Shown one piece after another: positions 1 through 64,000 of a stretch of 64,000 nucleotides of DNA. The DNA lies in NCBI RefSeq assembly GCF_008327825.1, contig NZ_AP019827.1:930001-994000 (forward strand). Reading direction: 5' to 3'. The position numbers and the translations under genes are program-made. The first letter of the stretch is position 1. Each line of letters starts with the position of its first letter. This stretch comes from Leptotrichia shahii. Lineage in GTDB: Bacteria > Fusobacteriota > Fusobacteriia > Fusobacteriales > Leptotrichiaceae. Under the pieces are notes generated by a model. It saw nothing but the letters and a program-made list of their open reading frames with translations, made no database searches and was not told the DNA's origin.

Positions 1-38
1 TAATAATTTTAGAAAATAAATATGGAGGTGGCATTATA

Positions 39-263
39 ATGCTAGATAAAATTAAATCAATAGTTGTAGATCAATTAGGTGTAGATGAGGATCAAGTAAC
101 TGAAGATGCATCTTTTGTTGATGATTTAGGAGCTGATTCATTGGATACAGTTGAATTAATCATGGCTTTTGAAGAAGAATTTGATATTGAAATTCCTGAT
201 GAAGATGCACAAAAAATTAAAACTGTTAAAGATGTAATGGAATACATCGAAGCTAAACAATAA
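39..263 (+). CDS. acpP: Acyl carrier protein
   Basis: Carries growing acyl chains on a 4'-phosphopantetheine arm in cytoplasmic type II fatty acid synthesis; also supplies acyl groups for lipid A and phospholipid synthesis. The 74-residue acidic protein has the GADSLD motif, whose serine (near residue 34) takes the prosthetic group. Length is normal for the family. The start has a good GGAGGTG ribosome site. It lies directly upstream of fabF, the usual partner, but an intrinsic terminator and a promoter-like sequence separate the two. Confidence 0.97.
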
Positions 264-272
264 GATATAAAA

Positions 273-300
273 CTTTTTGGGGGTTCTTCCCCCTTTTTTA
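273..300 (+). terminator. Intrinsic terminator after acpP
   Basis: Perfect G5/C5 stem (279-283 with 289-293), five-base loop, flanked by A-rich and T-rich tracts. Placed 10 bases after the acpP stop. Confidence 0.9.
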
Positions 301-329
301 TTGAAAAAAAAATGAAAAAATGTTAAAAT
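301..329 (+). promoter_or_regulatory. Putative fabF promoter
   Basis: TTGAAA (301-306) and TAAAAT (324-329) with a 17-base spacer. It would give a leader of about 170 bases that contains the palindrome at 367-391. Confidence 0.45.
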
Positions 330-366
330 AAATTTATTGTTACAAAATTGGATTGATTAAAATAAA

Positions 367-391
367 TTTAGTATTAGGAATTAATACTAAA
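367..391. promoter_or_regulatory. Perfect 10-bp inverted repeat upstream of fabF
   Basis: TTTAGTATTA (367-376) and TAATACTAAA (382-391), five-base loop. Could be an operator for a fatty-acid regulator or an RNA hairpin; no T tract follows, so it is not an ordinary terminator. Confidence 0.45.
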
Positions 392-507
392 CTCCATTTA
401 AAATGCAGAAATCATATTTTGATAAGAAGAATTCATAATAAATTCACTATTTAAATGGGAGGAAATATAAATTTAATTATAAAAAAATAAAAATGAGAGG
501 TGTATTA

Positions 508-1740
508 ATGAGAAGAGTAGTTATTACAGGGATAGGATTAGTAACTCCATTGGGGACTGGAAAAGATAAGGCCTGGAAAAATTTATTGGCAGGAGAATGT
601 GGAATTGATAAAATTACTCAATTTGACAGTTCAGAGCATTCAGTTCATATAGCTGCAGAAGTAAAGGATTTTGTACCTGAAAATTATATTGAGAAAAAAG
701 AATTAAAAAAAATAGCTAGATTTTCACAATTTGCAATTGCAGCTTCAAAAGAAGCATTAAAGGATGCAGAATTTGAGATTACTGATGAAAATGCAGATAG
801 AATTGGAGTAATTATTGGTTCTGGAATTGGTGGACTGGATGTAATTGAACAGGAAGTTGAAAAACTTGTTACAAAAGGGCCAAGAAGAGTGTCACCCTTT
901 TATATTCCGGCAGCAATCCTAAATATGGCTTCTGGAAATACTTCAATCTATATTGGAGCGAAAGGACCTAATAAAACAGTCGTTACAGCATGTGCTTCAG
1001 GAACAAATTCTATTGGAGATGCTTTTCAGGCAATTTTATTAGGAAAAGCTGATGCAATGATTGCTGGAGGAACAGAAGCTACAGTAACTCCGTCAGGAAT
1101 AGCAGGATTTGCAAACTTAAAGGCATTGTCAACTAATCCTGATCCTAAGAAGGCATCACGGCCATTCACAGCTGATAGAGATGGATTTGTACTTGGAGAA
1201 GGTGCTGGAGTGTTAATGCTTGAAGAATTAGAACATGCTAAAAAACGTGGAGCGAAAATTTATGCAGAAGTTGTAGGATATGGAGAAACTGGGGATGCTT
1301 ATCATATGACAGCTCCAGCTGATGGTGGAGAAGGCGCTGCAAGAGCATTTAGAATGGCTTTGGAGCAAGGAAATATAAGACCTGAAGAAGTTGGATACAT
1401 CAATGCGCATGGAACTTCTACGCCTGCAAATGATAAAAATGAAACTCAAGCAATAAAAACAGCATTTGGAGAACATGCATACAAACTTGCTGTAAGTTCT
1501 ACAAAAGGTGCGACTGGACATTTGCTAGGTGGAGCAGGAGGAATTGAAGCTGGATTCTTAGCGCTTGCGATTTCAGAAGGAATTATGCCGCCAACTATAA
1601 ATTATGAAAATCCTGATCCATTATGTGACTTGGATTATGTGCCAAATAAACCTGTAAAAAGGGATATTGAAGTAGGAATGTCAAGTTCACTTGGATTTGG
1701 TGGGCATAATGCAGTGCTGGCATTTAGAAAATACAAATAA
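508..1740 (+). CDS. fabF: 3-oxoacyl-[acyl-carrier-protein] synthase II
   Basis: Condenses malonyl-ACP with acyl-ACP in fatty acid elongation (KAS II). The Cys-His-His triad is visible: Cys in TACASGTNS, His in NAHGTSTP and His in [11 protein letters not shown], with the glycine-rich C-terminal GFGGHN. The protein is 410 residues, normal length. I chose the ATG at 508 because it has a GAGAGG site seven bases upstream and gives the usual MRRVVITG start; the ATG at 493 lacks a spaced ribosome site. Neighbour of acpP. Confidence 0.96.
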
Positions 1741-2033
1741 AAAGAATTAATGGATTTATTAAAAACTCAATATGTATTTAATTGTAATAAAGCAGATGTT
1801 ATAAAGCAAGGGGTTTTAACCCCTTGTAGAAAAAAAAATAGGTTATTACTAAAATTATGTTTTATTAGATATAGGTTTTTTATTTCTTTGTTAAAAAAAA
1901 TTATAGTTAAAGGAATAACAAAAAATAAATTAGGTGGAATTTAAGAATAAAATATTAAAATAAATAACTGTAAAAATTATAATGGTTTTTTTATTTATCG
2001 TTAGAAATTAATAAAAATATGGAGGTGAGATAA
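1741..2033. other. Intergenic region fabF-rnc
   Basis: Contains a copy of the dispersed element (hairpin at 1807-1826) and a weak promoter for rnc (TTAAAA 1955-1960, TATAAT 1978-1983, 17-base spacer). An open frame of 64 codons at 1750-1944 runs through the hairpin and has no ribosome site or recognisable protein character, so I do not call it a gene. Confidence 0.6.
1804..1845 (+). repeat. Dispersed intergenic element, copy A
   Basis: Perfect 9-bp stem at 1807-1826 (CAAGGGGTT / AACCCCTTG) followed by TAGAAAAAA. The GCAAG...CCTTGTAGA core matches copies near 8106 and 40080. No T run follows, so terminator activity on this strand is doubtful. Confidence 0.5.
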
Positions 2034-2738
2034 ATGGAAAATAATGGAAATAGAAATGTAAATGAATTGATAAAAAAAATAGGGTATGAGTTTAAAAATG
2101 AAAAATATTTGCATGAAGCATTGACGCATAGATCGTATGCTAATGAAATCGAAAAAGATAGAAGATTCAATAATGAGAAGCTGGAATTTTTGGGAGATGC
2201 AATTTTAAACCTTATAACGACTGAATATATTTATGATCTTTATGAGAAGAAGACCGAAGGGGAGCTTGCAAAACTGAAAAGTCAAATTATAAGTGAACCT
2301 GTGTTTTCAACTATTGCAAGTGAGCTTGAACTAGGAGAATATTTGTATTTGAGTAACGGGGAAGTTATGTCTGGCGGAAGACATAGGAGATCTATTTTGG
2401 GAGATGCTTTTGAGGCATTGATTGGTGCGATTTTTAAAGATTCAGATTATTATACTGCAAAAAATATTGCATTGAAATTTTTACTTGGAAAAATAAATAA
2501 ATTGGAAGAAATAGAAGGAACAGGTGACTATAAGACAGTTCTGCAGGAATTTGTACAAGGGAAATACAGAAAAATGCCCGAATATAATTTAATTAAAACT
2601 AGCGGTCCTGATCACGATAAAGTTTTTGAAATGTCTGTAAGCTGGAATAACACAGTTCATGGAATAGGAATTGGGAAGAGTAAAAAGGAAGCTGAAAAAC
2701 ATGCAGCAAAGGAAGCTCTTTCAAAATTAAAAAAATAG
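2034..2738 (+). CDS. rnc: Ribonuclease III
   Basis: Double-strand-specific endoribonuclease for rRNA and mRNA processing. The N-terminal catalytic domain shows the signature NEKLEFLGDAIL near residues 47-58 and the second acidic site GDAFEALIGAIF. A double-stranded RNA binding domain occupies the last ~70 residues (ending KKEAEKHAAKEAL). Length of 234 residues is normal. A strong GGAGGTGA precedes the start. It heads a compact run rnc-coaD-radA-disA, all on the plus strand with 15 to 58 base gaps. Confidence 0.97.
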   Translation: MENNGNRNVNELIKKIGYEFKNEKYLHEALTHRSYANEIEKDRRFNNEKLEFLGDAILNLITTEYIYDLYEKKTEGELAKLKSQIISEPVFSTIASELELGEYLYLSNGEVMSGGRHRRSILGDAFEALIGAIFKDSDYYTAKNIALKFLLGKINKLEEIEGTGDYKTVLQEFVQGKYRKMPEYNLIKTSGPDHDKVFEMSVSWNNTVHGIGIGKSKKEAEKHAAKEALSKLKK

Positions 2739-2796
2739 AAAAGTAAGAATAAAATGCAATAGTGAAAAAATAAAAAAATAAAAACGGGAGAACAAG

Positions 2797-3288
2797 ATGG
2801 GGAAAATAGCATTGTATCCAGGGAGTTTTGATCCAATAACAAGAGGTCATATTGATATTATAAAGCGTTCTTCAAACTTATTTGACAAGTTAATAATAGG
2901 TATTTTTAAAAATTCTACAAAATCAAAAGCCTGGTTTTCTGATGAGGAAAAAGTTGAGATGATACAGGAAATATTAAAAAAAGAAGGTATAGAAGCTGAA
3001 ATAAAGATTTTTAATGGATTATTAGTTGACTTTATGTATAAAGAAAATGTGAATATTTTGATAAGAGGCTTACGTGCATTGTCAGATTATGAATATGAGC
3101 TGCAGTTTACACTTACAAATAAGACGCTTGCTAAAAGTGAATTTGAAACAGTATTTTTGACTGCTTCAAGGGAATATTTGTATTTAAGTTCTAGCCTTGT
3201 AAAGGAAGTTGCTTTAAATAAAGGGGATCTGAGTTTTTTTGTAACTGAAAATGTAGAACGTAGATTAATTGATAAAGTTAAAAAATAA
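2797..3288 (+). CDS. coaD: Pantetheine-phosphate adenylyltransferase
   Basis: Makes dephospho-CoA from 4'-phosphopantetheine and ATP, the penultimate step of CoA synthesis. Nucleotidyltransferase signature GSFDPITRGHIDII lies near the N-terminus, RGLRALSDYEYE in the middle and YLSSSLVKEVA near the C-terminus, all typical of CoaD. 163 residues, normal. It follows rnc and is 15 bases before radA. Confidence 0.97.
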   Translation: MGKIALYPGSFDPITRGHIDIIKRSSNLFDKLIIGIFKNSTKSKAWFSDEEKVEMIQEILKKEGIEAEIKIFNGLLVDFMYKENVNILIRGLRALSDYEYELQFTLTNKTLAKSEFETVFLTASREYLYLSSSLVKEVALNKGDLSFFVTENVERRLIDKVKK

Positions 3289-3303
3289 AAGGGGAATCTA
3301 GAA

Positions 3304-4662
3304 ATGGCTGCAAAAAAGGGAAAATCTAAATATATATGTTCAGAATGCGGTTACAGTTCGTTAAAATGGCTGGGAAAATGTCCAAATTGTGATGCTTGGG
3401 GAACATTTGAAGAGGAAATTGATATAAAAAGAACCTTTAAGGATGTGGAATCACAAGATGTTTCAATTAGCAAAATAACAGAGATTGAAATAGAAAAGGA
3501 ATTTCGGATGGTAACGCCTTTTGAGGAATTTGACAGAGTGCTGGGAGGCGGTCTGATAAAGGGAGAAGTTGTGCTTATTACAGGAAGTCCTGGAATTGGA
3601 AAATCAACTTTTCTGCTTCAGCTGTCGCAGGAATATGCGAAGATTGGAAATGTATTTTATGTTTCTGGGGAAGAATCGCCACGGCAAATAAAACAGCGTG
3701 CAGAACGTGTCAATGTAAAAAGTGAAAATTTGTATATTTTAAATGATACAAATATTGAAAAAATTGAAAGTGTAATTTTAAAGGATAAGCCAAAAGTTGT
3801 TGTAGTTGACTCAATTCAGACACTTTATTCTGAAAATGTGAATTCCATTCCCGGAAGCGTAACACAAATTCGGGAAACAACTTTAAAAATCATTGAAATT
3901 GCTAAAAAAAATGAAATCGCATTTTATATTGTCGGACATGTTACAAAAGATGGAAAATTGGCAGGGCCGAAATTGCTGGAACATATGGTTGACGCAGTTT
4001 TGCAAATTGAAGGTGAAGAAAATAGCTATTACAGGATTATCCGCTCGATAAAGAACCGTTATGGCTCTACAAATGAAATTTCAATTTTTGATATGAAGGA
4101 AAATGGAATTAGTGAAGTGAAAAATCCGTCTGAATTTTTCATAAGTGATAGAGATGAAAAAAATATTGGAAGTATTATTGTGCCAATTTTTGAAGGAAGT
4201 CGTGTATTTTTATTTGAAGTGCAGTCGTTATTGGGAACACCGAATTTTGGAATGCCGAGAAGAACGGTGGAGGGATATGATAAAACTCGTGTGGAAATAT
4301 TAAGTGCTGTTTTGTCACGTTCTTTAGAAGTAGATGTAAATTCAAAGGATATTTATATAAATATTCCGGGAGGAATTGACTTAAATGACAGGAGTTCTGA
4401 TTTAGCAGTAATTTTTTCACTTTTATCTTCAGTAAAAGGTGTGCCGATAAGTCAGAAAATAGCAGCTATTGGCGAATTGGGATTACGAGGAGAAGTGAGA
4501 AAAGTGTCCTTTATCAAAAATAGGGTAAATGAGCTGGAAAAAATGGGATTTGCAGGGGTATACCTTCCAAAAAGCCATCAGGCTGATTTTGAGAAAGAAA
4601 AAACAAAAATAAAACTGAATTATATAAGTAATATAAGTGAACTTGTCGAGAGGATAAGATAA
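3304..4662 (+). CDS. radA: DNA repair protein RadA
   Basis: RecA-like branch-migration ATPase acting in recombinational repair. It has an N-terminal four-cysteine zinc finger (CSECG...CPNCDAWG), Walker A GSPGIGKST around residue 97, the RadA-specific KNRYGSTNE motif, and a C-terminal Lon-protease-like domain without an obvious need for proteolysis. 452 residues, normal. It precedes disA by 30 bases, an arrangement known in other bacteria, where RadA binds and restrains DisA. Confidence 0.96.
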   Translation: MAAKKGKSKYICSECGYSSLKWLGKCPNCDAWGTFEEEIDIKRTFKDVESQDVSISKITEIEIEKEFRMVTPFEEFDRVLGGGLIKGEVVLITGSPGIGKSTFLLQLSQEYAKIGNVFYVSGEESPRQIKQRAERVNVKSENLYILNDTNIEKIESVILKDKPKVVVVDSIQTLYSENVNSIPGSVTQIRETTLKIIEIAKKNEIAFYIVGHVTKDGKLAGPKLLEHMVDAVLQIEGEENSYYRIIRSIKNRYGSTNEISIFDMKENGISEVKNPSEFFISDRDEKNIGSIIVPIFEGSRVFLFEVQSLLGTPNFGMPRRTVEGYDKTRVEILSAVLSRSLEVDVNSKDIYINIPGGIDLNDRSSDLAVIFSLLSSVKGVPISQKIAAIGELGLRGEVRKVSFIKNRVNELEKMGFAGVYLPKSHQADFEKEKTKIKLNYISNISELVERIR

Positions 4663-4692
4663 GCCATCAGAAAAAAGGCGAAAGGATGAAAT

Positions 4693-5766
4693 ATGGTAAA
4701 AAAGGCAGTTAATAAGAAGAAAATATTGGAACATATATTTGCCAGAGTAGCACCTGGAACAGCACTAAGAGAAGCAATAGATAAAATTCAGGAGGCAAAG
4801 CTAGGAGCATTAATTGTTCTAGGAAATCCTAATAATCTAAAAGATGTAATGGGAGGCGGATTTGAGTTAAATACAGTATATTCACCGCAAAAAGTTTACG
4901 AGCTATCTAAAATGGACGGCGGAATTATTTTGTCAGAAGATATAAAGACAATTTATGGGGCAAATATTCAGCTGCAGCCTAATTATTCGATAGAAACAGA
5001 TGAAAGTGGAACAAGACATCAGGCAGCACATAGAATTGCTCAGCAAAAGGGGAATTTGGTTGTAGCTGTTTCTGAAAGAAGAAATAAGATAACAATATAT
5101 TATGGAAAATTTAGATATTTGTTAAATGAAATTGGAGATTTACTGACAAAATCTTCACAGGCGATAACCGCTCTTGAGAAATATTCCCTTACAATCGAAA
5201 AAAATCACGTAAATTTGTCTATTTTGGAATTCGATAATATGGTAACGCTTTATGATATTTTAGAATGCGTGAGAATGTATGGACTCCTTTTCAGAATGTC
5301 AGAGGAATTAATCGAATATATGGCAGAACTTGGAAGTGAAGGACGGCTTATAAAAATCCAGTATGAAGAAATAATGCTAAATAAAAATGAAAGTTTTGAT
5401 GCTCTTATAAAAGATTATAAAGTGAGTAACGAAACAGCAGAGAAAATTGGATTAAGAGTGAAATCTTTGACAAAAGAGGAATTGCTGGATGATGAAAAAA
5501 TCGTATGTCTGCTTGGATTTGATACAAATATCATAAATTTAGATGAAAAGATAGAACCACGTGGATACGGACTTTTGAGCAATATAACAAAAATAAGTAA
5601 AAAAGATAGGGAAATTCTTGTAAGGGAATTTTCAAATGTTCAGTCAATTTTGATGTCAACAGCTTCGGATATTGCTAAAATAAAAGGAGTTAGCAAATAT
5701 AAGGCTGAACATATTAATAAATCATTAAAAAGAATAAAAAATAGAGCGGTAATTGATAGAGAATAA
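4693..5766 (+). CDS. disA: Diadenylate cyclase DisA (DNA integrity scanning)
   Basis: Condenses two ATP to c-di-AMP and scans DNA for branched structures. The N-terminal DAC domain is clear (about residues 10-140), followed by a helical linker and a C-terminal helix-hairpin-helix region (IKGVSKYKAEHINKSL). 357 residues, normal. Two signature motifs deviate: the usual DGA is D75-G-G, and the usual RHR is R108-H-Q. The acidic and first basic residues are kept, so activity is likely but not certain. Ribosome site AAAGGATG. Last gene of the rnc-coaD-radA-disA run. Confidence 0.93.
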   Translation: MVKKAVNKKKILEHIFARVAPGTALREAIDKIQEAKLGALIVLGNPNNLKDVMGGGFELNTVYSPQKVYELSKMDGGIILSEDIKTIYGANIQLQPNYSIETDESGTRHQAAHRIAQQKGNLVVAVSERRNKITIYYGKFRYLLNEIGDLLTKSSQAITALEKYSLTIEKNHVNLSILEFDNMVTLYDILECVRMYGLLFRMSEELIEYMAELGSEGRLIKIQYEEIMLNKNESFDALIKDYKVSNETAEKIGLRVKSLTKEELLDDEKIVCLLGFDTNIINLDEKIEPRGYGLLSNITKISKKDREILVREFSNVQSILMSTASDIAKIKGVSKYKAEHINKSLKRIKNRAVIDRE

Positions 5767-5827
5767 ACTAAAAATAAATTTTAATAATAGGCTTATTTAA
5801 AATTGTATGTTAAAATTATTTAAAAAA

Positions 5828-5871
5828 TTGATAAATTATGAATTATCAAACAAGTTTAATATAATAAACTT
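5828..5871. promoter_or_regulatory. Two adjacent palindromes upstream of the DUF1385 gene
   Basis: TTGATAA-N8-TTATCAA (5828-5849) and AAGTTTA-N6-TAAACTT (5852-5871). The second overlaps a -10-like TATAAT (5860-5865). They could be operators for a dyad-binding repressor; no regulator is linked. Confidence 0.4.
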
Positions 5872-5897
5872 AGAAAATAGAAAGAAAGTAGGTAAAA

Positions 5898-6806
5898 ATG
5901 AGAGATAAAAAAGTAACTGTCGGAGGACAGGCTGTTGTCGAAGGAGTTATGATGAGAGGGCCTAAAGCGATTGCAACAGCAGTTCGTAAGCAGGATGGGA
6001 GTATTGTTTATAAGAAGGTAGTGCTTACTGAAAAAAGTAACAGATGGTTGAAAGTGCCTTTTGTAAGGGGAGTTATAGCACTTTATGATGCCATGGTTGT
6101 TGGGACGAAGGAGCTTATTTTTGCATCAAATCAGGCTGGACATGAAGAGGAAAAATTGACGGATAAACAAGTTGGGTTTACTGTTATGACTTCAGTTTTA
6201 TTGGGGATTGCTGTATTTATGTGGTTACCATCAGCTGTTGGAGGATTTTTCTTCAAACATAATATTTTGAAGGCTAATATTGTGGAAGCTGTTATAAAAT
6301 TAACACTTTTTTTAGGATATATCTATGGGATTTCGTTTTTTAAGGATATTCAGAGGGTTTTTGAATATCACGGGGCAGAACATAAAAGCATTATGAACTA
6401 TGAAATGGAGAAGGAATTGACGCCTAAAAATGCGAAAGTATGTACAAGATTTCACCCAAGATGTGGTACAAGTTTTCTTTTACTTGTAATGTTCATAAGT
6501 ATTCTGGTATTTTCAACAGTAGATTTATTTTTTAAAGTTCCAACTGGACATTTTTCAATGTTAATTTACAAGTTAATAACAAGAATTTTGTTTGTACCTT
6601 TTGTTGCTGGACTTTCTTATGAAATTCAACGTTGGACAAGTTATCATCTGGATAATATCTTTGCCAAAATGGTTGCAATTCCAGGAATGTGGCTGCAAAA
6701 AATTACTACAAGAGAACCAGATGAAAGTCAGCTGGAAGTGGCGATTGTGGCTTTAAATGTGGCATTGGGAAATGAAGTTCCAAATGCTACGGAGGTTTTT
6801 GAATAG
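5898..6806 (+). CDS. DUF1385 (YqhQ-type) membrane protein
   Basis: Member of the DUF1385 family, recognised by the N-terminal VGGQAVVEGVMMRGP and the conserved FEYHGAEHKS and CTRFHPRCGTSFLL segments, whose His/Cys pattern suggests a metal site. About four hydrophobic segments between residues 95 and 245 predict a multi-pass inner-membrane protein. The biochemical role of the family is not established. 302 residues. Ends in its own terminator; transcribed alone from a palindrome-rich upstream region. Confidence 0.85.
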   Translation: MRDKKVTVGGQAVVEGVMMRGPKAIATAVRKQDGSIVYKKVVLTEKSNRWLKVPFVRGVIALYDAMVVGTKELIFASNQAGHEEEKLTDKQVGFTVMTSVLLGIAVFMWLPSAVGGFFFKHNILKANIVEAVIKLTLFLGYIYGISFFKDIQRVFEYHGAEHKSIMNYEMEKELTPKNAKVCTRFHPRCGTSFLLLVMFISILVFSTVDLFFKVPTGHFSMLIYKLITRILFVPFVAGLSYEIQRWTSYHLDNIFAKMVAIPGMWLQKITTREPDESQLEVAIVALNVALGNEVPNATEVFE

Positions 6807-6830
6807 ACTATGGATAATAATTTTAGAAAT

Positions 6831-6853
6831 GGCACTCTTTAGAGTGCTTTTTA
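6831..6853 (+). terminator. Intrinsic terminator
   Basis: GCACTC / GAGTGC stem (6832-6837, 6842-6847), TTTA loop, then a T-rich tail. Follows the DUF1385 gene. Confidence 0.85.
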
Positions 6854-6918
6854 CTTTTTAAAATAGTTGGAATTTAAGTATATGCCTAATCAGGAAATAA
6901 TTATTCAAATATATTTTC

Positions 6919-6947
6919 TTGTCTGTTAATAGATATTATGGTATACT
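6919..6947 (+). promoter_or_regulatory. mnmA promoter
   Basis: TTGTCT (6919-6924), 17-base spacer, TATACT (6942-6947) preceded by TG (extended -10). Confidence 0.8.
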
Positions 6948-6972
6948 TTTTTTATAAAATGACTAATAATGA

Positions 6973-8193
<1,221 letters not shown>

Positions 8194-8203
8194 ATGATAG
8201 AAT

Positions 8204-8896
8204 TTGAAAAAATTAAAATTTTTTATAGGAGTATTTTCTATTTTAAGTATAATCTCAACAGGAAATAAACTTTATGCTTATAATGAAATAAAAGGTATAT
8301 TTAAATCAGGAAATCGAGAAAATAAAAATATACCAGATAATAGCCAATCAAGAAGCGAAAATGTTCAAACACCACAAGTAGAAATTGTTACTGATCCTAT
8401 GTGGGAATATTATACTGAATATCACGAAAGAATTGATGCAGAATTACAAGATGTTTATGATAATCCTTCTCATGAAACTGCAGTAAAACATATGGTTTGG
8501 GTTGAGGTTCCTATATGGAAATTAAAAAATGGACAAAAGGTTTCAAGTAAGGCAAAAGTACAAGTATTAAATTTATTAGCAGAAGATGTGAAAAGTATAT
8601 TTACTGAAATATACAATGGACCAGAAAAATTTCCTATTAAATCATTAGGAGGCTATAATTGGCGATCTAATGGGCTAACTAGCCTTCATAGTACTGGCCG
8701 TGCAATAGATATAAATCCTGATGAAAATCCTCAGGTAAGTGCTGATGGAGAAGTTTTAGTAGGTAAAAAATGGGAACCAGGAATAAATCCTTATTCTATT
8801 ACTCCAGACGGAGATGTTGTAAAAGCATTTTCTAAAAAAGGATGGACTTGGGGAGCTGGATTTTCAAGAGCTGATTATATGCATTTTGACTTTTAA
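8204..8896 (+). CDS. Secreted M15-family peptidase (D,D-/L,D-carboxypeptidase type)
   Basis: Likely cleaves cell-wall peptide stems outside the cytoplasm. The C-terminal half carries the M15 zinc pattern: SLHSTGRAIDIN (His and Asp ligands, near residues 164-174) and the terminal YMHFDF (third His ligand). A positively charged, hydrophobic N-terminus (KKLKFFIGVFSILSII) looks like a signal peptide. The start is TTG, chosen because AAAGGAG sits ten bases upstream. It lies alone between repeat copies B and C, which suggests an accessory cassette. Substrate specificity cannot be told from sequence. Confidence 0.82.
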   Translation: MKKLKFFIGVFSILSIISTGNKLYAYNEIKGIFKSGNRENKNIPDNSQSRSENVQTPQVEIVTDPMWEYYTEYHERIDAELQDVYDNPSHETAVKHMVWVEVPIWKLKNGQKVSSKAKVQVLNLLAEDVKSIFTEIYNGPEKFPIKSLGGYNWRSNGLTSLHSTGRAIDINPDENPQVSADGEVLVGKKWEPGINPYSITPDGDVVKAFSKKGWTWGAGFSRADYMHFDF

Positions 8897-9220
8897 TATT
8901 TGGAGGTGTCAAAGTGGTAAGTATGGAATAACAACAGTATTTTAATCACAAAGGTCAGGACAATCAAAAGAAAGAAACTTCAAAATTTAAATGACTGATA
9001 TCAAAAAATTTTTTATAAAAAGTAAATTTATTTATTTTATCTAATGAATAAAGGGTTTCATAAAGAGAAAATTTTAACATATAATAGCCCTAACAAGAGG
9101 TCAAGATTTCTTATCAGAGAGTCGAGAAAAATAATAGAGCTAAAAATTTAAAAAATACTATATTTATTGGAATTTTTTACTTTTACAAATGACTAATTTA
9201 ATATTTAATAAGGGAGGAAA
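8897..9220. other. Intergenic region with repeat remnant
   Basis: No gene seen. A GGAGG followed by a six-codon GTG frame (8914-8931) may be the remnant of a lost downstream gene. A degenerate dispersed element lies at 9083-9144. Confidence 0.5.
9083..9144 (+). repeat. Dispersed intergenic element, copy C (degenerate)
   Basis: CCTAACAAGAGGTCAAGATT followed by a CTTATCAGAGA block aligns with the hairpin half of copies B and D; the distal half is poorly conserved. Confidence 0.35.
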
Positions 9221-10165
9221 ATGAAAGAATTAATATTTTGTTTGAATGCGACTATGCCAGTATTTTTACTTATGATACTTGGATATATTTTTAGAAAAGT
9301 TGGAGTTATAGACTTGGAATTTGCAGATAAAATGAATAGGTTTGTATTTCTTGCTCTTTTGCCTGTACTTTTATTTAAGGAATTATCAGTATCCGATTTC
9401 TCGGCAATTTGGGATTTGAAATATTTGCTATTTTGCTTTTTTACTACGTGTCTTTCAATTGTTATAATGTGTGTGACATCAATTTTTTTGAAAGATAGGT
9501 CGATTCGTGGAGAATTTATTCAGGCTGGCTTTAGAAGTAGTGCGGCTTTGCTTGCTTATGCCTTTGTGCAGAATGTGTATGGAGAGGCTAAAATTGTGGC
9601 ACTTATGGTAATTGGGGTAGTTCCTTTATATAATGTGGCTTCGGTTGTGATTTTAATGCTGCTTCGTCCGAAACAGGGGAAATTAAATAGAGTTGTCTTG
9701 AAAAATACGCTAAAAGGAGTTATTAAAAATCCTTTAATATTAGGAATTTTAGCTGGAATGGTTTGGGCAATGTTAAAAATTCCGCAACCTGTTATTATGA
9801 AAAAATCTATTTCGACATTTTCAGCAGCAGCAACTCCACTTGGGTTACTTGCACTTGGAGCGAGCTTTGATATAAAGGAAGTTTTTTCTAAAATAAAAAT
9901 CGTGCTAGCTTCATCTTCGTTTAAGTTAATAATACTTACTGCAATATTTTTACCAATAGCAGTAAAGTCAGGATTTAAAGATGAAAAATTAGTTGCGGTG
10001 CTTGGAATGCTGGGAAGTCCGACAACTCCAACTTCATTTACGATGGCAAGGGGAATGGGGCATAATGGCTCAGTAACTTCTGGAACAGTTATGGTTACAA
10101 CAATTATGAGTATATTTACATTGACAGGCTGGCTTTATATCTTAAAAATTGCAGGATTAGTATAA
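9221..10165 (+). CDS. AEC-family (auxin efflux carrier-like) transporter
   Basis: Predicted inner-membrane permease with about ten hydrophobic helices over 314 residues. The N-terminal pattern (NATMPVFLLMILGYIFRKVG...) and the C-terminal block with MLGSPTTPTSFTMA are typical of the AEC/BART superfamily. Bacterial members often move malate or other organic acids, but the substrate cannot be assigned here. Strong GGGAGG ribosome site. It is 26 bases upstream of a lipoprotein gene and probably co-transcribed with it. Confidence 0.85.
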   Translation: MKELIFCLNATMPVFLLMILGYIFRKVGVIDLEFADKMNRFVFLALLPVLLFKELSVSDFSAIWDLKYLLFCFFTTCLSIVIMCVTSIFLKDRSIRGEFIQAGFRSSAALLAYAFVQNVYGEAKIVALMVIGVVPLYNVASVVILMLLRPKQGKLNRVVLKNTLKGVIKNPLILGILAGMVWAMLKIPQPVIMKKSISTFSAAATPLGLLALGASFDIKEVFSKIKIVLASSSFKLIILTAIFLPIAVKSGFKDEKLVAVLGMLGSPTTPTSFTMARGMGHNGSVTSGTVMVTTIMSIFTLTGWLYILKIAGLV

Positions 10166-10191
10166 ATAAAAGAATTTGGAGGTAAAAAATA

Positions 10192-11178
10192 ATGAAATTA
10201 AAAAAATATATCTTAATTGGAGTAATAGCTTTAGTAGCTGTTGTAGCTTGTGATAATAAAAAAAATAGTAAAGATAAGGAAAAGGTAAAAGCGGCAAATG
10301 TAAAAAAAGATATTTCAAATGAGGAAATAAAAAAATATAGTGAATATTTAAAAATAAGCGAAGAGCCAAATTCGGAAGAATGGAATGATTTTTTTACAGA
10401 AATAAAAAAAGATGAGTTTTCTGATGCAAATGGAAATATAAAGAATATCTCAGGCGAAATAATATCTATTGTGAATCTTGATGGCTCAATTAATTTAATA
10501 GGTGAATATATTAAAGAAATAACGGATGTAATGCAAAAAAGTCCAAAAATGGAAGCTATTGATAAAAATGCTGAAAATTTAATTAATTCTTTAATTCAGG
10601 AACAAAAGGTATTGACAGAAATTAATGATTATTTTGAAAGCGGAAATTATAAAACTGATAAACTGGGAAAAGTTGATGAATTAAATGAAAAGTACAAAGT
10701 TGTCTTGCGAAATCGGCTTGAAAACAGTAAAATTCTTTCTAGTTCTTTGCATGAATTTGCGGAAGAAATTAATAAAAAAATGGAAATAAAATTACAAAAG
10801 GACGGGAAAACAGCAAAATTAAATATCTTAAAATTTCTAAATTCAGCAAATATATTTGAGGAAACTGCTTTTGGTAAAAATAACTTGAATTTTGATGAAG
10901 ATGAAGTAAAAGCCTTGGAAGGTGCTAATACTAAATTGCAAGAAGCATATAAGGCCGTAGCTGGAATGACAGTTGAAAATGCAAAAAAAGAAAATATAAG
11001 CGAGTCAGATTTTAAGAAAATAAAGGAAAGCTCAAAGGCATTGTCTGAAAATACGCAAAAAATGCTGACAGGTGTAAAAAATCAAAATATTCAGGATGTA
11101 GTGGTAAGTGCAAGTAATATTTTAAGTGCTAAAACTGATTTGGAGAATGTTTTTAATGTTTTACTGATACAAAAGTAA
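10192..11178 (+). CDS. Lipoprotein of unknown function
   Basis: Not recognised. It begins with a lipoprotein signal (IGVIALVAVVAC, lipobox cysteine near residue 20) followed by a lysine-rich linker. The remaining ~300 residues are hydrophilic, Lys/Glu/Asn-rich and probably largely helical. No catalytic motif is visible. Good GGAGGT ribosome site. It follows the AEC transporter closely; the next transcription unit begins from its own promoter at 11266. Confidence 0.75.
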   Translation: MKLKKYILIGVIALVAVVACDNKKNSKDKEKVKAANVKKDISNEEIKKYSEYLKISEEPNSEEWNDFFTEIKKDEFSDANGNIKNISGEIISIVNLDGSINLIGEYIKEITDVMQKSPKMEAIDKNAENLINSLIQEQKVLTEINDYFESGNYKTDKLGKVDELNEKYKVVLRNRLENSKILSSSLHEFAEEINKKMEIKLQKDGKTAKLNILKFLNSANIFEETAFGKNNLNFDEDEVKALEGANTKLQEAYKAVAGMTVENAKKENISESDFKKIKESSKALSENTQKMLTGVKNQNIQDVVVSASNILSAKTDLENVFNVLLIQK

Positions 11179-11265
11179 TAAATTAACTTTAGTAATTAAA
11201 TAAAAAATCAAATTTAATCATTAATAAAATATATTAAATTATATAAAACTTATATATTAGAATTA

Positions 11266-11295
11266 TTGACAAAAAGCTAAAAAAAATGGTATATT
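11266..11295 (+). promoter_or_regulatory. Promoter of amino-acid ABC operon
   Basis: TTGACA (11266-11271), 18-base spacer, extended -10 TGGTATATT (TATATT at 11290-11295). It overlaps the first possible ATG (11300), which shows that the coding start is the later ATG at 11387. Confidence 0.8.
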
Positions 11296-11386
11296 ATAAA
11301 TGAGTGAAATTAAATGGATATTAAACCATTTTTATGAAGAAAGCATCAAATTTTTAGTTATAAATAAAGGCAGGAGGAAAGTAGAA

Positions 11387-12175
11387 ATGAAAAAAATGTT
11401 GTTGTTGATGGTTTTGGCATTGAGTATTTTTATGTGCAGTGTCCAGAAGGAAGAAAAAAAAGAAGAAAACAATGCTAACGGAATTCCTAAGAAAATTATA
11501 GTTGGACTAGATGATTCCTTTGTTCCAATGGGGTTTAAAAATGAAAAAGGGGAGATTGTAGGATTTGACATTGATTTGGCTAGAGCGGTAGCTCAAAAGT
11601 TAGGAAGTGAAGTTGAATTTAAGCCAATAAACTGGGATTCTAAGATACTTGACTTAAATGGTGGAAATATTGACTTAATTTGGAATGGACTTACTATAAC
11701 AGATGAGAGAAAAAAAGAAACTGAAATGACGAAGCCATATTTGACAAGTCATCAGCTTATAATAACAAAAACAGGTTCAAGTATTAAGGCAAAAGCTGAT
11801 TTAAAAGGGAAAATTGTTGGAAGTCAAAGTGAAAGCAGTGGAGAAGAAGCGGTTAAAAAAACAGGTGAAGACAAGACATTTAAGGAATTTAAAACTTATG
11901 CACAATATGATCAGGCATTTATGGATCTTGATGCTGGAAGAATTGATGCAATTATAGCTGATGAAGTATTGGCAAAATATACTAAAAAGACAAAAGAAAC
12001 TCAAGTCAAAAAAGAACTTTACAATATTTTAAGCGATAATTATGGAGAAGAAGAATATGGAATTGCCGCTAAAAAAGGTAACACTAAGTTAATAGAAGCA
12101 ATAAACAAGGCCATTGAAGAACTAAAAGCAGACGGGACCTACCAAAAAATTTATTCTAAGTGGTTTAAAGATTAA
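11387..12175 (+). CDS. Amino-acid ABC transporter substrate-binding lipoprotein
   Basis: Solute-binding protein family 3 (polar amino acids). Signal ending in a lipobox cysteine (LALSIFMC), then the family start ...IIVGLDDSFVPMGF, the KGEIVGFDIDLARAVA motif and the C-terminal GTYQKIYSKWF. 262 residues with this start; an in-frame ATG at 11300 is excluded because it overlaps the -10 region and lacks a ribosome site, while AGGAGG precedes 11387. First gene of a binding protein-permease-ATPase operon. Confidence 0.93.
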   Translation: MKKMLLLMVLALSIFMCSVQKEEKKEENNANGIPKKIIVGLDDSFVPMGFKNEKGEIVGFDIDLARAVAQKLGSEVEFKPINWDSKILDLNGGNIDLIWNGLTITDERKKETEMTKPYLTSHQLIITKTGSSIKAKADLKGKIVGSQSESSGEEAVKKTGEDKTFKEFKTYAQYDQAFMDLDAGRIDAIIADEVLAKYTKKTKETQVKKELYNILSDNYGEEEYGIAAKKGNTKLIEAINKAIEELKADGTYQKIYSKWFKD

Positions 12176-12832
12176 ATGAGCCAAATATTACCTATTTTTA
12201 TAGAACTGGTAAAAACATTACCTAACATTATAATGCTGTATATACTTACAATTCTATTTTCCATCCCGTTAGGAATTTTAGGAGCGTTGGCATATACAGG
12301 AAAAAATAAAATAGTAAAATTCTTTATTTCGATTTATACTTGGATTTTTCGTGGGACACCTTTAATGCTGCAATTAATGGTAGTTTATTACGGAATTCCG
12401 CTTATGAAAATTGGTGGATATAAAATCGTGCTTGAGCCATATACTGCGGCAACTATTACATTTATTATAAATTATGCGGCATATCTTGTGGAAATTATGA
12501 GAAGTGGGATAGAAAGTATTGACAAGGGACAGCATGAAGCTGCAAAAGTACTTGGTTATAGCTATTGGCAGAAAATAATATATGTTATTTTACCACAGGC
12601 GATACGAAGAGTATTGCCAACATTGGGAAATGAAGCAATTACGCTTATAAAGGATACTTCGCTTATATATGTTTTAGCTGTAACTGAAGTTATGAAGCGA
12701 ACAAAGGAACTGGCTAACATTTATTATAATATTACGCCGTATATCTGTGCGATTATTATTTATCTTGTACTAAGTTTTGCGATTGATAGATTGTTTAAAA
12801 ATATTGAAAAAAGAAATAAAGTTAGAATTTAA
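12176..12832 (+). CDS. Amino-acid ABC transporter permease
   Basis: Integral membrane subunit of the HisM/GlnP type: about five helices, the EAA loop ...IDKGQHEAAKVLGYSYWQKIIYVILPQAIRRVLP (read from about residue 112), and the typical FRGTPLMLQ segment. Its ATG directly abuts the stop of the binding-protein gene and it has no clear ribosome site, so translational coupling is likely. 218 residues, normal. Confidence 0.94.
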   Translation: MSQILPIFIELVKTLPNIIMLYILTILFSIPLGILGALAYTGKNKIVKFFISIYTWIFRGTPLMLQLMVVYYGIPLMKIGGYKIVLEPYTAATITFIINYAAYLVEIMRSGIESIDKGQHEAAKVLGYSYWQKIIYVILPQAIRRVLPTLGNEAITLIKDTSLIYVLAVTEVMKRTKELANIYYNITPYICAIIIYLVLSFAIDRLFKNIEKRNKVRI

Positions 12833-12893
12833 AGAATTAAAAACATTAAATTTAAACAAAAAAATTTAAATAAAATAAATTGGGAGATAAATC

Positions 12894-13643
12894 GTGAAAA
12901 GTGAAAAAAAAATAGTAGAGGTAAAGAATTTAAAAAAGCAGTATGGCGAGAATGTAATTTTAAAAAATATAAATTTGCATATTAATAAAGGAGAAGTTCT
13001 TTCATTGATAGGGCCTTCAGGAAGTGGAAAATCAACAATTTTGCGATGTATAGTAGATCTTGAGTCGATAACATCTGGAGAAATTTTGATTGAAGGAAAC
13101 AATTTAACAGATAAAAATGTAGATAGAAAAATAAAAAAGGAAATGCTCTTAAAAACAGGAATGGTTTTTCAAACATTTAATTTATTTCCACACATGTCAG
13201 TTAGAAATAATATAGTTAGAACTTTAAAATTAGTAAAGAATATGAATACAGAAAAGGCTGAAAGTCTTGCAAAGGAAATGTTGAGTCTGGTAGGGCTTTC
13301 TGATAAAATTAATAATTATCCAAATGAACTTTCAGGAGGGCAAAAGCAAAGAGTTGCAATAGCAAGAGCATTGGCACTGCAGCCAGATATCATGCTTTTT
13401 GATGAGCCTACATCGGCACTTGATCCGGAACTTGTAAAGGAAGTACTGGATATAATAAGAAAATTAAAAAGTCAGAAAATAACGATGTTGATTGTGAGCC
13501 ACGAAATGAAATTTGTACGTGAAATTTCAGATAGAGTGATTATTATGGAAGAGGGTGAGATACTGGAAACAGGAACCTCAAAGCAAATATTTGAAAACCC
13601 ATCTTCTCAAAGAGTAAGAGAATTTTTGAATGCAAATAAATAA
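12894..13643 (+). CDS. Amino-acid ABC transporter ATP-binding protein (GlnQ type)
   Basis: ATPase subunit that powers the preceding permease. Walker [11 protein letters not shown]-loop, signature [15 protein letters not shown] and Walker [12 protein letters not shown] are intact. GTG start with GGGAG eight bases upstream. 249 residues, normal. A terminator follows, closing the three-gene operon that starts at 11266. Confidence 0.94.
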   Translation: MKSEKKIVEVKNLKKQYGENVILKNINLHINKGEVLSLIGPSGSGKSTILRCIVDLESITSGEILIEGNNLTDKNVDRKIKKEMLLKTGMVFQTFNLFPHMSVRNNIVRTLKLVKNMNTEKAESLAKEMLSLVGLSDKINNYPNELSGGQKQRVAIARALALQPDIMLFDEPTSALDPELVKEVLDIIRKLKSQKITMLIVSHEMKFVREISDRVIIMEEGEILETGTSKQIFENPSSQRVREFLNANK

Positions 13644-13661
13644 AATTTAACGTTAATTTTA

Positions 13662-13696
13662 GGGTATTATGAAATTAAATTATAATGCCCTTTTAT
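13662..13696 (+). terminator. Intrinsic terminator of amino-acid ABC operon
   Basis: GGGTATTAT (13662-13670) pairs with ATAATGCCC (13682-13690), one G-U pair, then a TTTTATTATAT tail. Confidence 0.75.
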
Positions 13697-13757
13697 TATA
13701 TAGATATTATTTTTAAATTAAATAAGGCATTAATATAAAAAAATTTCTAAATATGAC

Positions 13758-13786
13758 TTGTATATACAATAAAATAATGTTATAAT
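13758..13786 (+). promoter_or_regulatory. Strong upstream promoter, possible small RNA start
   Basis: TTGTAT (13758-13763), 17-base spacer, TATAAT (13781-13786). It would start a transcript about 290 bases upstream of metN, ahead of a second promoter; either a long leader or a separate RNA. Confidence 0.55.
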
Positions 13787-13853
13787 ATAAAAAAATTTGA
13801 ATAACTAAGTTTATCATAATATTTATTTTTTATTACAGAGATTGTATAATATA

Positions 13854-13960
13854 GTAAAACTCATTTAAAACCAAACTTAAAAGCTATGACTATTTTACTT
13901 AATCCTAGGTTTCTATGATTTTTAATAGTTCAATTTTGAATGGGTTTGAGTATATATTGC
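13854..13960 (+). repeat. Repeat pair shared with serA upstream region (copy 1)
   Basis: ATTTAAAAC-NN-AACTTAAAA near 13863 and TTTGAGTATATATTG near 13944 both recur upstream of serA (60289 and 60524) in the same order but farther apart. Confidence 0.4.
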
Positions 13961-14010
13961 GACAAATTTAGAAATTATAACAAAGGAATCGAAAATTAAT
14001 TAAAAAGAAG

Positions 14011-14039
14011 TTGACTTTTAAGGTAATAAATAATATAAT
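14011..14039 (+). promoter_or_regulatory. metNIQ promoter
   Basis: TTGACT (14011-14016), 17-base spacer, TATAAT (14034-14039). Leader of about 40 bases to metN. Confidence 0.85.
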
Positions 14040-14083
14040 CTTTTTAACTAGAGAAATAAAGAGAAAAATAAAAGAGGTGAAAT

Positions 14084-15157
14084 ATGGAGGGTTTTATTAA
14101 GATAAAAAATTTGATTAAGAAATATCAGCTTAACAACGGTAAGGGATTAGTAGCTGTAAATAATGTAAACCTTGATATTGAACAAGGTGATATTTATGGA
14201 ATTATGGGACTTAGTGGAGCTGGGAAGTCGACACTCATTAGACTTCTTAACAGATTAGAAGAGCCTACTTCTGGAGAAATTTTGGTAAAACAGGAAATTG
14301 TTGATAAAAAGAATAATACAATTACTGGATATGAGAATAAAAATATTTTGAAATTTAATATGAAAATGCTACGTGAATATCGAAAAAAAACAGGGATGAT
14401 TTTTCAGCATTTTAATTTATTAAATTCAAGAAATGTAGCTGAAAATGTGGCTTTTCCATTGGAGATTTCAAAATGGAAGAAAAAGGATATAGAAAAAAGA
14501 GTAGATGAACTGCTGGAAATTGTTGGACTTTCAGATAAGAAACAGAATTATCCTGAACAGCTTTCTGGAGGGCAAAAGCAAAGAGTCGCGATTGCAAGGG
14601 CATTGGCGAATAATCCAAAAATATTGCTGTCGGATGAGGCAACATCGGCACTTGATCCAAGAACTACTAATTCTATTTTGGAACTATTGAAGGATATAAA
14701 TAAAAAATTTGGGATAACGATAATTTTAATTACTCACCAGATGGAAGTTATAAAAAAAATATGCAATAAAACGGCAATTATGTCGGATGGTCAAATTATT
14801 GAAAAAGGTGAAACAAAAGAAATTTTCCTGAATCCTAAAACAGATTTAGCAAAAGAATTTGTAGGAAATATTTCCCATGAAGAATTTCGCACAGAGGAAG
14901 AAAAGAAACAACGTGAGGAAAATAACGGGAAATTGCGGTTAAGATTAAAATATAATGAAGATCAGGTAAATGAGTCGTATATCACAAAAATTATCCGTAA
15001 ATATGATGTTGAAGTAAATATTTTGAGCGGATTTATTGATAAAGTAGGTGATATCATTGTAGGAAATTTGTTAATAGAAATTTCTGCAAGTGAAGAGAAA
15101 GCCAAGGACATTATTGAATGGCTAAAAGAAAATAAAATTGATTCGGAGGTGTTATAA
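14084..15157 (+). CDS. metN: Methionine ABC transporter ATP-binding protein
   Basis: ATPase of the MetNIQ D/L-methionine importer. Walker A GLSGAGKST, signature [15 protein letters not shown] and Walker B LLSDEATSALD identify the ATPase. The extra ~80 C-terminal residues (after about 275) form a NIL/ACT-type domain, which in the family binds methionine and inhibits uptake. 357 residues, normal. Its stop codon overlaps the metI start by one base. Transcribed from the strong promoter at 14011. Confidence 0.94.
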   Translation: MEGFIKIKNLIKKYQLNNGKGLVAVNNVNLDIEQGDIYGIMGLSGAGKSTLIRLLNRLEEPTSGEILVKQEIVDKKNNTITGYENKNILKFNMKMLREYRKKTGMIFQHFNLLNSRNVAENVAFPLEISKWKKKDIEKRVDELLEIVGLSDKKQNYPEQLSGGQKQRVAIARALANNPKILLSDEATSALDPRTTNSILELLKDINKKFGITIILITHQMEVIKKICNKTAIMSDGQIIEKGETKEIFLNPKTDLAKEFVGNISHEEFRTEEEKKQREENNGKLRLRLKYNEDQVNESYITKIIRKYDVEVNILSGFIDKVGDIIVGNLLIEISASEEKAKDIIEWLKENKIDSEVL

Positions 15158-15840
15158 TGGGATTTGATTGGATTAAGTTTTTTCAGTTTCAAAATATGGT
15201 TGTTCCATTATGGGAAACAGTTTACATGGTATTTATTTCAACAATTGCAGCATTAATTATCGGACTTCCGATTGGGATTTTACTTGTCACTTCTGATGAA
15301 AAAGGTGTAAAACCAAATAAAACAATTCACAAGTTATTGGATATGATAATTGTAAACATTACAAGATCAATTCCTTTTATAATTTTGATGGTACTATTAA
15401 TTCCGCTCTCAAGATTACTTGTGCATAAATCATATGGAAGTATAGCATTTATTATTCCACTTTCATTGGGATCTGCACCTTTTGTTGCAAGAATTATTGA
15501 AGGAGCATTAAAAGAAGTGGATGAAGGGCTTATAGAGGCTTCAAAATCAATGGGAGCAACTACTCCTGAAATTATTTTTAAAGTTATGATTCCTGAGGCT
15601 ATGCCTGCACTCGTTCATGGGATGACTTTGACATTAATCAGTTTAATTGGATATTCTGCAATGGCTGGAACAATCGGTGGTGGTGGACTTGGAAATGCCG
15701 CTGTAATTGATGGTTATCAAAGATCTAAACCTGAAGTAATGTGGCAAGCAACAATTGTTATAATTTTACTTGTACAAATTATACAATTTATTGGAAATAG
15801 TATAGTAAAAATATTAACAAATAAAAGAAAAAGAGTATAG
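15157..15840 (+). CDS. metI: Methionine ABC transporter permease
   Basis: Inner-membrane channel subunit with five predicted helices. The EAA loop reads EVDEGLIEASKSMGATTPEI and is followed by the typical YSAMAGTIGGGGLGNAA segment. 227 residues, normal for MetI. GGAGGTG lies within the end of metN, so the two are translated together. metQ genes follow after 115 bases. Confidence 0.94.
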   Translation: MGFDWIKFFQFQNMVVPLWETVYMVFISTIAALIIGLPIGILLVTSDEKGVKPNKTIHKLLDMIIVNITRSIPFIILMVLLIPLSRLLVHKSYGSIAFIIPLSLGSAPFVARIIEGALKEVDEGLIEASKSMGATTPEIIFKVMIPEAMPALVHGMTLTLISLIGYSAMAGTIGGGGLGNAAVIDGYQRSKPEVMWQATIVIILLVQIIQFIGNSIVKILTNKRKRV

Positions 15841-15955
15841 TTTAATTAAATATGATTAAATTTTTTGAAATTGAATTAAATAAAAATGAAAATTGAATAA
15901 ATAAATTTCTTTTAAATATAATTATTAAGATAAATACAGCAAAGGAGATGATTTT

Positions 15956-16768
15956 ATGAAAAAAATTTTATTAGTTTTAGTTATGGCATTATTTTTTGTA
16001 GCTTGTGGAAATTCTGATAAATCTGCAAAAGATGCTGAAAATAAAAAAGTTCAAAAATTAAAGGTAGCAGCTACACCTGTTCCAGCGGGAGAAATTTTGA
16101 ATGTTGTAAAAGATGATTTAAAAAAACAGGGAATTGAATTGGAGGTAGTCGAATTTAATGATTATGTTCAGCCAAACAAAGTGTTGCAATCAAAGGAAGT
16201 TGATGCGAACCTCTTTCAACATATTCCATATATGGAAAATTTTAGTAAGAAAAATGGATTTGAAATGGTAGCAGTTGGAAAGGTTTATTTACCAACACTT
16301 GCACTTTATTCTAAAAAGATTAAAAGTATTAATGACTTGAAAAATGGAGATACTATTTTATTGCCAAACGATCCGACAAACTTAGCACGTGCACTAATTT
16401 TACTTGATAAAGGTGGGATTATAAAATTAAATGATAATAAAAATACGGAAGCAACATTGAAGGATATTATAAGCAATCCAAAAAATATAAAGTTTGAAGA
16501 ACTTTCAGCTGAACAGTTGCCACCAAGATTGCCTGAAGTGGCAGCGTCGATTGTAAATAGCAGTTTTGCATTGAATGCTGGATTGTCTTATAAAGATGAT
16601 GGACTTTTGAAAGAAGATAAGGACTCTCCATATGCAAATGTCCTTGCAACATTGAAAGGCAATGAAAATGACCCTAAAATTCAAAAATTATTAAAGGCAT
16701 TACAAAGTGAAAAAGTCAAAAAATATATTGAAGAAAAATATAAAGATGTAATTATTCCAGTATTTTAG
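15956..16768 (+). CDS. metQ: Methionine-binding lipoprotein MetQ, copy 1
   Basis: NlpA/MetQ family substrate-binding protein, lipid-anchored. Lipobox in LFFVACGN near residue 17, then the family pattern LKVAATPVPAGEILNVVKDD...VVEFNDYVQPN and DANLFQHIPYM. 270 residues, normal. It forms a tandem pair with the next gene; the two are clearly homologous along their length, with several long identical blocks such as KALQSEKVKKYIEEKY. Strong AAGGAG site. Confidence 0.93.
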   Translation: MKKILLVLVMALFFVACGNSDKSAKDAENKKVQKLKVAATPVPAGEILNVVKDDLKKQGIELEVVEFNDYVQPNKVLQSKEVDANLFQHIPYMENFSKKNGFEMVAVGKVYLPTLALYSKKIKSINDLKNGDTILLPNDPTNLARALILLDKGGIIKLNDNKNTEATLKDIISNPKNIKFEELSAEQLPPRLPEVAASIVNSSFALNAGLSYKDDGLLKEDKDSPYANVLATLKGNENDPKIQKLLKALQSEKVKKYIEEKYKDVIIPVF

Positions 16769-16817
16769 TAAAAACAGTTGTAAAATAAATTATAAATAAA
16801 AATTTTTGGAGGTATTT

Positions 16818-17642
16818 ATGAGAAAAATATTATCATTATTATTAGCAATAGCGTTATTTTTAGTAGCTTGCGGAAATAAAAATGAAAATAAGGAATCAAC
16901 TAGCAGTCAAAGTGGAGCTGCAAAAACTGAAAAATTAATCGTAGGAGCAACACCTATCCCGCATGCTGAATTATTAAATTTGGTAAAGGATGATTTGAAA
17001 AAAGAAGGTATCGAACTGGAAGTAGTTGAATTTAATGATTACGTCCAGCCAAATAAGGCACTTGCAGATAAAAGTATAGATGCTAACTTTTTCCAACATG
17101 TTCCGTATATGGAAGATTTTGGTAAGAAAAATCATATTGATATGGTAGCAGTTGGAAATATTCACTTAGAACCAATGGCATTGTATTCTAAAAAAATAAA
17201 GAATGTTAATGATCTGAAAAATGGAGATACTTTAATTATTCCAAATGATCCAACAAATGGAGGACGTGCATTAATTTTACTTGATAAAGCTGGAATTATA
17301 AAATTAAAAGATAACACAAAATTAGATTCTACACCAGCAGATATTATTAAAAATCCAAAAAATATTAAAATTGAAACATTATCAAATGAACAAATTGCAC
17401 CAAGATTAAGTGAAGTTGCGGGAGCAATTATAAATTCAAACTTTGCGATTGATGCAAAAGTTACAAAAAATGAGATTATCTTGATAGAAGGTAAAGATTC
17501 TCCTTATGTAAATGTTGTTACTGTTTTAAAAGAAAATCAAAATGATGAAAGAGTAAAAAAACTTGTAAAAGCATTACAAAGTGAAAAAGTAAAAAAATAT
17601 ATTGAAGAAAAATATGATGGTAGAGTAATTCCAGCATTTTAA
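16818..17642 (+). CDS. metQ: Methionine-binding lipoprotein MetQ, copy 2
   Basis: Second NlpA/MetQ paralogue, 274 residues, lipobox ALFLVACGN. The ATG at 16818 has GGAGG five bases upstream; an in-frame TTG at 16806 overlaps that site and is rejected. The pair gives one permease-ATPase two receptors, which could widen substrate range (for example L- versus D-methionine or peptides), though sequence alone does not show which. Terminator follows. Confidence 0.93.
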   Translation: MRKILSLLLAIALFLVACGNKNENKESTSSQSGAAKTEKLIVGATPIPHAELLNLVKDDLKKEGIELEVVEFNDYVQPNKALADKSIDANFFQHVPYMEDFGKKNHIDMVAVGNIHLEPMALYSKKIKNVNDLKNGDTLIIPNDPTNGGRALILLDKAGIIKLKDNTKLDSTPADIIKNPKNIKIETLSNEQIAPRLSEVAGAIINSNFAIDAKVTKNEIILIEGKDSPYVNVVTVLKENQNDERVKKLVKALQSEKVKKYIEEKYDGRVIPAF

Positions 17643-17660
17643 TTTTAGGATAATCAAAAC

Positions 17661-17698
17661 AAAAATGGCTTTAAATTTAATTTTAAGGCTATTTTTTT
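17661..17698 (+). terminator. Terminator of met operon
   Basis: AAAATGGCTTTAAA pairs with TTTTAAGGCTATTTT with G-U tolerance, followed by a seven-T run. Confidence 0.8.
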
Positions 17699-17764
17699 AA
17701 TATTTATTATTAGAAAAATAAATTTAATATAAAATAAAAAAATTTATGTTTTTGTATAAATTTG

Positions 17765-17793
17765 TTGAAATAAATTTAAGAAAAATGTATAAT
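17765..17793 (+). promoter_or_regulatory. pepO promoter
   Basis: TTGAAA (17765-17770), 17-base spacer, TATAAT (17788-17793); leader about 170 bases. Confidence 0.7.
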
Positions 17794-17972
17794 ATATCCA
17801 AACTTCTTTAAAATTTATAAAAATTTAAGTGAGAAAACTAAGTAGAATTAGGGTTTGAACGTGAGAATATTATTTTTATTTTTTAAAGAAGGATTAGTGT
17901 AAAATGATATTTAATAATGAAAAATAAAAAGGAAAGGATAAGTTTCTTTGTAAATAAAGAAATGGGTAGAAA

Positions 17973-20120
17973 ATGAAAAAACTAATTGCAATTTCACTAT
18001 TTTTAGTTAGTGTTAATTTGATTTATGCAGAAAATGAGAATACTGATAATAATAAATTTTCATTGGAAAGATCATATCAAAATGCTGGAAATACAGCAGC
18101 ACTGGCTGCTCAAAAAAAATCAGGATTTTGGGATTTCTATGAAAAGCAGCAGGCAAAACTTTTGAAGGAAAAAGATAAGGAGCTATTTAACGATTTAAGT
18201 ACTAAATCTAAGGCTCAAGATGATTTTTACAAATATGTAAATGAAAATTGGGATGAGAAAACGCAAATTCCAAGTACAAAGCCAGCTTGGGGATCATTTT
18301 ATGAACTTAATGAGAAAAATCAGGATTTTTTACGTAATTTGATAAATGAATTAAAGAATAAAAAGGATTCATTAACTGCGGATGAAAAAAAGGTAATAAC
18401 ACTTTATGACAGTTATTCTGATATGAAAAAAAGAAATGAAGAAGGATTGTCGCCTATTCAAAAAGACTTGGAAAAAATAAACGGGATCCAAAATATTGAG
18501 GATTTGAAGAAATATAATGTAGAAGTTACAAAATATGGAAGTTCTGAATTTTATGGATGGGGAGTAGGAACTGATCTTAATAATTCCAAAAATAATGCGA
18601 TATATTTAGGAAGTGCAGGAATTGGATTGTCAAGAGATTATTATCAAAAAGATACCAAGGAAAATAAGGCAATATTAGAGGAATATACGAAATATGTCAG
18701 TGATATGTTAAAATATTTGGGAGAAGACAATACACTTGAAAGAGCTAAAAAGATAGTTGCTTTTGAAAAAGGGATTGCAAATACATTAATGACAAATGAA
18801 GAACGTCACGATGTAAAAAAATACAATAATCCAGTAAAAGTAAGTGATTTAGGCACATTATCTAAAAATGTAGACTTGGCTCAATATTTGAAACAGTTGA
18901 ATGTAAAAACAGATAAAGTAATAATAACAGAGTTGAACTATTATAAAAATTTGGATAATTTTGTAAATGATGAGAATATCGACATAATTAAAGATTACAT
19001 GAGATATAACTTAATTAGTTCTGCGGCAGGAGTTTTGAATGATGAGCTTGGTGCAAGAAGTTTTGAATTTTTTGGAAAATATTTGAACGGACAGAAGGAA
19101 AGAGAGACTCTTGAGAAAAGAGCATTGAATTTTACAGATGGCAGTCTTGGAGAAATAATTGGTAAAATTTATGTTCAAAGAAATTTTTCGCCAGAAGCCA
19201 AGAAAAATGCAAAAGAAATGGTTGATTATATTAAGAAAGCAATGAAGAACAGAATTGAAAAATTAGATTGGATGAGTGCTGCAACTAAGAAAAAGGCTCT
19301 TGAAAAGTTGGCAAAAGTAAATGTTAAAATAGGATACCCTGATAAATGGAAAGACTACAGCAAAATGACAATATCAAGTAATGATTCGTTGTATGATCAA
19401 TTAAAAGGAATCAGCGAATGGGATTATAATGAAGAGCTTAAAAAGGTAGGAAAACCAGTAGATAAGACAGAGTGGTATATGTCACCTCATACAATAAATG
19501 CCTATTATTCTCCAACTAGTAATGAAATTGTATTTCCAGCAGGAATTTTGCAATACCCATTTTATGATTATAATAAATTAGAAGTAGCAAGTAATTTTGG
19601 GGCAATAGGATCAATTATTGGACATGAGCTTACTCATGCATTTGATGTATCTGGTGCTGAATATGATGGCGATGGAAATGTGAAAAATTGGTGGACTGCT
19701 GAAGATAAAGCGAAATTTGATATGGCTACAAAAAAATTGGAAAATCAATTTTCAAAATATACAGTTGGAGATGGAGTTTATGTTAATGGGAAATACACAT
19801 TAACAGAAAATATTGCAGACCTTGGAGGATTAAATGTCGCTTATGATGCATTGCAATTATATTTGAAGGATCATCCAAATTCTTCAAAAGCCTACCCAGA
19901 TACAATAAATAAATTATTCTTTTTAAGTTTCGCAAGAATGTGGCGACAAAAATCAACACCAGAATATTTAAAAAACTTAGCAAAAACAGATTCACATTCA
20001 CCAAATATATTCCGTGTAAATGGAACTTTGGAAAATATAGATGCATTCCATAAAGTATTTGAGACAAAACCAGGGGATAAAATGTATAAGACTCCTGAAG
20101 ATAGAATAAAAATTTGGTAA
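17973..20120 (+). CDS. pepO: M13-family (neprilysin-like) metalloendopeptidase
   Basis: Zinc endopeptidase cleaving oligopeptides, probably outside the cytoplasm because a signal peptide is visible (KKLIAISLFLVSVNLIYA). The 715-residue protein has the M13 N-domain from about residue 70 and the C-terminal catalytic domain with IIGHELTHAFD (HExxH) and TENIADLGG (ENxxD third ligand). The conserved NAYYSPTSNEIVFPAGIL precedes the zinc motif, as in the family. Stand-alone gene with its own promoter and terminator. Confidence 0.94.
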   Translation: MKKLIAISLFLVSVNLIYAENENTDNNKFSLERSYQNAGNTAALAAQKKSGFWDFYEKQQAKLLKEKDKELFNDLSTKSKAQDDFYKYVNENWDEKTQIPSTKPAWGSFYELNEKNQDFLRNLINELKNKKDSLTADEKKVITLYDSYSDMKKRNEEGLSPIQKDLEKINGIQNIEDLKKYNVEVTKYGSSEFYGWGVGTDLNNSKNNAIYLGSAGIGLSRDYYQKDTKENKAILEEYTKYVSDMLKYLGEDNTLERAKKIVAFEKGIANTLMTNEERHDVKKYNNPVKVSDLGTLSKNVDLAQYLKQLNVKTDKVIITELNYYKNLDNFVNDENIDIIKDYMRYNLISSAAGVLNDELGARSFEFFGKYLNGQKERETLEKRALNFTDGSLGEIIGKIYVQRNFSPEAKKNAKEMVDYIKKAMKNRIEKLDWMSAATKKKALEKLAKVNVKIGYPDKWKDYSKMTISSNDSLYDQLKGISEWDYNEELKKVGKPVDKTEWYMSPHTINAYYSPTSNEIVFPAGILQYPFYDYNKLEVASNFGAIGSIIGHELTHAFDVSGAEYDGDGNVKNWWTAEDKAKFDMATKKLENQFSKYTVGDGVYVNGKYTLTENIADLGGLNVAYDALQLYLKDHPNSSKAYPDTINKLFFLSFARMWRQKSTPEYLKNLAKTDSHSPNIFRVNGTLENIDAFHKVFETKPGDKMYKTPEDRIKIW

Positions 20121-20199
20121 AATAATTGAATAATAAAAAGAAAATTTAAAATATAGTAATAAATACTAGGTTTTGAATACCTGAGTTTCATTTTTTTAG

Positions 20200-20228
20200 A
20201 ATAGCCTTTTTTAGGGCTATTTTTTTTG
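20200..20228 (+). terminator. Terminator after pepO
   Basis: AATAGCC / GGCTATT stem (20200-20206, 20215-20221) and an eight-T tail. Confidence 0.85.
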
Positions 20229-20321
20229 AAAAAAATTTAACTTTTTTTGTTCTGTTGCAATATGTGTATAGTTTGAAATATAGTCAATATATTGGGTAAA
20301 TAATATCTATCAGAAATCTTG

Positions 20322-20350
20322 TTGACAAATATTGTAAAATATTTTATAAT
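20322..20350 (+). promoter_or_regulatory. Consensus promoter with palindromic spacer
   Basis: TTGACA (20322-20327), exactly 17 bases, TATAAT (20345-20350). The spacer is AATATT-GTAA-AATATT (20328-20343), a dyad well placed for the downstream MarR protein to block polymerase. Confidence 0.85.
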
Positions 20351-20382
20351 AAGTATACATATAATAATGAGGAGGAAATATA

Positions 20383-20790
20383 ATGGAATTTAGTTTTAGT
20401 TTAAAAATCAAAGCAAAAAAAGAAGATGCGTGGGAATACTATGCAAATATTGAAAAATGGTATGATTGGGAAAAAGATTTAAAAAATATCACATTAAAAG
20501 GTGGGTTTGAGACAGGTTCATACGGAATTATGGAACTTGAAGGAATGCCTCCTATGGAATATCATCTTACACTTGTAAGACCTTTTGAAGAATTTTGGGA
20601 TAAAACAGGAACTCCATTTGGAGATATTCTTTTTGGTCATCAAATAATTAATAACAATGATGGAAGCGTAAATATAAAACATACTGTAATTTTAGATAGT
20701 GAAGATGAGCAACATTTAGAATTTTTAAGTCAAGTTTTTTCAGATGTTCCTCAATCTATATTTATTCTAAAAAATTGCTTGGAAAGATAG
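20383..20790 (+). CDS. SRPBCC-superfamily (START/polyketide-cyclase-like) protein
   Basis: 135-residue protein with the pattern of small SRPBCC ligand-binding proteins: an N-terminal strand, the ...EDAWEYYANIEKWYDWEKDLKNI segment, and a long C-terminal amphipathic helix. No catalytic residues are identifiable and the ligand is unknown. GAGGAGG ribosome site. Its stop overlaps the ribosome site of the MarR gene, so the pair is one operon. A role in sensing or removing a hydrophobic compound is an inference from this pairing. Confidence 0.65.
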   Translation: MEFSFSLKIKAKKEDAWEYYANIEKWYDWEKDLKNITLKGGFETGSYGIMELEGMPPMEYHLTLVRPFEEFWDKTGTPFGDILFGHQIINNNDGSVNIKHTVILDSEDEQHLEFLSQVFSDVPQSIFILKNCLER

Positions 20791-20802
20791 GAGGGTTGCT
20801 GT

Positions 20803-21246
20803 TTGTTTACATCAAAATATAAAAATAATTCAGAAAAATCAACAGGATTGTTGTTCATGAGAGTATACAATAAATGGCATTCAATGATAAAAAAAGAGTT
20901 AAAGAAAATGAATTTAACACACCCTCAATTTGTTGTTTTAGCTTCTCTTGCTTATTTATCACAAAATAGTAATGAAGTCACACAAATTATGATTTCAAAA
21001 CTTTCTGGGATAGATGTTATGACGATATCTCAGATATTAGGTTTACTGGAAAAACATAATTTTGTAAAGAGAAAAGAACATTCAAAAGATACAAGAGCAA
21101 AAGCTGTTACTTTAAATAAAAAAGGAGAAGAAATATTACAAAAAGCTGTCCCGTTAGTCGAGCAAATTGATGAATTTTTTTTTGGAAAGCTGGATAGCGA
21201 TGAAGAACAATTTAAACATTTTCTTGTTAGATTAAATGAAGAATAA
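20803..21246 (+). CDS. MarR-family transcriptional regulator
   Basis: Winged-helix repressor, 147 residues. The DNA-binding block reads ...MISKLSGIDVMTISQILGLLEKHNFVKRKEHSKDTRAKAVTLNKKGEE from about residue 65, including the wing D-x-R-A-K-x-V-x-L-T/N pattern. TTG start, chosen because AGGAGGG lies about eight bases upstream. Probably autoregulates the operon through the AATATT dyad in the promoter at 20322. Terminator follows. Confidence 0.9.
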   Translation: MFTSKYKNNSEKSTGLLFMRVYNKWHSMIKKELKKMNLTHPQFVVLASLAYLSQNSNEVTQIMISKLSGIDVMTISQILGLLEKHNFVKRKEHSKDTRAKAVTLNKKGEEILQKAVPLVEQIDEFFFGKLDSDEEQFKHFLVRLNEE

Positions 21247-21349
21247 AAAATATTATTTATAATTAATGGATATGTCAAAATTATTATCTCCATTATTATA
21301 TTTGAAACTCCAAAAATAAAACATAGATATAAAATAAAAATTTATTAAA

Positions 21350-21389
21350 GAGGACTAGTTATGTCAAAATGTCATAGTCCTCCTTTTTT
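21350..21389 (+). terminator. Terminator after marR
   Basis: GAGGACTA (21350-21357) pairs with TAGTCCTC (21375-21382), then CTTTTTTA. Confidence 0.85.
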
Positions 21390-21433
21390 ATTTCAAAAAC
21401 TAAAATTAGAGAATAGAAAAGGAGGATTACATA

Positions 21434-21567
21434 ATGGATAAAAAAGAATATTTTACTTTATGTCAAAGGAAAAGTAGTTAAGACAGCGAGGGAATATACA
21501 GAATTTGCTGGAGAATGAAAGAATGCAAAAAGTATTTGAAAAAAGATTAAAGGTAATAAATGGAGGG
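21434..21567 (+). pseudogene. Degraded small ORF
   Basis: An ATG with AAAGGAGG upstream opens a 15-codon frame (MDKKEYFTLC...). Dropping one base near 21455 gives a continuing protein-like frame (LYVKGKVVKTAREYTEFAGE) to 21518, and a third frame then reads LLENERMQKVFEKRLKV. This looks like a decayed short gene with two frameshifts. The YVKGK start resembles small conjugative-element regulators, but I cannot assign it. Confidence 0.35.
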
Positions 21568-21808
21568 CGTCCCAAAATTTAGACTATTTTTAAGTATTTT
21601 CTTTAGATTTTTTTCATATTGATTGTCAAAAGTTTTGGGTATTACTTTATAATTAGTTATTGAAGTTAATGTCAAGCAATAAATTATTGCTTAATTCACA
21701 AAATAATAAAAGGAAAAATATTTAGTTTTATGATATAATATTTACGGATAATAAAAAAAGATTTTATAAATAAAAAATGAACTAAAATTTTAGGAAATGG
21801 AGGAAAAA

Positions 21809-22651
21809 ATGAAAAGAAAAACTATTAAAAATATAGTTGAAATTTCGGGAATTGGACTTCATAAGGGTGAAGAGATAAAAATGATACTAAAACCCGTGAG
21901 TCAAGAAAATGGAATTGTTTTTAAAAGAATAGATGTCAATAATAAAAACAATATTATAAAAGTTGCTTATGAAAATTTGTTTGATTTGGAAAGAGGGACT
22001 AATATTCAAAATGAAGATGGAGTGAAACTTCATACGATTGAGCATTTTATGTCGGCACTTTCAGTTTGCGGGATTACCGATATTTTTGTAGAAATTGAAG
22101 GGAATGAGATGCCGATTTTGGATGGAAGTTCAATTCAATTTGTAGAAAAAATTGAAAATGCGGGAATTTTAGAATTGGATGAGGAAATAGAACCTGTTGT
22201 GATTAAAGAGCCTGTTATTTTTTCAGATGAGAAGGCTGGGAAATATGTGATGGCATTACCTTATGACGGATTTAAAATATCTTATACTATTGATTTTAAC
22301 CATAGTTTTTTAAAATCGCAGTATTATGAGCTGGAAGTAAATTTGAAAAATTATGTGGAAAACATTGCTAAATGTAGAACTTTTGCGTTTGATTATGAAA
22401 TAGATTTTCTTAAAAAGAATAATTTAGCATTGGGAGGAAGTTTGGAAAATGCTGTGGTAGTGGGAGCAGATGGACCGTTGAATTCAGAAGGGCTAAGATA
22501 CCCAGATGAATTTGTTAGACATAAGATCCTTGATATAATTGGAGATTTATATGTTTTGGGAATTCCAATAAAAGCTCATGTTATTGCAATAAAAGCTGGG
22601 CATTTTGTAAATTCACAATTAACTGGAATGATTGCAAAAAAATATTTGTGA
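21809..22651 (+). CDS. lpxC: UDP-3-O-acyl-N-acetylglucosamine deacetylase
   Basis: Zinc deacetylase catalysing the committed step of lipid A synthesis. Zinc ligands are visible in LHTIEHFMSAL and HKILDIIGDLYVLG, and the general acid-base histidine in AGHFVNSQL. The ATG at 21809 has GGAGG five bases upstream; an in-frame ATG at 21797 overlaps that site. 280 residues, slightly short for the family but complete. First of the lipid A genes here; fabZ-lpxA have their own promoter 150 bases on. Confidence 0.96.
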   Translation: MKRKTIKNIVEISGIGLHKGEEIKMILKPVSQENGIVFKRIDVNNKNNIIKVAYENLFDLERGTNIQNEDGVKLHTIEHFMSALSVCGITDIFVEIEGNEMPILDGSSIQFVEKIENAGILELDEEIEPVVIKEPVIFSDEKAGKYVMALPYDGFKISYTIDFNHSFLKSQYYELEVNLKNYVENIAKCRTFAFDYEIDFLKKNNLALGGSLENAVVVGADGPLNSEGLRYPDEFVRHKILDIIGDLYVLGIPIKAHVIAIKAGHFVNSQLTGMIAKKYL

Positions 22652-22667
22652 AAAATATAAAAAACAC

Positions 22668-22696
22668 TTGTAATTTGTAAAAAAATCAAATATAAT
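22668..22696 (+). promoter_or_regulatory. fabZ-lpxA promoter
   Basis: TTGTAA (22668-22673), 17-base spacer, TATAAT (22691-22696), just after the lpxC stop. Confidence 0.7.
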
Positions 22697-22804
22697 ATAG
22701 GTATAAAATTTCAGTTTTCATTTAAAAAATTGAATTTAAACTAGATTTAATTTTGAGTAAAGAATTAAAATAAATAAAATATAAATTTAGGAGGAATAAA
22801 AAAT

Positions 22805-23239
22805 ATGGCAGCAAATGAAACAGTTATGAACATAGAGGATATTATGAAAATATTGCCACATAGATATCCATTTTTGTTGGTAGATAGAGTAATAGAAAAA
22901 AATGGGACAGATAGTTTGGTTGCAATTAAAAATTTAACAATGAATGAAGAATTTTTTCAAGGGCACTTCCCTGGAAAACCTGTTATGCCAGGAGTTTTAC
23001 AAATGGAAGCACTTGCGCAGGCAGTTGGATTACTTATGCTAGAACCTGGTAAAATACCTTTATTTATGTCAATTGATAAATGTAAATTCAGAAAACCTGT
23101 TGTGCCTGGAGATCAATTAAGACTTGAAGTGGAAAAATTAAGCGTGAGAAGAAATATTATTGTAGCTAAAGGGAAATGTTTAGTTGATGGAACTGTTGTA
23201 AGTGAAGGTGAATTGAAATTTGCTGTAACAGATATGTAA
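22805..23239 (+). CDS. fabZ: 3-hydroxyacyl-[acyl-carrier-protein] dehydratase
   Basis: Dehydrates 3-hydroxyacyl-ACP in fatty acid elongation and so competes with LpxA for hydroxyacyl-ACP. Hot-dog fold with the catalytic His in GHFPGKPVMPGVLQMEALAQ (near residue 57) and the N-terminal LPHRYPFLLVDRV. 144 residues, normal. GGAGGA ribosome site; 30 bases before lpxA, the classic fabZ-lpxA pairing. Confidence 0.97.
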   Translation: MAANETVMNIEDIMKILPHRYPFLLVDRVIEKNGTDSLVAIKNLTMNEEFFQGHFPGKPVMPGVLQMEALAQAVGLLMLEPGKIPLFMSIDKCKFRKPVVPGDQLRLEVEKLSVRRNIIVAKGKCLVDGTVVSEGELKFAVTDM

Positions 23240-23269
23240 AGACAAATAAAAAACGAGAGGTATTAATTT

Positions 23270-24049
23270 ATGAGTTTAAATAATATACATCCAACGGCAA
23301 TTGTTGATCCGAATGCTAAACTTGGAGAAAATGTAAAAATAGGGGCTTACTCAATTATAGGTTCAGAAGTTACGATTGGTAATGGAACTGTTGTAGAATC
23401 ACATGTTGTAATTGAGGGTGAAACAATTATTGGTGAAAATAATTATATTTTTTCTTTTGCATCAATTGGGAAGGATCCACAAGATTTGAAGTTTGCAGGG
23501 GAAAAAACTAGGGTTGTTATTGGGAATAATAATAAAATTCGTGAATTTGTTACAATTCATCGGGGAACTACGGATAAATATGAAACAAGAGTTGGAAATA
23601 ATACACTTGTAATGGCTTATGTTCATATTGCTCATGATTGTATAATTGGAGATAATTGTGTGTTGGCAAATGCGGCTACTTTTGCGGGACATGTAGAAGT
23701 GGAAGATTATGCGGTGGTTGGCGGACTTACTGCTGTGCATCAATTTACAAGAGTTGGACGGCATGCAATGATAGGTGGATGTTCGGCTGTAAATCAGGAT
23801 GTTGTTCCTTATATGCTGTCTGAAGGTAATAAGGCAAGAGCTGTATATATAAATATTGTAGGGCTTCAACGTAGAGGCTTTTCAACTGAGCAAATAAAAA
23901 GATTAAGAGAACTGTATAAAATCATATTTAAGAAAAAATTGAAACTGGAAGAAGCTCTTCAGACAGTTGAACGTGAATACGGACAATATGAGGAAGCTCA
24001 AAATCTTATTAATTTTATACGAAAAAGTAAAAGAGGTATTACAAGATAA
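23270..24049 (+). CDS. lpxA: UDP-N-acetylglucosamine O-acyltransferase
   Basis: First step of lipid A synthesis, adding a hydroxyacyl chain to UDP-GlcNAc. Left-handed beta-helix hexapeptide repeats fill residues 5-190. The catalytic HIAHDC motif and the following NAATFAGHVEVEDYAVVGGLTAVHQF block match LpxA. The last ~65 residues form the helical tail (GFSTEQIKRLRELYKIIFKK). 259 residues, normal. Confidence 0.97.
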   Translation: MSLNNIHPTAIVDPNAKLGENVKIGAYSIIGSEVTIGNGTVVESHVVIEGETIIGENNYIFSFASIGKDPQDLKFAGEKTRVVIGNNNKIREFVTIHRGTTDKYETRVGNNTLVMAYVHIAHDCIIGDNCVLANAATFAGHVEVEDYAVVGGLTAVHQFTRVGRHAMIGGCSAVNQDVVPYMLSEGNKARAVYINIVGLQRRGFSTEQIKRLRELYKIIFKKKLKLEEALQTVEREYGQYEEAQNLINFIRKSKRGITR

Positions 24050-24135
24050 AATATAGGACTTTGAGATAGTGCACTTGAGCTCTTAAAAAATAGAATCTAA
24101 ATAAATTGGAAAAATTTGGATTTGAGTAAATATTC

Positions 24136-24172
24136 ATAACTTTGGAGTTCAGTTTTAAAGTTATTTTATTAT
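24136..24172 (+). terminator. Possible weak terminator after lpxA
   Basis: ATAACTTT (24136-24143) / AAAGTTAT (24157-24164) then TTTATTAT. The stem is AT-rich, so efficiency is doubtful. Confidence 0.4.
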
Positions 24173-24313
24173 ACAATTACAAAATTAAATGTCAAAAATT
24201 TGTATAAAAAATTTAAAATATAAAATTTCTCAAAATAATCTATGTTTTATTTTGAGTTAATTTTTTAATATAAATATTTTTTTAAAGAAAAAATAAAAAG
24301 GGAAAAATAAAAA

Positions 24314-25123
24314 ATGATAATGGGAAAAGTAGGTCTAATTGCCGGAAATGGAAAGTTACCGGAATTATTTTTGAATCAGTGTATTTTAAAGGGCATTGAG
24401 CCATTTTCGGTTTATCTGTTTGAAAGTGTAGAGGATAGTGTAAAGGAGCATAAGAATTCTGTAAAGTATAGCGTAGCTCAAGTTGGGAAAATAATTTCAT
24501 ATTTTAAGAAAAATGGGATAACTCAATTAATAATGCTTGGAAAAGTTGAAAAAAATCTAATTTTTTCAAATTTAAAATTTGATTTGACAGCGACAAAAAT
24601 ATTATTATCTACAAAAAATAAAAAAGATAAAAATATTTTAAAGGCGATAATTAATTATATTGAATCTGAAAATATCAAAGTTTTGCCTCAAAATTACTTG
24701 TTAGATGAATATATTGCAGTGAATGAAGTTTATACAAAGGCTTCTCCAAATAAAAATGAGGAAAAAACAATAGAAATTGGAATAGAAGCTGCACGAATGC
24801 TAACTGATATTGATGCAGGGCAGACAGTTGTTGTAAAAGATGAATCGGTTATCGCACTAGAAGGTGTGGAAGGGACTGATAAAACGATTTTACGTGGAGG
24901 GGAATTGGCTGGAAAAAATTGCATTGTTGTGAAAATGGCAAGACGAAATCAAGATTATCGGATAGATATTCCAACAATTGGGCTGGAAACAATTAAAAAG
25001 GTAGCAGATATAAATGGACGCGGAATTGTGATAGAAGCTGACAAAATGCTATTTATTGATAAAGAGGAAGTTATTAAATTTGCAAATAAAAATAAAATTT
25101 TTATAAAGGGGATTAAAATTTAA
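24314..25123 (+). CDS. lpxI: UDP-2,3-diacylglucosamine pyrophosphatase LpxI
   Basis: Hydrolyses UDP-2,3-diacylglucosamine to lipid X; LpxI is the alternative to LpxH in many non-proteobacterial and some proteobacterial diderms. The DUF1009/LpxI pattern is clear: GLIAGNGKLPELF at the N-terminus, GQTVVVKDESVIALEGVEGTD in the middle and ADKMLFIDKEEVI near the end. 269 residues, normal. Start ambiguous between 24314 and 24320. It is followed by lpxB, the next enzyme. Confidence 0.93.
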   Translation: MIMGKVGLIAGNGKLPELFLNQCILKGIEPFSVYLFESVEDSVKEHKNSVKYSVAQVGKIISYFKKNGITQLIMLGKVEKNLIFSNLKFDLTATKILLSTKNKKDKNILKAIINYIESENIKVLPQNYLLDEYIAVNEVYTKASPNKNEEKTIEIGIEAARMLTDIDAGQTVVVKDESVIALEGVEGTDKTILRGGELAGKNCIVVKMARRNQDYRIDIPTIGLETIKKVADINGRGIVIEADKMLFIDKEEVIKFANKNKIFIKGIKI

Positions 25124-25182
25124 AGTTTAAGTAGGAAATTTTAAATCCTTTTCAAAATAAAAAAATGTAAAAGGCTAAAAAA

Positions 25183-26355
25183 ATGAAAAATAATTATGAC
25201 ACATTAAAATCAAAAAAAAAGAAAAAAATTTTTATTTCCTGCGGTGAAATGTCAGGAGATTTACATGCTTCATACATTGTTGAGGAAATGAAAAAAAAGA
25301 ATGAAAATATTGAATTTTTTGGTGTAGTTGGGGATAAGTCGATAAAAGCTGGGGTTAAGGCTGTAAACCATATTAAAAATAATGATGTTATGGGATTTAT
25401 AGAGGCTTTAAAAAAATATAGCTATTTTACGAAAAAGGCACATGAATATTTGTTGTTTATTAGGGAAAATGAGATAGAAACTGTTATTTTTGTTGATTTT
25501 GGTGGATTTAACTTGAAATTTTTTGAATTACTGAAAAAGAAAATATTGAAAAAACAACTGCAAAACATGAGGATGATTTATTATATTCCGCCTAAAGTTT
25601 GGGCTTGGGGAAAAGGAAGAATAAAAAAATTGCGAAAGTTTGACGATGTTATTGTAATTTTTCCGTTTGAGAAAAAATATTATGATGAGAGTTTGAAAAG
25701 AGATGAGACAAAAGGGCTGAAAGTGGAGTATTTTGGCAATCCATTTGTTGATAAATATGATTTTTCTAATAAATTGGGAGAGAAAATATTGCTGCTTCCA
25801 GGAAGCAGACGACAGGAAATTGAGAAATTTTTGCCAGTAATTGTAGAATTAGTTAGGAATGAAAAAGTTAAGAAAGAAAAATTTTTAATGAAATTGGCAA
25901 GTGAAGAACATAAAAAATATATTCGTAATTTTGAAGAAAAATATAAAATTGATATCTTGAAAATTCCGAATTTGGAAATAACTTTTGATAAAATAAAAAA
26001 TATTCGGAAGGACTGTAAATATGCGATAGCAACTTCTGGAACAGTAACGTTTGAGATTTCACTTATGGGTTTGCCTGTAATAGTGGTTTATAAAACTTCA
26101 GCAATTAATGCCTTTATTGCACGTCATATAGTAAAAATAAAATATATAACTCTTACTAATTTAAATGCCAATAGGGAAATTTTTAAGGAATTGCTGCAAG
26201 AGGATTTTTCTGTGGAAAAATTGCTTGAAGAAATGGAAATCATGGAAAAAAATAAACAAAATATTATTTTAGAGTTAAAAAGAGAAAGAAAAAAATTAGG
26301 TAATTTTGGGGTTTTGAAAAAAATTGTCGATTATCTGTTAAAAAATAAAAATTAA
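25183..26355 (+). CDS. lpxB: Lipid-A-disaccharide synthase
   Basis: GT19 glycosyltransferase joining lipid X and UDP-diacylglucosamine. Visible signatures: CGEMSGDLHASYIVEEM near the N-terminus, YYIPPKVWAWGKGRIKKL in the middle, LLPGSRRQEIEKFLP at about residue 205 and the TSGTVTFEISLMGLPVIVVYKT block. 390 residues, normal. Unusually lysine-rich N-terminus. The upstream ribosome site is weak (AAAAGG). Confidence 0.94.
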   Translation: MKNNYDTLKSKKKKKIFISCGEMSGDLHASYIVEEMKKKNENIEFFGVVGDKSIKAGVKAVNHIKNNDVMGFIEALKKYSYFTKKAHEYLLFIRENEIETVIFVDFGGFNLKFFELLKKKILKKQLQNMRMIYYIPPKVWAWGKGRIKKLRKFDDVIVIFPFEKKYYDESLKRDETKGLKVEYFGNPFVDKYDFSNKLGEKILLLPGSRRQEIEKFLPVIVELVRNEKVKKEKFLMKLASEEHKKYIRNFEEKYKIDILKIPNLEITFDKIKNIRKDCKYAIATSGTVTFEISLMGLPVIVVYKTSAINAFIARHIVKIKYITLTNLNANREIFKELLQEDFSVEKLLEEMEIMEKNKQNIILELKRERKKLGNFGVLKKIVDYLLKNKN

Positions 26356-26384
26356 CTTTATAAATTTTATAAAAAGGAAAAAAT

Positions 26385-27851
26385 ATGGAAAAAAAGCGTG
26401 AAGAACTGTTAAAGGGTTCTGTCTTGAAATTATTTATAAAATATTTCATACCAACACTTATTGGATCTGCTGCAGTTGTTCTTTACAACATTGTTGATAG
26501 ATTCTTTGTTGGAAAAATTAGTGAAAAGGCACTTGCAGGTGCGGGAATCGCCTTTTATATTGTTATGTTAATCATTGCTTTCTCAATGTTCATCGGAGTT
26601 GGAGCTGGGACTATTATTTCGATTAGGCTTGGACAAGGAAAAAAGGGAGAAGCAAAAAAAATATTGGGAAATGCTGTAACATTGTTTACAGTTTTAGGAA
26701 TTTTATTATATTTATTTTTAATATTGAATATTAACATGGTTTTACGATATTCAGGTGCTAATAATGAAACTTTGCCCTATGCAAGGGCTTATTTGGAAAT
26801 AATATTACTGGCAATTTTACCGTTATTTTATTCATTTGGACTTACAAATGTATTGAATGCAGCTGGAGCACCACGAGTTGCAATGTTTTCAATGTTAATT
26901 GGAGCAGTTGTAAATATTATTTTAGATTATGTGGCTGTAATGATTATGCACACTGGAATTGAAGGAACTGCCTATGCAACTTTAATTGGAAATTTATTAT
27001 CTGCGATATTTGTATTGTGGTTTTTAATTGCTGGGAAATTGCCTTTTAAAATTGATATGTTTGGATTTAAATTGGAAGAGGAAAGTGTTATTACGATAAG
27101 ATTTTCAAAATTGAGATTAGATCCAAAAGTAGTAAAGGATATTTTCTCGATTGGAATGTCGCCATTTTTACTACAAGCTGCAAGTTCAGGAGTGGGGCTT
27201 GTAACAAATAAAATTGTAGATATTTATGGCGGAACTTATGGTGTGGCAGTTATGACAATTATAAATTCCTATTTGCCGATTATGACAATGAGTGTCTATG
27301 CAGTTTCTCAAGCGGTTCAGCCAATAATCGGATTTAATTATGGTGCGAAAAATTTTACAAGAGTTAGAAAGTCCTTAATGACAGCCATAGGTGCAGGAGC
27401 TATGCTATCTTTTGCATTTTGGGTAATCGTAATGCTTTTGCCAAGACAATTGATTTTATTTTTTAATGAAAAGAGTACACCTGAAGCTTTAAGAGAAGGA
27501 ATAAAAGCTATTAGAATTTATTTTTCGCTTGTAATAATTTCATCTTTTGGAATAACTGTACCAAATTATTTTCAGGCAACTGGGCGTTCAAAATATTCGG
27601 TTGTAATGAATTTAATGCGGCAAGTTGTTATATTTCTAGTAGTTGTCATAGTTTTTTCAAATGTATGGAAATTAGAGGGTGTATGGATTGCGCAGCCGTT
27701 TACAGATTTTATGTTCTTTTTGATACTTCTAGTATTTTTATACAGAGAAAAAAGGTTTTTCGACAAAATGACTGAAAATCAAAGTCATTTATTGGAATTT
27801 AAAAAAATAGAATCTGCAGAGAATGAAAAAGTTGATAAAAATAATAAATAA
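26385..27851 (+). CDS. MATE-family multidrug/Na+ efflux protein
   Basis: Twelve predicted membrane helices in 488 residues with the MATE halves visible (VLYNIVDRFFVGKISEKALAGAG at the start of the first and the ...SYLPIMTMSVYAVSQAVQPIIGFNYGA block in the second). Probably exports cationic drugs or metabolites using an ion gradient. Position between lpxB and plsY suggests, but does not prove, a role in the envelope. Confidence 0.9.
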   Translation: MEKKREELLKGSVLKLFIKYFIPTLIGSAAVVLYNIVDRFFVGKISEKALAGAGIAFYIVMLIIAFSMFIGVGAGTIISIRLGQGKKGEAKKILGNAVTLFTVLGILLYLFLILNINMVLRYSGANNETLPYARAYLEIILLAILPLFYSFGLTNVLNAAGAPRVAMFSMLIGAVVNIILDYVAVMIMHTGIEGTAYATLIGNLLSAIFVLWFLIAGKLPFKIDMFGFKLEEESVITIRFSKLRLDPKVVKDIFSIGMSPFLLQAASSGVGLVTNKIVDIYGGTYGVAVMTIINSYLPIMTMSVYAVSQAVQPIIGFNYGAKNFTRVRKSLMTAIGAGAMLSFAFWVIVMLLPRQLILFFNEKSTPEALREGIKAIRIYFSLVIISSFGITVPNYFQATGRSKYSVVMNLMRQVVIFLVVVIVFSNVWKLEGVWIAQPFTDFMFFLILLVFLYREKRFFDKMTENQSHLLEFKKIESAENEKVDKNNK

Positions 27852-27877
27852 TTTATTAAATAAAAAGAGGAATAAAA

Positions 27878-28501
27878 ATGATTACAATTTTATTAATGGC
27901 ATTTTCATATATCTTGGGAAGTGTGCCAAATGCACTTTGGATAGGGAAAGTGTTTAAAGGAATAGATGTCCGTGAGCATGGAAGTAAAAATACAGGCTCT
28001 ACAAACGCTGCACGTGTTTTAGGGGTAAAATTAGGTATTTTAACATTAATACTGGATATTTCAAAAGGATTAGTTCCAACATTGCTGGCAGTTTTATTAA
28101 AAGTAGACTTTTTTGAAAATTTGACAAAAATATCAAATTTAGATTATGTGTTGGTTGGAATTTGTGCAATTCTAGGACATGTATTTTCTATTTTTATGAA
28201 TTTTAAAGGTGGAAAAGCTGTTGCGACAACACTTGGAGTATTTTTAGTTTTAGTGCCGAAGGCTATATTATTTGCAGCTATCGTATTTTTTGTAGTTTTT
28301 TCTATTTTTAGATATGTTTCACTTTCTTCAATTTTTGCAGCTATATCGCTTCCTATTTTTACATATTTTTTGTATCAGCAAATAGTATATATTATTCTAG
28401 GAATTTTAATAGCAATTTTAATTGTTGTAAAGCATAAAAGCAATATTGAAAGATTAAAAAATGGAACGGAATCCAAGTTTAGCTTAAAAAGTAAAAAATA
28501 A
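27878..28501 (+). CDS. plsY: Acyl-phosphate glycerol-3-phosphate acyltransferase
   Basis: Membrane acyltransferase starting phospholipid synthesis from acyl phosphate. Five to six helices; conserved motifs GSKNTGSTNAAR (motif 1), FKGGKAVATTLGVF (motif 2) and the C-terminal KHKSNIERLKNGTESK (motif 3). 207 residues, normal. Followed 72 bases later by gpsA, which makes its glycerol-3-phosphate substrate. Confidence 0.96.
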   Translation: MITILLMAFSYILGSVPNALWIGKVFKGIDVREHGSKNTGSTNAARVLGVKLGILTLILDISKGLVPTLLAVLLKVDFFENLTKISNLDYVLVGICAILGHVFSIFMNFKGGKAVATTLGVFLVLVPKAILFAAIVFFVVFSIFRYVSLSSIFAAISLPIFTYFLYQQIVYIILGILIAILIVVKHKSNIERLKNGTESKFSLKSKK

Positions 28502-28573
28502 GAAATTTATAATTAAATATAATTGCAAATAAAAATATTTAATACTATAAATATATAATGAAAGAAAGGGATA

Positions 28574-29599
28574 ATGATGAAAAATATACTAATTATTGGT
28601 GGTGGAAGTTGGGGAACTTGCCTTTCAAAACTATTATTGGAAAATGGACATAAAGTATATTTGTGGGAGCATAATGAGGAAGTTAGAAAAGTTATTCGTA
28701 GTACAAAGGAAAATCCCAAATTTCTACCAAATATAAAATTACCTGATAGTCTTAATGTCGTAGATGATTATGGAGAAATATTAAAAAATCCTGAAAAATA
28801 TGGAAAAATTGATATTTTATTATTAGCAACTCCAACGCAATTTTTAAGAAATGTTTTAAAAACATTGAAAAATTTCTTAAATTATAATATAATATTGGTG
28901 AATGTTGCAAAAGGTTTAGAAATTGCTACAAAAAAAAGAATCTCTGAAATTGTGGCTGAAGAACTGGAAAATAAGGAATATAGCTATGTTTTACTAGCTG
29001 GGCCGACACATGCCGAAGAAGTGGCACAAAAACTGCCATCTGCAATACTTTCTGTGTCTAAGGATGAAGAAGCTGCAAAAATCGTTCAAACTACATTTAG
29101 CAATCTTTATTTTAGAGTTTATACGGGAACGGATCTTATGGGAGCTGAACTTGCGGGCGCATTAAAGAATTGTCTTGCAATCGCAGCAGGAATTGCCGAT
29201 GGAATGGGTTATGGAGATAATACAAAAGCTGCCCTTATAACTCGTGGAATTAATGAAATGTTTGAAATTGCAAAATTTTATAATGCTAATCCAAAAACAT
29301 TTATGGGATTGTCGGGACTTGGAGATATTATTGTAACTTGTACAAGCAAACATAGTAGAAATAGATATGTTGGGGAAAAGCTGGGGCAAGGACAAAAAAT
29401 TAAAGATATAGTTTCACACATGAATATGGTATCAGAAGGTGCAGAAACAATAAAAGCTCTTTATAAAATTATAAAGGAAAACAACTTGAAGGCACCTATT
29501 TTTACAGCACTTTATGAAGTAATCTATGACGGAAAGCCGGTTTCAGAATTGGAATCTACATTTATGAGCAGAGATTTGAAGTCAGAATTTTTAAATTGA
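28574..29599 (+). CDS. gpsA: Glycerol-3-phosphate dehydrogenase [NAD(P)+]
   Basis: Reduces dihydroxyacetone phosphate to glycerol-3-phosphate for phospholipid synthesis. Rossmann motif GGGSWGTCLSKLL at the N-terminus, AGPTHAEEVAQKLPSA, the catalytic lysine region in ELAGALKNCLAIAAG, and GLGDIIVTCTSKHSRNR. 341 residues, normal. Two adjacent ATGs (28574, 28577) both fit the ribosome site. Forms a lipid pair with plsY. Confidence 0.96.
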   Translation: MMKNILIIGGGSWGTCLSKLLLENGHKVYLWEHNEEVRKVIRSTKENPKFLPNIKLPDSLNVVDDYGEILKNPEKYGKIDILLLATPTQFLRNVLKTLKNFLNYNIILVNVAKGLEIATKKRISEIVAEELENKEYSYVLLAGPTHAEEVAQKLPSAILSVSKDEEAAKIVQTTFSNLYFRVYTGTDLMGAELAGALKNCLAIAAGIADGMGYGDNTKAALITRGINEMFEIAKFYNANPKTFMGLSGLGDIIVTCTSKHSRNRYVGEKLGQGQKIKDIVSHMNMVSEGAETIKALYKIIKENNLKAPIFTALYEVIYDGKPVSELESTFMSRDLKSEFLN

Positions 29600-29632
29600 G
29601 AAATATATAAAAAATAAAATTGGAGTGAGGTA

Positions 29633-30454
29633 ATGGAAGATAACAACTTAAACTTAATGTCGTTATATCTAAGTGATATTCAAAAATTTGATTTACTTTC
29701 AAAGGAAGAAGAATACGAACTGCTAAAGCGAATTAGGAAAGATAATGACGAACAGGCAAGACAGTTACTGATTTTATCAAATTTAAGACTGGTAATAAGT
29801 ACAGCTAAAAAATCTCTTGGAAATGGATTGCCTCTAATTGATTTAATTAGCGAAGGGAATATTGGATTGATAAAGGCTATAAATAAATTTGACTATGAGA
29901 AGGGTCATAGATTTAGCACATATGCAGTATGGTGGATAAAACAGTCAATTAAAAAGGCAATTATCAATATTGGAAGGGATATTAGAATACCATCTTATAA
30001 ATATGAGCAATTATCAAAAGTAAATAAAGTCATAAAAGATTATAATGCCATTCACGGTGAAGCTCCATCAACAGAATATATTGCAAAGGAAGTTGATTTA
30101 AAGGAAAGCAAGGTTATATTGCTTTTAGGTGAATTTCAGGATATAATGTCATTAAATGAAACAATAGGCGATAATATTTATCTGGAGGATATTATTGGGA
30201 AAAATGATGATGTTGAAGATAAGATAATAAAAGAGGATCAGCTTATTGAAATGAAGGAATTGCTTGAAAAGGTTTTAAATGAGCGTGAAAGGTTAATTCT
30301 CGAATATCGTTATGGATTATATGACAATAAAATCCATACATTAAAGGAAATAGGCGAACAAATGGGGATTACACGTGAAAGAGTTAGGCAAATTGAGAAA
30401 AAAGCTATAACAAAATTAAAGGGACATTTGGAAGAATATAAGGATATATTATAG
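29633..30454 (+). CDS. RpoD-like sigma-70 factor (no region 1.1)
   Basis: RNA polymerase sigma subunit of 273 residues. Region 2 includes GHRFSTYAVWWIKQSIKKAI (regions 2.3-2.4, promoter melting and -10 recognition); region 3 follows; region 4.2 is TLKEIGEQMGITRERVRQIEKKA. It lacks the acidic region 1.1 of most primary sigma factors, so it may be a group 2 factor or a compact principal sigma. The promoters found here fit housekeeping sigma recognition. Fifteen bases separate it from dnaN. Confidence 0.92.
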   Translation: MEDNNLNLMSLYLSDIQKFDLLSKEEEYELLKRIRKDNDEQARQLLILSNLRLVISTAKKSLGNGLPLIDLISEGNIGLIKAINKFDYEKGHRFSTYAVWWIKQSIKKAIINIGRDIRIPSYKYEQLSKVNKVIKDYNAIHGEAPSTEYIAKEVDLKESKVILLLGEFQDIMSLNETIGDNIYLEDIIGKNDDVEDKIIKEDQLIEMKELLEKVLNERERLILEYRYGLYDNKIHTLKEIGEQMGITRERVRQIEKKAITKLKGHLEEYKDIL

Positions 30455-30469
30455 AGAAGAGGTGAAAGT

Positions 30470-31597
30470 ATGTTACATATAATTGTAGATAGAAAATCAT
30501 TATTGAGAGCTATGACTATAGTTGAAAATGCAGTAACTGAAAATAAAATAAGAGAAGTTCTTTCTGGAATTTATATTGAAACAAACGAAGGAAAGGCAAT
30601 CTTACGGGGAACAGATTTGGAACTGTCTATAAATACAGAAATAAAAGCACAAGTGGAAGAAGATGGAAAAATTGTTATAAAACATAAGTTAATTGAAGAA
30701 TTTTTAAAACAAATTTCTGATGATAAAATAACTTTAATTGAGGAAAAGGGGAAATTGATAATTCAGGCAAGTTCAACAAATACTGAATTTTCATTATATG
30801 ATGTAGAAAATTTTCCAGTTCAGTCAAGACTTGAAAATGGAGTTGAATATGTATTTGAAAAGGCGAAATTATTAAATAATATTGAAAATGTGAAAATATC
30901 TGCTTCTCCAAATCCAGAAAACCTTGCTGTAAACTGTATCAGAGTTGAAATTGAGGAAAATAAATTAAAACTTGTTTCATCTGACACATATAGATTGACA
31001 TATATTGAAGAAGATTTGGAAGATTCTCAAAGAAATAAGGAAAATCTTAGCTTGAGCATTCCATTAAAGACAATTGATGGATTAATAAAAATTATGAAGT
31101 TGATAGATGAGGAAAAGATTGTAGTCAAATCAGATGGCTCAAAAGTATTTTTTAAATTGTCAAATGTGGAAATATTAACTCGTACAATTGATCTCCAATT
31201 TCCAGATTATAAATCAATTTTGAATAATTCACAGCATAATAAAAAGATATTGTTAAATACAAAGGATTTTTTGTCAGTATTGAGAAGAACAGCTATATTT
31301 GTCAGAGATAATAAAGAATCTAAAAATGGTGGGATATTTAATTTTTCAAATAATAAGCTGCTGCTTACAGGAACGAGTGAAAATGCACAGATAAAAGAAG
31401 AAATTGTAACGATTCAAGAGGGTGAAGATTTAAGAATATCATTAAATGTTAAATTTTTACTCGATTTTATTTCTACAATTAAGGGAAAAGTTACGGTGCT
31501 GGAGTTGCTAAACAATAAAAGTTCAGTAATTGTAAAGGATGAAGATAATGATAAATCGCTTTACTTCACAATGCCATTGGCACTTAGAGAAAGTTAA
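30470..31597 (+). CDS. dnaN: DNA polymerase III subunit beta (sliding clamp)
   Basis: Ring-shaped processivity clamp. Three repeated beta-clamp domains are seen; the N-terminal region begins IIVDRKSLLRAMTIVENAV, domain 2 has the SSDTYRLTY segment, and the C-terminus ends YFTMPLALRES, a variant of the usual MPMRL end. 375 residues, normal. It lies directly after a sigma factor and not next to dnaA; no cluster of DnaA boxes is visible around it, so no origin is claimed. Confidence 0.95.
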   Translation: MLHIIVDRKSLLRAMTIVENAVTENKIREVLSGIYIETNEGKAILRGTDLELSINTEIKAQVEEDGKIVIKHKLIEEFLKQISDDKITLIEEKGKLIIQASSTNTEFSLYDVENFPVQSRLENGVEYVFEKAKLLNNIENVKISASPNPENLAVNCIRVEIEENKLKLVSSDTYRLTYIEEDLEDSQRNKENLSLSIPLKTIDGLIKIMKLIDEEKIVVKSDGSKVFFKLSNVEILTRTIDLQFPDYKSILNNSQHNKKILLNTKDFLSVLRRTAIFVRDNKESKNGGIFNFSNNKLLLTGTSENAQIKEEIVTIQEGEDLRISLNVKFLLDFISTIKGKVTVLELLNNKSSVIVKDEDNDKSLYFTMPLALRES

Positions 31598-31925
31598 TTA
31601 ATTTTGTGAAGGAGATATTTTAATTAATAAAGAAAAAAGTTTAAATCAATTGGAAACAATTAGATGGTTTATATTTTTATTTTTACCAGAATTTATAACT
31701 CTGATTTATATTATTGTGAGAATTATAATTAGTTCTTATTTTTTAGAAGATTTCCTTATTGCTGTATTGTTTTTTTTTGAGTCTACATAACGATATATAT
31801 TATTTAAAAATAATATTAAATTCAGTATTATTAATTCTGTTTATAACATTTATGAATTATTATGATAATTGATAAATGTTATGTAATCAAATTTTTAGTC
31901 AAAATAATAGAAAGGAGAATATGCA
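31598..31925. other. Region between dnaN and metA
   Basis: Mostly filled by a broken small membrane-protein gene (31623-31872). No clear promoter was identified for metA beyond AT-rich sequence. Confidence 0.55.
31623..31872 (+). pseudogene. Frameshifted small membrane protein
   Basis: GAAGGAG at 31608-31614 precedes a frame reading INKEKSLNQLETIRWFIFL..., hydrophobic, to a stop at 31788. Removing one T from the nine-T run near 31770-31778 lets the protein continue (LSLHNDIYYLKIILNSVLL...) to 31872, for about 82 residues with two to three membrane helices. The expected start position reads ATT rather than ATG. So it has two lesions, or one lesion and a rare start. Family not recognised. Confidence 0.5.
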
Positions 31926-32864
31926 ATGCCTATAAAAATACCAAATAACTTACCGGCTGTAGATATTTTAGCAAAGGAGAACATCTTTGTAATGGATGAA
32001 AGAAGGGCATTGTCACAAGATATTCGTCCTTTAAAATTTATAATAATAAATCTTATGCCTACCAAAATTGAAACAGAAACACAATTATTAAGACTTTTAA
32101 GTAACACTCCGCTTCAAATTGAAGTAACTTTTTTAAAGATGACATCTTATGTATCTAAAAATATATCAAAGGAACATATGTCGAATTTTTATAAGACTTT
32201 CAATGATATAAAGAATGATTATTTTGATGGACTTATAATAACAGGAGCACCTGTGGAAAATATGCCTTTTGAAAAGGTTATTTACTGGAAGGAATTGACA
32301 GAAGTTATGGAGTGGAGCAAAACCCATGTTTATTCTACAATGTGTATTTGCTGGGGAGCACAGGCGGCACTTTATTATCATTATGGAATCAAAAAATATC
32401 CATTAAAGGAAAAACTTTTTGGAATTTATCCATTAAAAATTGATATTTGCCATACAATGCTGCTGCGTGGATTTGATGAAGTGTTTAATATGCCGCAATC
32501 ACGGCATACAGAAGTCCATGCAAAGGATATAGAAAAAATTCCTGAACTAGAAATCATTGCCAATTCTAAAGAAGCTGGAGTGAGTATTGTGCGTAGCCGA
32601 GATAAACGTAATATTTTTATTATGGGGCATTTGGAATATGATAGAATGACATTGGCGAAAGAGTATGAGAGAGATGTAAAATTAGGAAAAGATATAAAAA
32701 TTCCCTATAATTATTATACAAACGATGACACAACTAAAATACCGCTTTTTGTGTGGAGAGCCCATGCAAATTTACTGTTTTCAAATTGGATAAATCATCA
32801 TGTTTATCAAGGTACACCTTATGATTTGACAACATTGGGAGAAATTCCTAGTTTTCAAATTTAA
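31926..32864 (+). CDS. metA: Homoserine O-acetyltransferase (MetA type)
   Basis: Acylates homoserine to start methionine synthesis. The catalytic cysteine is in [13 protein letters not shown], with PQSRHTEV (His) and the later MGHLEYDR segment also typical. Residue 111 is Glu (GAPVE), which in this family goes with acetyl-CoA rather than succinyl-CoA, despite the old name homoserine succinyltransferase. 312 residues, normal. AAAGGAG ribosome site. Together with metNIQ and thrB it shows that homoserine and methionine metabolism is active. Confidence 0.94.
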
Positions 32865-32954
32865 TATTATTTTTTGTTAAAATAATTTTATATTTTTTAA
32901 CAGAATTAGTAAAAAATTTTTAGAAACAGAGTTAATTATTTATAGAAAATAAAA

Positions 32955-33006
32955 AGCTGTCAAGTAATATTTATTAAAAAATAAATTATGCAAGACAGTT
33001 TTTTTA
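32955..33006. terminator. Bidirectional terminator metA / yiiX-like
   Basis: CTGTC (32957-32961) and GACAG (32994-32998) close an AT-rich stem, with T-rich tails on both sides; it separates convergent genes. Confidence 0.65.
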
Positions 33007-33034
33007 TTACAAAGTTATTTGTTAAATAAGATAT

Positions 33035-33613
33035 TTATTGGGCATAAATAGATATATTTTCAAGTAAAGGGGAATCCAGTATGTCAAATGGCATAACCCA
33101 TCCGCCTCCATTGGAATCTAGATCTACTTCACGACCAACTTTTTTCCCCGCTTTTTTAAATACTAAATATACAAATTGTGAACAGTAAAGCCTTTTGTCA
33201 AAATCCTTGGTAAATGTTAATCCATAAGGTTTAGTTATAGTTTCATCAATTTCTTTAAATAGTGCTGATTTAAATTTTTCATCTATTCCTTTCAATCTGA
33301 AAATGGCAATTTTTCTATCAAGATTTTCCCAGGCATATATTGGACTCTCGCTGTAACCTGCAGAATATGTTGGAAATTCAATTATTTTTTTACGTTCGTT
33401 AAGAACAGCAGCATGTCCCCACATTGAACGTAAAGTCGGTTTTTTTGATAAAATGAGAATATCTCCTGGCTGAAGTTTATCAGCATTTGAGATGACTTCG
33501 TGTGGTGTATACCAAAAATACTTATCTTCTGGTTTTGTTTTACATATAAGTGCAAGAGTTAGAATTAAAAAGAGCATTAGTCTCTTTATATTTCTTTTTA
33601 AGTAAATATTCAT
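33035..33613 (-). CDS. YiiX/YebB-like permuted NlpC/P60 hydrolase
   Basis: 192-residue protein with an N-terminal hydrophobic signal or anchor (RLMLFLILTLALIC). The body fits the circularly permuted papain-like fold: QPGDILILSK, then His in MWGHAAVLNE, and Cys in RLYCSQFVYLVFKKAG. Members are amidases or peptidases acting on cell-wall peptides or lipids; the substrate is not predictable. The N-terminus ends ...ALIC, so lipid attachment is possible but the lipobox is poor. AAAGGAA ribosome site; single minus-strand gene. Confidence 0.78.
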   Translation of the reverse strand: MNIYLKRNIKRLMLFLILTLALICKTKPEDKYFWYTPHEVISNADKLQPGDILILSKKPTLRSMWGHAAVLNERKKIIEFPTYSAGYSESPIYAWENLDRKIAIFRLKGIDEKFKSALFKEIDETITKPYGLTFTKDFDKRLYCSQFVYLVFKKAGKKVGREVDLDSNGGGWVMPFDILDSPLLENISIYAQ

Positions 33614-33862
33614 AATTGATTGTTCCTTTCTATTTATTAATTTTAATAACCAAACTTACATATATTATATAAAAAAGATACAAATTAGTCTAGTATATTT
33701 TTTAATAAAAACATTTTTAAATATAATTTATTTAATGTAATAAAAAAATTAATTTTTTTTAAAAGAAATCTAAAAAATTGCTTGTATTTTTTCTAAGTTT
33801 ATGATTTAATTAAAGTAGGGAAGTTAAATAAAATTATAATATTTTTAGAATAGGAGGAATGG

Positions 33863-34669
33863 ATGCAAACTAATCCGGCTTTAGCTGAACGAAAGCAAAG
33901 AATTGATTCCAATATGTCCAAGATTAAGCATAAAATAGTAGTGATGAGTGGAAAAGGTGGAGTTGGGAAAACGACCATGTCTGTTAATTTAGCCTATGGA
34001 TTGTCGTTACGGGGATACAAAGTTGGTATTCTTGATGCAGATTTGCATGGGCCTAATATTCCGATCATGTTTGGGAAAGAAGGAGTAAAGCTTTCAAGAA
34101 TTTCTGAACCGCTGGAGATAACAGAAAACTTGCATATATCATCATTAAGTTTTTTTGTTCCTGATAATTCACCAGTTGTATGGAAGGGACCGCAAAAAAT
34201 TACGGCAATAATGGAAATGCTGGAAGGAATTAAATGGGGAGAGATTGATTATTTAATAGTCGACCTGCCGCCAGGAACAGGTGATGAAACATTGGGTATT
34301 GCTCAGAATATAGGAACTGATTCAAAAGCAGTTATTGTGACAACACCGCAAAAGGTTTCTTTGCTGGATTCTACAAGATCAATAAATTTTGCTAAATTGA
34401 TTAACTTGAATGTACTCGGTGTAATCGAAAATATGAGTGGTTTTATTTGCCCTGACTGTCAAAAAGAAGTTAATATCTTTAAAAAAGGTGGTGCCGAAAA
34501 AATGGCCCAAGAGAAAAAAACAGACTTTTTAGGATCAATACCATTGGATGGAAATATTGTGGAATCAAGTGATAATGGATTACCATTTATTTCAAACGAT
34601 TCTTTAGCTTCAAGAAGAATGAACGATATAATTGCTAAAGTAATTGAAAAAACAGAAAAAGAGAATTAA
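33863..34669 (+). CDS. Mrp/NBP35-family Fe-S cluster carrier ATPase
   Basis: P-loop ATPase that carries or inserts iron-sulphur clusters. Deviant Walker A SGKGGVGKTT near residue 34, ILDADLHGPNIP, the family-typical DLPPGTGDE, and a CPDC cluster-binding pair near residue 195. 268 residues, short form lacking the N-terminal DUF59 domain. AGGAGG ribosome site. A TTGCTT-16-TATGAT promoter (33778-33805) is plausible. Confidence 0.92.
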   Translation: MQTNPALAERKQRIDSNMSKIKHKIVVMSGKGGVGKTTMSVNLAYGLSLRGYKVGILDADLHGPNIPIMFGKEGVKLSRISEPLEITENLHISSLSFFVPDNSPVVWKGPQKITAIMEMLEGIKWGEIDYLIVDLPPGTGDETLGIAQNIGTDSKAVIVTTPQKVSLLDSTRSINFAKLINLNVLGVIENMSGFICPDCQKEVNIFKKGGAEKMAQEKKTDFLGSIPLDGNIVESSDNGLPFISNDSLASRRMNDIIAKVIEKTEKEN

Positions 34670-34692
34670 ATGTGAAAGGAGAGGTATTTTAA

Positions 34693-34728
34693 ATGTATCG
34701 TAATTGTAATATATTTATTATACAATAG
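34693..34728 (+). CDS. Micro-ORF leading the response regulator
   Basis: ATG with a strong AAAGGAGAGG (34675-34684) eight bases upstream encodes 11 residues (MYRNCNIFIIQ) and stops four bases before the response-regulator ATG. The larger gene has no ribosome site of its own, so this frame probably delivers ribosomes by termination-reinitiation. Protein function is not implied. Confidence 0.45.
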   Translation: MYRNCNIFIIQ

Positions 34729-34732
34729 AAAA

Positions 34733-35410
34733 ATGAAAGTATTAGTATTTAATAAAAATGAAAAAACCAGAATGGTAGTGGGACAGTTATTAAAGGAACT
34801 AAGTTTTAATGTTATATTGGCAGAAAATGAAGAACAAATGATAGATGCCCTAAAGACAGAGACTCTCGACATTTCTTTTTTGGATATTAACTCGATTGAA
34901 GATTTTCCATTGGCAATAGAAAAAATAACAAGATATAAAAAACAAAGTTATATTCTAATGGCAATTGAACAAGATGACAGATATTCGAAAACCGAAGCTC
35001 TACTGAAGGGAATAGATGACTATGTCTACAATGATTTTAGATTGGAAGAACTTTCAGCCAAATTTAGAGCAATAGTGAGAATTTTAAATAAACGGCTTAC
35101 TGAAGATGAAATGGGAATTTTAACAGCCTATGATCTAACATTGAATCCTGCAAATAGGGAAGTTAAACGTGATGGAAAAGAAATAGAATTAACAAACAAG
35201 GAATTTTTATTATTGGAATATTTCTTGAGAAACAAAAATAGAGTTCTTACTAGAACAATGATTTCTGAAAAAATTTGGGATATAGACTTCGTTTCAGAAA
35301 GTAATATTGTAGATGTGTACGTTAATTTCTTGAGATCAAAGATAGATAAGGGATATGATCAAAAAATTATAAAGACTGTAAGAAGTGTTGGATATATTAT
35401 AAAAGAGTAG
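34733..35410 (+). CDS. OmpR-family response regulator with degenerate receiver
   Basis: N-terminal receiver (about 1-115) and C-terminal winged helix (about 125-225, with LTNKEFLLLEYFLRNKNRVLTR and the VRSVGYIIKE end). The likely phosphorylation Asp is kept (D51), but the acidic pair after strand 1 is NKN (7-9), the Thr/Ser after strand 4 is replaced (MAIE), and the Lys after strand 5 is Asn (YND, near 100). Phosphorylation-independent control is therefore likely. No histidine kinase is adjacent. Start follows a micro-ORF and lacks its own ribosome site. Confidence 0.9.
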   Translation: MKVLVFNKNEKTRMVVGQLLKELSFNVILAENEEQMIDALKTETLDISFLDINSIEDFPLAIEKITRYKKQSYILMAIEQDDRYSKTEALLKGIDDYVYNDFRLEELSAKFRAIVRILNKRLTEDEMGILTAYDLTLNPANREVKRDGKEIELTNKEFLLLEYFLRNKNRVLTRTMISEKIWDIDFVSESNIVDVYVNFLRSKIDKGYDQKIIKTVRSVGYIIKE

Positions 35411-35503
35411 ATCGTTTATTTTTCTATTAAATGATAGCAAATATTTTAGTTACCTTATTCTTAATTGTAATAATAACAAATTCATAAAAAATATAAATTT
35501 TTA

Positions 35504-35532
35504 TTGATTTTACAAAAATAATGTGATAAAAT
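35504..35532 (+). promoter_or_regulatory. sodA promoter
   Basis: TTGATT (35504-35509), 17-base spacer, TAAAAT (35527-35532). Confidence 0.6.
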
Positions 35533-35563
35533 ATATCTAAATAAAAGGTTAGGAGTGATAAAA

Positions 35564-36199
35564 ATGTTTAAACAAATAGAATTATCTTACGGTTTTGATG
35601 CATTAGAGCCAAATATTGATACAAAAACAATGGAAATTCATTATGGAAAGCATCATGCAACTTATACTAATAATTTGAATAGCACATTAAAGGATAATGC
35701 ACCACAATTTTTGGAAAAATCAATAGAAGAAATTTTAACAAATTTAGATGCATTACCAGAAAATATACGTGGAGCTGTTAGAAATAATGGTGGAGGTTTT
35801 TATAACCATAATCTATATTTTGAAGTAATGGGACCTAATGCAGACGGAGAGCCAAAAGGTGAATTAGCTGAAAAAATAAATGAAGCATTTGGAAGTTTTG
35901 ACAAATTTAAAGAAGAATTTTCAAAAGCGGCTGCGACTAGATTTGGATCAGGATGGGCTTGGCTTGTTGTAAACAAAGATGGAAAATTAAAAGTAACTTC
36001 AACAGCAAATCAGGATAATCCATTAATGCCAGGTGTAACACCTTGTGGATGTTCAGAAGGAACTCCAATTTTGGGAATAGACGTATGGGAACATGCATAT
36101 TACTTGAATTATCAAAATAGACGTCCAGATTATATTACAGCTTTCTTTAATGTTATAAACTGGGATGTAGTATCTAAAAAATATGAAGCTGCAAAATAA
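35564..36199 (+). CDS. sodA: Superoxide dismutase (Fe/Mn family)
   Basis: Dismutates superoxide. Metal ligands: His in [10 protein letters not shown], His in FYNHNLYF, Asp and His in [11 protein letters not shown]. The Gln in TANQDNPLM and the GGG before FYNH favour the manganese or cambialistic type. 211 residues from the ATG at 35564, which has AGGAG eight bases upstream; the in-frame GTG at 35555 overlaps that site. An SOD fits an aerotolerant anaerobe. Confidence 0.95.
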
Positions 36200-36234
36200 G
36201 TTAAAGTAAATTATTAAAATAAATTTATAAATTT

Positions 36235-36280
36235 AGATTGAATTGGAGTCATTTATAATAATTCTAATTCAATCTTTTTC
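36235..36280 (+). terminator. Terminator after sodA
   Basis: GATTGAATT (36236-36244) / AATTCAATC (36266-36274), then CTTTTTCTATTTTT... T-rich tail. Confidence 0.8.
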
Positions 36281-36338
36281 TATTTTTATCTAAAAATTTT
36301 AAATATTATTTGATTAAAAAAATATTTGTTTATAAAAG

Positions 36339-36367
36339 TTGACTGAAATGATATAATTTGCTATACT
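36339..36367 (+). promoter_or_regulatory. Promoter of DUF1858 gene
   Basis: TTGACT (36339-36344), 17-base spacer, TATACT (36362-36367). Confidence 0.75.
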
Positions 36368-36574
36368 TATAGAGTGGTATTATTATTTCTCGTTTAAATA
36401 ATAAGTTTGTAATAAATAAATATTATTGGCTATGTTTTATGAGATTTATCATAATTGCTTTAGTATCAAATTCCTGAAATATAACATTTAGTTTAAATTT
36501 AAAGTTTAGTTTTATTTTAAAGGATTTGTGAATAAAAAAATATAAAATAAAATTTCAAATAGGAGGAAATAACT

Positions 36575-36784
36575 ATGGAAAAAGTAACAAAAGATATGAA
36601 TATAATGGAAGCTGTAGAAAAATATCCGATTATTGCACAAGTATTGATGAGATACGGGCTTGGATGTGTTGGATGCATTATTTCGAGTGCGGAAACTTTA
36701 GGTGAAGGGATTGCTGTTCATGGGTTAAATCCAGATATAATTATTGAGGAAGTAAATATGATTCTTGAAAAACAGGAAGGGTAG
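36575..36784 (+). CDS. DUF1858 redox-disulfide domain protein
   Basis: 69-residue single-domain protein. The pattern EAVEKYPIIAQVLMRYGLGCVGC and the following helix pair match the DUF1858 / hybrid-cluster-associated redox disulfide family. The CVGC pair could form a disulfide or bind a metal; in other bacteria such domains occur with hybrid cluster protein or ScdA/RIC repair proteins. Neither is adjacent here. AGGAGG ribosome site. Long 5' leader. Confidence 0.85.
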   Translation: MEKVTKDMNIMEAVEKYPIIAQVLMRYGLGCVGCIISSAETLGEGIAVHGLNPDIIIEEVNMILEKQEG

Positions 36785-36808
36785 TGTAAAGTTAATTTAA
36801 ATAATAAA

Positions 36809-36854
36809 AATAGGTAACTTTTTGAGAATGATTCACTCAGGCTACCTATTTTTT
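36809..36854. terminator. Bidirectional terminator
   Basis: AATAGGTA (36809-36816) / TACCTATT (36843-36850) with T-rich tails; the loop contains a smaller TGAG/CTCA hairpin. Separates convergent genes. Confidence 0.75.
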
Positions 36855-36861
36855 AATGAAC

Positions 36862-37248
36862 TTATATTATTAACATAAAACCATAAATAATATTTGTTAA
36901 TAATATGATTCCTACTAGAAATCTATTTATAAATTTGAAGATATTTTGACTTCCGAATGTGAAACTTAATGTCAAATCTAAAATAGAATATATTAGAAGC
37001 GTTACTGAAAAATTTTTCAAAATAAAAATTTTTTGAGTTTTTAGCAACATTAAAGCTGGTGGTAATAAATAACGGAATGAACTAAAGAAAGTATATAAAA
37101 ATATAGTCAAAACTTCAAATAAAAGTATAAATACAGTTATTCTTTCTGCAAATTGTACTCGCTTTCCGCTTAGGAATAAAATTGAAACAAGCGAGTAAAT
37201 ACGTACAAAAAGTAATAATAGTGTTAAAAATGTAAAAGTATTAATCAT
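36862..37248 (-). CDS. Small membrane protein, unknown
   Basis: Not recognised. 128 residues with about four hydrophobic helices and few charges; a central KTQKIFILKNF loop is the main polar part. GGAGAT ribosome site upstream. Convergent with the DUF1858 gene and 91 bases downstream of htpX on the same strand, so it could be co-transcribed with htpX. Confidence 0.65.
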   Translation of the reverse strand: MINTFTFLTLLLLFVRIYSLVSILFLSGKRVQFAERITVFILLFEVLTIFLYTFFSSFRYLLPPALMLLKTQKIFILKNFSVTLLIYSILDLTLSFTFGSQNIFKFINRFLVGIILLTNIIYGFMLII

Positions 37249-37339
37249 ATCTTATCTCCATATATATTTGATAATTTTTGTATATTTTATCATATTTAAA
37301 GCAAATTCTCAAGTAAAATAAAAATCCCAATAGATTTTA

Positions 37340-38206
37340 CTATAATAAATTTTCTTCTCTTGCCATTTTTTCAAGTTCTTTTATCCTGTCATCGGTAGAC
37401 GGATGAGTACTAAATAAATTCTTTAGGCTTCCAAGGCTTGAAAAAGGATTTATGATAAACATATGGGCTGTTGCTGGATCTTCTCTATTCATTGGAATAC
37501 TGTGACTGTAATTCTCTAATTTTTGGAGTGCATTACGTAAATATAAAGGATTTCCTGAAAATTCAGCTCCAGCTCTGTCCGCCATATATTCTCTTTTTCT
37601 TGAAATAGACATTTGGATTATGGAAGCAGCTATTGGAGCTAAAAGTGATACTAGCATTGCAGCAGCGACATTATTTCGTCTTTTTTCGCCATTTCTGTTG
37701 TTCCCGCCTGATGCATAAGGTAAAAATCTTGCAATATTTGCAATTGCTCCAGCAAATGTAGCAGCAATTGTACTAATTAAAATATCCCGATGTTTTATAT
37801 GTCCAAGTTCGTGAGCCATTACTCCAGCCAACTCATTATCATCCATCAATTCAAGCAGTCCAGCAGTACAAGCTACGGCTGCATTTTGTGGATTTCTTCC
37901 AGTTGCAAAGGCATTTGGCTGTCGTTCTGGAATTATGTAAACTTTTGGCATAGGTAAATCAGCATTTTTGGACAATCTTTGTATTAGGTGATATAATCTT
38001 GGATTATTTTGGGAATTAACTTCTTGACCATTATAAGATTTGATAACCATTTTATCACTAAACCAGTAACTGTAAAAACTCATAGCACCAGCAATTATAA
38101 GTCCAATTAATGCCCCTTGCTGATTTCCCAATGCACCGCCAATTGCTACAAAGAGAAAAACTAATCCAAACATTAAAAAACCTGTTTTTATAGTATTTAT
38201 AAACAT
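37340..38206 (-). CDS. htpX: Membrane zinc metalloprotease HtpX
   Basis: M48-family inner-membrane protease for quality control of membrane proteins. Two N-terminal helices, HELGH at residues 132-136, the third ligand Glu in REYMADRAGAEF, and further membrane-associated hydrophobic stretches. 288 residues, normal. AAAGGAA ribosome site. The promoter region contains a perfect 12-bp inverted repeat, and no CIRCE element. Confidence 0.94.
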   Translation of the reverse strand: MFINTIKTGFLMFGLVFLFVAIGGALGNQQGALIGLIIAGAMSFYSYWFSDKMVIKSYNGQEVNSQNNPRLYHLIQRLSKNADLPMPKVYIIPERQPNAFATGRNPQNAAVACTAGLLELMDDNELAGVMAHELGHIKHRDILISTIAATFAGAIANIARFLPYASGGNNRNGEKRRNNVAAAMLVSLLAPIAASIIQMSISRKREYMADRAGAEFSGNPLYLRNALQKLENYSHSIPMNREDPATAHMFIINPFSSLGSLKNLFSTHPSTDDRIKELEKMAREENLL

Positions 38207-38237
38207 AGGTACTTTTTCCTTTCTTCTGATTAAATAT

Positions 38238-38307
38238 TAAACTTGTTCAGTAGCTGTATAATTTATTGGATAAATTTTATAAATTGTGAGTTTTTTGAAC
38301 AAGTTTA
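38238..38307. promoter_or_regulatory. Perfect 12-bp inverted repeat at htpX promoter
   Basis: TAAACTTGTTCA (38238-38249) and TGAACAAGTTTA (38296-38307), 46 bases apart. The distal arm overlaps the -35 of htpX and the proximal arm lies in its leader, so a looping repressor or an RNA structure is possible. Confidence 0.5.
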
Positions 38308-38437
38308 TTATATTATAAAAAAAGGTATTTTTCAATAAATAATTTAAATTTTATTATTTTTTAGTGTAGTCAAATTATTAGAAAATATTTTAAAACTAAA
38401 ATTAATAATTTTAAAATGGAAAAAATTTATAAAAAGA

Positions 38438-38466
38438 TTGAAAAAGTATTTAAAATATAGTATAAT
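38438..38466 (+). promoter_or_regulatory. Promoter of the VgrG-like gene
   Basis: TTGAAA (38438-38443), 17-base spacer, TATAAT (38461-38466). Confidence 0.8.
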
Positions 38467-38525
38467 AAAAATATATTAATATTTTATTAAATATTATATA
38501 AAAAAGGTAAATTGAGGTGACGAAA

Positions 38526-40061
38526 ATGGGGAATGAAAGTACAAATATGGAAAATATGTATGAAGGAAAAAATATTGGAATTATACTAGATAAGAAAAAT
38601 CTGGATAATTTTGTAATTCGAGAATTTGTGCTGAATGAAAATATTAATGAACATCAGAAGCTGGAAATGCAGCTGGAAATGGATGAAGAGCAAAGGAAGA
38701 ATCTGGAAAGAATTATTGAAAAGGAAAATGTTGAAATTGAAATTGAACTTTCAGGGTCGAATCAGAATGTCAGAAGGAAGATTTTTTGTGGAATAGTTGA
38801 TTATTTTGAAATATTAGATTATGGAAGTTATGGGTGCAGGATTTTGATGAAGGCGTTTTCTAAAAGTGTGCTTTTTGACAGGAAAAATGAGAAAAAGTAT
38901 CGGGTTTTTCAGGATAGGAATTTAATGTTTTCAGATATAATTGATGAGATTAATAAAGATTATGCTGATAAAAAGCTGGAAATAAAATATTCTGATATTG
39001 CGAAAAAGCAGATTGGCAGTCTTGTTGTGCAGTTTGATGAAACAGATTGGGAATTTTTAGTAAGACTTACTAGTCAGTTGAAAACTGGGTTGTTTGTAGT
39101 TGAGCAAGGGATAATATTGTTTGGAATTGTAGAAATGGGGGAAATTAAGAAGGAAAATAAATATTTTTCAGATTATTCGCTGGTAAGAGATTATAAAAAT
39201 CTATATTATAAAGTGCAGTCAAATAAAGTAATAAATTTGGGAGATACTGTTTCTATTTCTGAAAGCGCTGTAGAAAATGAAGTAAATGATAAAGATTCTA
39301 GTGGGAATAAAAGTAATTTTTCTGTATTAAAAACTAGAATATTTTTGAAGGATTTTATTTTAAAAAGTGAATTTTTAGCAACGGATATGAAGAGTTATTA
39401 TATATTCAAGAAATATAATGAAAAAATAAAAGGGTGCAGGATTGAAGCTAATGTTGAACGGGTATTTGAAGATGGTGGAATTGCGAAAATGGAAGTCAGA
39501 TTTGCAGAAGGGCTGAAAAAAATTGTTCAAGAAAGAAGCAATAGTGAAAGTAATGATAAAGCGTACGATGATTATGGGATAAAAAGATTTCCATTAAGTT
39601 ACCAGACTTTTTATTCACAGACAAATACTGGATTTTTCTGCACTCCTGAAGTAAATGATACTGTGGAAGTTTATTTTCCAAATGAAGACGAGCGATTTGC
39701 AAAAGTGTCGTGGGCAATAAACAATAAAGGAAGTGGAAGATTTAGCGATTATACCAAAAGAAATTTCCAGGTTAATCAGAGTGATTTTAATTTTAGCTTG
39801 AATTTAAACACTTTTGAAGTGAAAACAGCTGAAAAATACAGTGTGGAATCACCAAATATAGTTGAAAATGCAGATAATTTTGTAAATAAGGCTAATCAGA
39901 ACATGATAGTGGCTTCGAATAATTATTTGGGGATAGAGTCGATTGGAGATGCTGATTTTTATGGCTCTAAGATAAATATTATTGGAAAAGAAAAGGAAAT
40001 AACAATGGAATCATTAAGTTCAGATGTAAGAATTAAAGGGAAAAAAGTTCATAGCAATTAA
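38526..40061 (+). CDS. VgrG-like spike / phage late control D-like protein
   Basis: 511-residue protein resembling the spike of contractile injection systems. The N-terminal ~220 residues have the gpD/gp27-like pattern (FVIREFVLNENINEHQKLEM, then ETDWEFLVRLTSQL). The segment FPLSYQTFYSQTNTGFFCTPEVNDTVEVYFPNEDE around 365-400 fits the gp5 OB-fold, followed by WAINNKGSG and a repetitive beta-rich tail. No effector domain is visible. ATG at 38526 is set by GAGGTGA. Own promoter; followed by repeat copy D. Related-looking tube genes lie at 43322-45917. Confidence 0.65.
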   Translation: MGNESTNMENMYEGKNIGIILDKKNLDNFVIREFVLNENINEHQKLEMQLEMDEEQRKNLERIIEKENVEIEIELSGSNQNVRRKIFCGIVDYFEILDYGSYGCRILMKAFSKSVLFDRKNEKKYRVFQDRNLMFSDIIDEINKDYADKKLEIKYSDIAKKQIGSLVVQFDETDWEFLVRLTSQLKTGLFVVEQGIILFGIVEMGEIKKENKYFSDYSLVRDYKNLYYKVQSNKVINLGDTVSISESAVENEVNDKDSSGNKSNFSVLKTRIFLKDFILKSEFLATDMKSYYIFKKYNEKIKGCRIEANVERVFEDGGIAKMEVRFAEGLKKIVQERSNSESNDKAYDDYGIKRFPLSYQTFYSQTNTGFFCTPEVNDTVEVYFPNEDERFAKVSWAINNKGSGRFSDYTKRNFQVNQSDFNFSLNLNTFEVKTAEKYSVESPNIVENADNFVNKANQNMIVASNNYLGIESIGDADFYGSKINIIGKEKEITMESLSSDVRIKGKKVHSN

Positions 40062-40079
40062 TAGACCTATTCGATAGCC

Positions 40080-40217
40080 ATACAAACTTAGAATTTAATA
40101 AAATAAATATTCTAAAGCAAGAGGCCTTGACTCCTTATAGAGATAAAAAGAACTTAGATTATCGGACATATCTAAAATAAAAAATACAGGAGAATAATAA
40201 ATACAGGAGAATAATAA
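40080..40217 (+). repeat. Dispersed intergenic element, copy D, with 17-bp tandem duplication
   Basis: The first 33 bases (40081-40113) are identical except one to 63825-63857; the middle (GCAAGAGGCCTTGACTCC, CTTAGATTATCGGACATATC) matches copy B. It ends in two perfect copies of a 17-bp unit (40184-40200, 40201-40217) starting ATACAGGAGAA. Confidence 0.7.
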
Positions 40218-40249
40218 GGTTAGTTAAAACTTACTATTCTTCCTGTATT
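40200..40249. terminator. Hairpin between convergent genes
   Basis: The second tandem unit (40200-40218) pairs almost fully with 40230-40249, giving an ~18-bp stem that can end transcription of the K+ channel gene and of the VgrG-like gene. T tracts are modest. Confidence 0.55.
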
Positions 40250-40268
40250 AAAAGGATTTTAGTATAAT

Positions 40269-41051
40269 TTATTTTTTTCTTTTGTTTCTTATAAATTGTA
40301 TAAAAGTTATAATTTCCTGTTTTTCTGTATCTGTGTAGTTTTGGGAGTTTAAGACATATTCATCTAAATCATCATCTGGAATTAAATCAGTTTGCCGATT
40401 TAAGAAATAACTTGTGATTGCTCCTGTAATCATTCCAAAAGTTCCCATTCCAATCAGTATCAGAAAAATAGCAATTATTCTTCCAATAAATGTATGCGGA
40501 TAGACATCTCCATAACCAACAGTAGTTGCAGTTACAAAAGCCCACCATAGGCTATTAAAATAAGAGAGTTTTTCGACATAGGAAACTATTAGGGCAGATA
40601 CTATGATTCCAAGTACAGCAAATATTAACAAATAAATAAGTCCATTTGCTCTCAAGATTTTTTTTATTTTTTTGTAGAATTTTTTTACAGACAAATAAGC
40701 TTTTGTCAGTTTTAAATGCTTAAAAACTCTTGCTAAACGTCTAATCTTAAAAATTCTGAATAGCCTAAAAATAGAATAATACGGAATAATTGAGATTAAA
40801 TCAGGAATATTGCTTTCAATAAAATCTAATTTATTGTCTGAATTTGTAAAACGTATAAAATAATCCACTGCAAAAATTAAATAAATTGATACATCAATAA
40901 ATTCCAGGATTGGATTATTAAAAATGCTAATATCGCCATGTAAATCTAAAAGTGTAGTGACAAAGCTGTATAATGCCAAGAAAATAAAAATAACTTGATA
41001 ACTCATACGGAATCTTTTGTTTTTATGTAATTTTTCAATTTTCTTTTTCAT
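40269..41051 (-). CDS. Voltage-gated-like potassium channel
   Basis: Ion-transport protein of 260 residues with six predicted helices, an arginine-rich S4-like segment (FRLFRIFKIRRLARVFKHLK) and the K+ selectivity filter TVGYGDVYP between the last two helices. A short charged C-terminal tail follows; no RCK domain. AGGAG ribosome site. Thirteen bases downstream of the CoA-disulfide-reductase-like gene, so the two are co-transcribed. Confidence 0.9.
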   Translation of the reverse strand: MKKKIEKLHKNKRFRMSYQVIFIFLALYSFVTTLLDLHGDISIFNNPILEFIDVSIYLIFAVDYFIRFTNSDNKLDFIESNIPDLISIIPYYSIFRLFRIFKIRRLARVFKHLKLTKAYLSVKKFYKKIKKILRANGLIYLLIFAVLGIIVSALIVSYVEKLSYFNSLWWAFVTATTVGYGDVYPHTFIGRIIAIFLILIGMGTFGMITGAITSYFLNRQTDLIPDDDLDEYVLNSQNYTDTEKQEIITFIQFIRNKRKK

Positions 41052-41064
41052 AAAAACTCCTGTT

Positions 41065-42402
41065 TTATTTAATAACTTTTCTGTATGTTACTAATAACGG
41101 ATTCCAGACACTTGCATTTGTTGGGGAATATGCAAAGTCAATTTCTATGAATTTTTCAATAGGTGTTTCAAGAGCAATAACGATAGCCATTTGATCTATA
41201 AATTGTGCTACTGCTTCTTTTCCGACCATTGCTCCGCCAAGAACAATTTTTTTATCTTTATCGTAAATAATTTCAGCACTTGCAGGAACAGAATCTTCAA
41301 AGCCAGAATTTTTATACATTGCTTTCATTGAAACTACATCGGCATTGTATCCTAATTGCAGAGCTTCTTTTAGAGAAAGTCCAGTTTGTGCCAGTTTTAC
41401 ATCATAAAATGAAGTTGCAAAAGAACGGATTAACCCTTTCCAGCTCACATCTTTTCCAGATAAGTGTTTTGCAAGGAACATTCCATGCTTGTTTGCTACA
41501 TCTCCAAATGGAGCATATAAATTTCTGTCAGTTTTGTAATATTTGTTAAAAACGCAATCTCCAATTGCATATACATCTTTAATATTTGTTTCAAATTTAT
41601 CATTTACAGTAATCTTTCCAGAATCAGTTTTTAATTCTTTAGGTAGAAAATCAATATTTGGAGTAATTCCAATGCTAAATAATGCAATATCAAAGTTTAC
41701 AGTTTCACCATTATCCAGTTTTACTGATTTTGCTACATTATTTTCAGAAATTATTTCTGTAACTCCTGAATTTAATTTTAATTCAACATCATTATTTTCT
41801 ATTTCTTTATAAATTCTTTTTTTCAAGTTTTCAGAAACATTTGGAAAAATTTGATCAGCTTTTTCAATTAGTGTAACATTTAATCCATTTTTTCTAAATG
41901 ATTCAACCATTTCCAGTCCAATAAATCCAGCTCCTACAACAACTGCATTTTTTAATTTTGATTTATTTTCGTTAAGATAATCTTTTATTTTAAAGGCATT
42001 TTCTGCATGTGATAAAGTAAATACATTTTCCAAATTTTGAGAATATCCAGCAATATTTGGCACAAACGATTTTGCTCCAACAGCAATCACTAATTTGTCA
42101 TAAGAAATTGTCCCGTTAATTTCATTGCCTTTTACTGTTAAAGTTTTATTTTCAAAATCTATTTTTGTAACTTCGTGATGAATTTTTACATTAATTCCAC
42201 GCTTTATAAAATCTTCAGGTGTTCCGTGCAGAACATCACTTTTCTTCAATTCATCAGCAATGAAATAAGGTGTTGGACATCCAGCCCAAGCCACATAAGA
42301 GGATTTTTCAAATAAAATAACCTCATCTTCAGGATTTGCTTTTTTATATTGAGTCGAAAACATCATTCCAGCTGCTCCGCCTCCAATTACAACTATTTTC
42401 AT
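41065..42402 (-). CDS. CoA-disulfide reductase / NADH oxidase-like flavoprotein
   Basis: Class III pyridine-nucleotide disulfide oxidoreductase. FAD motif GGGAAGMMFSTQY at the N-terminus, a single redox cysteine in WAGCPTPYF (near residue 42), NAD motif VVGAGFIGLEMVESF, and the FAD-binding YAIGDCVFN. 445 residues, normal. It could be a CoA-disulfide reductase, an H2O-forming NADH oxidase or a polysulfide reductase; sequence does not decide. The ATG has only a weak ribosome site, while a stronger AAAGGAG 47 bases upstream serves a short overlapping frame (42344-42436). Confidence 0.9.
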   Translation of the reverse strand: MKIVVIGGGAAGMMFSTQYKKANPEDEVILFEKSSYVAWAGCPTPYFIADELKKSDVLHGTPEDFIKRGINVKIHHEVTKIDFENKTLTVKGNEINGTISYDKLVIAVGAKSFVPNIAGYSQNLENVFTLSHAENAFKIKDYLNENKSKLKNAVVVGAGFIGLEMVESFRKNGLNVTLIEKADQIFPNVSENLKKRIYKEIENNDVELKLNSGVTEIISENNVAKSVKLDNGETVNFDIALFSIGITPNIDFLPKELKTDSGKITVNDKFETNIKDVYAIGDCVFNKYYKTDRNLYAPFGDVANKHGMFLAKHLSGKDVSWKGLIRSFATSFYDVKLAQTGLSLKEALQLGYNADVVSMKAMYKNSGFEDSVPASAEIIYDKDKKIVLGGAMVGKEAVAQFIDQMAIVIALETPIEKFIEIDFAYSPTNASVWNPLLVTYRKVIK

Positions 42403-42466
42403 AATATTTATTGTATGATAATTTTTTTATTACCATATACTCCTTTCAATTTTTTTTGTTTTATTA

Positions 42467-43108
42467 TTATTTTTTATTTAATTTATTAAATAAATATCGG
42501 AGTCTGCTCGCTACCATTTTTATTCCCACTTTATTATCTTTTCCACGTGGAATTATAACATCTGCATATCTTTTAGAAGGTTCGACAAACTCCAAGTGCA
42601 TCGGTTTTACAGTATTTATATACTGATTTTTTATACTTTCAAAACTTCTCGCACGTTCATTTAAATCCCTTTCAATTCTTCTTAAGAGTCTTTCATCATC
42701 ATCAGTATCTACAAATAGTTTTGCATCAAAAAGTTCTCTAATTTTTGCAATGGCAAGTACTAAAATTCCTTCCACAATAATTAAATTTGCAGGCTCAATA
42801 TGTTGAGTTTCATTGATTCTGTTGTGAACTTGGAAATCATAAATAGGTTTTTCAATGGATTTTCCATCTTTCAATGCCAATATATGCTTTTCAAGCAAAT
42901 CAAAATCAATTGCATCTGGATGGTCGTAATTCAATTTAGTTCTTTGTTCATAAGTTAAATGGTCATTTCTCTTATAATACGAGTCCTGTTCAAGTAAAAT
43001 TGAGTGAATCCCAGTTCTTTCCAGATTTTTGATTATAGCTTGAGTTACACTAGTTTTACCAGAACCAGTCCCTCCTGCAATTCCGACAATTATAGTTTGA
43101 TAGCTCAT
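42467..43108 (-). CDS. udk: Uridine kinase
   Basis: Phosphorylates uridine and cytidine in pyrimidine salvage. P-loop GIAGGTGSGKTSVTQAI at the N-terminus, YYKRNDHLTYEQRTKLNYDHPDAID (nucleoside-binding region), and RRIERDLNERARSFESIKNQY. 213 residues, normal. AGGAGG ribosome site. Leads a minus-strand cluster udk-flavoprotein-K+ channel, divergent from the operon at 43322. Confidence 0.96.
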   Translation of the reverse strand: MSYQTIIVGIAGGTGSGKTSVTQAIIKNLERTGIHSILLEQDSYYKRNDHLTYEQRTKLNYDHPDAIDFDLLEKHILALKDGKSIEKPIYDFQVHNRINETQHIEPANLIIVEGILVLAIAKIRELFDAKLFVDTDDDERLLRRIERDLNERARSFESIKNQYINTVKPMHLEFVEPSKRYADVIIPRGKDNKVGIKMVASRLRYLFNKLNKK

Positions 43109-43264
43109 AAAATATTTCCTCCTGAGTATAATTTTGCAATTTTTTATTTTAGTAGAATAATGTCTTATATTTTAATTAATTTTAGCATTTTTTTTATACT
43201 TTTACAATTGTAAAAGATTAAAATTTTTTATATTTCAAAAATATTAAATTTTTAATAAAAATAT

Positions 43265-43293
43265 TTGAAAAAAATTTAATTATATGATAAAAT
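43265..43293 (+). promoter_or_regulatory. Promoter of three-gene tube-associated operon
   Basis: TTGAAA (43265-43270), 17-base spacer, TAAAAT (43288-43293). Confidence 0.65.
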
Positions 43294-43321
43294 TAAAATA
43301 TAGTTAAATATTGGAGGGGTT

Positions 43322-44599
43322 ATGAATAGAGAAAATGAGATTTTTGAAAAAGAAATGCTTGGAAAAAGTCTAAGAGAAATGTTTTTTGAAATGAATGTGG
43401 AAATGCAGGAGAGGTTTCAGGAAATTAAAGACAGGTTTTTAGAAGTAAAGATTGCTGAAAATTCCGATAATGAAAGCATTTTTGTTGAAACAGTGCTGGT
43501 AAAAAGTGAGGATGTATTTAAAATGGATGGTGTTTTTTTTCCAGTAGCTGATAAAGTGGGTGTTTTTAATGAAAATTATGGACATATTTATTTGGAAAAT
43601 ATTTATTTAAATTTAGATTTATGTAAAATTAATGAGGTTTCTGAAAGGGAATTTGCTGGATGGATAAATATTGATGGAAATAATTACGAAATTAAAGTAA
43701 AAGTTGTAAGGGATAAAAGTTATTTTGATGAAATAAAAAAATTGCACAATTCATTTGAGCTTAATGGAAAAAGCTGGAAAACTCTTAATATGGCACATTT
43801 TATGAGATGGTATAAAGTTGAGCTAGTTGAGTATGATTTTGAAATTGAAAGGGATATTTTGGAAAGAATTCAAAATGGAGATTGTGAGATTACTTATGAT
43901 TTTGAAGAAATTCAGGATAGAGTGCTAAAAAATAGGGAATTACTTTGGAATATTGAAAGAAAAAAGATCATAAGCACCATATTTGTACGTCCAACAAAAA
44001 TTGATTTATCCTTTGAATATACAATAAATTTTGAAGATAACGAGCAAATTTTAGTATCAAATCATCAAAATGAGGATATTGTTTGCTGTTATTACAGCGG
44101 AAAAAATAAATTAAGCATTGTTTCAAAGAAAAATACAGGTGATGTATGGGATATTTTTTCCATAAAGCCAATAGAAAAATGTAGAAAAATGCTTGAAATT
44201 TTTGAAAAAAATAGTGAGAAACAGGAAAATTATTTTCATTTTACGAATTTTAAAAATGAAAGTTTTATTGATAAAATCCAAAAAAAAAATAAAAATACAA
44301 GAAGCCGTGCATTTTTGGAAAAATATTTTTTGGAATATGAGTTTACAAAGGATGAAATTATACTAAAAGATATTAATTTTAAGGAAAATATTGAAGAAAA
44401 TCTGGATATTTATGACTGCAATGAAAATTTTAGGAATGAATTTCAAAGGGAATATTTTGATAAAAAACCTAAATTAAACCTGTTTGTGGAAATTAAGAAT
44501 TTTAATGAATATTCAGAGGACAAAGTAAGTTTTTTAATTTCAGAAATCCAGAATAATTACATAGAATTTGAGTGCAGGGGGTATCTGCATGGCGAATAA
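43322..44599 (+). CDS. Uncharacterised protein of putative injection-system operon (gene 1)
   Basis: 425 residues, acidic and Asn/Lys/Glu-rich, no signal peptide or membrane segment. The start, LREMFFEMNVEMQERFQEIKD, then FPVADKVG, resembles a large poorly described family (sometimes misnamed normocyte-binding protein) that I recall beside VgrG-like genes in Clostridia; this is from memory and not checked. No enzyme motif seen. Probably a structural or baseplate-associated protein. GGAGGGG ribosome site. Overlaps the next gene by 11 bases. Confidence 0.5.
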   Translation: MNRENEIFEKEMLGKSLREMFFEMNVEMQERFQEIKDRFLEVKIAENSDNESIFVETVLVKSEDVFKMDGVFFPVADKVGVFNENYGHIYLENIYLNLDLCKINEVSEREFAGWINIDGNNYEIKVKVVRDKSYFDEIKKLHNSFELNGKSWKTLNMAHFMRWYKVELVEYDFEIERDILERIQNGDCEITYDFEEIQDRVLKNRELLWNIERKKIISTIFVRPTKIDLSFEYTINFEDNEQILVSNHQNEDIVCCYYSGKNKLSIVSKKNTGDVWDIFSIKPIEKCRKMLEIFEKNSEKQENYFHFTNFKNESFIDKIQKKNKNTRSRAFLEKYFLEYEFTKDEIILKDINFKENIEENLDIYDCNENFRNEFQREYFDKKPKLNLFVEIKNFNEYSEDKVSFLISEIQNNYIEFECRGYLHGE

Positions 44600-45425
44600 A
44601 AATAAAAAAGGATATCCGTATATATGGGCAGTTCCTATAAATACACAATTTGAGCTGGAGAATAATGTATCAGCATATATTGAGGTAAATGATGATTTTT
44701 TTTATGATAAATTTGAAATAAAAAAGGTTGTGAAAATAAATCCTTATGTGAGATTTAATAAAATTTTTACTGATTTTGTAAATTATTATGATAATTTTTT
44801 TGAACTTGAAAATAAACTTCAAAAGGATAATAAAATTAAAAATTTGACAACGGAAAATGTTGTTAAAAAAGAATCTAAAATAAGCAGTTTTAGACGCAGA
44901 AAAAATACAATTGACGAATCAAGAGAAAATAAAAAAGAATTTATTTTAAAGGATTTTAAGAAAAATATTGAAAATAATGCAATAAGTTATTTAAGGGAAC
45001 TTGATTTTGCAAGTGGAACGACAGTGATTGACATTTTTTGTGAAAAAATTTCAGAAGATATAAGAAAAGGAATTTTAGGAAAGAATTTAAAAAAATATTT
45101 TTTGCTTTTGAATAGGGAAGAGCAGGAATATGTGGCACTTTTGATCTATAATGAAAAAATTAATAATGTCAATTCTATGAAAAATTTTAAGTTTGGAATT
45201 AAATACTTTTTTTTAGATTCGCTTATTTATAGGGAAAAACATCAAAAAAATAAAATAATAATTTATATAAATAGAGAAAAAAATAAAGAGAATATCGCAA
45301 AAATAAAAACGTTAGAATTGTTATTTCTGGAATTTGGACTGGAATTGAAGATTTTTTGGAAGAATCATTTTGGAGTTGTAAGTGTTGAGGAAACAGTAAA
45401 AATTGATGAAATAGCAGTTTTTTAA
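44589..45425 (+). CDS. Uncharacterised protein of putative injection-system operon (gene 2)
   Basis: 278 residues, basic, strongly Lys/Asn-rich, with a variable charged middle (about 85-125) and a more conserved-looking C-terminal half (LLNREEQEYVALLIYNEKINNVNSMK...). No recognised domain. It may match a family sometimes misannotated as iron-dependent peroxidase in similar clusters, from memory only; no haem or metal motif supports that name. Start at 44589 (ATG, GGGGG upstream) overlaps the end of gene 1, so they are translationally coupled. Confidence 0.45.
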   Translation: MANKNKKGYPYIWAVPINTQFELENNVSAYIEVNDDFFYDKFEIKKVVKINPYVRFNKIFTDFVNYYDNFFELENKLQKDNKIKNLTTENVVKKESKISSFRRRKNTIDESRENKKEFILKDFKKNIENNAISYLRELDFASGTTVIDIFCEKISEDIRKGILGKNLKKYFLLLNREEQEYVALLIYNEKINNVNSMKNFKFGIKYFFLDSLIYREKHQKNKIIIYINREKNKENIAKIKTLELLFLEFGLELKIFWKNHFGVVSVEETVKIDEIAVF

Positions 45426-45446
45426 AAAAATTAAGGGGTGGGATAA

Positions 45447-45917
45447 ATGAAATACAGATTAAGAATTAGAGATGAGGAAAGTAAAAAGGAAATAAATGTA
45501 AGTGAAGATGAGATTATCGAAGTAAAATACAAAATTGGACTTGCAGAAGATACAAATTTAGCAAATAGCAGAAGCACAGTAGAAATGGAAATAACTGGAA
45601 AAATTATTTCAAATTTGGAAAATACTGGAAATAATTTAAATTCAGAAAATAAAAGTGTGAATGATGACTTGTATGAAAGAAATAAAAAAAATATAATAGA
45701 CTTGGTGGAATGGGCTGAGTCATATTTACAAAAAAGTGATTATAGAAATTTGGAAATGTTTGTTGATTTGGGATCAAATAAAAAAATGGATTTGAAGTTT
45801 ACAAATATGTTTGTGTATAAGTTTTCGCAGGAGATGAGTATTGAGAAAGGGATAGGGATTTTTAAACTGAAGTTGAGACAAAAATTTCATCAGAAAAATA
45901 AATTGGACATAAAATAA
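45447..45917 (+). CDS. Hcp / phage tail-tube-like protein
   Basis: 156 residues. The layout fits small tube proteins of T6SS-like or phage-like systems: N-terminal strands with DTNLANSRSTVEMEITGKI, a helix with LVEWAESYLQKSDYRNLEM, and a C-terminal strand pair LKFTNMFVYKFSQEMSIEKGIGIFKLKLRQK. The FTNxFVxxxxxExxxxEGxGxFxLxxRQK pattern is the best evidence. It has no signal peptide. A Ser/Asn-rich loop (about 57-75) looks inserted. Gene 3 of the operon; GGGGTGGG ribosome site. Confidence 0.5.
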   Translation: MKYRLRIRDEESKKEINVSEDEIIEVKYKIGLAEDTNLANSRSTVEMEITGKIISNLENTGNNLNSENKSVNDDLYERNKKNIIDLVEWAESYLQKSDYRNLEMFVDLGSNKKMDLKFTNMFVYKFSQEMSIEKGIGIFKLKLRQKFHQKNKLDIK

Positions 45918-46028
45918 CACTTAAATTAAAATTTTGTGGTATAATAAAAATGTGGATATTTTTAAATAAACTTAAAAATTATTTGAATTCTAAAAAAATT
46001 ACAAAATCTATTTTAGGAGAAAAGTACG

Positions 46029-46254
46029 ATGATCATAGATGTTGAATTAAACGAAAAAAAACAAAAACAGTTAAAAGAAGTTTTGGAATATGATAACAAC
46101 TTTATTAATAATTTGATATCAAAAGAATTAGATAGAATAGAAGAAAATGAACAAATTTCCAAATCAGAAATAAAAAGAATAATGAAATTATCTGAAAAGC
46201 TAAAAATCCCCAATGATACCTCTTGAAGATTTTGGAAAGAAAATGGGATTTTAA
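46029..46254 (+). pseudogene. Antitoxin of RelB/RelE-type module, frameshifted near its end
   Basis: Reads as a 65-residue acidic helical protein (IIDVELNEKKQKQLKEVLEYD...) ending at 46226. Removing one base from the A run near 46202-46206 continues it as ...SPMIPLEDFGKKMGF, with the stop at 46252-46254 directly before the toxin GTG, as expected in such operons. The short form may keep the DNA-binding part but lose the toxin-binding tail. An extended -10 TGGTATAAT lies at 45937-45945; AGGAG ribosome site. Confidence 0.55.
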
Positions 46255-46553
46255 GTGAAATATAGAGTATTGTTATCTAAATATGCAGCAAAAAAATTAC
46301 AAAAGATGGATAAAAATACAAGTAAAAAAATTTATGATTTTCTAAAAAAATAAACAATTCTGAAAATTCAAGAATCAAAGGGGAGGCTTTGAGCCATAAT
46401 TTAAAAGGATATTGGAAGTACAAACCATTAAAAAGTTACAGGATAGTAGTTGAAATACAAGATGATAAATTGATAGTTTTAGCTGTTGAAATAGAGCATA
46501 GAAGTAAAGTATATTCGATTTTAAATAAATTAAAAAAATCATTTTTAAAATAA
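46255..46553 (+). pseudogene. RelE/ParE-superfamily toxin, interrupted in an A7 run
   Basis: GTG start begins MKYRVLLSKYAAKKLQKMDKN and meets TAA at 46351 after 32 codons. A -1 shift at CTA-AAA-AAA-TAA gives NSENSRIKGEALSHNLKGYWK and then SYRIVVEIQDDKLIVLAVEIEHRSKVY, a clear RelE-type ribonuclease or ParE-like C-terminus, to 46551-46553 (99 residues). A AAA AAA is a known slippery heptamer, so either programmed frameshifting or a one-base deletion is possible. Confidence 0.65.
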
Positions 46554-46588
46554 ATAATGAAAAATTCAAATATAGGGAGTGAGTTTTT

Positions 46589-47350
46589 ATGAATAGAAAT
46601 ATTTTTATTACTGGTGCTACAAGTGGAATTGGTAAGGAAACTGCTTATGCATTTGCTAAAAATGGAGATAATGTAATTTTGTGTGCCAGAAATTTGGACA
46701 AGTTGAAGGAGATAAAGGCGGATATTGACAGGAAATATGGCACTAATGCATATATTTTTGTGCTTGATGTCACAAAGTATAATGATGTTGTGAAATTTAC
46801 TAAAAAAATACTGGAAGATGTGAAGAAAGTTGATGTACTTATAAATAATGCAGGGCTTGCTCTAGGGCTGGACAAGTTTCAAGATTATGATATTGCGGAT
46901 ATTGAACAGATGATAAATACAAATGTGAAGGGGCTGTTGTATGTTACAAGACAGATTTTGCCTAGCATGGTTGCAAATGATGAAGGGCATATTATAAATA
47001 TTGGATCGACTGCTGGAATTTATGCTTATGCAGGAGCTGCTGTGTATTGTGCTACAAAATCTTCTGTAAAAGTGTTGAGTGATGGGATTAGGATTGATAC
47101 GATTGATAAAAATATAAAAGTTACAACTGTTCAGCCTGGAATTGTGGAAACTAATTTTAGCAATGTGAGATTTCATGGGAATATGGAGCAGGCTAAAAAG
47201 GTTTATGAAGGAGTTGAGGCACTAAAGCCTGAAGACATTGCAAATACGATACTTTATATTGCAAATCAGCCAAAACACGTGCAAATTTCAGATATTACAA
47301 TAATGGCAACAAATCAGGCGACTGGATTTAATATTTATAGAAAAAAATAA
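46589..47350 (+). CDS. Short-chain dehydrogenase/reductase
   Basis: NAD(P)-dependent oxidoreductase of the SDR superfamily. Cofactor motif GATSGIGKETAYAFA, NNAG at about residue 87, catalytic Ser near 139, and YCATK (Tyr-x-x-x-Lys) near 152-156. 253 residues. The sequence resembles YdfG-type serine/3-hydroxy acid dehydrogenases (VETNFSNVRFHG), but the substrate is not certain. GGGAGTG ribosome site. Confidence 0.9.
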   Translation: MNRNIFITGATSGIGKETAYAFAKNGDNVILCARNLDKLKEIKADIDRKYGTNAYIFVLDVTKYNDVVKFTKKILEDVKKVDVLINNAGLALGLDKFQDYDIADIEQMINTNVKGLLYVTRQILPSMVANDEGHIINIGSTAGIYAYAGAAVYCATKSSVKVLSDGIRIDTIDKNIKVTTVQPGIVETNFSNVRFHGNMEQAKKVYEGVEALKPEDIANTILYIANQPKHVQISDITIMATNQATGFNIYRKK

Positions 47351-47351
47351 T

Positions 47352-47380
47352 TTGACAAATTAATGAAAATATAGTAAACT
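47352..47380 (+). promoter_or_regulatory. rplU operon promoter
   Basis: TTGACA (47352-47357), 17-base spacer, TAAACT (47375-47380). Confidence 0.75.
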
Positions 47381-47390
47381 AATTAAGATG

Positions 47391-47440
47391 TACGCGTAAA
47401 ATTGGTGGCTAATACCAATAATAGCGATAAATTATTTGGA
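47391..47440 (+). promoter_or_regulatory. Putative L21 leader structure
   Basis: Nested hairpin in the short rplU leader: ATTGGT (47401-47406) with ACCAAT (47414-47419), enclosed by CGC (47393-47395) and GCG (47424-47426), ending near GGAGGTG. Position and shape suit autogenous control by L21. Confidence 0.5.
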
Positions 47441-47451
47441 GGTGAACATAA

Positions 47452-47760
47452 ATGTTTGCAGTAATTAAAACAGGTGGAAAACAGTATAAAGTAGAAGTTG
47501 GAACTGTATTAAAAGTTGAAAAATTAGCGGCTGATGTTGATTCAGACATCGAAATTAATGAAGTTCTATTAGTTGGAGAAGGAGAAAACGTAACAGTTGG
47601 AACTCCAGTTGTAGAAGGAGCTAAAGTTGTAGCTACAGTTAAATCACATGGAAGAGCTGATAAAAAAATTAACTTTAAATATAACAAAAAAACTTACTAC
47701 AGAAAAAAAGGACATAGACAATCATTTACAGCAATTGAAATTAAATCAATTAATGCATAA
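47452..47760 (+). CDS. rplU: 50S ribosomal protein L21
   Basis: Large-subunit ribosomal protein. [16 protein letters not shown] at the N-terminus and [21 protein letters not shown] near the C-terminus are diagnostic. 102 residues, normal. First gene of rplU-prp-rpmA; TTGGAGGTGA ribosome site. Confidence 0.98.
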
Positions 47761-47820
47761 TTAAGATAGTATTAAAATTATAAAATTAATTTTTGAACTG
47801 TGAAAGATGTTGTGGTTTAA

Positions 47821-48165
47821 ATGATAAAAATAGAAACACAAAGACAAAATGGTAGAATAACATATTTTGAAATAAAGGGACATGCAGATTTTTCAGGATA
47901 TGGAGAAGATGTAATTTGTGCAGCTGTTTCATCGGTGGGACAAATGACGATTAATGGGCTTATTGAAACTTTGAAACTTGAAAAAAAATTGAAGTATGTT
48001 GAGAAGGATGGGCTTATTAGCTGTGATTTGAAGGATTCTGAATTAACTGATGAGGAACTGGAAAAGGCGGATATTCTGATTGAATCAATGTATTCATATT
48101 TAAAGGCGGTTGCAAGAAGTTATAGTGATTTTGTGAAACTTGGGGATAAAATAGAAGACAAATAA
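47821..48165 (+). CDS. prp: Ribosomal-processing cysteine protease Prp
   Basis: Cleaves the N-terminal extension from L27 in Firmicutes and Fusobacteria. Catalytic His and Cys are seen in GHADFSGYGEDVICAAVSS (about residues 21 and 33). 114 residues, normal. The start has only a weak ribosome site. Position between rplU and rpmA is the conserved arrangement, and the L27 here has the matching cleavage sequence. Confidence 0.94.
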   Translation: MIKIETQRQNGRITYFEIKGHADFSGYGEDVICAAVSSVGQMTINGLIETLKLEKKLKYVEKDGLISCDLKDSELTDEELEKADILIESMYSYLKAVARSYSDFVKLGDKIEDK

Positions 48166-48248
48166 TAAAAAATATTAGATTCACAAAAGTAAAATTTGAA
48201 AAAAACTATGAATTAAAAACATAAAGAAAAAATCGAGGAGGTTGGAAA

Positions 48249-48542
48249 ATGTTATTAAAATTAAACTTACAGTTATTTGCCTCAAAAAAAGGACAAGGAT
48301 CAACTAGAAATGGTAGAGACTCTAATCCTAAATATTTAGGAGTAAAAAAATATGATGGAGAAGCTGTAAAAGCAGGAAACATCATTGTAAGACAAAGAGG
48401 AAGTAAATTTTATGCTGGAACTAATGCAAAATTAGGAAAAGATTATACTTTATTCGCATTAACTGATGGATATGTAAAATTTGAAAAATTTGGAAAGGGT
48501 AAAAAAAGAGTAAGCATTTATCCTGAAAGAGCAGAAGCATAA
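48249..48542 (+). CDS. rpmA: 50S ribosomal protein L27 with Prp-cleaved extension
   Basis: Large-subunit protein near the peptidyl transferase centre. It starts [19 protein letters not shown]: the first nine or so residues are the extension removed by Prp, cleaving after LNLQLF to expose the mature ASKKG end. Core motif [17 protein letters not shown] and [10 protein letters not shown] follow. 97 residues. GAGGAGG ribosome site. Confidence 0.98.
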
Positions 48543-48563
48543 TAAAAAAAATAGTATATTTTT

Positions 48564-48598
48564 AAAATACTGTCTTAGAAATAGGATGGTATTTTTTT
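48564..48598 (+). terminator. Terminator after rpmA
   Basis: AAAATAC (48564-48570) pairs with GTATTTT (48589-48595), followed by T residues. Partly offset alternative hairpins exist upstream. Confidence 0.6.
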
Positions 48599-48652
48599 AT
48601 CATATTGAAAATTAAAAAAGCAAAAATGAAAAAAGAAAAGAGGACAGTTAAG

Positions 48653-49753
48653 TTGAAAAGAGCGGTTATATTGGATACGAGTGCGATTATGTATAGAAGC
48701 CATTTTGCATTAATGGGAATGAAAAATAGCAGCGGAATGTCTACTGGAGCTACATTTGGTTTTATTAATACTTTAGAAAATGTGATTAGGGAGTTTAAAC
48801 CTGATTATTTAGTGGCTTGTCTGGATGTGAAAAGGGACGAGTTAGAGAGAACTGAAGAACTGGAGACTTATAAAGCACATAGGGAAAGTATGCCAGAAGA
48901 GCTTGTTATGCAAATTGATACTATTATGAAGGTTTTGGATGGATATAGGATTCCCAAATATAAGAAGGCTGGACAGGAAGCGGATGATGTTATTGCCACC
49001 TTCGCTACAAAATTTTCTAATGATGCTGATGAACAAATTGAGGTTTTTGTAATAACTGGAGATAAGGATTTGGCACAGCTTGTGGATGGCAAAATTAATA
49101 TTGCTTTGCTTGGAAAAGGGGATAAAAATTCTGCATTTAAGCATATAAAGACTGATGAAGATGTGGTTGAGTATTTGGGAGTTACACCTGATAAGATTCC
49201 TGACTTATTTGGGCTTATGGGAGATAAGTCGGATGGGATTCCAGGAGTTACGGGGATTGGTCCTAAAAATGGTGTGAAACTTATTACAGCTTATGGAAAC
49301 TTGGAAGGAATTTATGAAAATATTGAGGAAATAAAAGGGAAACAGAAAGAAAAATTACTGACTGATAAGGAAAATGCCTTTATAAGTCGGGAACTTGCAA
49401 CTGTGAAAAGGGAGCTTGATGTTGAATACGATAAAAATAAATTGAAATTTGAGGAAAAGGATTTTGACAGCCTTTTGAAACTTTATGAAGAGCTTGATTT
49501 TAAAAGATTTTCTAAAGCTGTGGAAGAAGAAAAGGAAAGATTCTTGCAAAATGGAAATCAAAAGGAACTTACTGAAGAAGAGAAGTTAGTTTTAGAAAAA
49601 AATAAAAAAATTGCTGAAGAAAAATTGGAAAAGAGAGACTTGAAAGAGAAAAAGTTGAAAAGCAGGAATTGGAGTATGATAAGGAAAATCCGATTTTTGA
49701 TGGAATTTCACATTTTTATGAGCATGTGGAGTACGAACATAATTCAGAAATAG
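48653..49753 (+). CDS. polA: DNA polymerase I, N-terminal part (5' nuclease), frame-interrupted
   Basis: Holds the 5'-3' flap nuclease of Pol I: RAVILDTSAIMYRSHFAL, GQEADDVIATFA, ITGDKDLAQLVD and GLMGDKSDGIPGVTGIGPKNG are all intact. The TTG at 48653 is preferred because of the upstream AAGAGGA and because KRAVILD is the expected N-terminus; upstream in-frame starts (48605, 48626) lack a ribosome site. The correct frame is lost near the A5 run at 49649-49653; from there to 49753 the translation (ending SMIRKIRFLMEFHIF...) is out of frame. Confidence 0.85.
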   Translation: MKRAVILDTSAIMYRSHFALMGMKNSSGMSTGATFGFINTLENVIREFKPDYLVACLDVKRDELERTEELETYKAHRESMPEELVMQIDTIMKVLDGYRIPKYKKAGQEADDVIATFATKFSNDADEQIEVFVITGDKDLAQLVDGKINIALLGKGDKNSAFKHIKTDEDVVEYLGVTPDKIPDLFGLMGDKSDGIPGVTGIGPKNGVKLITAYGNLEGIYENIEEIKGKQKEKLLTDKENAFISRELATVKRELDVEYDKNKLKFEEKDFDSLLKLYEELDFKRFSKAVEEEKERFLQNGNQKELTEEEKLVLEKNKKIAEEKLEKRDLKEKKLKSRNWSMIRKIRFLMEFHIFMSMWSTNIIQK

Positions 49754-51792
49754 ATAAAAAAATTGATGAAATTCAAGTTTTAAAAGAAAAGTTGACAATA
49801 GAATATGAGGCTCAGAAGAAAAAGGCAGAAGAGATTGCATTAGAAACTCAGAAAACTGAAAAAACTAAGAAAATTAAAGATGAAAAAGTGTATTTTGAGA
49901 AAAATTATGGAAAAGTTATTAGCTGGAATGATGCTTATTCTATGATTGAGAAAATGGATAAAAAAGTGGCTATTTTTGAGAATATGCTTGGACTTTCCAT
50001 TTGTGATGAAAAAACGAATATTGTGCTTTTGGACAGTGAACTTCAAGATATTTTGCAAAATGGAAAACAAGAAAATGTAGAATCTGGAGTACAAATTAAC
50101 TTGTTTAGTTTAAGTAATAATGTTGATGAAAAGAAAGATAATAAAAAAAATATTGAAAATATTTATAGATTGCTAAGTGAAAAAGAAATTATCGCTTATA
50201 ATGTGAAAGAATATATGAAAAATGGGGAAAGCGAGTATTTTGGATATTCTGTTGGCGGTAAAACTTATGGGATAAATAATGACAGGTTTGGAATAAAATG
50301 TACTGAATATTTTGATATTTTACTTGCAAGATATGTACTTGGGACAGAAAGTTTACAAGAAATTGAGGAAATAATTCTAGATGAGTTTGGTGTTGAGATT
50401 GCAACTTTTGAGGAAAAATTTAAGAAGGAGCGAAGAAAGAAGGATTTTAGCGATGTTTCAGATGATGTGATTTGTGAGTTTTTGTCAAAGAGAACGTTTT
50501 TTATTTATAAATTGGAAACAATTTTTAGAAACAGATTGCAAAATGAGCAATTTCTAAATATATTTGACAAGCTAGAAAGTCGATTAATACCAGTATTGGC
50601 ACAAATGGAGGAAACGGGGATAAAAATTGATAAGAAATATTTCAGTGAATTTCAAAATGAACTTGAGCAAAAGTTAAGTACGCTTGAAAATGAGATTCAC
50701 GAACTTGCCAATGAAAAATTTAATATTGATTCGCCACAACAATTAGGGGAAGTTTTGTTTGAAAAATTACAGCTTCCATCAGGCAAAAAGACAAAAACTG
50801 GATATTCAACAAATGTGGAAGTTCTGGAAATGATTGCTAACAATGGAGAATTGACAGAAGACAAACGGATGATTGGGAAAAAGTTGCTGGAATACAGGGC
50901 TTATAAGAAATTATTGTCAACTTATATTGAGCCAATTCCAAAACTGGCGGATAAAGATGACAGGATTCATACGACTTTTAACCAAAATGGAACATCTACT
51001 GGACGACTTTCATCGGCAAATCCAAATTTACAGAATATTCCTGTAAGAACAGATGATGGAATAAGGATTCGTACAGGTTTTGTTGCAAAGGAAGGGCATA
51101 GTTTGATTTCGTTTGACTATTCACAAATTGAATTGAGAGTTTTGGCGGAATTGTCAAAAGACAGGCATTTGGTGCAGGCGTATCAGGATAATCAGGATTT
51201 GCATAACCTGACAGCGAGAAAGATATTTTTCAAAACTGAAGAAGATGAAATTTCACGGCACGAGAGAAGTATTGCAAAAGTAATTAATTTTAGTATTCTT
51301 TATGGGAAAACACCGTTTGGACTGTCAAAGGAACTGGGGATTACGGTTCAGGAGGCTTCTCAATATATTACAACATATTTTGAGGAATATCCGAGAGTCA
51401 GAAAATTTTTGGATATTGTGACAGAAACGGCTAAACTTCATGGTTTTGTGGAAACTTTTTATGGTACGAGAAGATATATTAGCGGAATTAATGCGACAAA
51501 TAAAAATGTACAGGCACAGGCTGTAAGAATGGCGGTAAATACTGTTGTTCAGGGAACGGCGGCAAATATTATAAAAAAAGTTATGATTGAACTTTATGAG
51601 GAATTTAAAAATGATGAAAATATCAAAATGCTTCTTCAAGTTCACGATGAACTGATTTTTGAAGTTCGTGATGAATTTGCTAAGGAATATATGGAAAAAA
51701 TTGAAAAAATTATGGAAAAAACGGTTAAATTTAAGAAAGTTCCATTAAAAGCTAATGGAAGTGTAGCTAAAAATTGGGGATTATTGAAATAA
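49669..51792 (+). CDS. polA: DNA polymerase I, C-terminal part (polymerase), frame-interrupted
   Basis: Continues Pol I one base out of phase; its frame is open from 49618 and joins naturally as ...KEKKVEKQELEYDKENPIFD. After a long charged linker (to about residue 75) comes an exonuclease-like domain without the catalytic DxE (VAIFENMLGLSI), then a complete polymerase A domain: TSTGRLSSANPNLQNIP, SFDYSQIELRVLAEL, FSILYGKTPFGL and LQVHDELIFEV. A TTG at 49669 might restart translation, but one continuous ~1,050-residue protein is the likely ancestor. Confidence 0.85.
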   Translation: MEYDKENPIFDGISHFYEHVEYEHNSEIDKKIDEIQVLKEKLTIEYEAQKKKAEEIALETQKTEKTKKIKDEKVYFEKNYGKVISWNDAYSMIEKMDKKVAIFENMLGLSICDEKTNIVLLDSELQDILQNGKQENVESGVQINLFSLSNNVDEKKDNKKNIENIYRLLSEKEIIAYNVKEYMKNGESEYFGYSVGGKTYGINNDRFGIKCTEYFDILLARYVLGTESLQEIEEIILDEFGVEIATFEEKFKKERRKKDFSDVSDDVICEFLSKRTFFIYKLETIFRNRLQNEQFLNIFDKLESRLIPVLAQMEETGIKIDKKYFSEFQNELEQKLSTLENEIHELANEKFNIDSPQQLGEVLFEKLQLPSGKKTKTGYSTNVEVLEMIANNGELTEDKRMIGKKLLEYRAYKKLLSTYIEPIPKLADKDDRIHTTFNQNGTSTGRLSSANPNLQNIPVRTDDGIRIRTGFVAKEGHSLISFDYSQIELRVLAELSKDRHLVQAYQDNQDLHNLTARKIFFKTEEDEISRHERSIAKVINFSILYGKTPFGLSKELGITVQEASQYITTYFEEYPRVRKFLDIVTETAKLHGFVETFYGTRRYISGINATNKNVQAQAVRMAVNTVVQGTAANIIKKVMIELYEEFKNDENIKMLLQVHDELIFEVRDEFAKEYMEKIEKIMEKTVKFKKVPLKANGSVAKNWGLLK

Positions 51793-51913
51793 AAATAAAT
51801 TTTATATATGAAAAGTATATATATAATATATTTGACTAATTTTTTTAAAATTGCTAGAATGAATTATTAAAGGACACAGGATGTCGAAAATTTAAAATGA
51901 AGGAGGTATCAGT

Positions 51914-53149
51914 ATGGATACAGCAAATATCGTTTTTGTTTTATTTTCATCAGCATTGGTGTTTTTAATGACTTTAGGACTAGCATTTTTTTATGGAGGT
52001 CTGTGAAGAAGAAAAAATGTCATTAATACAATGATGATGGTTGTAATTCCAATTGCTATTGCAATTGTGATGTGGTTTTTGGCGGGTTATTCTTTAGCGT
52101 TTTCTGGAAGTGGCAAATTTGTGGGAAATTTTGGAAATATTTTATTCCATGGAGTAAGCGAAACAGCAAGTACAAAAGGTTATAAAATTCCAGATGCAGT
52201 TTTTGCAGTATTTCAGATGATGTTTTCAATAATTACAGTAAGTATTGCAACAGGTGCTGTGACTGGAAGAATAAAATTTGCTCCGCTTTTGATTTTTTCT
52301 CCAATTTGGCTAATATTCGTCTATTATCCTTTAGCTCATATGGTTTGGGGCGGAGGACTTCTTGCAAGAATGGGTGCTTTGGATTTTGCTGGTGGAGATG
52401 TGGTTCATGTTTCATCAGGAGTATCTGGTCTTGTCCTAGCGATGATTATTGGAAAGAGAAGAGAATTTACGAGAACGGAGTATCGTCCGCACAATGTGCC
52501 GTTTGTATTGCTTGGAACAGGAATTTTGGCATTTGGCTGGCTAGGATTTAATACAGGCTCGGCTTTGGAAGTAAATAGTACAGCGATTCACGCTTTTATT
52601 ACAACAATGTTATCACTTGCCTCGGCAATGTGTTCTTGGGTAATTATTGAAAAGCTAAATAACGGGACTTCGACATTAGTTGGAACGTCAACTGGCCTAG
52701 TTGCAGGTCTTGTGGCAATTACACCAGGTGCAGGTTATGTTTCTTATGGTTCGGCGATTTTAATGGGATTATTAGTCAGCCCAATTTGCTATTTTGCAAT
52801 TTCTAGATTAAAACATAAATTGCAGTATGATGATGCATTAGATGCTTTCGGTTGTCATGGTATTGGTGGAATTTTTGGCGGAGTTGCAACAGCGATTTTT
52901 ACAATGCCAAATTTGACGCCAGAAAAGGGAAATTTTGGACTTTTATATGGCGGAACTCATCTTTTTGTTGCAACAATTGCTGCCATACTGATAACGGCTG
53001 TTTGGTCTGGAATTTTTACATTTATAATAATAAAAATCATTGGAGTATTTATGCCAATTAGAGCTTCGGATAGAGAAGAAGCTGTAGGAATGGATGACAG
53101 TGAACATAAGGAAACTGCATATCCAACATTTATGGGATTGGATTCTTAA
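51914..53149 (+). pseudogene. amt: Ammonium transporter Amt with in-frame TGA at codon 31
   Basis: An AGGAGG-led ATG at 51914 begins MDTANIVFVLFSSALVFLMT and runs through the first helix to FFYGGL, then TGA (52004-52006), then RRKNVINTMMMVVIP in the same frame to 53149. The family normally has GGLxRRKN here, so a single base change has created a stop. The rest is complete: the AGGDVVHVSSGVSGL and CHGIGGIFGG histidine segments are intact. An ATG at 52031 could restart translation but would omit helix 1. Paired with glnB 15 bases on. Confidence 0.8.
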
Positions 53150-53164
53150 TTTAAGGAGAAAATT

Positions 53165-53503
53165 ATGAAAAAAATAGAAGTAATAATTCGTTCTGACAAA
53201 TTGGAAGATTTAAAAGATGCATTAACAAAAGCCAAAATAAGAGGAATGACAGTAAGTCAAGTATTAGGACATGGAAATCAAAAAGGCTATGCAGAAAGTT
53301 TTCGTGGACAAAAAATTACACCGACATTACTTGCAAAATTAAAAATAGAAATAATAACACAGGATGATAATGTTGAAAGGCTAGTAGATATTATAATAGA
53401 TGCCGTTTATACAGGAGAAGTTGGTGATGGAAAAATATTTATTTTTCCAATAGATGATGTAATTAGAATCAGAACGAGAGAAAGAGGAAAGGACGCATTA
53501 TAA
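53165..53503 (+). CDS. glnB: Nitrogen regulatory protein P-II
   Basis: Small trimeric sensor of ATP/ADP and 2-oxoglutarate that blocks Amt (GlnK type by context). 112 residues. The C-terminal [21 protein letters not shown] signature is intact. The T-loop reads [16 protein letters not shown]: the uridylylated Tyr-51 is Ile, so control by GlnD-type uridylylation is not expected. Co-transcribed with amt. The lone symbol glnB is used for the family. Confidence 0.93.
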
Positions 53504-53635
53504 GCGTGAGGTAAAGGAGTTAGCTTAAGTAAGAAGCAGCTTTTTTAAAAGTAAAAGATTAAATTGGACTCCTTGCAAAAAATAATTTATTATTTCCAAA
53601 AATTTAGGTGATAATAAATAATAGAAAGGAAAAAA

Positions 53636-54349
53636 ATGACTAACACGGCAAAATATTTAAAAGGGCTAAAAGCTGGAATTGGAATGGGAATAGCTTATAT
53701 TCCATTTGGATTGACAGTTGGACTAATTGCTAAAAACAATGGGATGTATACGATTGTTACGGCAGCAATGTCATTTGGGATTTATGCGGGCGGCTCGGAA
53801 GCAATGCTTTTAAAAATGGTATATGAACAGCATTCTACAGCAATAGAAGTTATAATTTCGGTATTTATGATTAATTTAAGATATTTGCTTTTAAATTTGC
53901 TAATTTTTAGGCAATTAAAAAGTGGAACAAAATTATTTGAAAAAATATTAGTTGGGGCAGGACTTACTGACGAGACAATAACTTATGCTGTTATACAGGA
54001 AGAGAGATCGCCTTGGTATATTATTGGATTAAATACAGTTCCTTATTTATGCTATGCTAGCAGTTCTGTACTTGGGTCACTTTTTGGAAATATGATACCA
54101 GAAACATTTCGTGCAAGTTTAAGTTTTATTTTATATTCAATATATTTCAGCCTGTTAGTAATGTCACTACAAAAACTGCCAAAATTTTTTGAAGTTGTAC
54201 TTTACGTAATTGCAGCAAAATTGGCATTTATGTATTTGCCAGTCCTAAATATGGTAAGCAGCGGCTGGGCAATGATTTTAATTATGATAGGTTCAAGTTT
54301 GATATATGCGATAAGACATAGAAAGGATGAGATAAAAGAAAATGAATAA
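53636..54349 (+). CDS. azlC: Branched-chain amino acid exporter, AzlC subunit
   Basis: Inner-membrane protein of the AzlC/BrnF family, 237 residues with about six helices. The start GLKAGIGMGIAYIPFGLTVGLIAK and the FGIYAGGSEAMLLKM segment are typical. It pairs with AzlD to export branched-chain amino acids or related compounds. AAAGGAA ribosome site. Overlaps azlD by eight bases. Confidence 0.92.
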   Translation: MTNTAKYLKGLKAGIGMGIAYIPFGLTVGLIAKNNGMYTIVTAAMSFGIYAGGSEAMLLKMVYEQHSTAIEVIISVFMINLRYLLLNLLIFRQLKSGTKLFEKILVGAGLTDETITYAVIQEERSPWYIIGLNTVPYLCYASSSVLGSLFGNMIPETFRASLSFILYSIYFSLLVMSLQKLPKFFEVVLYVIAAKLAFMYLPVLNMVSSGWAMILIMIGSSLIYAIRHRKDEIKENE

Positions 54350-54665
54350 TTCTGAAGTTTTTAAAGTAATAGCCATTTCAGCATTGGTAACAGTGTCTTT
54401 AAGATTGCTGCCACTGTTTGTGAAAATTCCAAAAAATCCGATAATGAATAAATTTTTTGAGGCATTGCCATATTCGGTGCTGGTACTTATGGTATTTCCA
54501 GATATTTTTACTTCAGGTGGAACAAGTCTTTATGACATTGTGAAAATATTAATTGGAATGGTTGCAGTTACTTTTTTGTCGTTAAAAAAATTTGGACTTG
54601 GAATTATTGTTTCTGTGTCACTTGTTATAATATTTTTATTTGATTTATTGAAAATTTATCTGTAA
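54342..54665 (+). CDS. azlD: Branched-chain amino acid exporter, AzlD subunit
   Basis: Small partner of AzlC: 107 residues, three to four helices, with the family start ...VIAISALVTVSLRLLPLF. Start lies inside the end of azlC, with GATGAG upstream, so the two are coupled. Confidence 0.9.
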   Translation: MNNSEVFKVIAISALVTVSLRLLPLFVKIPKNPIMNKFFEALPYSVLVLMVFPDIFTSGGTSLYDIVKILIGMVAVTFLSLKKFGLGIIVSVSLVIIFLFDLLKIYL

Positions 54666-54832
54666 AAAATTTGATTAATAAATTAATTGTTTTTTAGACA
54701 TTTTCAAGTATGTGATTATCAATCAAAATAATACTTTGAATAATTGAATTATTGGTTTCCAAATAAAATATAATGTGATTATTTTTTTAAAATCGGTATA
54801 TTGTATAAAATAATTTTTTTTGAAATTTCTTA

Positions 54833-54861
54833 TTGAAAAACAAATAAATATTAGGTATAAT
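54833..54861 (+). promoter_or_regulatory. Promoter of second amino-acid ABC operon
   Basis: TTGAAA (54833-54838), 17-base spacer, TATAAT (54856-54861). Confidence 0.8.
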
Positions 54862-54892
54862 AATATTATAATAATTTAAATATAAGGAGGAT

Positions 54893-54916
54893 ATGAACAA
54901 AAATCAAAGTTCATAA
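54893..54916 (+). CDS. Micro-ORF leading the ABC permease
   Basis: TAAGGAGGAT directly precedes an ATG encoding seven residues (MNKNQSS); its stop lies five bases before the permease ATG, which has only weak ribosome binding of its own. Same arrangement as at 34693. Confidence 0.4.
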   Translation: MNKNQSS

Positions 54917-54921
54917 AGAAT

Positions 54922-55659
54922 ATGGAAGATTTAGAAAAAACTAGAAAAATAATAAAAACAACATTTTTCGTAGCAGTAGTCGTGATTACAGTGCTTCTTG
55001 TGTTTCCTCATGATATGAAGCCTAAAGAATGGGAAATCTATGCAAGTAGCTATTTTGTGACTACTCTTGGGCTTACAGTTGTAGGTGCAGCTATTGGGAT
55101 ATTATTTGGAATGTTTTTAGCATTTTTGAAATTCCAAAAAACTGGAAATGAAGTTTTTAACATGATAAAAGATGCAGTTATTGATGAATATGTCGATATA
55201 ATGCGTGGAACTCCAATGATGTTACAGTTATTGACACTTTCCTTTGTAATAGTAATTTTCAATAATTACTGGGTAGCTGCTATTGCTCTTGGACTTAATA
55301 GTGCAGCTTATGTTGAAGAAACAATCCGTTCAGGAATTGAAAGTATCGACAAAGGTCAGATGGAGGCTGCCAGAGCTACAGGAATGCCTTATAAAATGGC
55401 AATGAATGAAATTATAATGCCACAAGCTGTAAAAAATATTTTACCTGCTCTTGTGAATGAATTTATAAATTTGTTTAAAGAAACTTCTATTGTAGGATAT
55501 ATCAGCGTTATGGATGTTACAATGAACAGTAAAAGTTTGCAGGCTGCTTATTACAGTATAAAGCCTATACTGCTTACAGGTGTAGTTTACTATGTAAGTG
55601 TAAAATTATTCTCATTTATTGGGAAACGATTGGAGATGAAATTAAAGGAAAATGATTAG
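54922..55659 (+). CDS. Amino-acid ABC transporter permease
   Basis: HisM/GlnP-type channel subunit, 245 residues with about five helices. Features: [33 protein letters not shown] and the EAA loop [20 protein letters not shown]. Its translation probably depends on the micro-ORF just upstream. Overlaps the ATPase gene by eight bases. Confidence 0.93.
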
Positions 55660-56452
55660 TTTTAATAAAAAATGCAGAGAACCAGAAGGAATTGATGGAG
55701 CTAATGGCAAAGTAAGTAAGGAAATGATAAAAATAAAGGATTTAAAGAAAAAATACGGAAATTTAGAAGTTCTGAAGGGAATTAGCACAGTAATAAAAGA
55801 AGGAGAGGTAATTTCCATCATCGGACCATCTGGAAGTGGAAAATCAACTTTTTTACGTTGTATAAATAGGCTTGAAGAGCCAACTTCTGGAGAAATTATA
55901 ATAAATAATAAAAATATTTTGGAACGTGGAGCAGATATAAACAAAATTAGAGAGGAAATTGGAATGGTGTTTCAGCACTTTAACCTATATCCACATAAAA
56001 CAGTACTGGAAAATATTACTTTAGGTCCGATTAGGCTAAAAAAAATATCAAAACCAAAAGCTGAACAATTAGCAATGGAATTACTTGAAAAAGTAGGGCT
56101 TGCTGATAAAAGAGATGCCTATCCCAATAAATTATCTGGCGGTCAAAAACAAAGGGTAGCGATAGCAAGGGCATTAGCGATGAATCCAAAAATAATTTTG
56201 TTTGATGAGCCAACTTCAGCACTTGATCCTGAAATGATAGGAGAAGTTTTAGAAGTTATGAGAGAACTTGCACATGCGGGGATGACAATGATAGTGGTAA
56301 CACATGAAATGGGATTTGCAAAAAATGTAGCAAATAGAGTGTTTTTCATGGATGGAGGATATATTCTGGAAGATGCAAAGCCTGCTGAATTATTTGAAAA
56401 TCCAAAGACTGAAAGGGCAAAGGAATTTTTAGATAAAGTGTTAAATCATTAA
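55652..56452 (+). CDS. Amino-acid ABC transporter ATP-binding protein
   Basis: ATPase with Walker [10 protein letters not shown], signature [15 protein letters not shown] and Walker [12 protein letters not shown]. From 55652 it has 266 residues with a 24-residue hydrophilic extension; an ATG at 55724 gives the usual [12 protein letters not shown] start. The ribosome sites of the two are similar, so the start is unsettled. Coupled to the permease gene. Confidence 0.92.
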
Positions 56453-56513
56453 GTTAAGGACATCTTATACTATTTCCCATTAAAACAATGGAATTATTGT
56501 AAATTTAGTTTAG

Positions 56514-56549
56514 TAAGGAGTCAGTTCCCTTGTCAGAAAATAAATAAAG
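56514..56549 (+). repeat. Possible dispersed element, copy F (degenerate)
   Basis: AAGGAGTCAGTTCCCTTGTC then AGAAAATAAA aligns loosely with the hairpin half of copy B. Confidence 0.25.
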
Positions 56550-56607
56550 CAAGTTTTATTTTTTAAATAGGATTTAGTATCAATAAATAACAGAGAGGTA
56601 ATAAAAT

Positions 56608-57366
56608 ATGAAAAAAATATTAATAATAGTTGCAATGATAATTTTCGGAATTTTATCTTGTGGAAATAAGAATAGTGCTGGTAATAAGGGAACAAAAAAA
56701 CTTGTGGTAGGAACGGATGGAGTATTTCCTCCATTTGGATATATTGAAAAGGGAGAGCTTGTCGGATTTGATATTGATTTAATAAAACAAATTGGAAAGG
56801 ATTTGGGATATGAAATTGAAATGAAAGTTCAGCCATTTGATGCTCTTATTCCATCATTAAAGGCAGGGAAATTAGACGCAATTATCTCTGGAATGAGTGC
56901 AACTGAAGAACGTAAAAAATCAGTTGACTTTACAGATGAATATTACAAGTCAACACAGATGTTTCTTAAAAAGAAAGGAAATAATAAAATTACTTCAATA
57001 GAAAGTTTAGCTGGTAAAAAAATTGGAGTTCAATTGGGGACAATTCAAGAATTAGAAGCTAGAAAAATAAAAAATGCAAATGTTGTGACAAACGATGCAA
57101 CTATTAATTTGATACTGGATTTAAAAAATGGTAAAACAGATGCGGTAATTTTGGAAAATATTGTTGCAAAGGAATTTATTAAAAAAAATCCTGACATAGA
57201 AGTTTTTTATGAAGAAAAATTGCCTTATGGCATGGCAATTGCTTTTAATAAAGGGAAAAATACAGAAATCATTAAGAAAATAAATGAAGACTTAAAAAAG
57301 TTAAAGGAAAATGGGAAATATGATGAATTAGTTAAAAAATATGGTTTGGAAATTAAAAAAGATTAG
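56608..57366 (+). CDS. Amino-acid-binding lipoprotein, copy 1
   Basis: Solute-binding protein family 3, 252 residues. Lipobox in IIFGILSCGN near residue 18, LVVGTDGVFPPFGYIEKGELVGFDIDLIK, the GMSATEERKKSVDFT hinge and GVQLGTIQELEA are typical. Serves the permease-ATPase upstream. Strongly similar to the following gene. Confidence 0.93.
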   Translation: MKKILIIVAMIIFGILSCGNKNSAGNKGTKKLVVGTDGVFPPFGYIEKGELVGFDIDLIKQIGKDLGYEIEMKVQPFDALIPSLKAGKLDAIISGMSATEERKKSVDFTDEYYKSTQMFLKKKGNNKITSIESLAGKKIGVQLGTIQELEARKIKNANVVTNDATINLILDLKNGKTDAVILENIVAKEFIKKNPDIEVFYEEKLPYGMAIAFNKGKNTEIIKKINEDLKKLKENGKYDELVKKYGLEIKKD

Positions 57367-57534
57367 AAAAGTAAACTAATGAATTAAGAAATTAAAATAA
57401 AAAATAGAATTTTCTTAAAAATTGTAATTTATAGAATTAATTTTATTTATGATAAAATCTTTTTAGATAAATTTAACTTATAGTTAGTGATTATTGAATT
57501 AAGATTATTAAAAAATAGAAAGCGAGGAAAAAAT

Positions 57535-58278
57535 ATGAAAAAAATATTTTTAGTGTTGGCATTGTTAATTTTTGGGATTATGTCGTGTGGAAAAAAGGAC
57601 AATGGTGAGAAAAAATTAAGAGTTGGGTTAAATGCGGTTTTTGCTCCATTTGAATATGTTGAAAATGGAAAAATAACAGGATTTGATATCGATATGATTA
57701 ATGAAATTGGGAAAAATCTTGGATATAAAATTGAAATTATGGATCAGTCATTTGATGGACTTATTCCATCATTAAAGGCAGGGAAAATTGATATTATTGT
57801 TTCTGGAATGAGTTCAACTGAACAAAGAAAAAAATCAGTTGATTTTACAGATGATTATTTTATTTCTAAAGAAACTTATTTGAGAAAAAAAGGTAATAAT
57901 TCAGTTACTCCAAATAGCTTAAGTGGTAAAAAGATTGGAGTACAGTTAGGGACAATTCAAGAAATTGAAGCAAGAGCCATTAAAGGTGCTACAGTTGTGC
58001 CAAATGAAAGTACTGTAAATATAATTTTAGATTTAAAGGCAGGGAAAATTGATGCAATTATTTTAGAAAAGGCAGTTGCTACTGAATATATGAAAAAAAA
58101 TCCAGAAATGGAAATTTTTGATGAAAAACCTGCTTCAATTGGAATGGCAATGGCTATTGATAAGGGAAAAAATCCAGAATTGATAAAACAAATAAATGCT
58201 GAACTGAAAAAAATGAGAGAAAATGGAAAATATGATGAATTAATCAAGAAATATGGTTTAGAAAATAGTCAAAAATAA
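57535..58278 (+). CDS. Amino-acid-binding lipoprotein, copy 2
   Basis: Paralogue of the preceding gene, 247 residues; lipobox LIFGIMSCGK, then FAPFEYVENGKITGFDIDMI and GMSSTEQRKKSVDFTDDYF. The ATG at 57535 is chosen over an in-frame upstream start (57487) because GCGAGG precedes it and it gives a proper lipoprotein signal. Two receptors for one ABC system, as with metQ. Confidence 0.93.
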   Translation: MKKIFLVLALLIFGIMSCGKKDNGEKKLRVGLNAVFAPFEYVENGKITGFDIDMINEIGKNLGYKIEIMDQSFDGLIPSLKAGKIDIIVSGMSSTEQRKKSVDFTDDYFISKETYLRKKGNNSVTPNSLSGKKIGVQLGTIQEIEARAIKGATVVPNESTVNIILDLKAGKIDAIILEKAVATEYMKKNPEMEIFDEKPASIGMAMAIDKGKNPELIKQINAELKKMRENGKYDELIKKYGLENSQK

Positions 58279-58304
58279 CTATATAGAAGGAGGAAGAATA
58301 AATT

Positions 58305-59072
58305 ATGAAAAAACCAACATTAGTTGCAGTTTCTTCAATGGTGGCAATGACAGTACCTCTAGCTTCTGAAAAAATAACTACTGCTGAAATGCGAAAAGAT
58401 ATAATACGTCCAAATGTGGCGGATATACAGCAAGATGCAAAAGATGTTCCTACATTAGACACACCAAATCCTGAAAGATCATCCTCAAAAACTAATTCAC
58501 CTGAAGATAATCCTGATTTAATAACAGTTATATTGAAAGACGATGGTAGCGGAACAAAAATTGTTAATGATGATAAGGCTTCGTCTTCACAAAATTCTGA
58601 AAAAACGCAGTCTCAATCTGAAAAAGAAAGTTCATTATTAAATTCACAACCTGAAGTCTTTGAAATTCAAAAAGAACCTATAAATAACCCTGAAAGAGTG
58701 CAAATGTCAAAATCAGAAATTATTTCTTTAAGTTCAGATGAGTTAAATTTTCATAAAAACAGTACTGACTTAAAAAAAGAGTCTTATCCTGTATTAAATG
58801 ACATAAAAGATTATATTGAAAGAAATGATTTTCTTGTATCAATTATTGGATATACTGATACAAGTGGTATGGCTTCATATAATAAGCGATTGTCACTTAG
58901 AAGAGCTGAGATAGTTAGTTCAAAATTGATAGAATTAGGACTTTCAAAAGATAGAATAGTTGCAATAATGGGGCGTGGCGAAAATAATCCAGCTAAAAGC
59001 AATGAAACAAATGGAGGAAGAGGAAAAAATCGTAGAGTTGAATTTAGATTTGTAAAAAAAGGACAGGTTTAA
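58305..59072 (+). CDS. OmpA-C-like peptidoglycan-binding protein
   Basis: 255 residues. The N-terminus (KKPTLVAVSSMVAMTVPLAS) looks like a weak signal peptide. A long Ser/Asp/Asn/Gln-rich linker (about 35-135) leads to an OmpA-like domain: IIGYTDTSGMASYNKRLSLRRAE and NGGRGKNRRVEFRFV. Such domains hold the envelope to peptidoglycan. No beta-barrel or lipobox is seen, so the anchor on the outer-membrane side is unknown. AGAAGGAGGAAG ribosome site. The terminator stem overlaps the end of the gene. Confidence 0.85.
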   Translation: MKKPTLVAVSSMVAMTVPLASEKITTAEMRKDIIRPNVADIQQDAKDVPTLDTPNPERSSSKTNSPEDNPDLITVILKDDGSGTKIVNDDKASSSQNSEKTQSQSEKESSLLNSQPEVFEIQKEPINNPERVQMSKSEIISLSSDELNFHKNSTDLKKESYPVLNDIKDYIERNDFLVSIIGYTDTSGMASYNKRLSLRRAEIVSSKLIELGLSKDRIVAIMGRGENNPAKSNETNGGRGKNRRVEFRFVKKGQV

Positions 59073-59092
59073 AAACTGTCCTTCTTTTTTGT
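59059..59092. terminator. Terminator overlapping the end of the OmpA-like gene
   Basis: AAGGACAG (59059-59066) / CTGTCCTT (59076-59083) then a CTTTTTTG tail. It includes the stop codon. May also serve the convergent AI-2E gene. Confidence 0.85.
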
Positions 59093-59107
59093 CTTTTTTA
59101 ATTCATT

Positions 59108-60244
59108 TTATTTTTTTGACTTTTTTTCTATTTTTTTATTATTAGAAGTATCACTGCTAAAAATATCTCTAAAAAATCCAACTTCCAGCTCTTTTGAAAA
59201 TACATTTTTTAAAATGATCATTACTATAGGCCCGATTAAGAATCCAATTACTCCAAAAATCTTAAATCCTGAATACATAGAAATTAAAGTAATTAAAGGG
59301 TGGACTCCTAAATTTTGACTTACTAATTTTGGTTCCAGCATTTGTCTAACTGATAGGACAAATAGATAAATTATTATCAGAGCAATTCCAAGTTTTATGT
59401 CTGATAATGCAAAAGAAATTACTGCCCAAGGGATTAGAATTGTTCCTGCTCCTAAAATTGGTAATGCGTCAATTAAACAAATTATTATGGACATTAGTAG
59501 GGGATAAGGTACGTTTAACCCTAAGAATGACAATAAATTTAGGCATATTAGAAGTTCAAAAAAACAAATTGTCATCAAAATAATTTGTGCCTTAATATAA
59601 GAACCAAGAACTGTAAACATATCTGTTTTTATATTGAAGACCTTGTCTAGCCATGATTTTGGAAGCTGTTGCTCCAAAAAAGTTACAATTTTATCTCTGT
59701 CAAGGCTAATAAAGAAAGTTGCCAAAATTGTAATACAGATATATAAAATAACAGTTGGGATTGATGTAATAAAACTGATTAAACCTTTTATAAATAGTCC
59801 AAGTTTTGCAGAACCTGTAGAAATAAAACTATTTATTGTTTCATTTATTTGTTTTGTAAAGCCTGACGGGAAATTTCCCAGATAGGCATAAATTTTTTCC
59901 ATGCCACTAGCCCACAATTTTTGTGTCATTTCACTATAACTGTTAAGATTTTGAGATAATTTATAAATTTCACTTATTAATTTTAGTGATCCCCAGCCAA
60001 TAATTCCAAAAAATATAAGTAAAAATGATATAATTGAAATTATTGTTGAAAGTTTTTTTGAAAGTTTTAGCTTTTTTTGTAAAAAACGTGTAAATGGTTG
60101 TGTTAATATTGAAAAAAATAGTGCTATTGTAAATGGAAATAGAAATATTCCCAATTTAAATACTAAAAACACGACTATTAAAATCAAAGCAATATACACG
60201 AGAAAGTATAATTTTTTAAAGTCAAAATTTTTGTAACTTGCCAT
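59108..60244 (-). CDS. AI-2E family (PerM/YtvI-like) membrane protein
   Basis: 378 residues with about eight helices and the family signature ...SIIICLIDALPILGAGTILIPWAVISF and LEPKLVSQNLGVHPLITL. Members include the putative AI-2 exporter TqsA and ion antiporters; function here is not known. Lys-rich C-terminal tail. AAAGGAG ribosome site. Single minus-strand gene. Confidence 0.88.
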   Translation of the reverse strand: MASYKNFDFKKLYFLVYIALILIVVFLVFKLGIFLFPFTIALFFSILTQPFTRFLQKKLKLSKKLSTIISIISFLLIFFGIIGWGSLKLISEIYKLSQNLNSYSEMTQKLWASGMEKIYAYLGNFPSGFTKQINETINSFISTGSAKLGLFIKGLISFITSIPTVILYICITILATFFISLDRDKIVTFLEQQLPKSWLDKVFNIKTDMFTVLGSYIKAQIILMTICFFELLICLNLLSFLGLNVPYPLLMSIIICLIDALPILGAGTILIPWAVISFALSDIKLGIALIIIYLFVLSVRQMLEPKLVSQNLGVHPLITLISMYSGFKIFGVIGFLIGPIVMIILKNVFSKELEVGFFRDIFSSDTSNNKKIEKKSKK

Positions 60245-60280
60245 ATTGAGTTGCTCCTTTTTTTATTTTTTATAAAACAT

Positions 60281-60540
60281 AGCAAAATTGATTTAAAACT
60301 GAACTTAAAATCATGGGATATTTAATTTATAATCATTTAATCAAGAGAGTTAAATCCTTTTAAAATCACATCTATTTAATAACTAATCTGGCTTCATATT
60401 ATAATTAACTAAATATTATTGTGTTTTTATAGAGTTCAGTATAAAAATAATTTAAATATATTATATAATAAATATGATAAATTGTAAATCTATAATTTAA
60501 AAAACTTAAACCTGCTAAGGATTTGAGTATATATTGAATT
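60281..60540 (+). repeat. Repeat pair shared with metN upstream region (copy 2)
   Basis: ATTTAAAAC-NN-AACTTAAAA near 60289 and TTTGAGTATATATTG near 60524 match the metN-upstream copy; about 210 bases apart here and about 60 there. Confidence 0.4.
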
Positions 60541-60545
60541 GTGTC

Positions 60546-60574
60546 TTGATTTATGGTAAGATATTAGATATAAA
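60546..60574 (+). promoter_or_regulatory. serA promoter
   Basis: TTGATT (60546-60551), 17-base spacer, TATAAA (60569-60574); leader about 20 bases. Confidence 0.6.
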
Positions 60575-60598
60575 ATTGCAAATTTATGAGGAGGAAAT

Positions 60599-62191
60599 AT
60601 GTATAAAGTTTTAGTTGGTGAATATATTGATGATGAAGCAGTTGCTGGACTGCAAAAGGCTAGAGATGTAAAAGTTGATGTAAAAGTTGGAATTTCACGC
60701 AAAGAAATTTTAGAAATAATTCATGAATACGATGCCTTGATTGTGAGAAGTGTTATAAAAGTGGATAAAGAACTGCTAGACAAAGCTAAAAATCTAAAAA
60801 TAGTAGGACGTGCTGGAAATGGAACTGATAATATTAATATCCCTGAAGCAACTGCACACGGTGTAATTGTAGCAAATACTCCAGACAGTAATACAGTTTC
60901 AGCTTGTGAAATCGCTATTGGACTTATGATTGCTTCTTCCAGAAATATTGTTGCAGCAAATAATTTTATTAAAAGTGGAAAATGGGAAAGAGAAATTTTC
61001 GTAGGAAATGAATTATTTGAAAAAACATTAGGAATTATCGGACTTGGAAGAATTGGAGGATTAGTTGCTACCAGAATGAAAGCATTTGGAATGAAACTAG
61101 TTGCTTATGATCCATACATTTCAGATGAAAGATTTAAGAGATATAGCTGTGAAAAGGCTAAAACGTTGGATGAATTAATGGAAAAGGCAGATGTAATAAC
61201 TATTCATACTCCTAAAACAAAGGAAACTGTGGATATGATAAACGCTGAAAATATTCACAAGTTAAAGGATGGAGTAAGACTTGTAAATGCGGCACGTGGA
61301 GGACTTTTTAACGAAGAAGCTGTGGCAGAAGGATTAAGAAATGGAAAAATCGCAAGTTTTGGATATGATGTACATGCTGTTGAACCACGTTCAGAATGTG
61401 TTTTATATGAATTTGACAATGTGGTTACAACTCCACACATTGGAGCAACAACTTATGAAGCACAGCGAAATGTTGGAACTCAGGTTGTAAAGCAGGTATT
61501 GAATGGACTTCGTGGAGAAATAGTTGAAACAGCTGTGAATTTGCCTGCAATTGGAAGAGAAGAATTTTTAATTGTAAAACCATATATAAATCTAGCTGAA
61601 AAATTGGGAAAAATTTATTTTCAAATTGAAAAAACTCCAATTACAAATGTTGCCATTAATTATTATGGAGAAATTGCAGAACAAGAAACAGCTCTTGTAG
61701 ATTCAACTGCAATTAAAGGAATTTTAGAGCCTGTACTAAAGGAAGAAGTAAATTACATTAATTCAAAACCATTAGCTGAAAAAAGAGGAATTAATATTTC
61801 AATAAATAAAAAAGATCATAAATACAAAAATTATTCTTCAGCAATAGAATTTGTAATAACAAATGAAGAAGGTAAAAAAATCTACGTTGTTGGAACAATT
61901 GGGATGAATAATGAAGAAAGAATCATAAGTATAAAAAATCACGATGTAGATATGGCAATTTCAGATAATATGATTTATTTAGGAAATGAAGATGTGCCAG
62001 GAGTTATCGGAGCTGTAGGGGCAACTTTAGGAAGAGGAAATATAAATATTGCCACAATGAATGTAGGTAGACGTGAAAATAGTGCAATTATGCTTTTAAC
62101 AGTAGACAGTGAGGTTGGAAGAAGAGCATTGAAGGCACTACGAGAATTGAGTCAAATAAAATGGGCTCATTACTTGGATTTGACAATATAG
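60599..62191 (+). CDS. serA: D-3-phosphoglycerate dehydrogenase
   Basis: First step of serine synthesis from 3-phosphoglycerate. NAD-binding motif GIIGLGRIGGLVATRMKAFG near residue 142, catalytic Arg in NAARGG, Glu in HAVEPR and His in TTPHIGATT. The last ~200 residues contain an intervening ASB domain and a C-terminal ACT domain (VPGVIGAVGATLGRGNINIATMNVGR), which in the family binds serine for feedback control. 530 residues, long type. GGAGGA ribosome site. Confidence 0.95.
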   Translation: MYKVLVGEYIDDEAVAGLQKARDVKVDVKVGISRKEILEIIHEYDALIVRSVIKVDKELLDKAKNLKIVGRAGNGTDNINIPEATAHGVIVANTPDSNTVSACEIAIGLMIASSRNIVAANNFIKSGKWEREIFVGNELFEKTLGIIGLGRIGGLVATRMKAFGMKLVAYDPYISDERFKRYSCEKAKTLDELMEKADVITIHTPKTKETVDMINAENIHKLKDGVRLVNAARGGLFNEEAVAEGLRNGKIASFGYDVHAVEPRSECVLYEFDNVVTTPHIGATTYEAQRNVGTQVVKQVLNGLRGEIVETAVNLPAIGREEFLIVKPYINLAEKLGKIYFQIEKTPITNVAINYYGEIAEQETALVDSTAIKGILEPVLKEEVNYINSKPLAEKRGINISINKKDHKYKNYSSAIEFVITNEEGKKIYVVGTIGMNNEERIISIKNHDVDMAISDNMIYLGNEDVPGVIGAVGATLGRGNINIATMNVGRRENSAIMLLTVDSEVGRRALKALRELSQIKWAHYLDLTI

Positions 62192-62218
62192 TATTTTTTG
62201 AAAGTTGATAATTAGCAA

Positions 62219-62893
62219 ATGGATGCAAGTAAGTATTTTAAGGAATTGAAAAAATTAATAAAGAAGGTAGATTTTTTAAATTATTTGAAAATAATTTTTC
62301 TGACAGTATCAATAGTATTATCTAAAAATAATTTATTTTTTATAACAAATGCAGGTTTAATATTTTCTATTTTAAATTCTTTTGTAAAAAAAGAAAATGA
62401 TAAATTTGGAAATAAATTTGTTTTTGATTTTGAAATTTTTATTTTCCAAAGCATTACTTTATTTTATTTGAATAGACAGACATTATTAATGGGAATAAAA
62501 TTATTCGACATTGAATATTTTTCAAAAATTATACTAAATGCAAGATATTTAAACGGAGAACTTCTGTTTTTTATACTATTTGGTCTGCTATATATATTTA
62601 TAAGAAAAAAGAGCAAGGCATACAAGTATTATATTTGTATAATAGTTTTATATTTCTGTTTATTTGAAGATATATTTCATACAGGATTTTCATTATTAGG
62701 AATAAATTATTGGATAGGTTTATTATTTATTTTTGTAAATATAATATTTTTACCTACATTTATTGATTTTGTAATTATTTCATTAGCTGTATTGTATTTT
62801 ATGAAAGATAATAAAAATTATAAAGTTATGTATTTATTATTAATATTTTGTTGTATTTTTAGATTGAGTCTTGCTGCAAGGCTATTCTTATAG
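62219..62893 (+). CDS. Multi-pass membrane protein, unknown
   Basis: Not recognised. 224 residues, very Phe/Ile/Leu-rich with about six hydrophobic helices; a basic N-terminus and charged loops near 55-65 and 130. No ribosome site is evident, and it follows serA by 27 bases and overlaps the upstream in-frame extension of thrB, so it is probably in the same operon as serA and thrB. Confidence 0.65.
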   Translation: MDASKYFKELKKLIKKVDFLNYLKIIFLTVSIVLSKNNLFFITNAGLIFSILNSFVKKENDKFGNKFVFDFEIFIFQSITLFYLNRQTLLMGIKLFDIEYFSKIILNARYLNGELLFFILFGLLYIFIRKKSKAYKYYICIIVLYFCLFEDIFHTGFSLLGINYWIGLLFIFVNIIFLPTFIDFVIISLAVLYFMKDNKNYKVMYLLLIFCCIFRLSLAARLFL

Positions 62894-62924
62894 AAATTAT
62901 GATGATAAAAAGAAAGGAATAAAG

Positions 62925-63818
62925 ATGGGTTTAAAATTTAAGGTAAAAGTGCCGGGAACATCGGCCAATATTGGTGTAGGTTATGATTGTTTAGGAGTTG
63001 CATTGGATTATTTTTTGGAACTCGAAGTAGAAGAAAGCAATAAAATTGAATTTTTGGAAAATGGAAAGCCATTTTCAATTCCGATTGAGGATAATTTAAT
63101 TTTTGAAGCGATAAAATATACTGAAAAGCATTTGGTAAAAAATATTCCAAGCTATAAAGTAAACATTATAAGAAACGATATTCCAATTTCACGTGGACTT
63201 GGGAGCAGCTCATCAGCTATCGTTGCTGGGATTTTGATTGCAAATAAATTTGCGGGAGATGTGCTGGATATTAACGAAGTAGCAAAACTTGCTGTGGAAA
63301 TGGAAGGACACCCTGACAATGTAGTACCTGCGATTTTTGGAGGAATGGTACTTACTGCTCACGATAAGGAAAACCTTGTTTACAGTTCATTAATAAATTC
63401 AGACGATTTATGTTTCTATGTAATGATTCCAGATTTTAAATTATCAACAGAAAAAGCAAGAAGCGTCTTACCAAAAATGTACCTAGTTTCTGATGCAATA
63501 AACAACATCTCAAAACTAGGATTACTTGTAAATGCTTTTAACAAAGGAGAATATGACAACTTACGTTTCCTTTTAGGTGACAAAATTCACCAGCCTTACA
63601 GATTTGCATTAATAAACAATTCAGAAAAAATCTTTGAAGCATCTAAAAAACACGGTGCTTTAGGAGAATATATAAGCGGTGCAGGTCCAACTTTAATTTC
63701 ATTAAATTACGATAATGATGAATTTTTAGAAAATATGAAAAAGGAACTTGCAAAATTATCAGATAATTGGACTATCGAGAAGAAGAAGATTAATTTGAAG
63801 GGTGCGGAGGTTTATTAG
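62925..63818 (+). CDS. thrB: Homoserine kinase
   Basis: GHMP kinase phosphorylating homoserine for threonine synthesis. KVPGTSANIGVGYDCLGVAL at the start, ATP loop ISRGLGSSSSAIVAGIL near residue 90, and GGMVLTA and AGPTLISL later. The ATG at 62925 has AGAAAGGAAT upstream and gives a normal 297-residue enzyme; the in-frame TTG at 62871 lies inside the previous gene without a ribosome site. Confidence 0.94.
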   Translation: MGLKFKVKVPGTSANIGVGYDCLGVALDYFLELEVEESNKIEFLENGKPFSIPIEDNLIFEAIKYTEKHLVKNIPSYKVNIIRNDIPISRGLGSSSSAIVAGILIANKFAGDVLDINEVAKLAVEMEGHPDNVVPAIFGGMVLTAHDKENLVYSSLINSDDLCFYVMIPDFKLSTEKARSVLPKMYLVSDAINNISKLGLLVNAFNKGEYDNLRFLLGDKIHQPYRFALINNSEKIFEASKKHGALGEYISGAGPTLISLNYDNDEFLENMKKELAKLSDNWTIEKKKINLKGAEVY

Positions 63819-63823
63819 AAACT

Positions 63824-63857
63824 ATACAAACTTAGAATTTAATAAAATAAATATCCT
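63824..63857 (+). repeat. Dispersed intergenic element, copy E (5' half)
   Basis: 34 bases starting ATACAAACTTAGAATTTAAT match 40080-40113 with one change; the following hairpin region has diverged. A new gene starts about 60 bases later. Confidence 0.6.
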
Positions 63858-63918
63858 GAGCTGTTAATCTTTCTTTGTTATTAGAAAATAGTATAAATTA
63901 ATTCAAGGAGAGATTATC

Positions 63919-64000
63919 ATGGCTATAATTGTAAAAAAAGGTGAATTAGCAAAAATAAATAAAGGAATGTCACAAAAAGGGTTGGTTGAAAGATGTACTT
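63919..64000 (+). CDS. Partial CDS at window end
   Basis: ATG with CAAGGAG upstream; 27 codons visible (MAIIVKKGELAKINKGMSQK...), open to the end of the window. Too short to identify. Confidence 0.6.
   Translation, partial: MAIIVKKGELAKINKGMSQKGLVERCT

What the first reader, a model, noticed from the sequence alone, without database searches (positions are those of the whole stretch)
43322..45425. Two large uncharacterised proteins translationally coupled to a tube-like gene
Genes 1 and 2 overlap by 11 bases and precede the tube-like gene by 21 bases, so the three are made together. Their names in databases may be misleading (I recall normocyte-binding protein and iron-dependent peroxidase), yet neither shows haem, metal or adhesion motifs. 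They are good candidates for new baseplate or chaperone components.
Basis: partly seen in the sequence, partly recalled or inferred. Interest (0 to 1): 0.6.

Follow-up and report, generated by a model that had tools for sequence, protein, structure and literature searches.

The report
Baseplate pair of unrecognised injection machine
Two unnamed neighbouring genes in an anaerobic mouth-type bacterium most likely make the baseplate wedge of a phage-tail-like injection machine that occurs in Fusobacteria and in some Clostridia and that standard family libraries do not recognise.

Summary
In detail: P1 (43322-44599) and P2 (ATG 44589-45425) overlap by 11 bases, and a tube-like gene starts 21 bases later. 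P2 occurs in all 32 of 96 genomes of the order that have P1. P1 and P2 are directly adjacent in 27 of 30 per-genome loci, and a tube-like gene follows P2 in 20 of 30. They travel with VgrG, a second tube paralogue, a 720-aa sheath candidate, an Hsp70-like ATPase, and DnaJ, FHA, PP2C and kinase genes. In this genome those genes lie at three other places. In Clostridium thailandense and Lachnoanaerobaculum nearly the same set is one cluster. Sequence libraries name neither protein. Low-to-moderate-confidence models point to a baseplate wedge. P1's best PDB match is the T6SS TssK-TssF-TssG subcomplex (over nearly its whole length, Z 7.7); P2's five best matches are all contractile-tail baseplate chains (Z 5.7-6.6). 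P1 shows the helix / beta middle / alpha-beta end layout published for TssF. Best reading: P1 is TssF/gp6-like and P2 TssG/gp7-like, a 2:1 wedge around the VgrG hub of an uncharacterised contractile injection system. Not shown: contraction, stoichiometry, secretion, and the sheath identity.

The parts
43322..44599 (+). P1, 425 aa: TssF/gp6-like baseplate wedge subunit (proposed)
   Evidence: ORF; 32 of 96 genomes of the order; AF2 model pLDDT 68, pTM 0.59; best VIA match 6n38_I of the T6SS TssK-TssF-TssG subcomplex, Z 7.7, 343 residues aligned. No sequence-family match.
44589..45425 (+). P2, 278 aa: TssG/gp7-like baseplate wedge subunit (proposed); overlaps P1 by 11 bases
   Evidence: ORF; 33 of 96 genomes, including all 32 with P1; AF2 model confident only for about residues 143-262; five best VIA matches all contractile-tail baseplate chains, Z 5.7-6.6.
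45447..45917 (+). Tube-like protein, 156 aa, proposed tube initiator/adaptor ring next to the hub; paralogue of the 145-aa tube-like protein at G000:C1:1173623-1174042
   Evidence: 21 bases after P2; alignment A6; own-genome search finds exactly two members. No Pfam, NCBIfam or PDB sequence match: 'tube' is inferred from position.
38517..40061 (+). VgrG-like hub/spike protein, 514 aa; separated from P1 by three minus-strand housekeeping genes
   Evidence: Phage_GPD 1.5e-7 over Pfam cut-off; TIGR03361 VgrG 1.3e-9, below cut-off; homologue directly after the tube gene in several relatives, e.g. L011, L012, L025, L031-L033, L035.

Best explanation
P1 and P2 are the baseplate wedge proteins of a divergent phage-tail-like (contractile-type) injection system. 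P1 plays the part of TssF / T4 gp6 and P2 that of TssG / gp7. Two P1 and one P2 would join through N-terminal helices and C-terminal alpha/beta domains into a heterotrimer. Six such wedges would close around the VgrG trimer, with the window's tube-like protein as first ring on the hub. The main tube (145-aa paralogue) and the 720-aa sheath candidate then polymerise from this platform and fire VgrG with PAAR-like (DUF4280) cargo. The 11-base overlap would couple synthesis of the two wedge partners. Shown: gene pair, spacing, near-universal pairing, co-occurrence with the rest of the set, and VgrG and PAAR-like DUF4280 domains by family match. Supported by prediction: wedge-type folds of P1 and P2. 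Inferred: 2:1 stoichiometry, sheath identity, contraction, order of assembly, and that the scattered loci of this genome form one machine.
For: (1) All 32 P1 genomes have P2, and only one other genome does. Adjacent in 27 of 30 loci. (2) P1 co-occurs with the Hsp70-like core protein in 29 of 32 and with the sheath candidate in 30 of 32 genomes, against 2 and 4 of the 64 without P1. (3) In L106-L108 (Clostridium, Lachnoanaerobaculum) P1 and P2 lie within one cluster with tube, sheath candidate, Hsp70-like, FHA, PP2C and VgrG homologues (in L107 the fetched stretch does not reach a sheath candidate, in L108 only its end). (4) P1: VIA top row 6n38_I, model 19-425 on chain 47-571, Z 7.7, next row 6.6; T4 gp6-type chains also listed (9f4a_AT, 5hx2_E, 5iv5_A; Z 5.5-5.7). 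(5) P2: rows 1-5 are all baseplate chains (8kea_c, 7yfz_C, 8v3w_4, 9gb2_M, 9cuy_O); 17 of the 50 rows shown and 14 of Foldseek's top 50 are contractile-tail chains. Of 17 specifically named viral matches in the top 50, 14 are called tail or baseplate. (6) C-terminal parts of P1 (316-424) and P2 (195-261) align to the same stretch of 5iv5_A (328-412 and 338-412), as expected of TssF/TssG partners. (7) P1's predicted order, long helix 3-41, strand-rich 56-281, alpha/beta end, equals the TssF layout in PMC6300606. (8) Tandem P1-P1-P2 occurs in G089 and G087.
Against: Models are weak: P1 pLDDT 68, P2 59 and confident only in its second half, from 8 and 9 sequences. No Foldseek match is significant (best E 0.12 for P1, 0.063 for P2). 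Z under 8 can be a common arrangement; the P1 match has rmsd 10.7, and most other P1 rows are unrelated domains (such as cation-transporter and ribosomal-protein domains) covering only about residues 312-425. No TssF, TssG, TssK or gp25 sequence family is found in the genome, and P1 and P2 profiles do not match each other (hhalign E 0.47). P1 and P2 are shorter than TssF and TssG. The sheath candidate matches neither of two phage sheath profiles.
Confidence: 0.72

Rival explanations
1. P1 and P2 are effector-loading adaptors or chaperones for VgrG, comparable in role to the adaptor families used by T6SS, not structural baseplate parts.
For: They sit just before VgrG in many loci, and extra P1 copies lie beside VgrG and probable cargo genes in G071, G087 and G089.
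Against: One conserved P1-P2 pair accompanies the core genes in most genomes. The extra copies in G071 lie among second copies of sheath-candidate, FHA, PP2C, kinase and Hsp70-like genes (L049, L086, L152). The P2 model resembles baseplate chains and P1's best match is a T6SS baseplate chain.
Confidence: 0.13
2. The genes belong to a decayed prophage or an ordinary phage tail or tailocin.
For: Tube-like, VgrG-like and baseplate-like proteins are phage-derived; P1 is broken in one strain (L101/G070).
Against: No relative of the sheath candidate, P2 or P1 in IMG/VR viral contigs. Kinase, phosphatase, FHA, DnaJ and Hsp70-like genes are conserved with it. The loci are scattered among housekeeping genes and kept across 15 of 27 genera.
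Confidence: 0.05
3. The system is a non-contractile tube-based export device: P1 and P2 form a docking ring, and the 720-aa protein is a scaffold or capping protein instead of a sheath.
For: No profile similarity of the 720-aa protein to two phage sheath families or to any solved structure by sequence.
Against: In relatives the 720-aa gene stands right before the main tube gene (L032, L045, L082, L090, L096, L106, L152, L153), the usual sheath-tube order (recalled); the wedge-like P1/P2 folds belong to contractile tails.
Confidence: 0.1

Closest known systems
T6SS baseplate wedge TssF-TssG (6n38; PMC6300606)
   Same: Adjacent gene pair, larger one first; P1 layout helix / beta middle / alpha-beta end; P2 lacks the beta middle; VgrG hub and PAAR-like (DUF4280) proteins in the same genome
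   Different: No sequence similarity; P1 and P2 are shorter; no TssK or gp25 family in the genome; DnaJ plus a large Hsp70-like protein are conserved with the set; also present in single-membrane Clostridia
Phage baseplate (gp6)2-gp7 wedge and relatives (T4, diffocin, phiCD508, Pam3, A-1(L))
   Same: P2's best structural matches; P1 and P2 C-terminal domains align to one stretch of the gp6 chain
   Different: Not on phage contigs; no canonical phage sheath family (PF04984) in this genome
Extracellular contractile injection systems (AlgoCIS, Streptomyces CIS)
   Same: More than one tube paralogue with one next to the hub (tube-initiator arrangement, recalled); weak P2 matches 7aeb_G Z 4.2 and 9gtp_A Z 4.0
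   Different: FHA, PP2C, kinase, DnaJ and Hsp70-like genes are conserved parts here; no gp25 family in the genome
DUF4280 PAAR-like proteins and the 2016 suggestion of phage-like translocation systems in Gram-positives (PMC5349215)
   Same: The genome's 1230-aa candidate cargo carries DUF4280 plus CHAP; relatives occur in Clostridia
   Different: That paper (whole text read) names no sheath, tube or baseplate genes for Gram-positives and does not mention Fusobacteria

Membership tests
TssF (PF05947) | Sequence match to the family model | tested here: not met
   P1 has no match; 0 of 96 genomes of the order over cut-off while the E. coli control rings
TssF (PF05947) | Three-part fold: helical N-terminus, beta-barrel middle, C-terminal mixed sheet with helices | tested here: inconclusive
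   Predicted order of elements agrees and 6n38_I is the best match, Z 7.7, rmsd 10.7, below the level that excludes a common arrangement
TssG (PF06996) | Sequence match to the family model | tested here: not met
   No match for P2 or anywhere in G000
TssG / gp7-type wedge | Helical N-terminus plus C-terminal alpha/beta domain, paired with a gp6/TssF partner | tested here: inconclusive
   Five best matches are contractile-tail baseplate chains, Z 5.7-6.6, but Foldseek E at best 0.063 and the N-terminal half is modelled with low confidence only
Type VI secretion system | VgrG-type hub | tested here: met
   Phage_GPD over cut-off; VgrG NCBIfam models match below cut-off
Type VI secretion system | PAAR or PAAR-like tip | tested here: met
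   DUF4280, 2.5e-13, in a 1230-aa protein at G000 about 754-758 kb
Type VI secretion system | TssK (PF05936) and TssE/gp25 (PF04965) | tested here: not met
   None in G000; a distant replacement such as X250 is not excluded
Type VI secretion system | TssB-TssC sheath | not tested
   PF05591 and PF05943 were not searched genome-wide; phage sheath PF04984 has no match in G000
Type VI secretion system | ClpV ATPase and TssJLM membrane complex | not tested
   Not searched genome-wide; no such gene was named by Pfam among the cluster proteins scanned
Hsp70 (core protein, not P1/P2) | Phosphate-binding motifs and profile similarity to DnaK | tested here: inconclusive
   hhalign to the genome's own DnaK: E 7.7e-5, probability 62%, motifs aligned in order; but no PF00012 match and motifs lost in L090 and L093
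Prophage / tailocin | Relatives on viral contigs | tested here: not met
   None for sheath candidate, P2 or P1 in IMG/VR

The most novel reading that the evidence does not exclude
P1 and P2 are the wedge of a separate lineage of contractile injection systems shared by double-membrane Fusobacteria and single-membrane Clostridia. In this lineage a dedicated DnaJ/Hsp70-like pair, under FHA-kinase-PP2C control, replaces the T6SS ClpV cycle. Some members build a three-gene asymmetric wedge (two different TssF-like proteins plus one TssG-like) in place of the usual two-gene 2:1 wedge.
Probability: 0.4. Interest if true: 0.87.

Novelty: new variant of a known kind. Interest (0 to 1): 0.7.

Why it matters
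If right, about a third of the Fusobacteriales genomes examined, among them oral Leptotrichia, and some Clostridia carry a weapon- or delivery-type nanomachine that routine annotation does not recognise because nearly every structural protein lacks a family model. It would give a concrete answer to the 2016 question whether bacteria with PAAR-like DUF4280 proteins but no T6SS own a phage-like translocation system. It would also show how little sequence a TssF/TssG wedge must keep, and offer a test case for an Hsp70-based cycle in place of ClpV.

Tried and rejected
Sequence routes that gave nothing: Pfam and NCBIfam for P1, P2, the tube gene and the sheath candidate; PHROGs for 19 P2 members; PDB sequences for profiles A1-A6; PLSDB plasmids for P1; IMG/VR. 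The sheath candidate against two phage sheath profiles: E 0.62 and 0.24, no similarity. My impression that its C-terminus recalls the phage sheath signature, and that X250 recalls TssK, comes from memory and is not used as evidence. P1 profile against P2 profile: E 0.47. Ten literature searches found no paper on this system; only open-licence PMC papers are held, so it may be described elsewhere.

Considered and rejected: membership in the TssF or TssG families (sequence test not met); prophage remnant (not on viral contigs, wide retention); haem enzyme (no CxxCH). The Fisher values ignore relatedness; collapsed to genera, P1 and the sheath candidate agree in 26 of 27. G074 (two short pieces) and G049 (C-terminal 190 positions only) were counted as having the sheath candidate although they hold remnants or fragments.

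Full report
OBSERVATION. P1 is 43322-44599, P2 starts at ATG 44589 inside the end of P1 (11-base overlap) and ends at 45425, and the tube-like gene starts at 45447 after 21 bases. Spacing of -11/21 is repeated in L002, L003, L004 and L009, and P1 is followed directly by P2 in 27 of 30 per-genome loci (L001 is the window's own locus, counted as the window row). The window is G000:C1:930001-994000 of a 2.16 Mb genome. Named close relatives are Leptotrichia (L101, L102), so I take it as a Leptotrichia or close relative.

DISTRIBUTION. P1 is found in 32 of 96 genomes of the order at E <= 0.01 and P2 in 33 of 96 at E <= 0.001. Every P1 genome has P2; only G091 has P2 without a detected P1. A sheath-candidate family of about 720 aa is in 34 of 96 (G074 and G049 hold fragments only) and an Hsp70-like protein of about 860-900 aa in 31 of 96. 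Overlaps with P1 are 30 and 29 genomes. Three genomes of the window's own genus (G073, G074, G076) lack P1, P2 and the Hsp70-like protein. Outside the phylum, the only hits of the single genome-contig scan were Clostridium thailandense and two Lachnoanaerobaculum; that scan needs near-exact short motifs, so more may exist.

SURROUNDINGS. In relatives the genes form one cluster, e.g. L042-L044, and L096 with L050: sheath candidate (Y714), 145-aa tube-like protein, X250, DnaJ, two FHA proteins, PP2C/TPR protein, Ser/Thr kinase, Hsp70-like protein, P1, P2, one or two more tube-like proteins, VgrG, then probable cargo genes (domains). L106-L108 hold nearly the same set in Clostridia (the fetched stretch of L107 reaches no sheath candidate and that of L108 only its end). 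In the window's genome the set is dispersed. VgrG and P1-P2-tube are in the window. Sheath candidate, X250 and a 1230-aa DUF4280+CHAP protein are at about 754-762 kb (L145). The main tube paralogue is at 1173.6 kb. DnaJ, both FHA proteins, two PP2C-family homologues (Pfam names only one of them), kinase and Hsp70-like protein are at 1815-1825 kb (L081). That these loci make one machine is inferred from their union in relatives and their co-occurrence.

WHAT P1 AND P2 ARE. Sequence libraries do not recognise them. AF2 models were built from 8 and 9 sequences: P1 pLDDT 68, pTM 0.59; P2 pLDDT 59, confident only around residues 143-262. Foldseek alone gives no significant match. Realignment by VIA of Foldseek's 1000 best chains puts 6n38_I, from the T6SS TssK-TssF-TssG subcomplex, first for P1 (Z 7.7, 343 aligned residues, model 19-425 on chain 47-571). 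By its residue range this chain must be TssF: PMC6300606 (found passages read) gives TssF domains from residue 47 to 587, a TssG construct of residues 64-366, and a TssK construct of residues 1-315. The same passages describe TssF as helical N-terminus, beta-barrel middle and C-terminal mixed sheet with helices, and TssG as the same without the middle. That is the order of elements in the P1 model, and it fits the shorter P2. For P2 the first five rows are baseplate chains of A-1(L), Pam3, diffocin, phiCD508 and PhiTE; the search of viral models agrees. C-terminal parts of P1 and P2 each align to the same stretch of 5iv5_A (gp6 by its length, recalled). None of these values alone excludes a chance arrangement, as the tool's own note says; the case rests on two partners independently pointing to the two partners of one known complex.

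AN UNUSUAL DETAIL. In G089 and G087 two P1 genes stand in tandem before P2 (L036, L039), and in G071 two P1 genes stand before VgrG with P2 about 10 kb on (L049, L086). In the tree the first copies of G089 and G087 form one strongly supported clade, and their second copies, with L037, another (each 100/99). Since TssF is present twice per wedge in T6SS, this looks like a wedge with two different TssF-type subunits. It is a prediction, not a result.

THE ATPASE. The core protein has the motifs IDFGT.NT and IIDCGGGTTDLA and aligns to the genome's own DnaK with these motifs in register (hhalign E 7.7e-5, probability 62%), though neither Pfam HSP70 nor PDB sequences match it. With a DnaJ gene in the same cluster, a chaperone-type cycle in place of ClpV is a reasonable guess; ClpV itself was not searched for.

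LITERATURE. Ten searches of the open PMC library found nothing on such a system in Fusobacteria or Clostridia (listings seen). PMC5349215 (whole text) raised the possibility of phage-like translocation systems in Gram-positive bacteria on the basis of DUF4280 proteins; PMC5014421 (found passages) gives DUF4280 as a PAAR-like fold. Absence from this library is not proof of novelty.

VERDICT. I file P1 and P2 as working like TssF and TssG, not as members of those sequence families, because the sequence tests were not met.

Noticed in passing
L101:8736-10011 (G070; Leptotrichia hongkongensis JMUB5056): P1 is broken into three reading frames here, while P2, the tube gene and VgrG look intact: a decayed copy or a sequencing error.
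   Followed up: partly
L090:9486-11726 and L093:9309-11498: In two small genomes of the family the Hsp70-like core protein has lost both phosphate-binding motifs, suggesting a structural, non-ATPase role there.
   Followed up: no
L151:8164-8754: An N-terminal fragment of the sheath candidate lies beside a full-length copy (partial duplication).
   Followed up: no
G074:C1:1178572-1178751: Two short remnants of the sheath candidate in a genome of the same genus that lacks P1, P2 and the Hsp70-like protein: probable loss of the system.
   Followed up: no
L145:6149-9841 (G000:C1, about 754-758 kb): 1230-aa protein with PAAR-like DUF4280 and CHAP domains, a likely cell-wall-cutting cargo next to the sheath candidate.
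   Followed up: partly
window 48605-51792: DNA polymerase I (name by eye) reads in two overlapping frames (48605-49753 and 49669-51792), suggesting a frameshift or a sequencing error.
   Followed up: no
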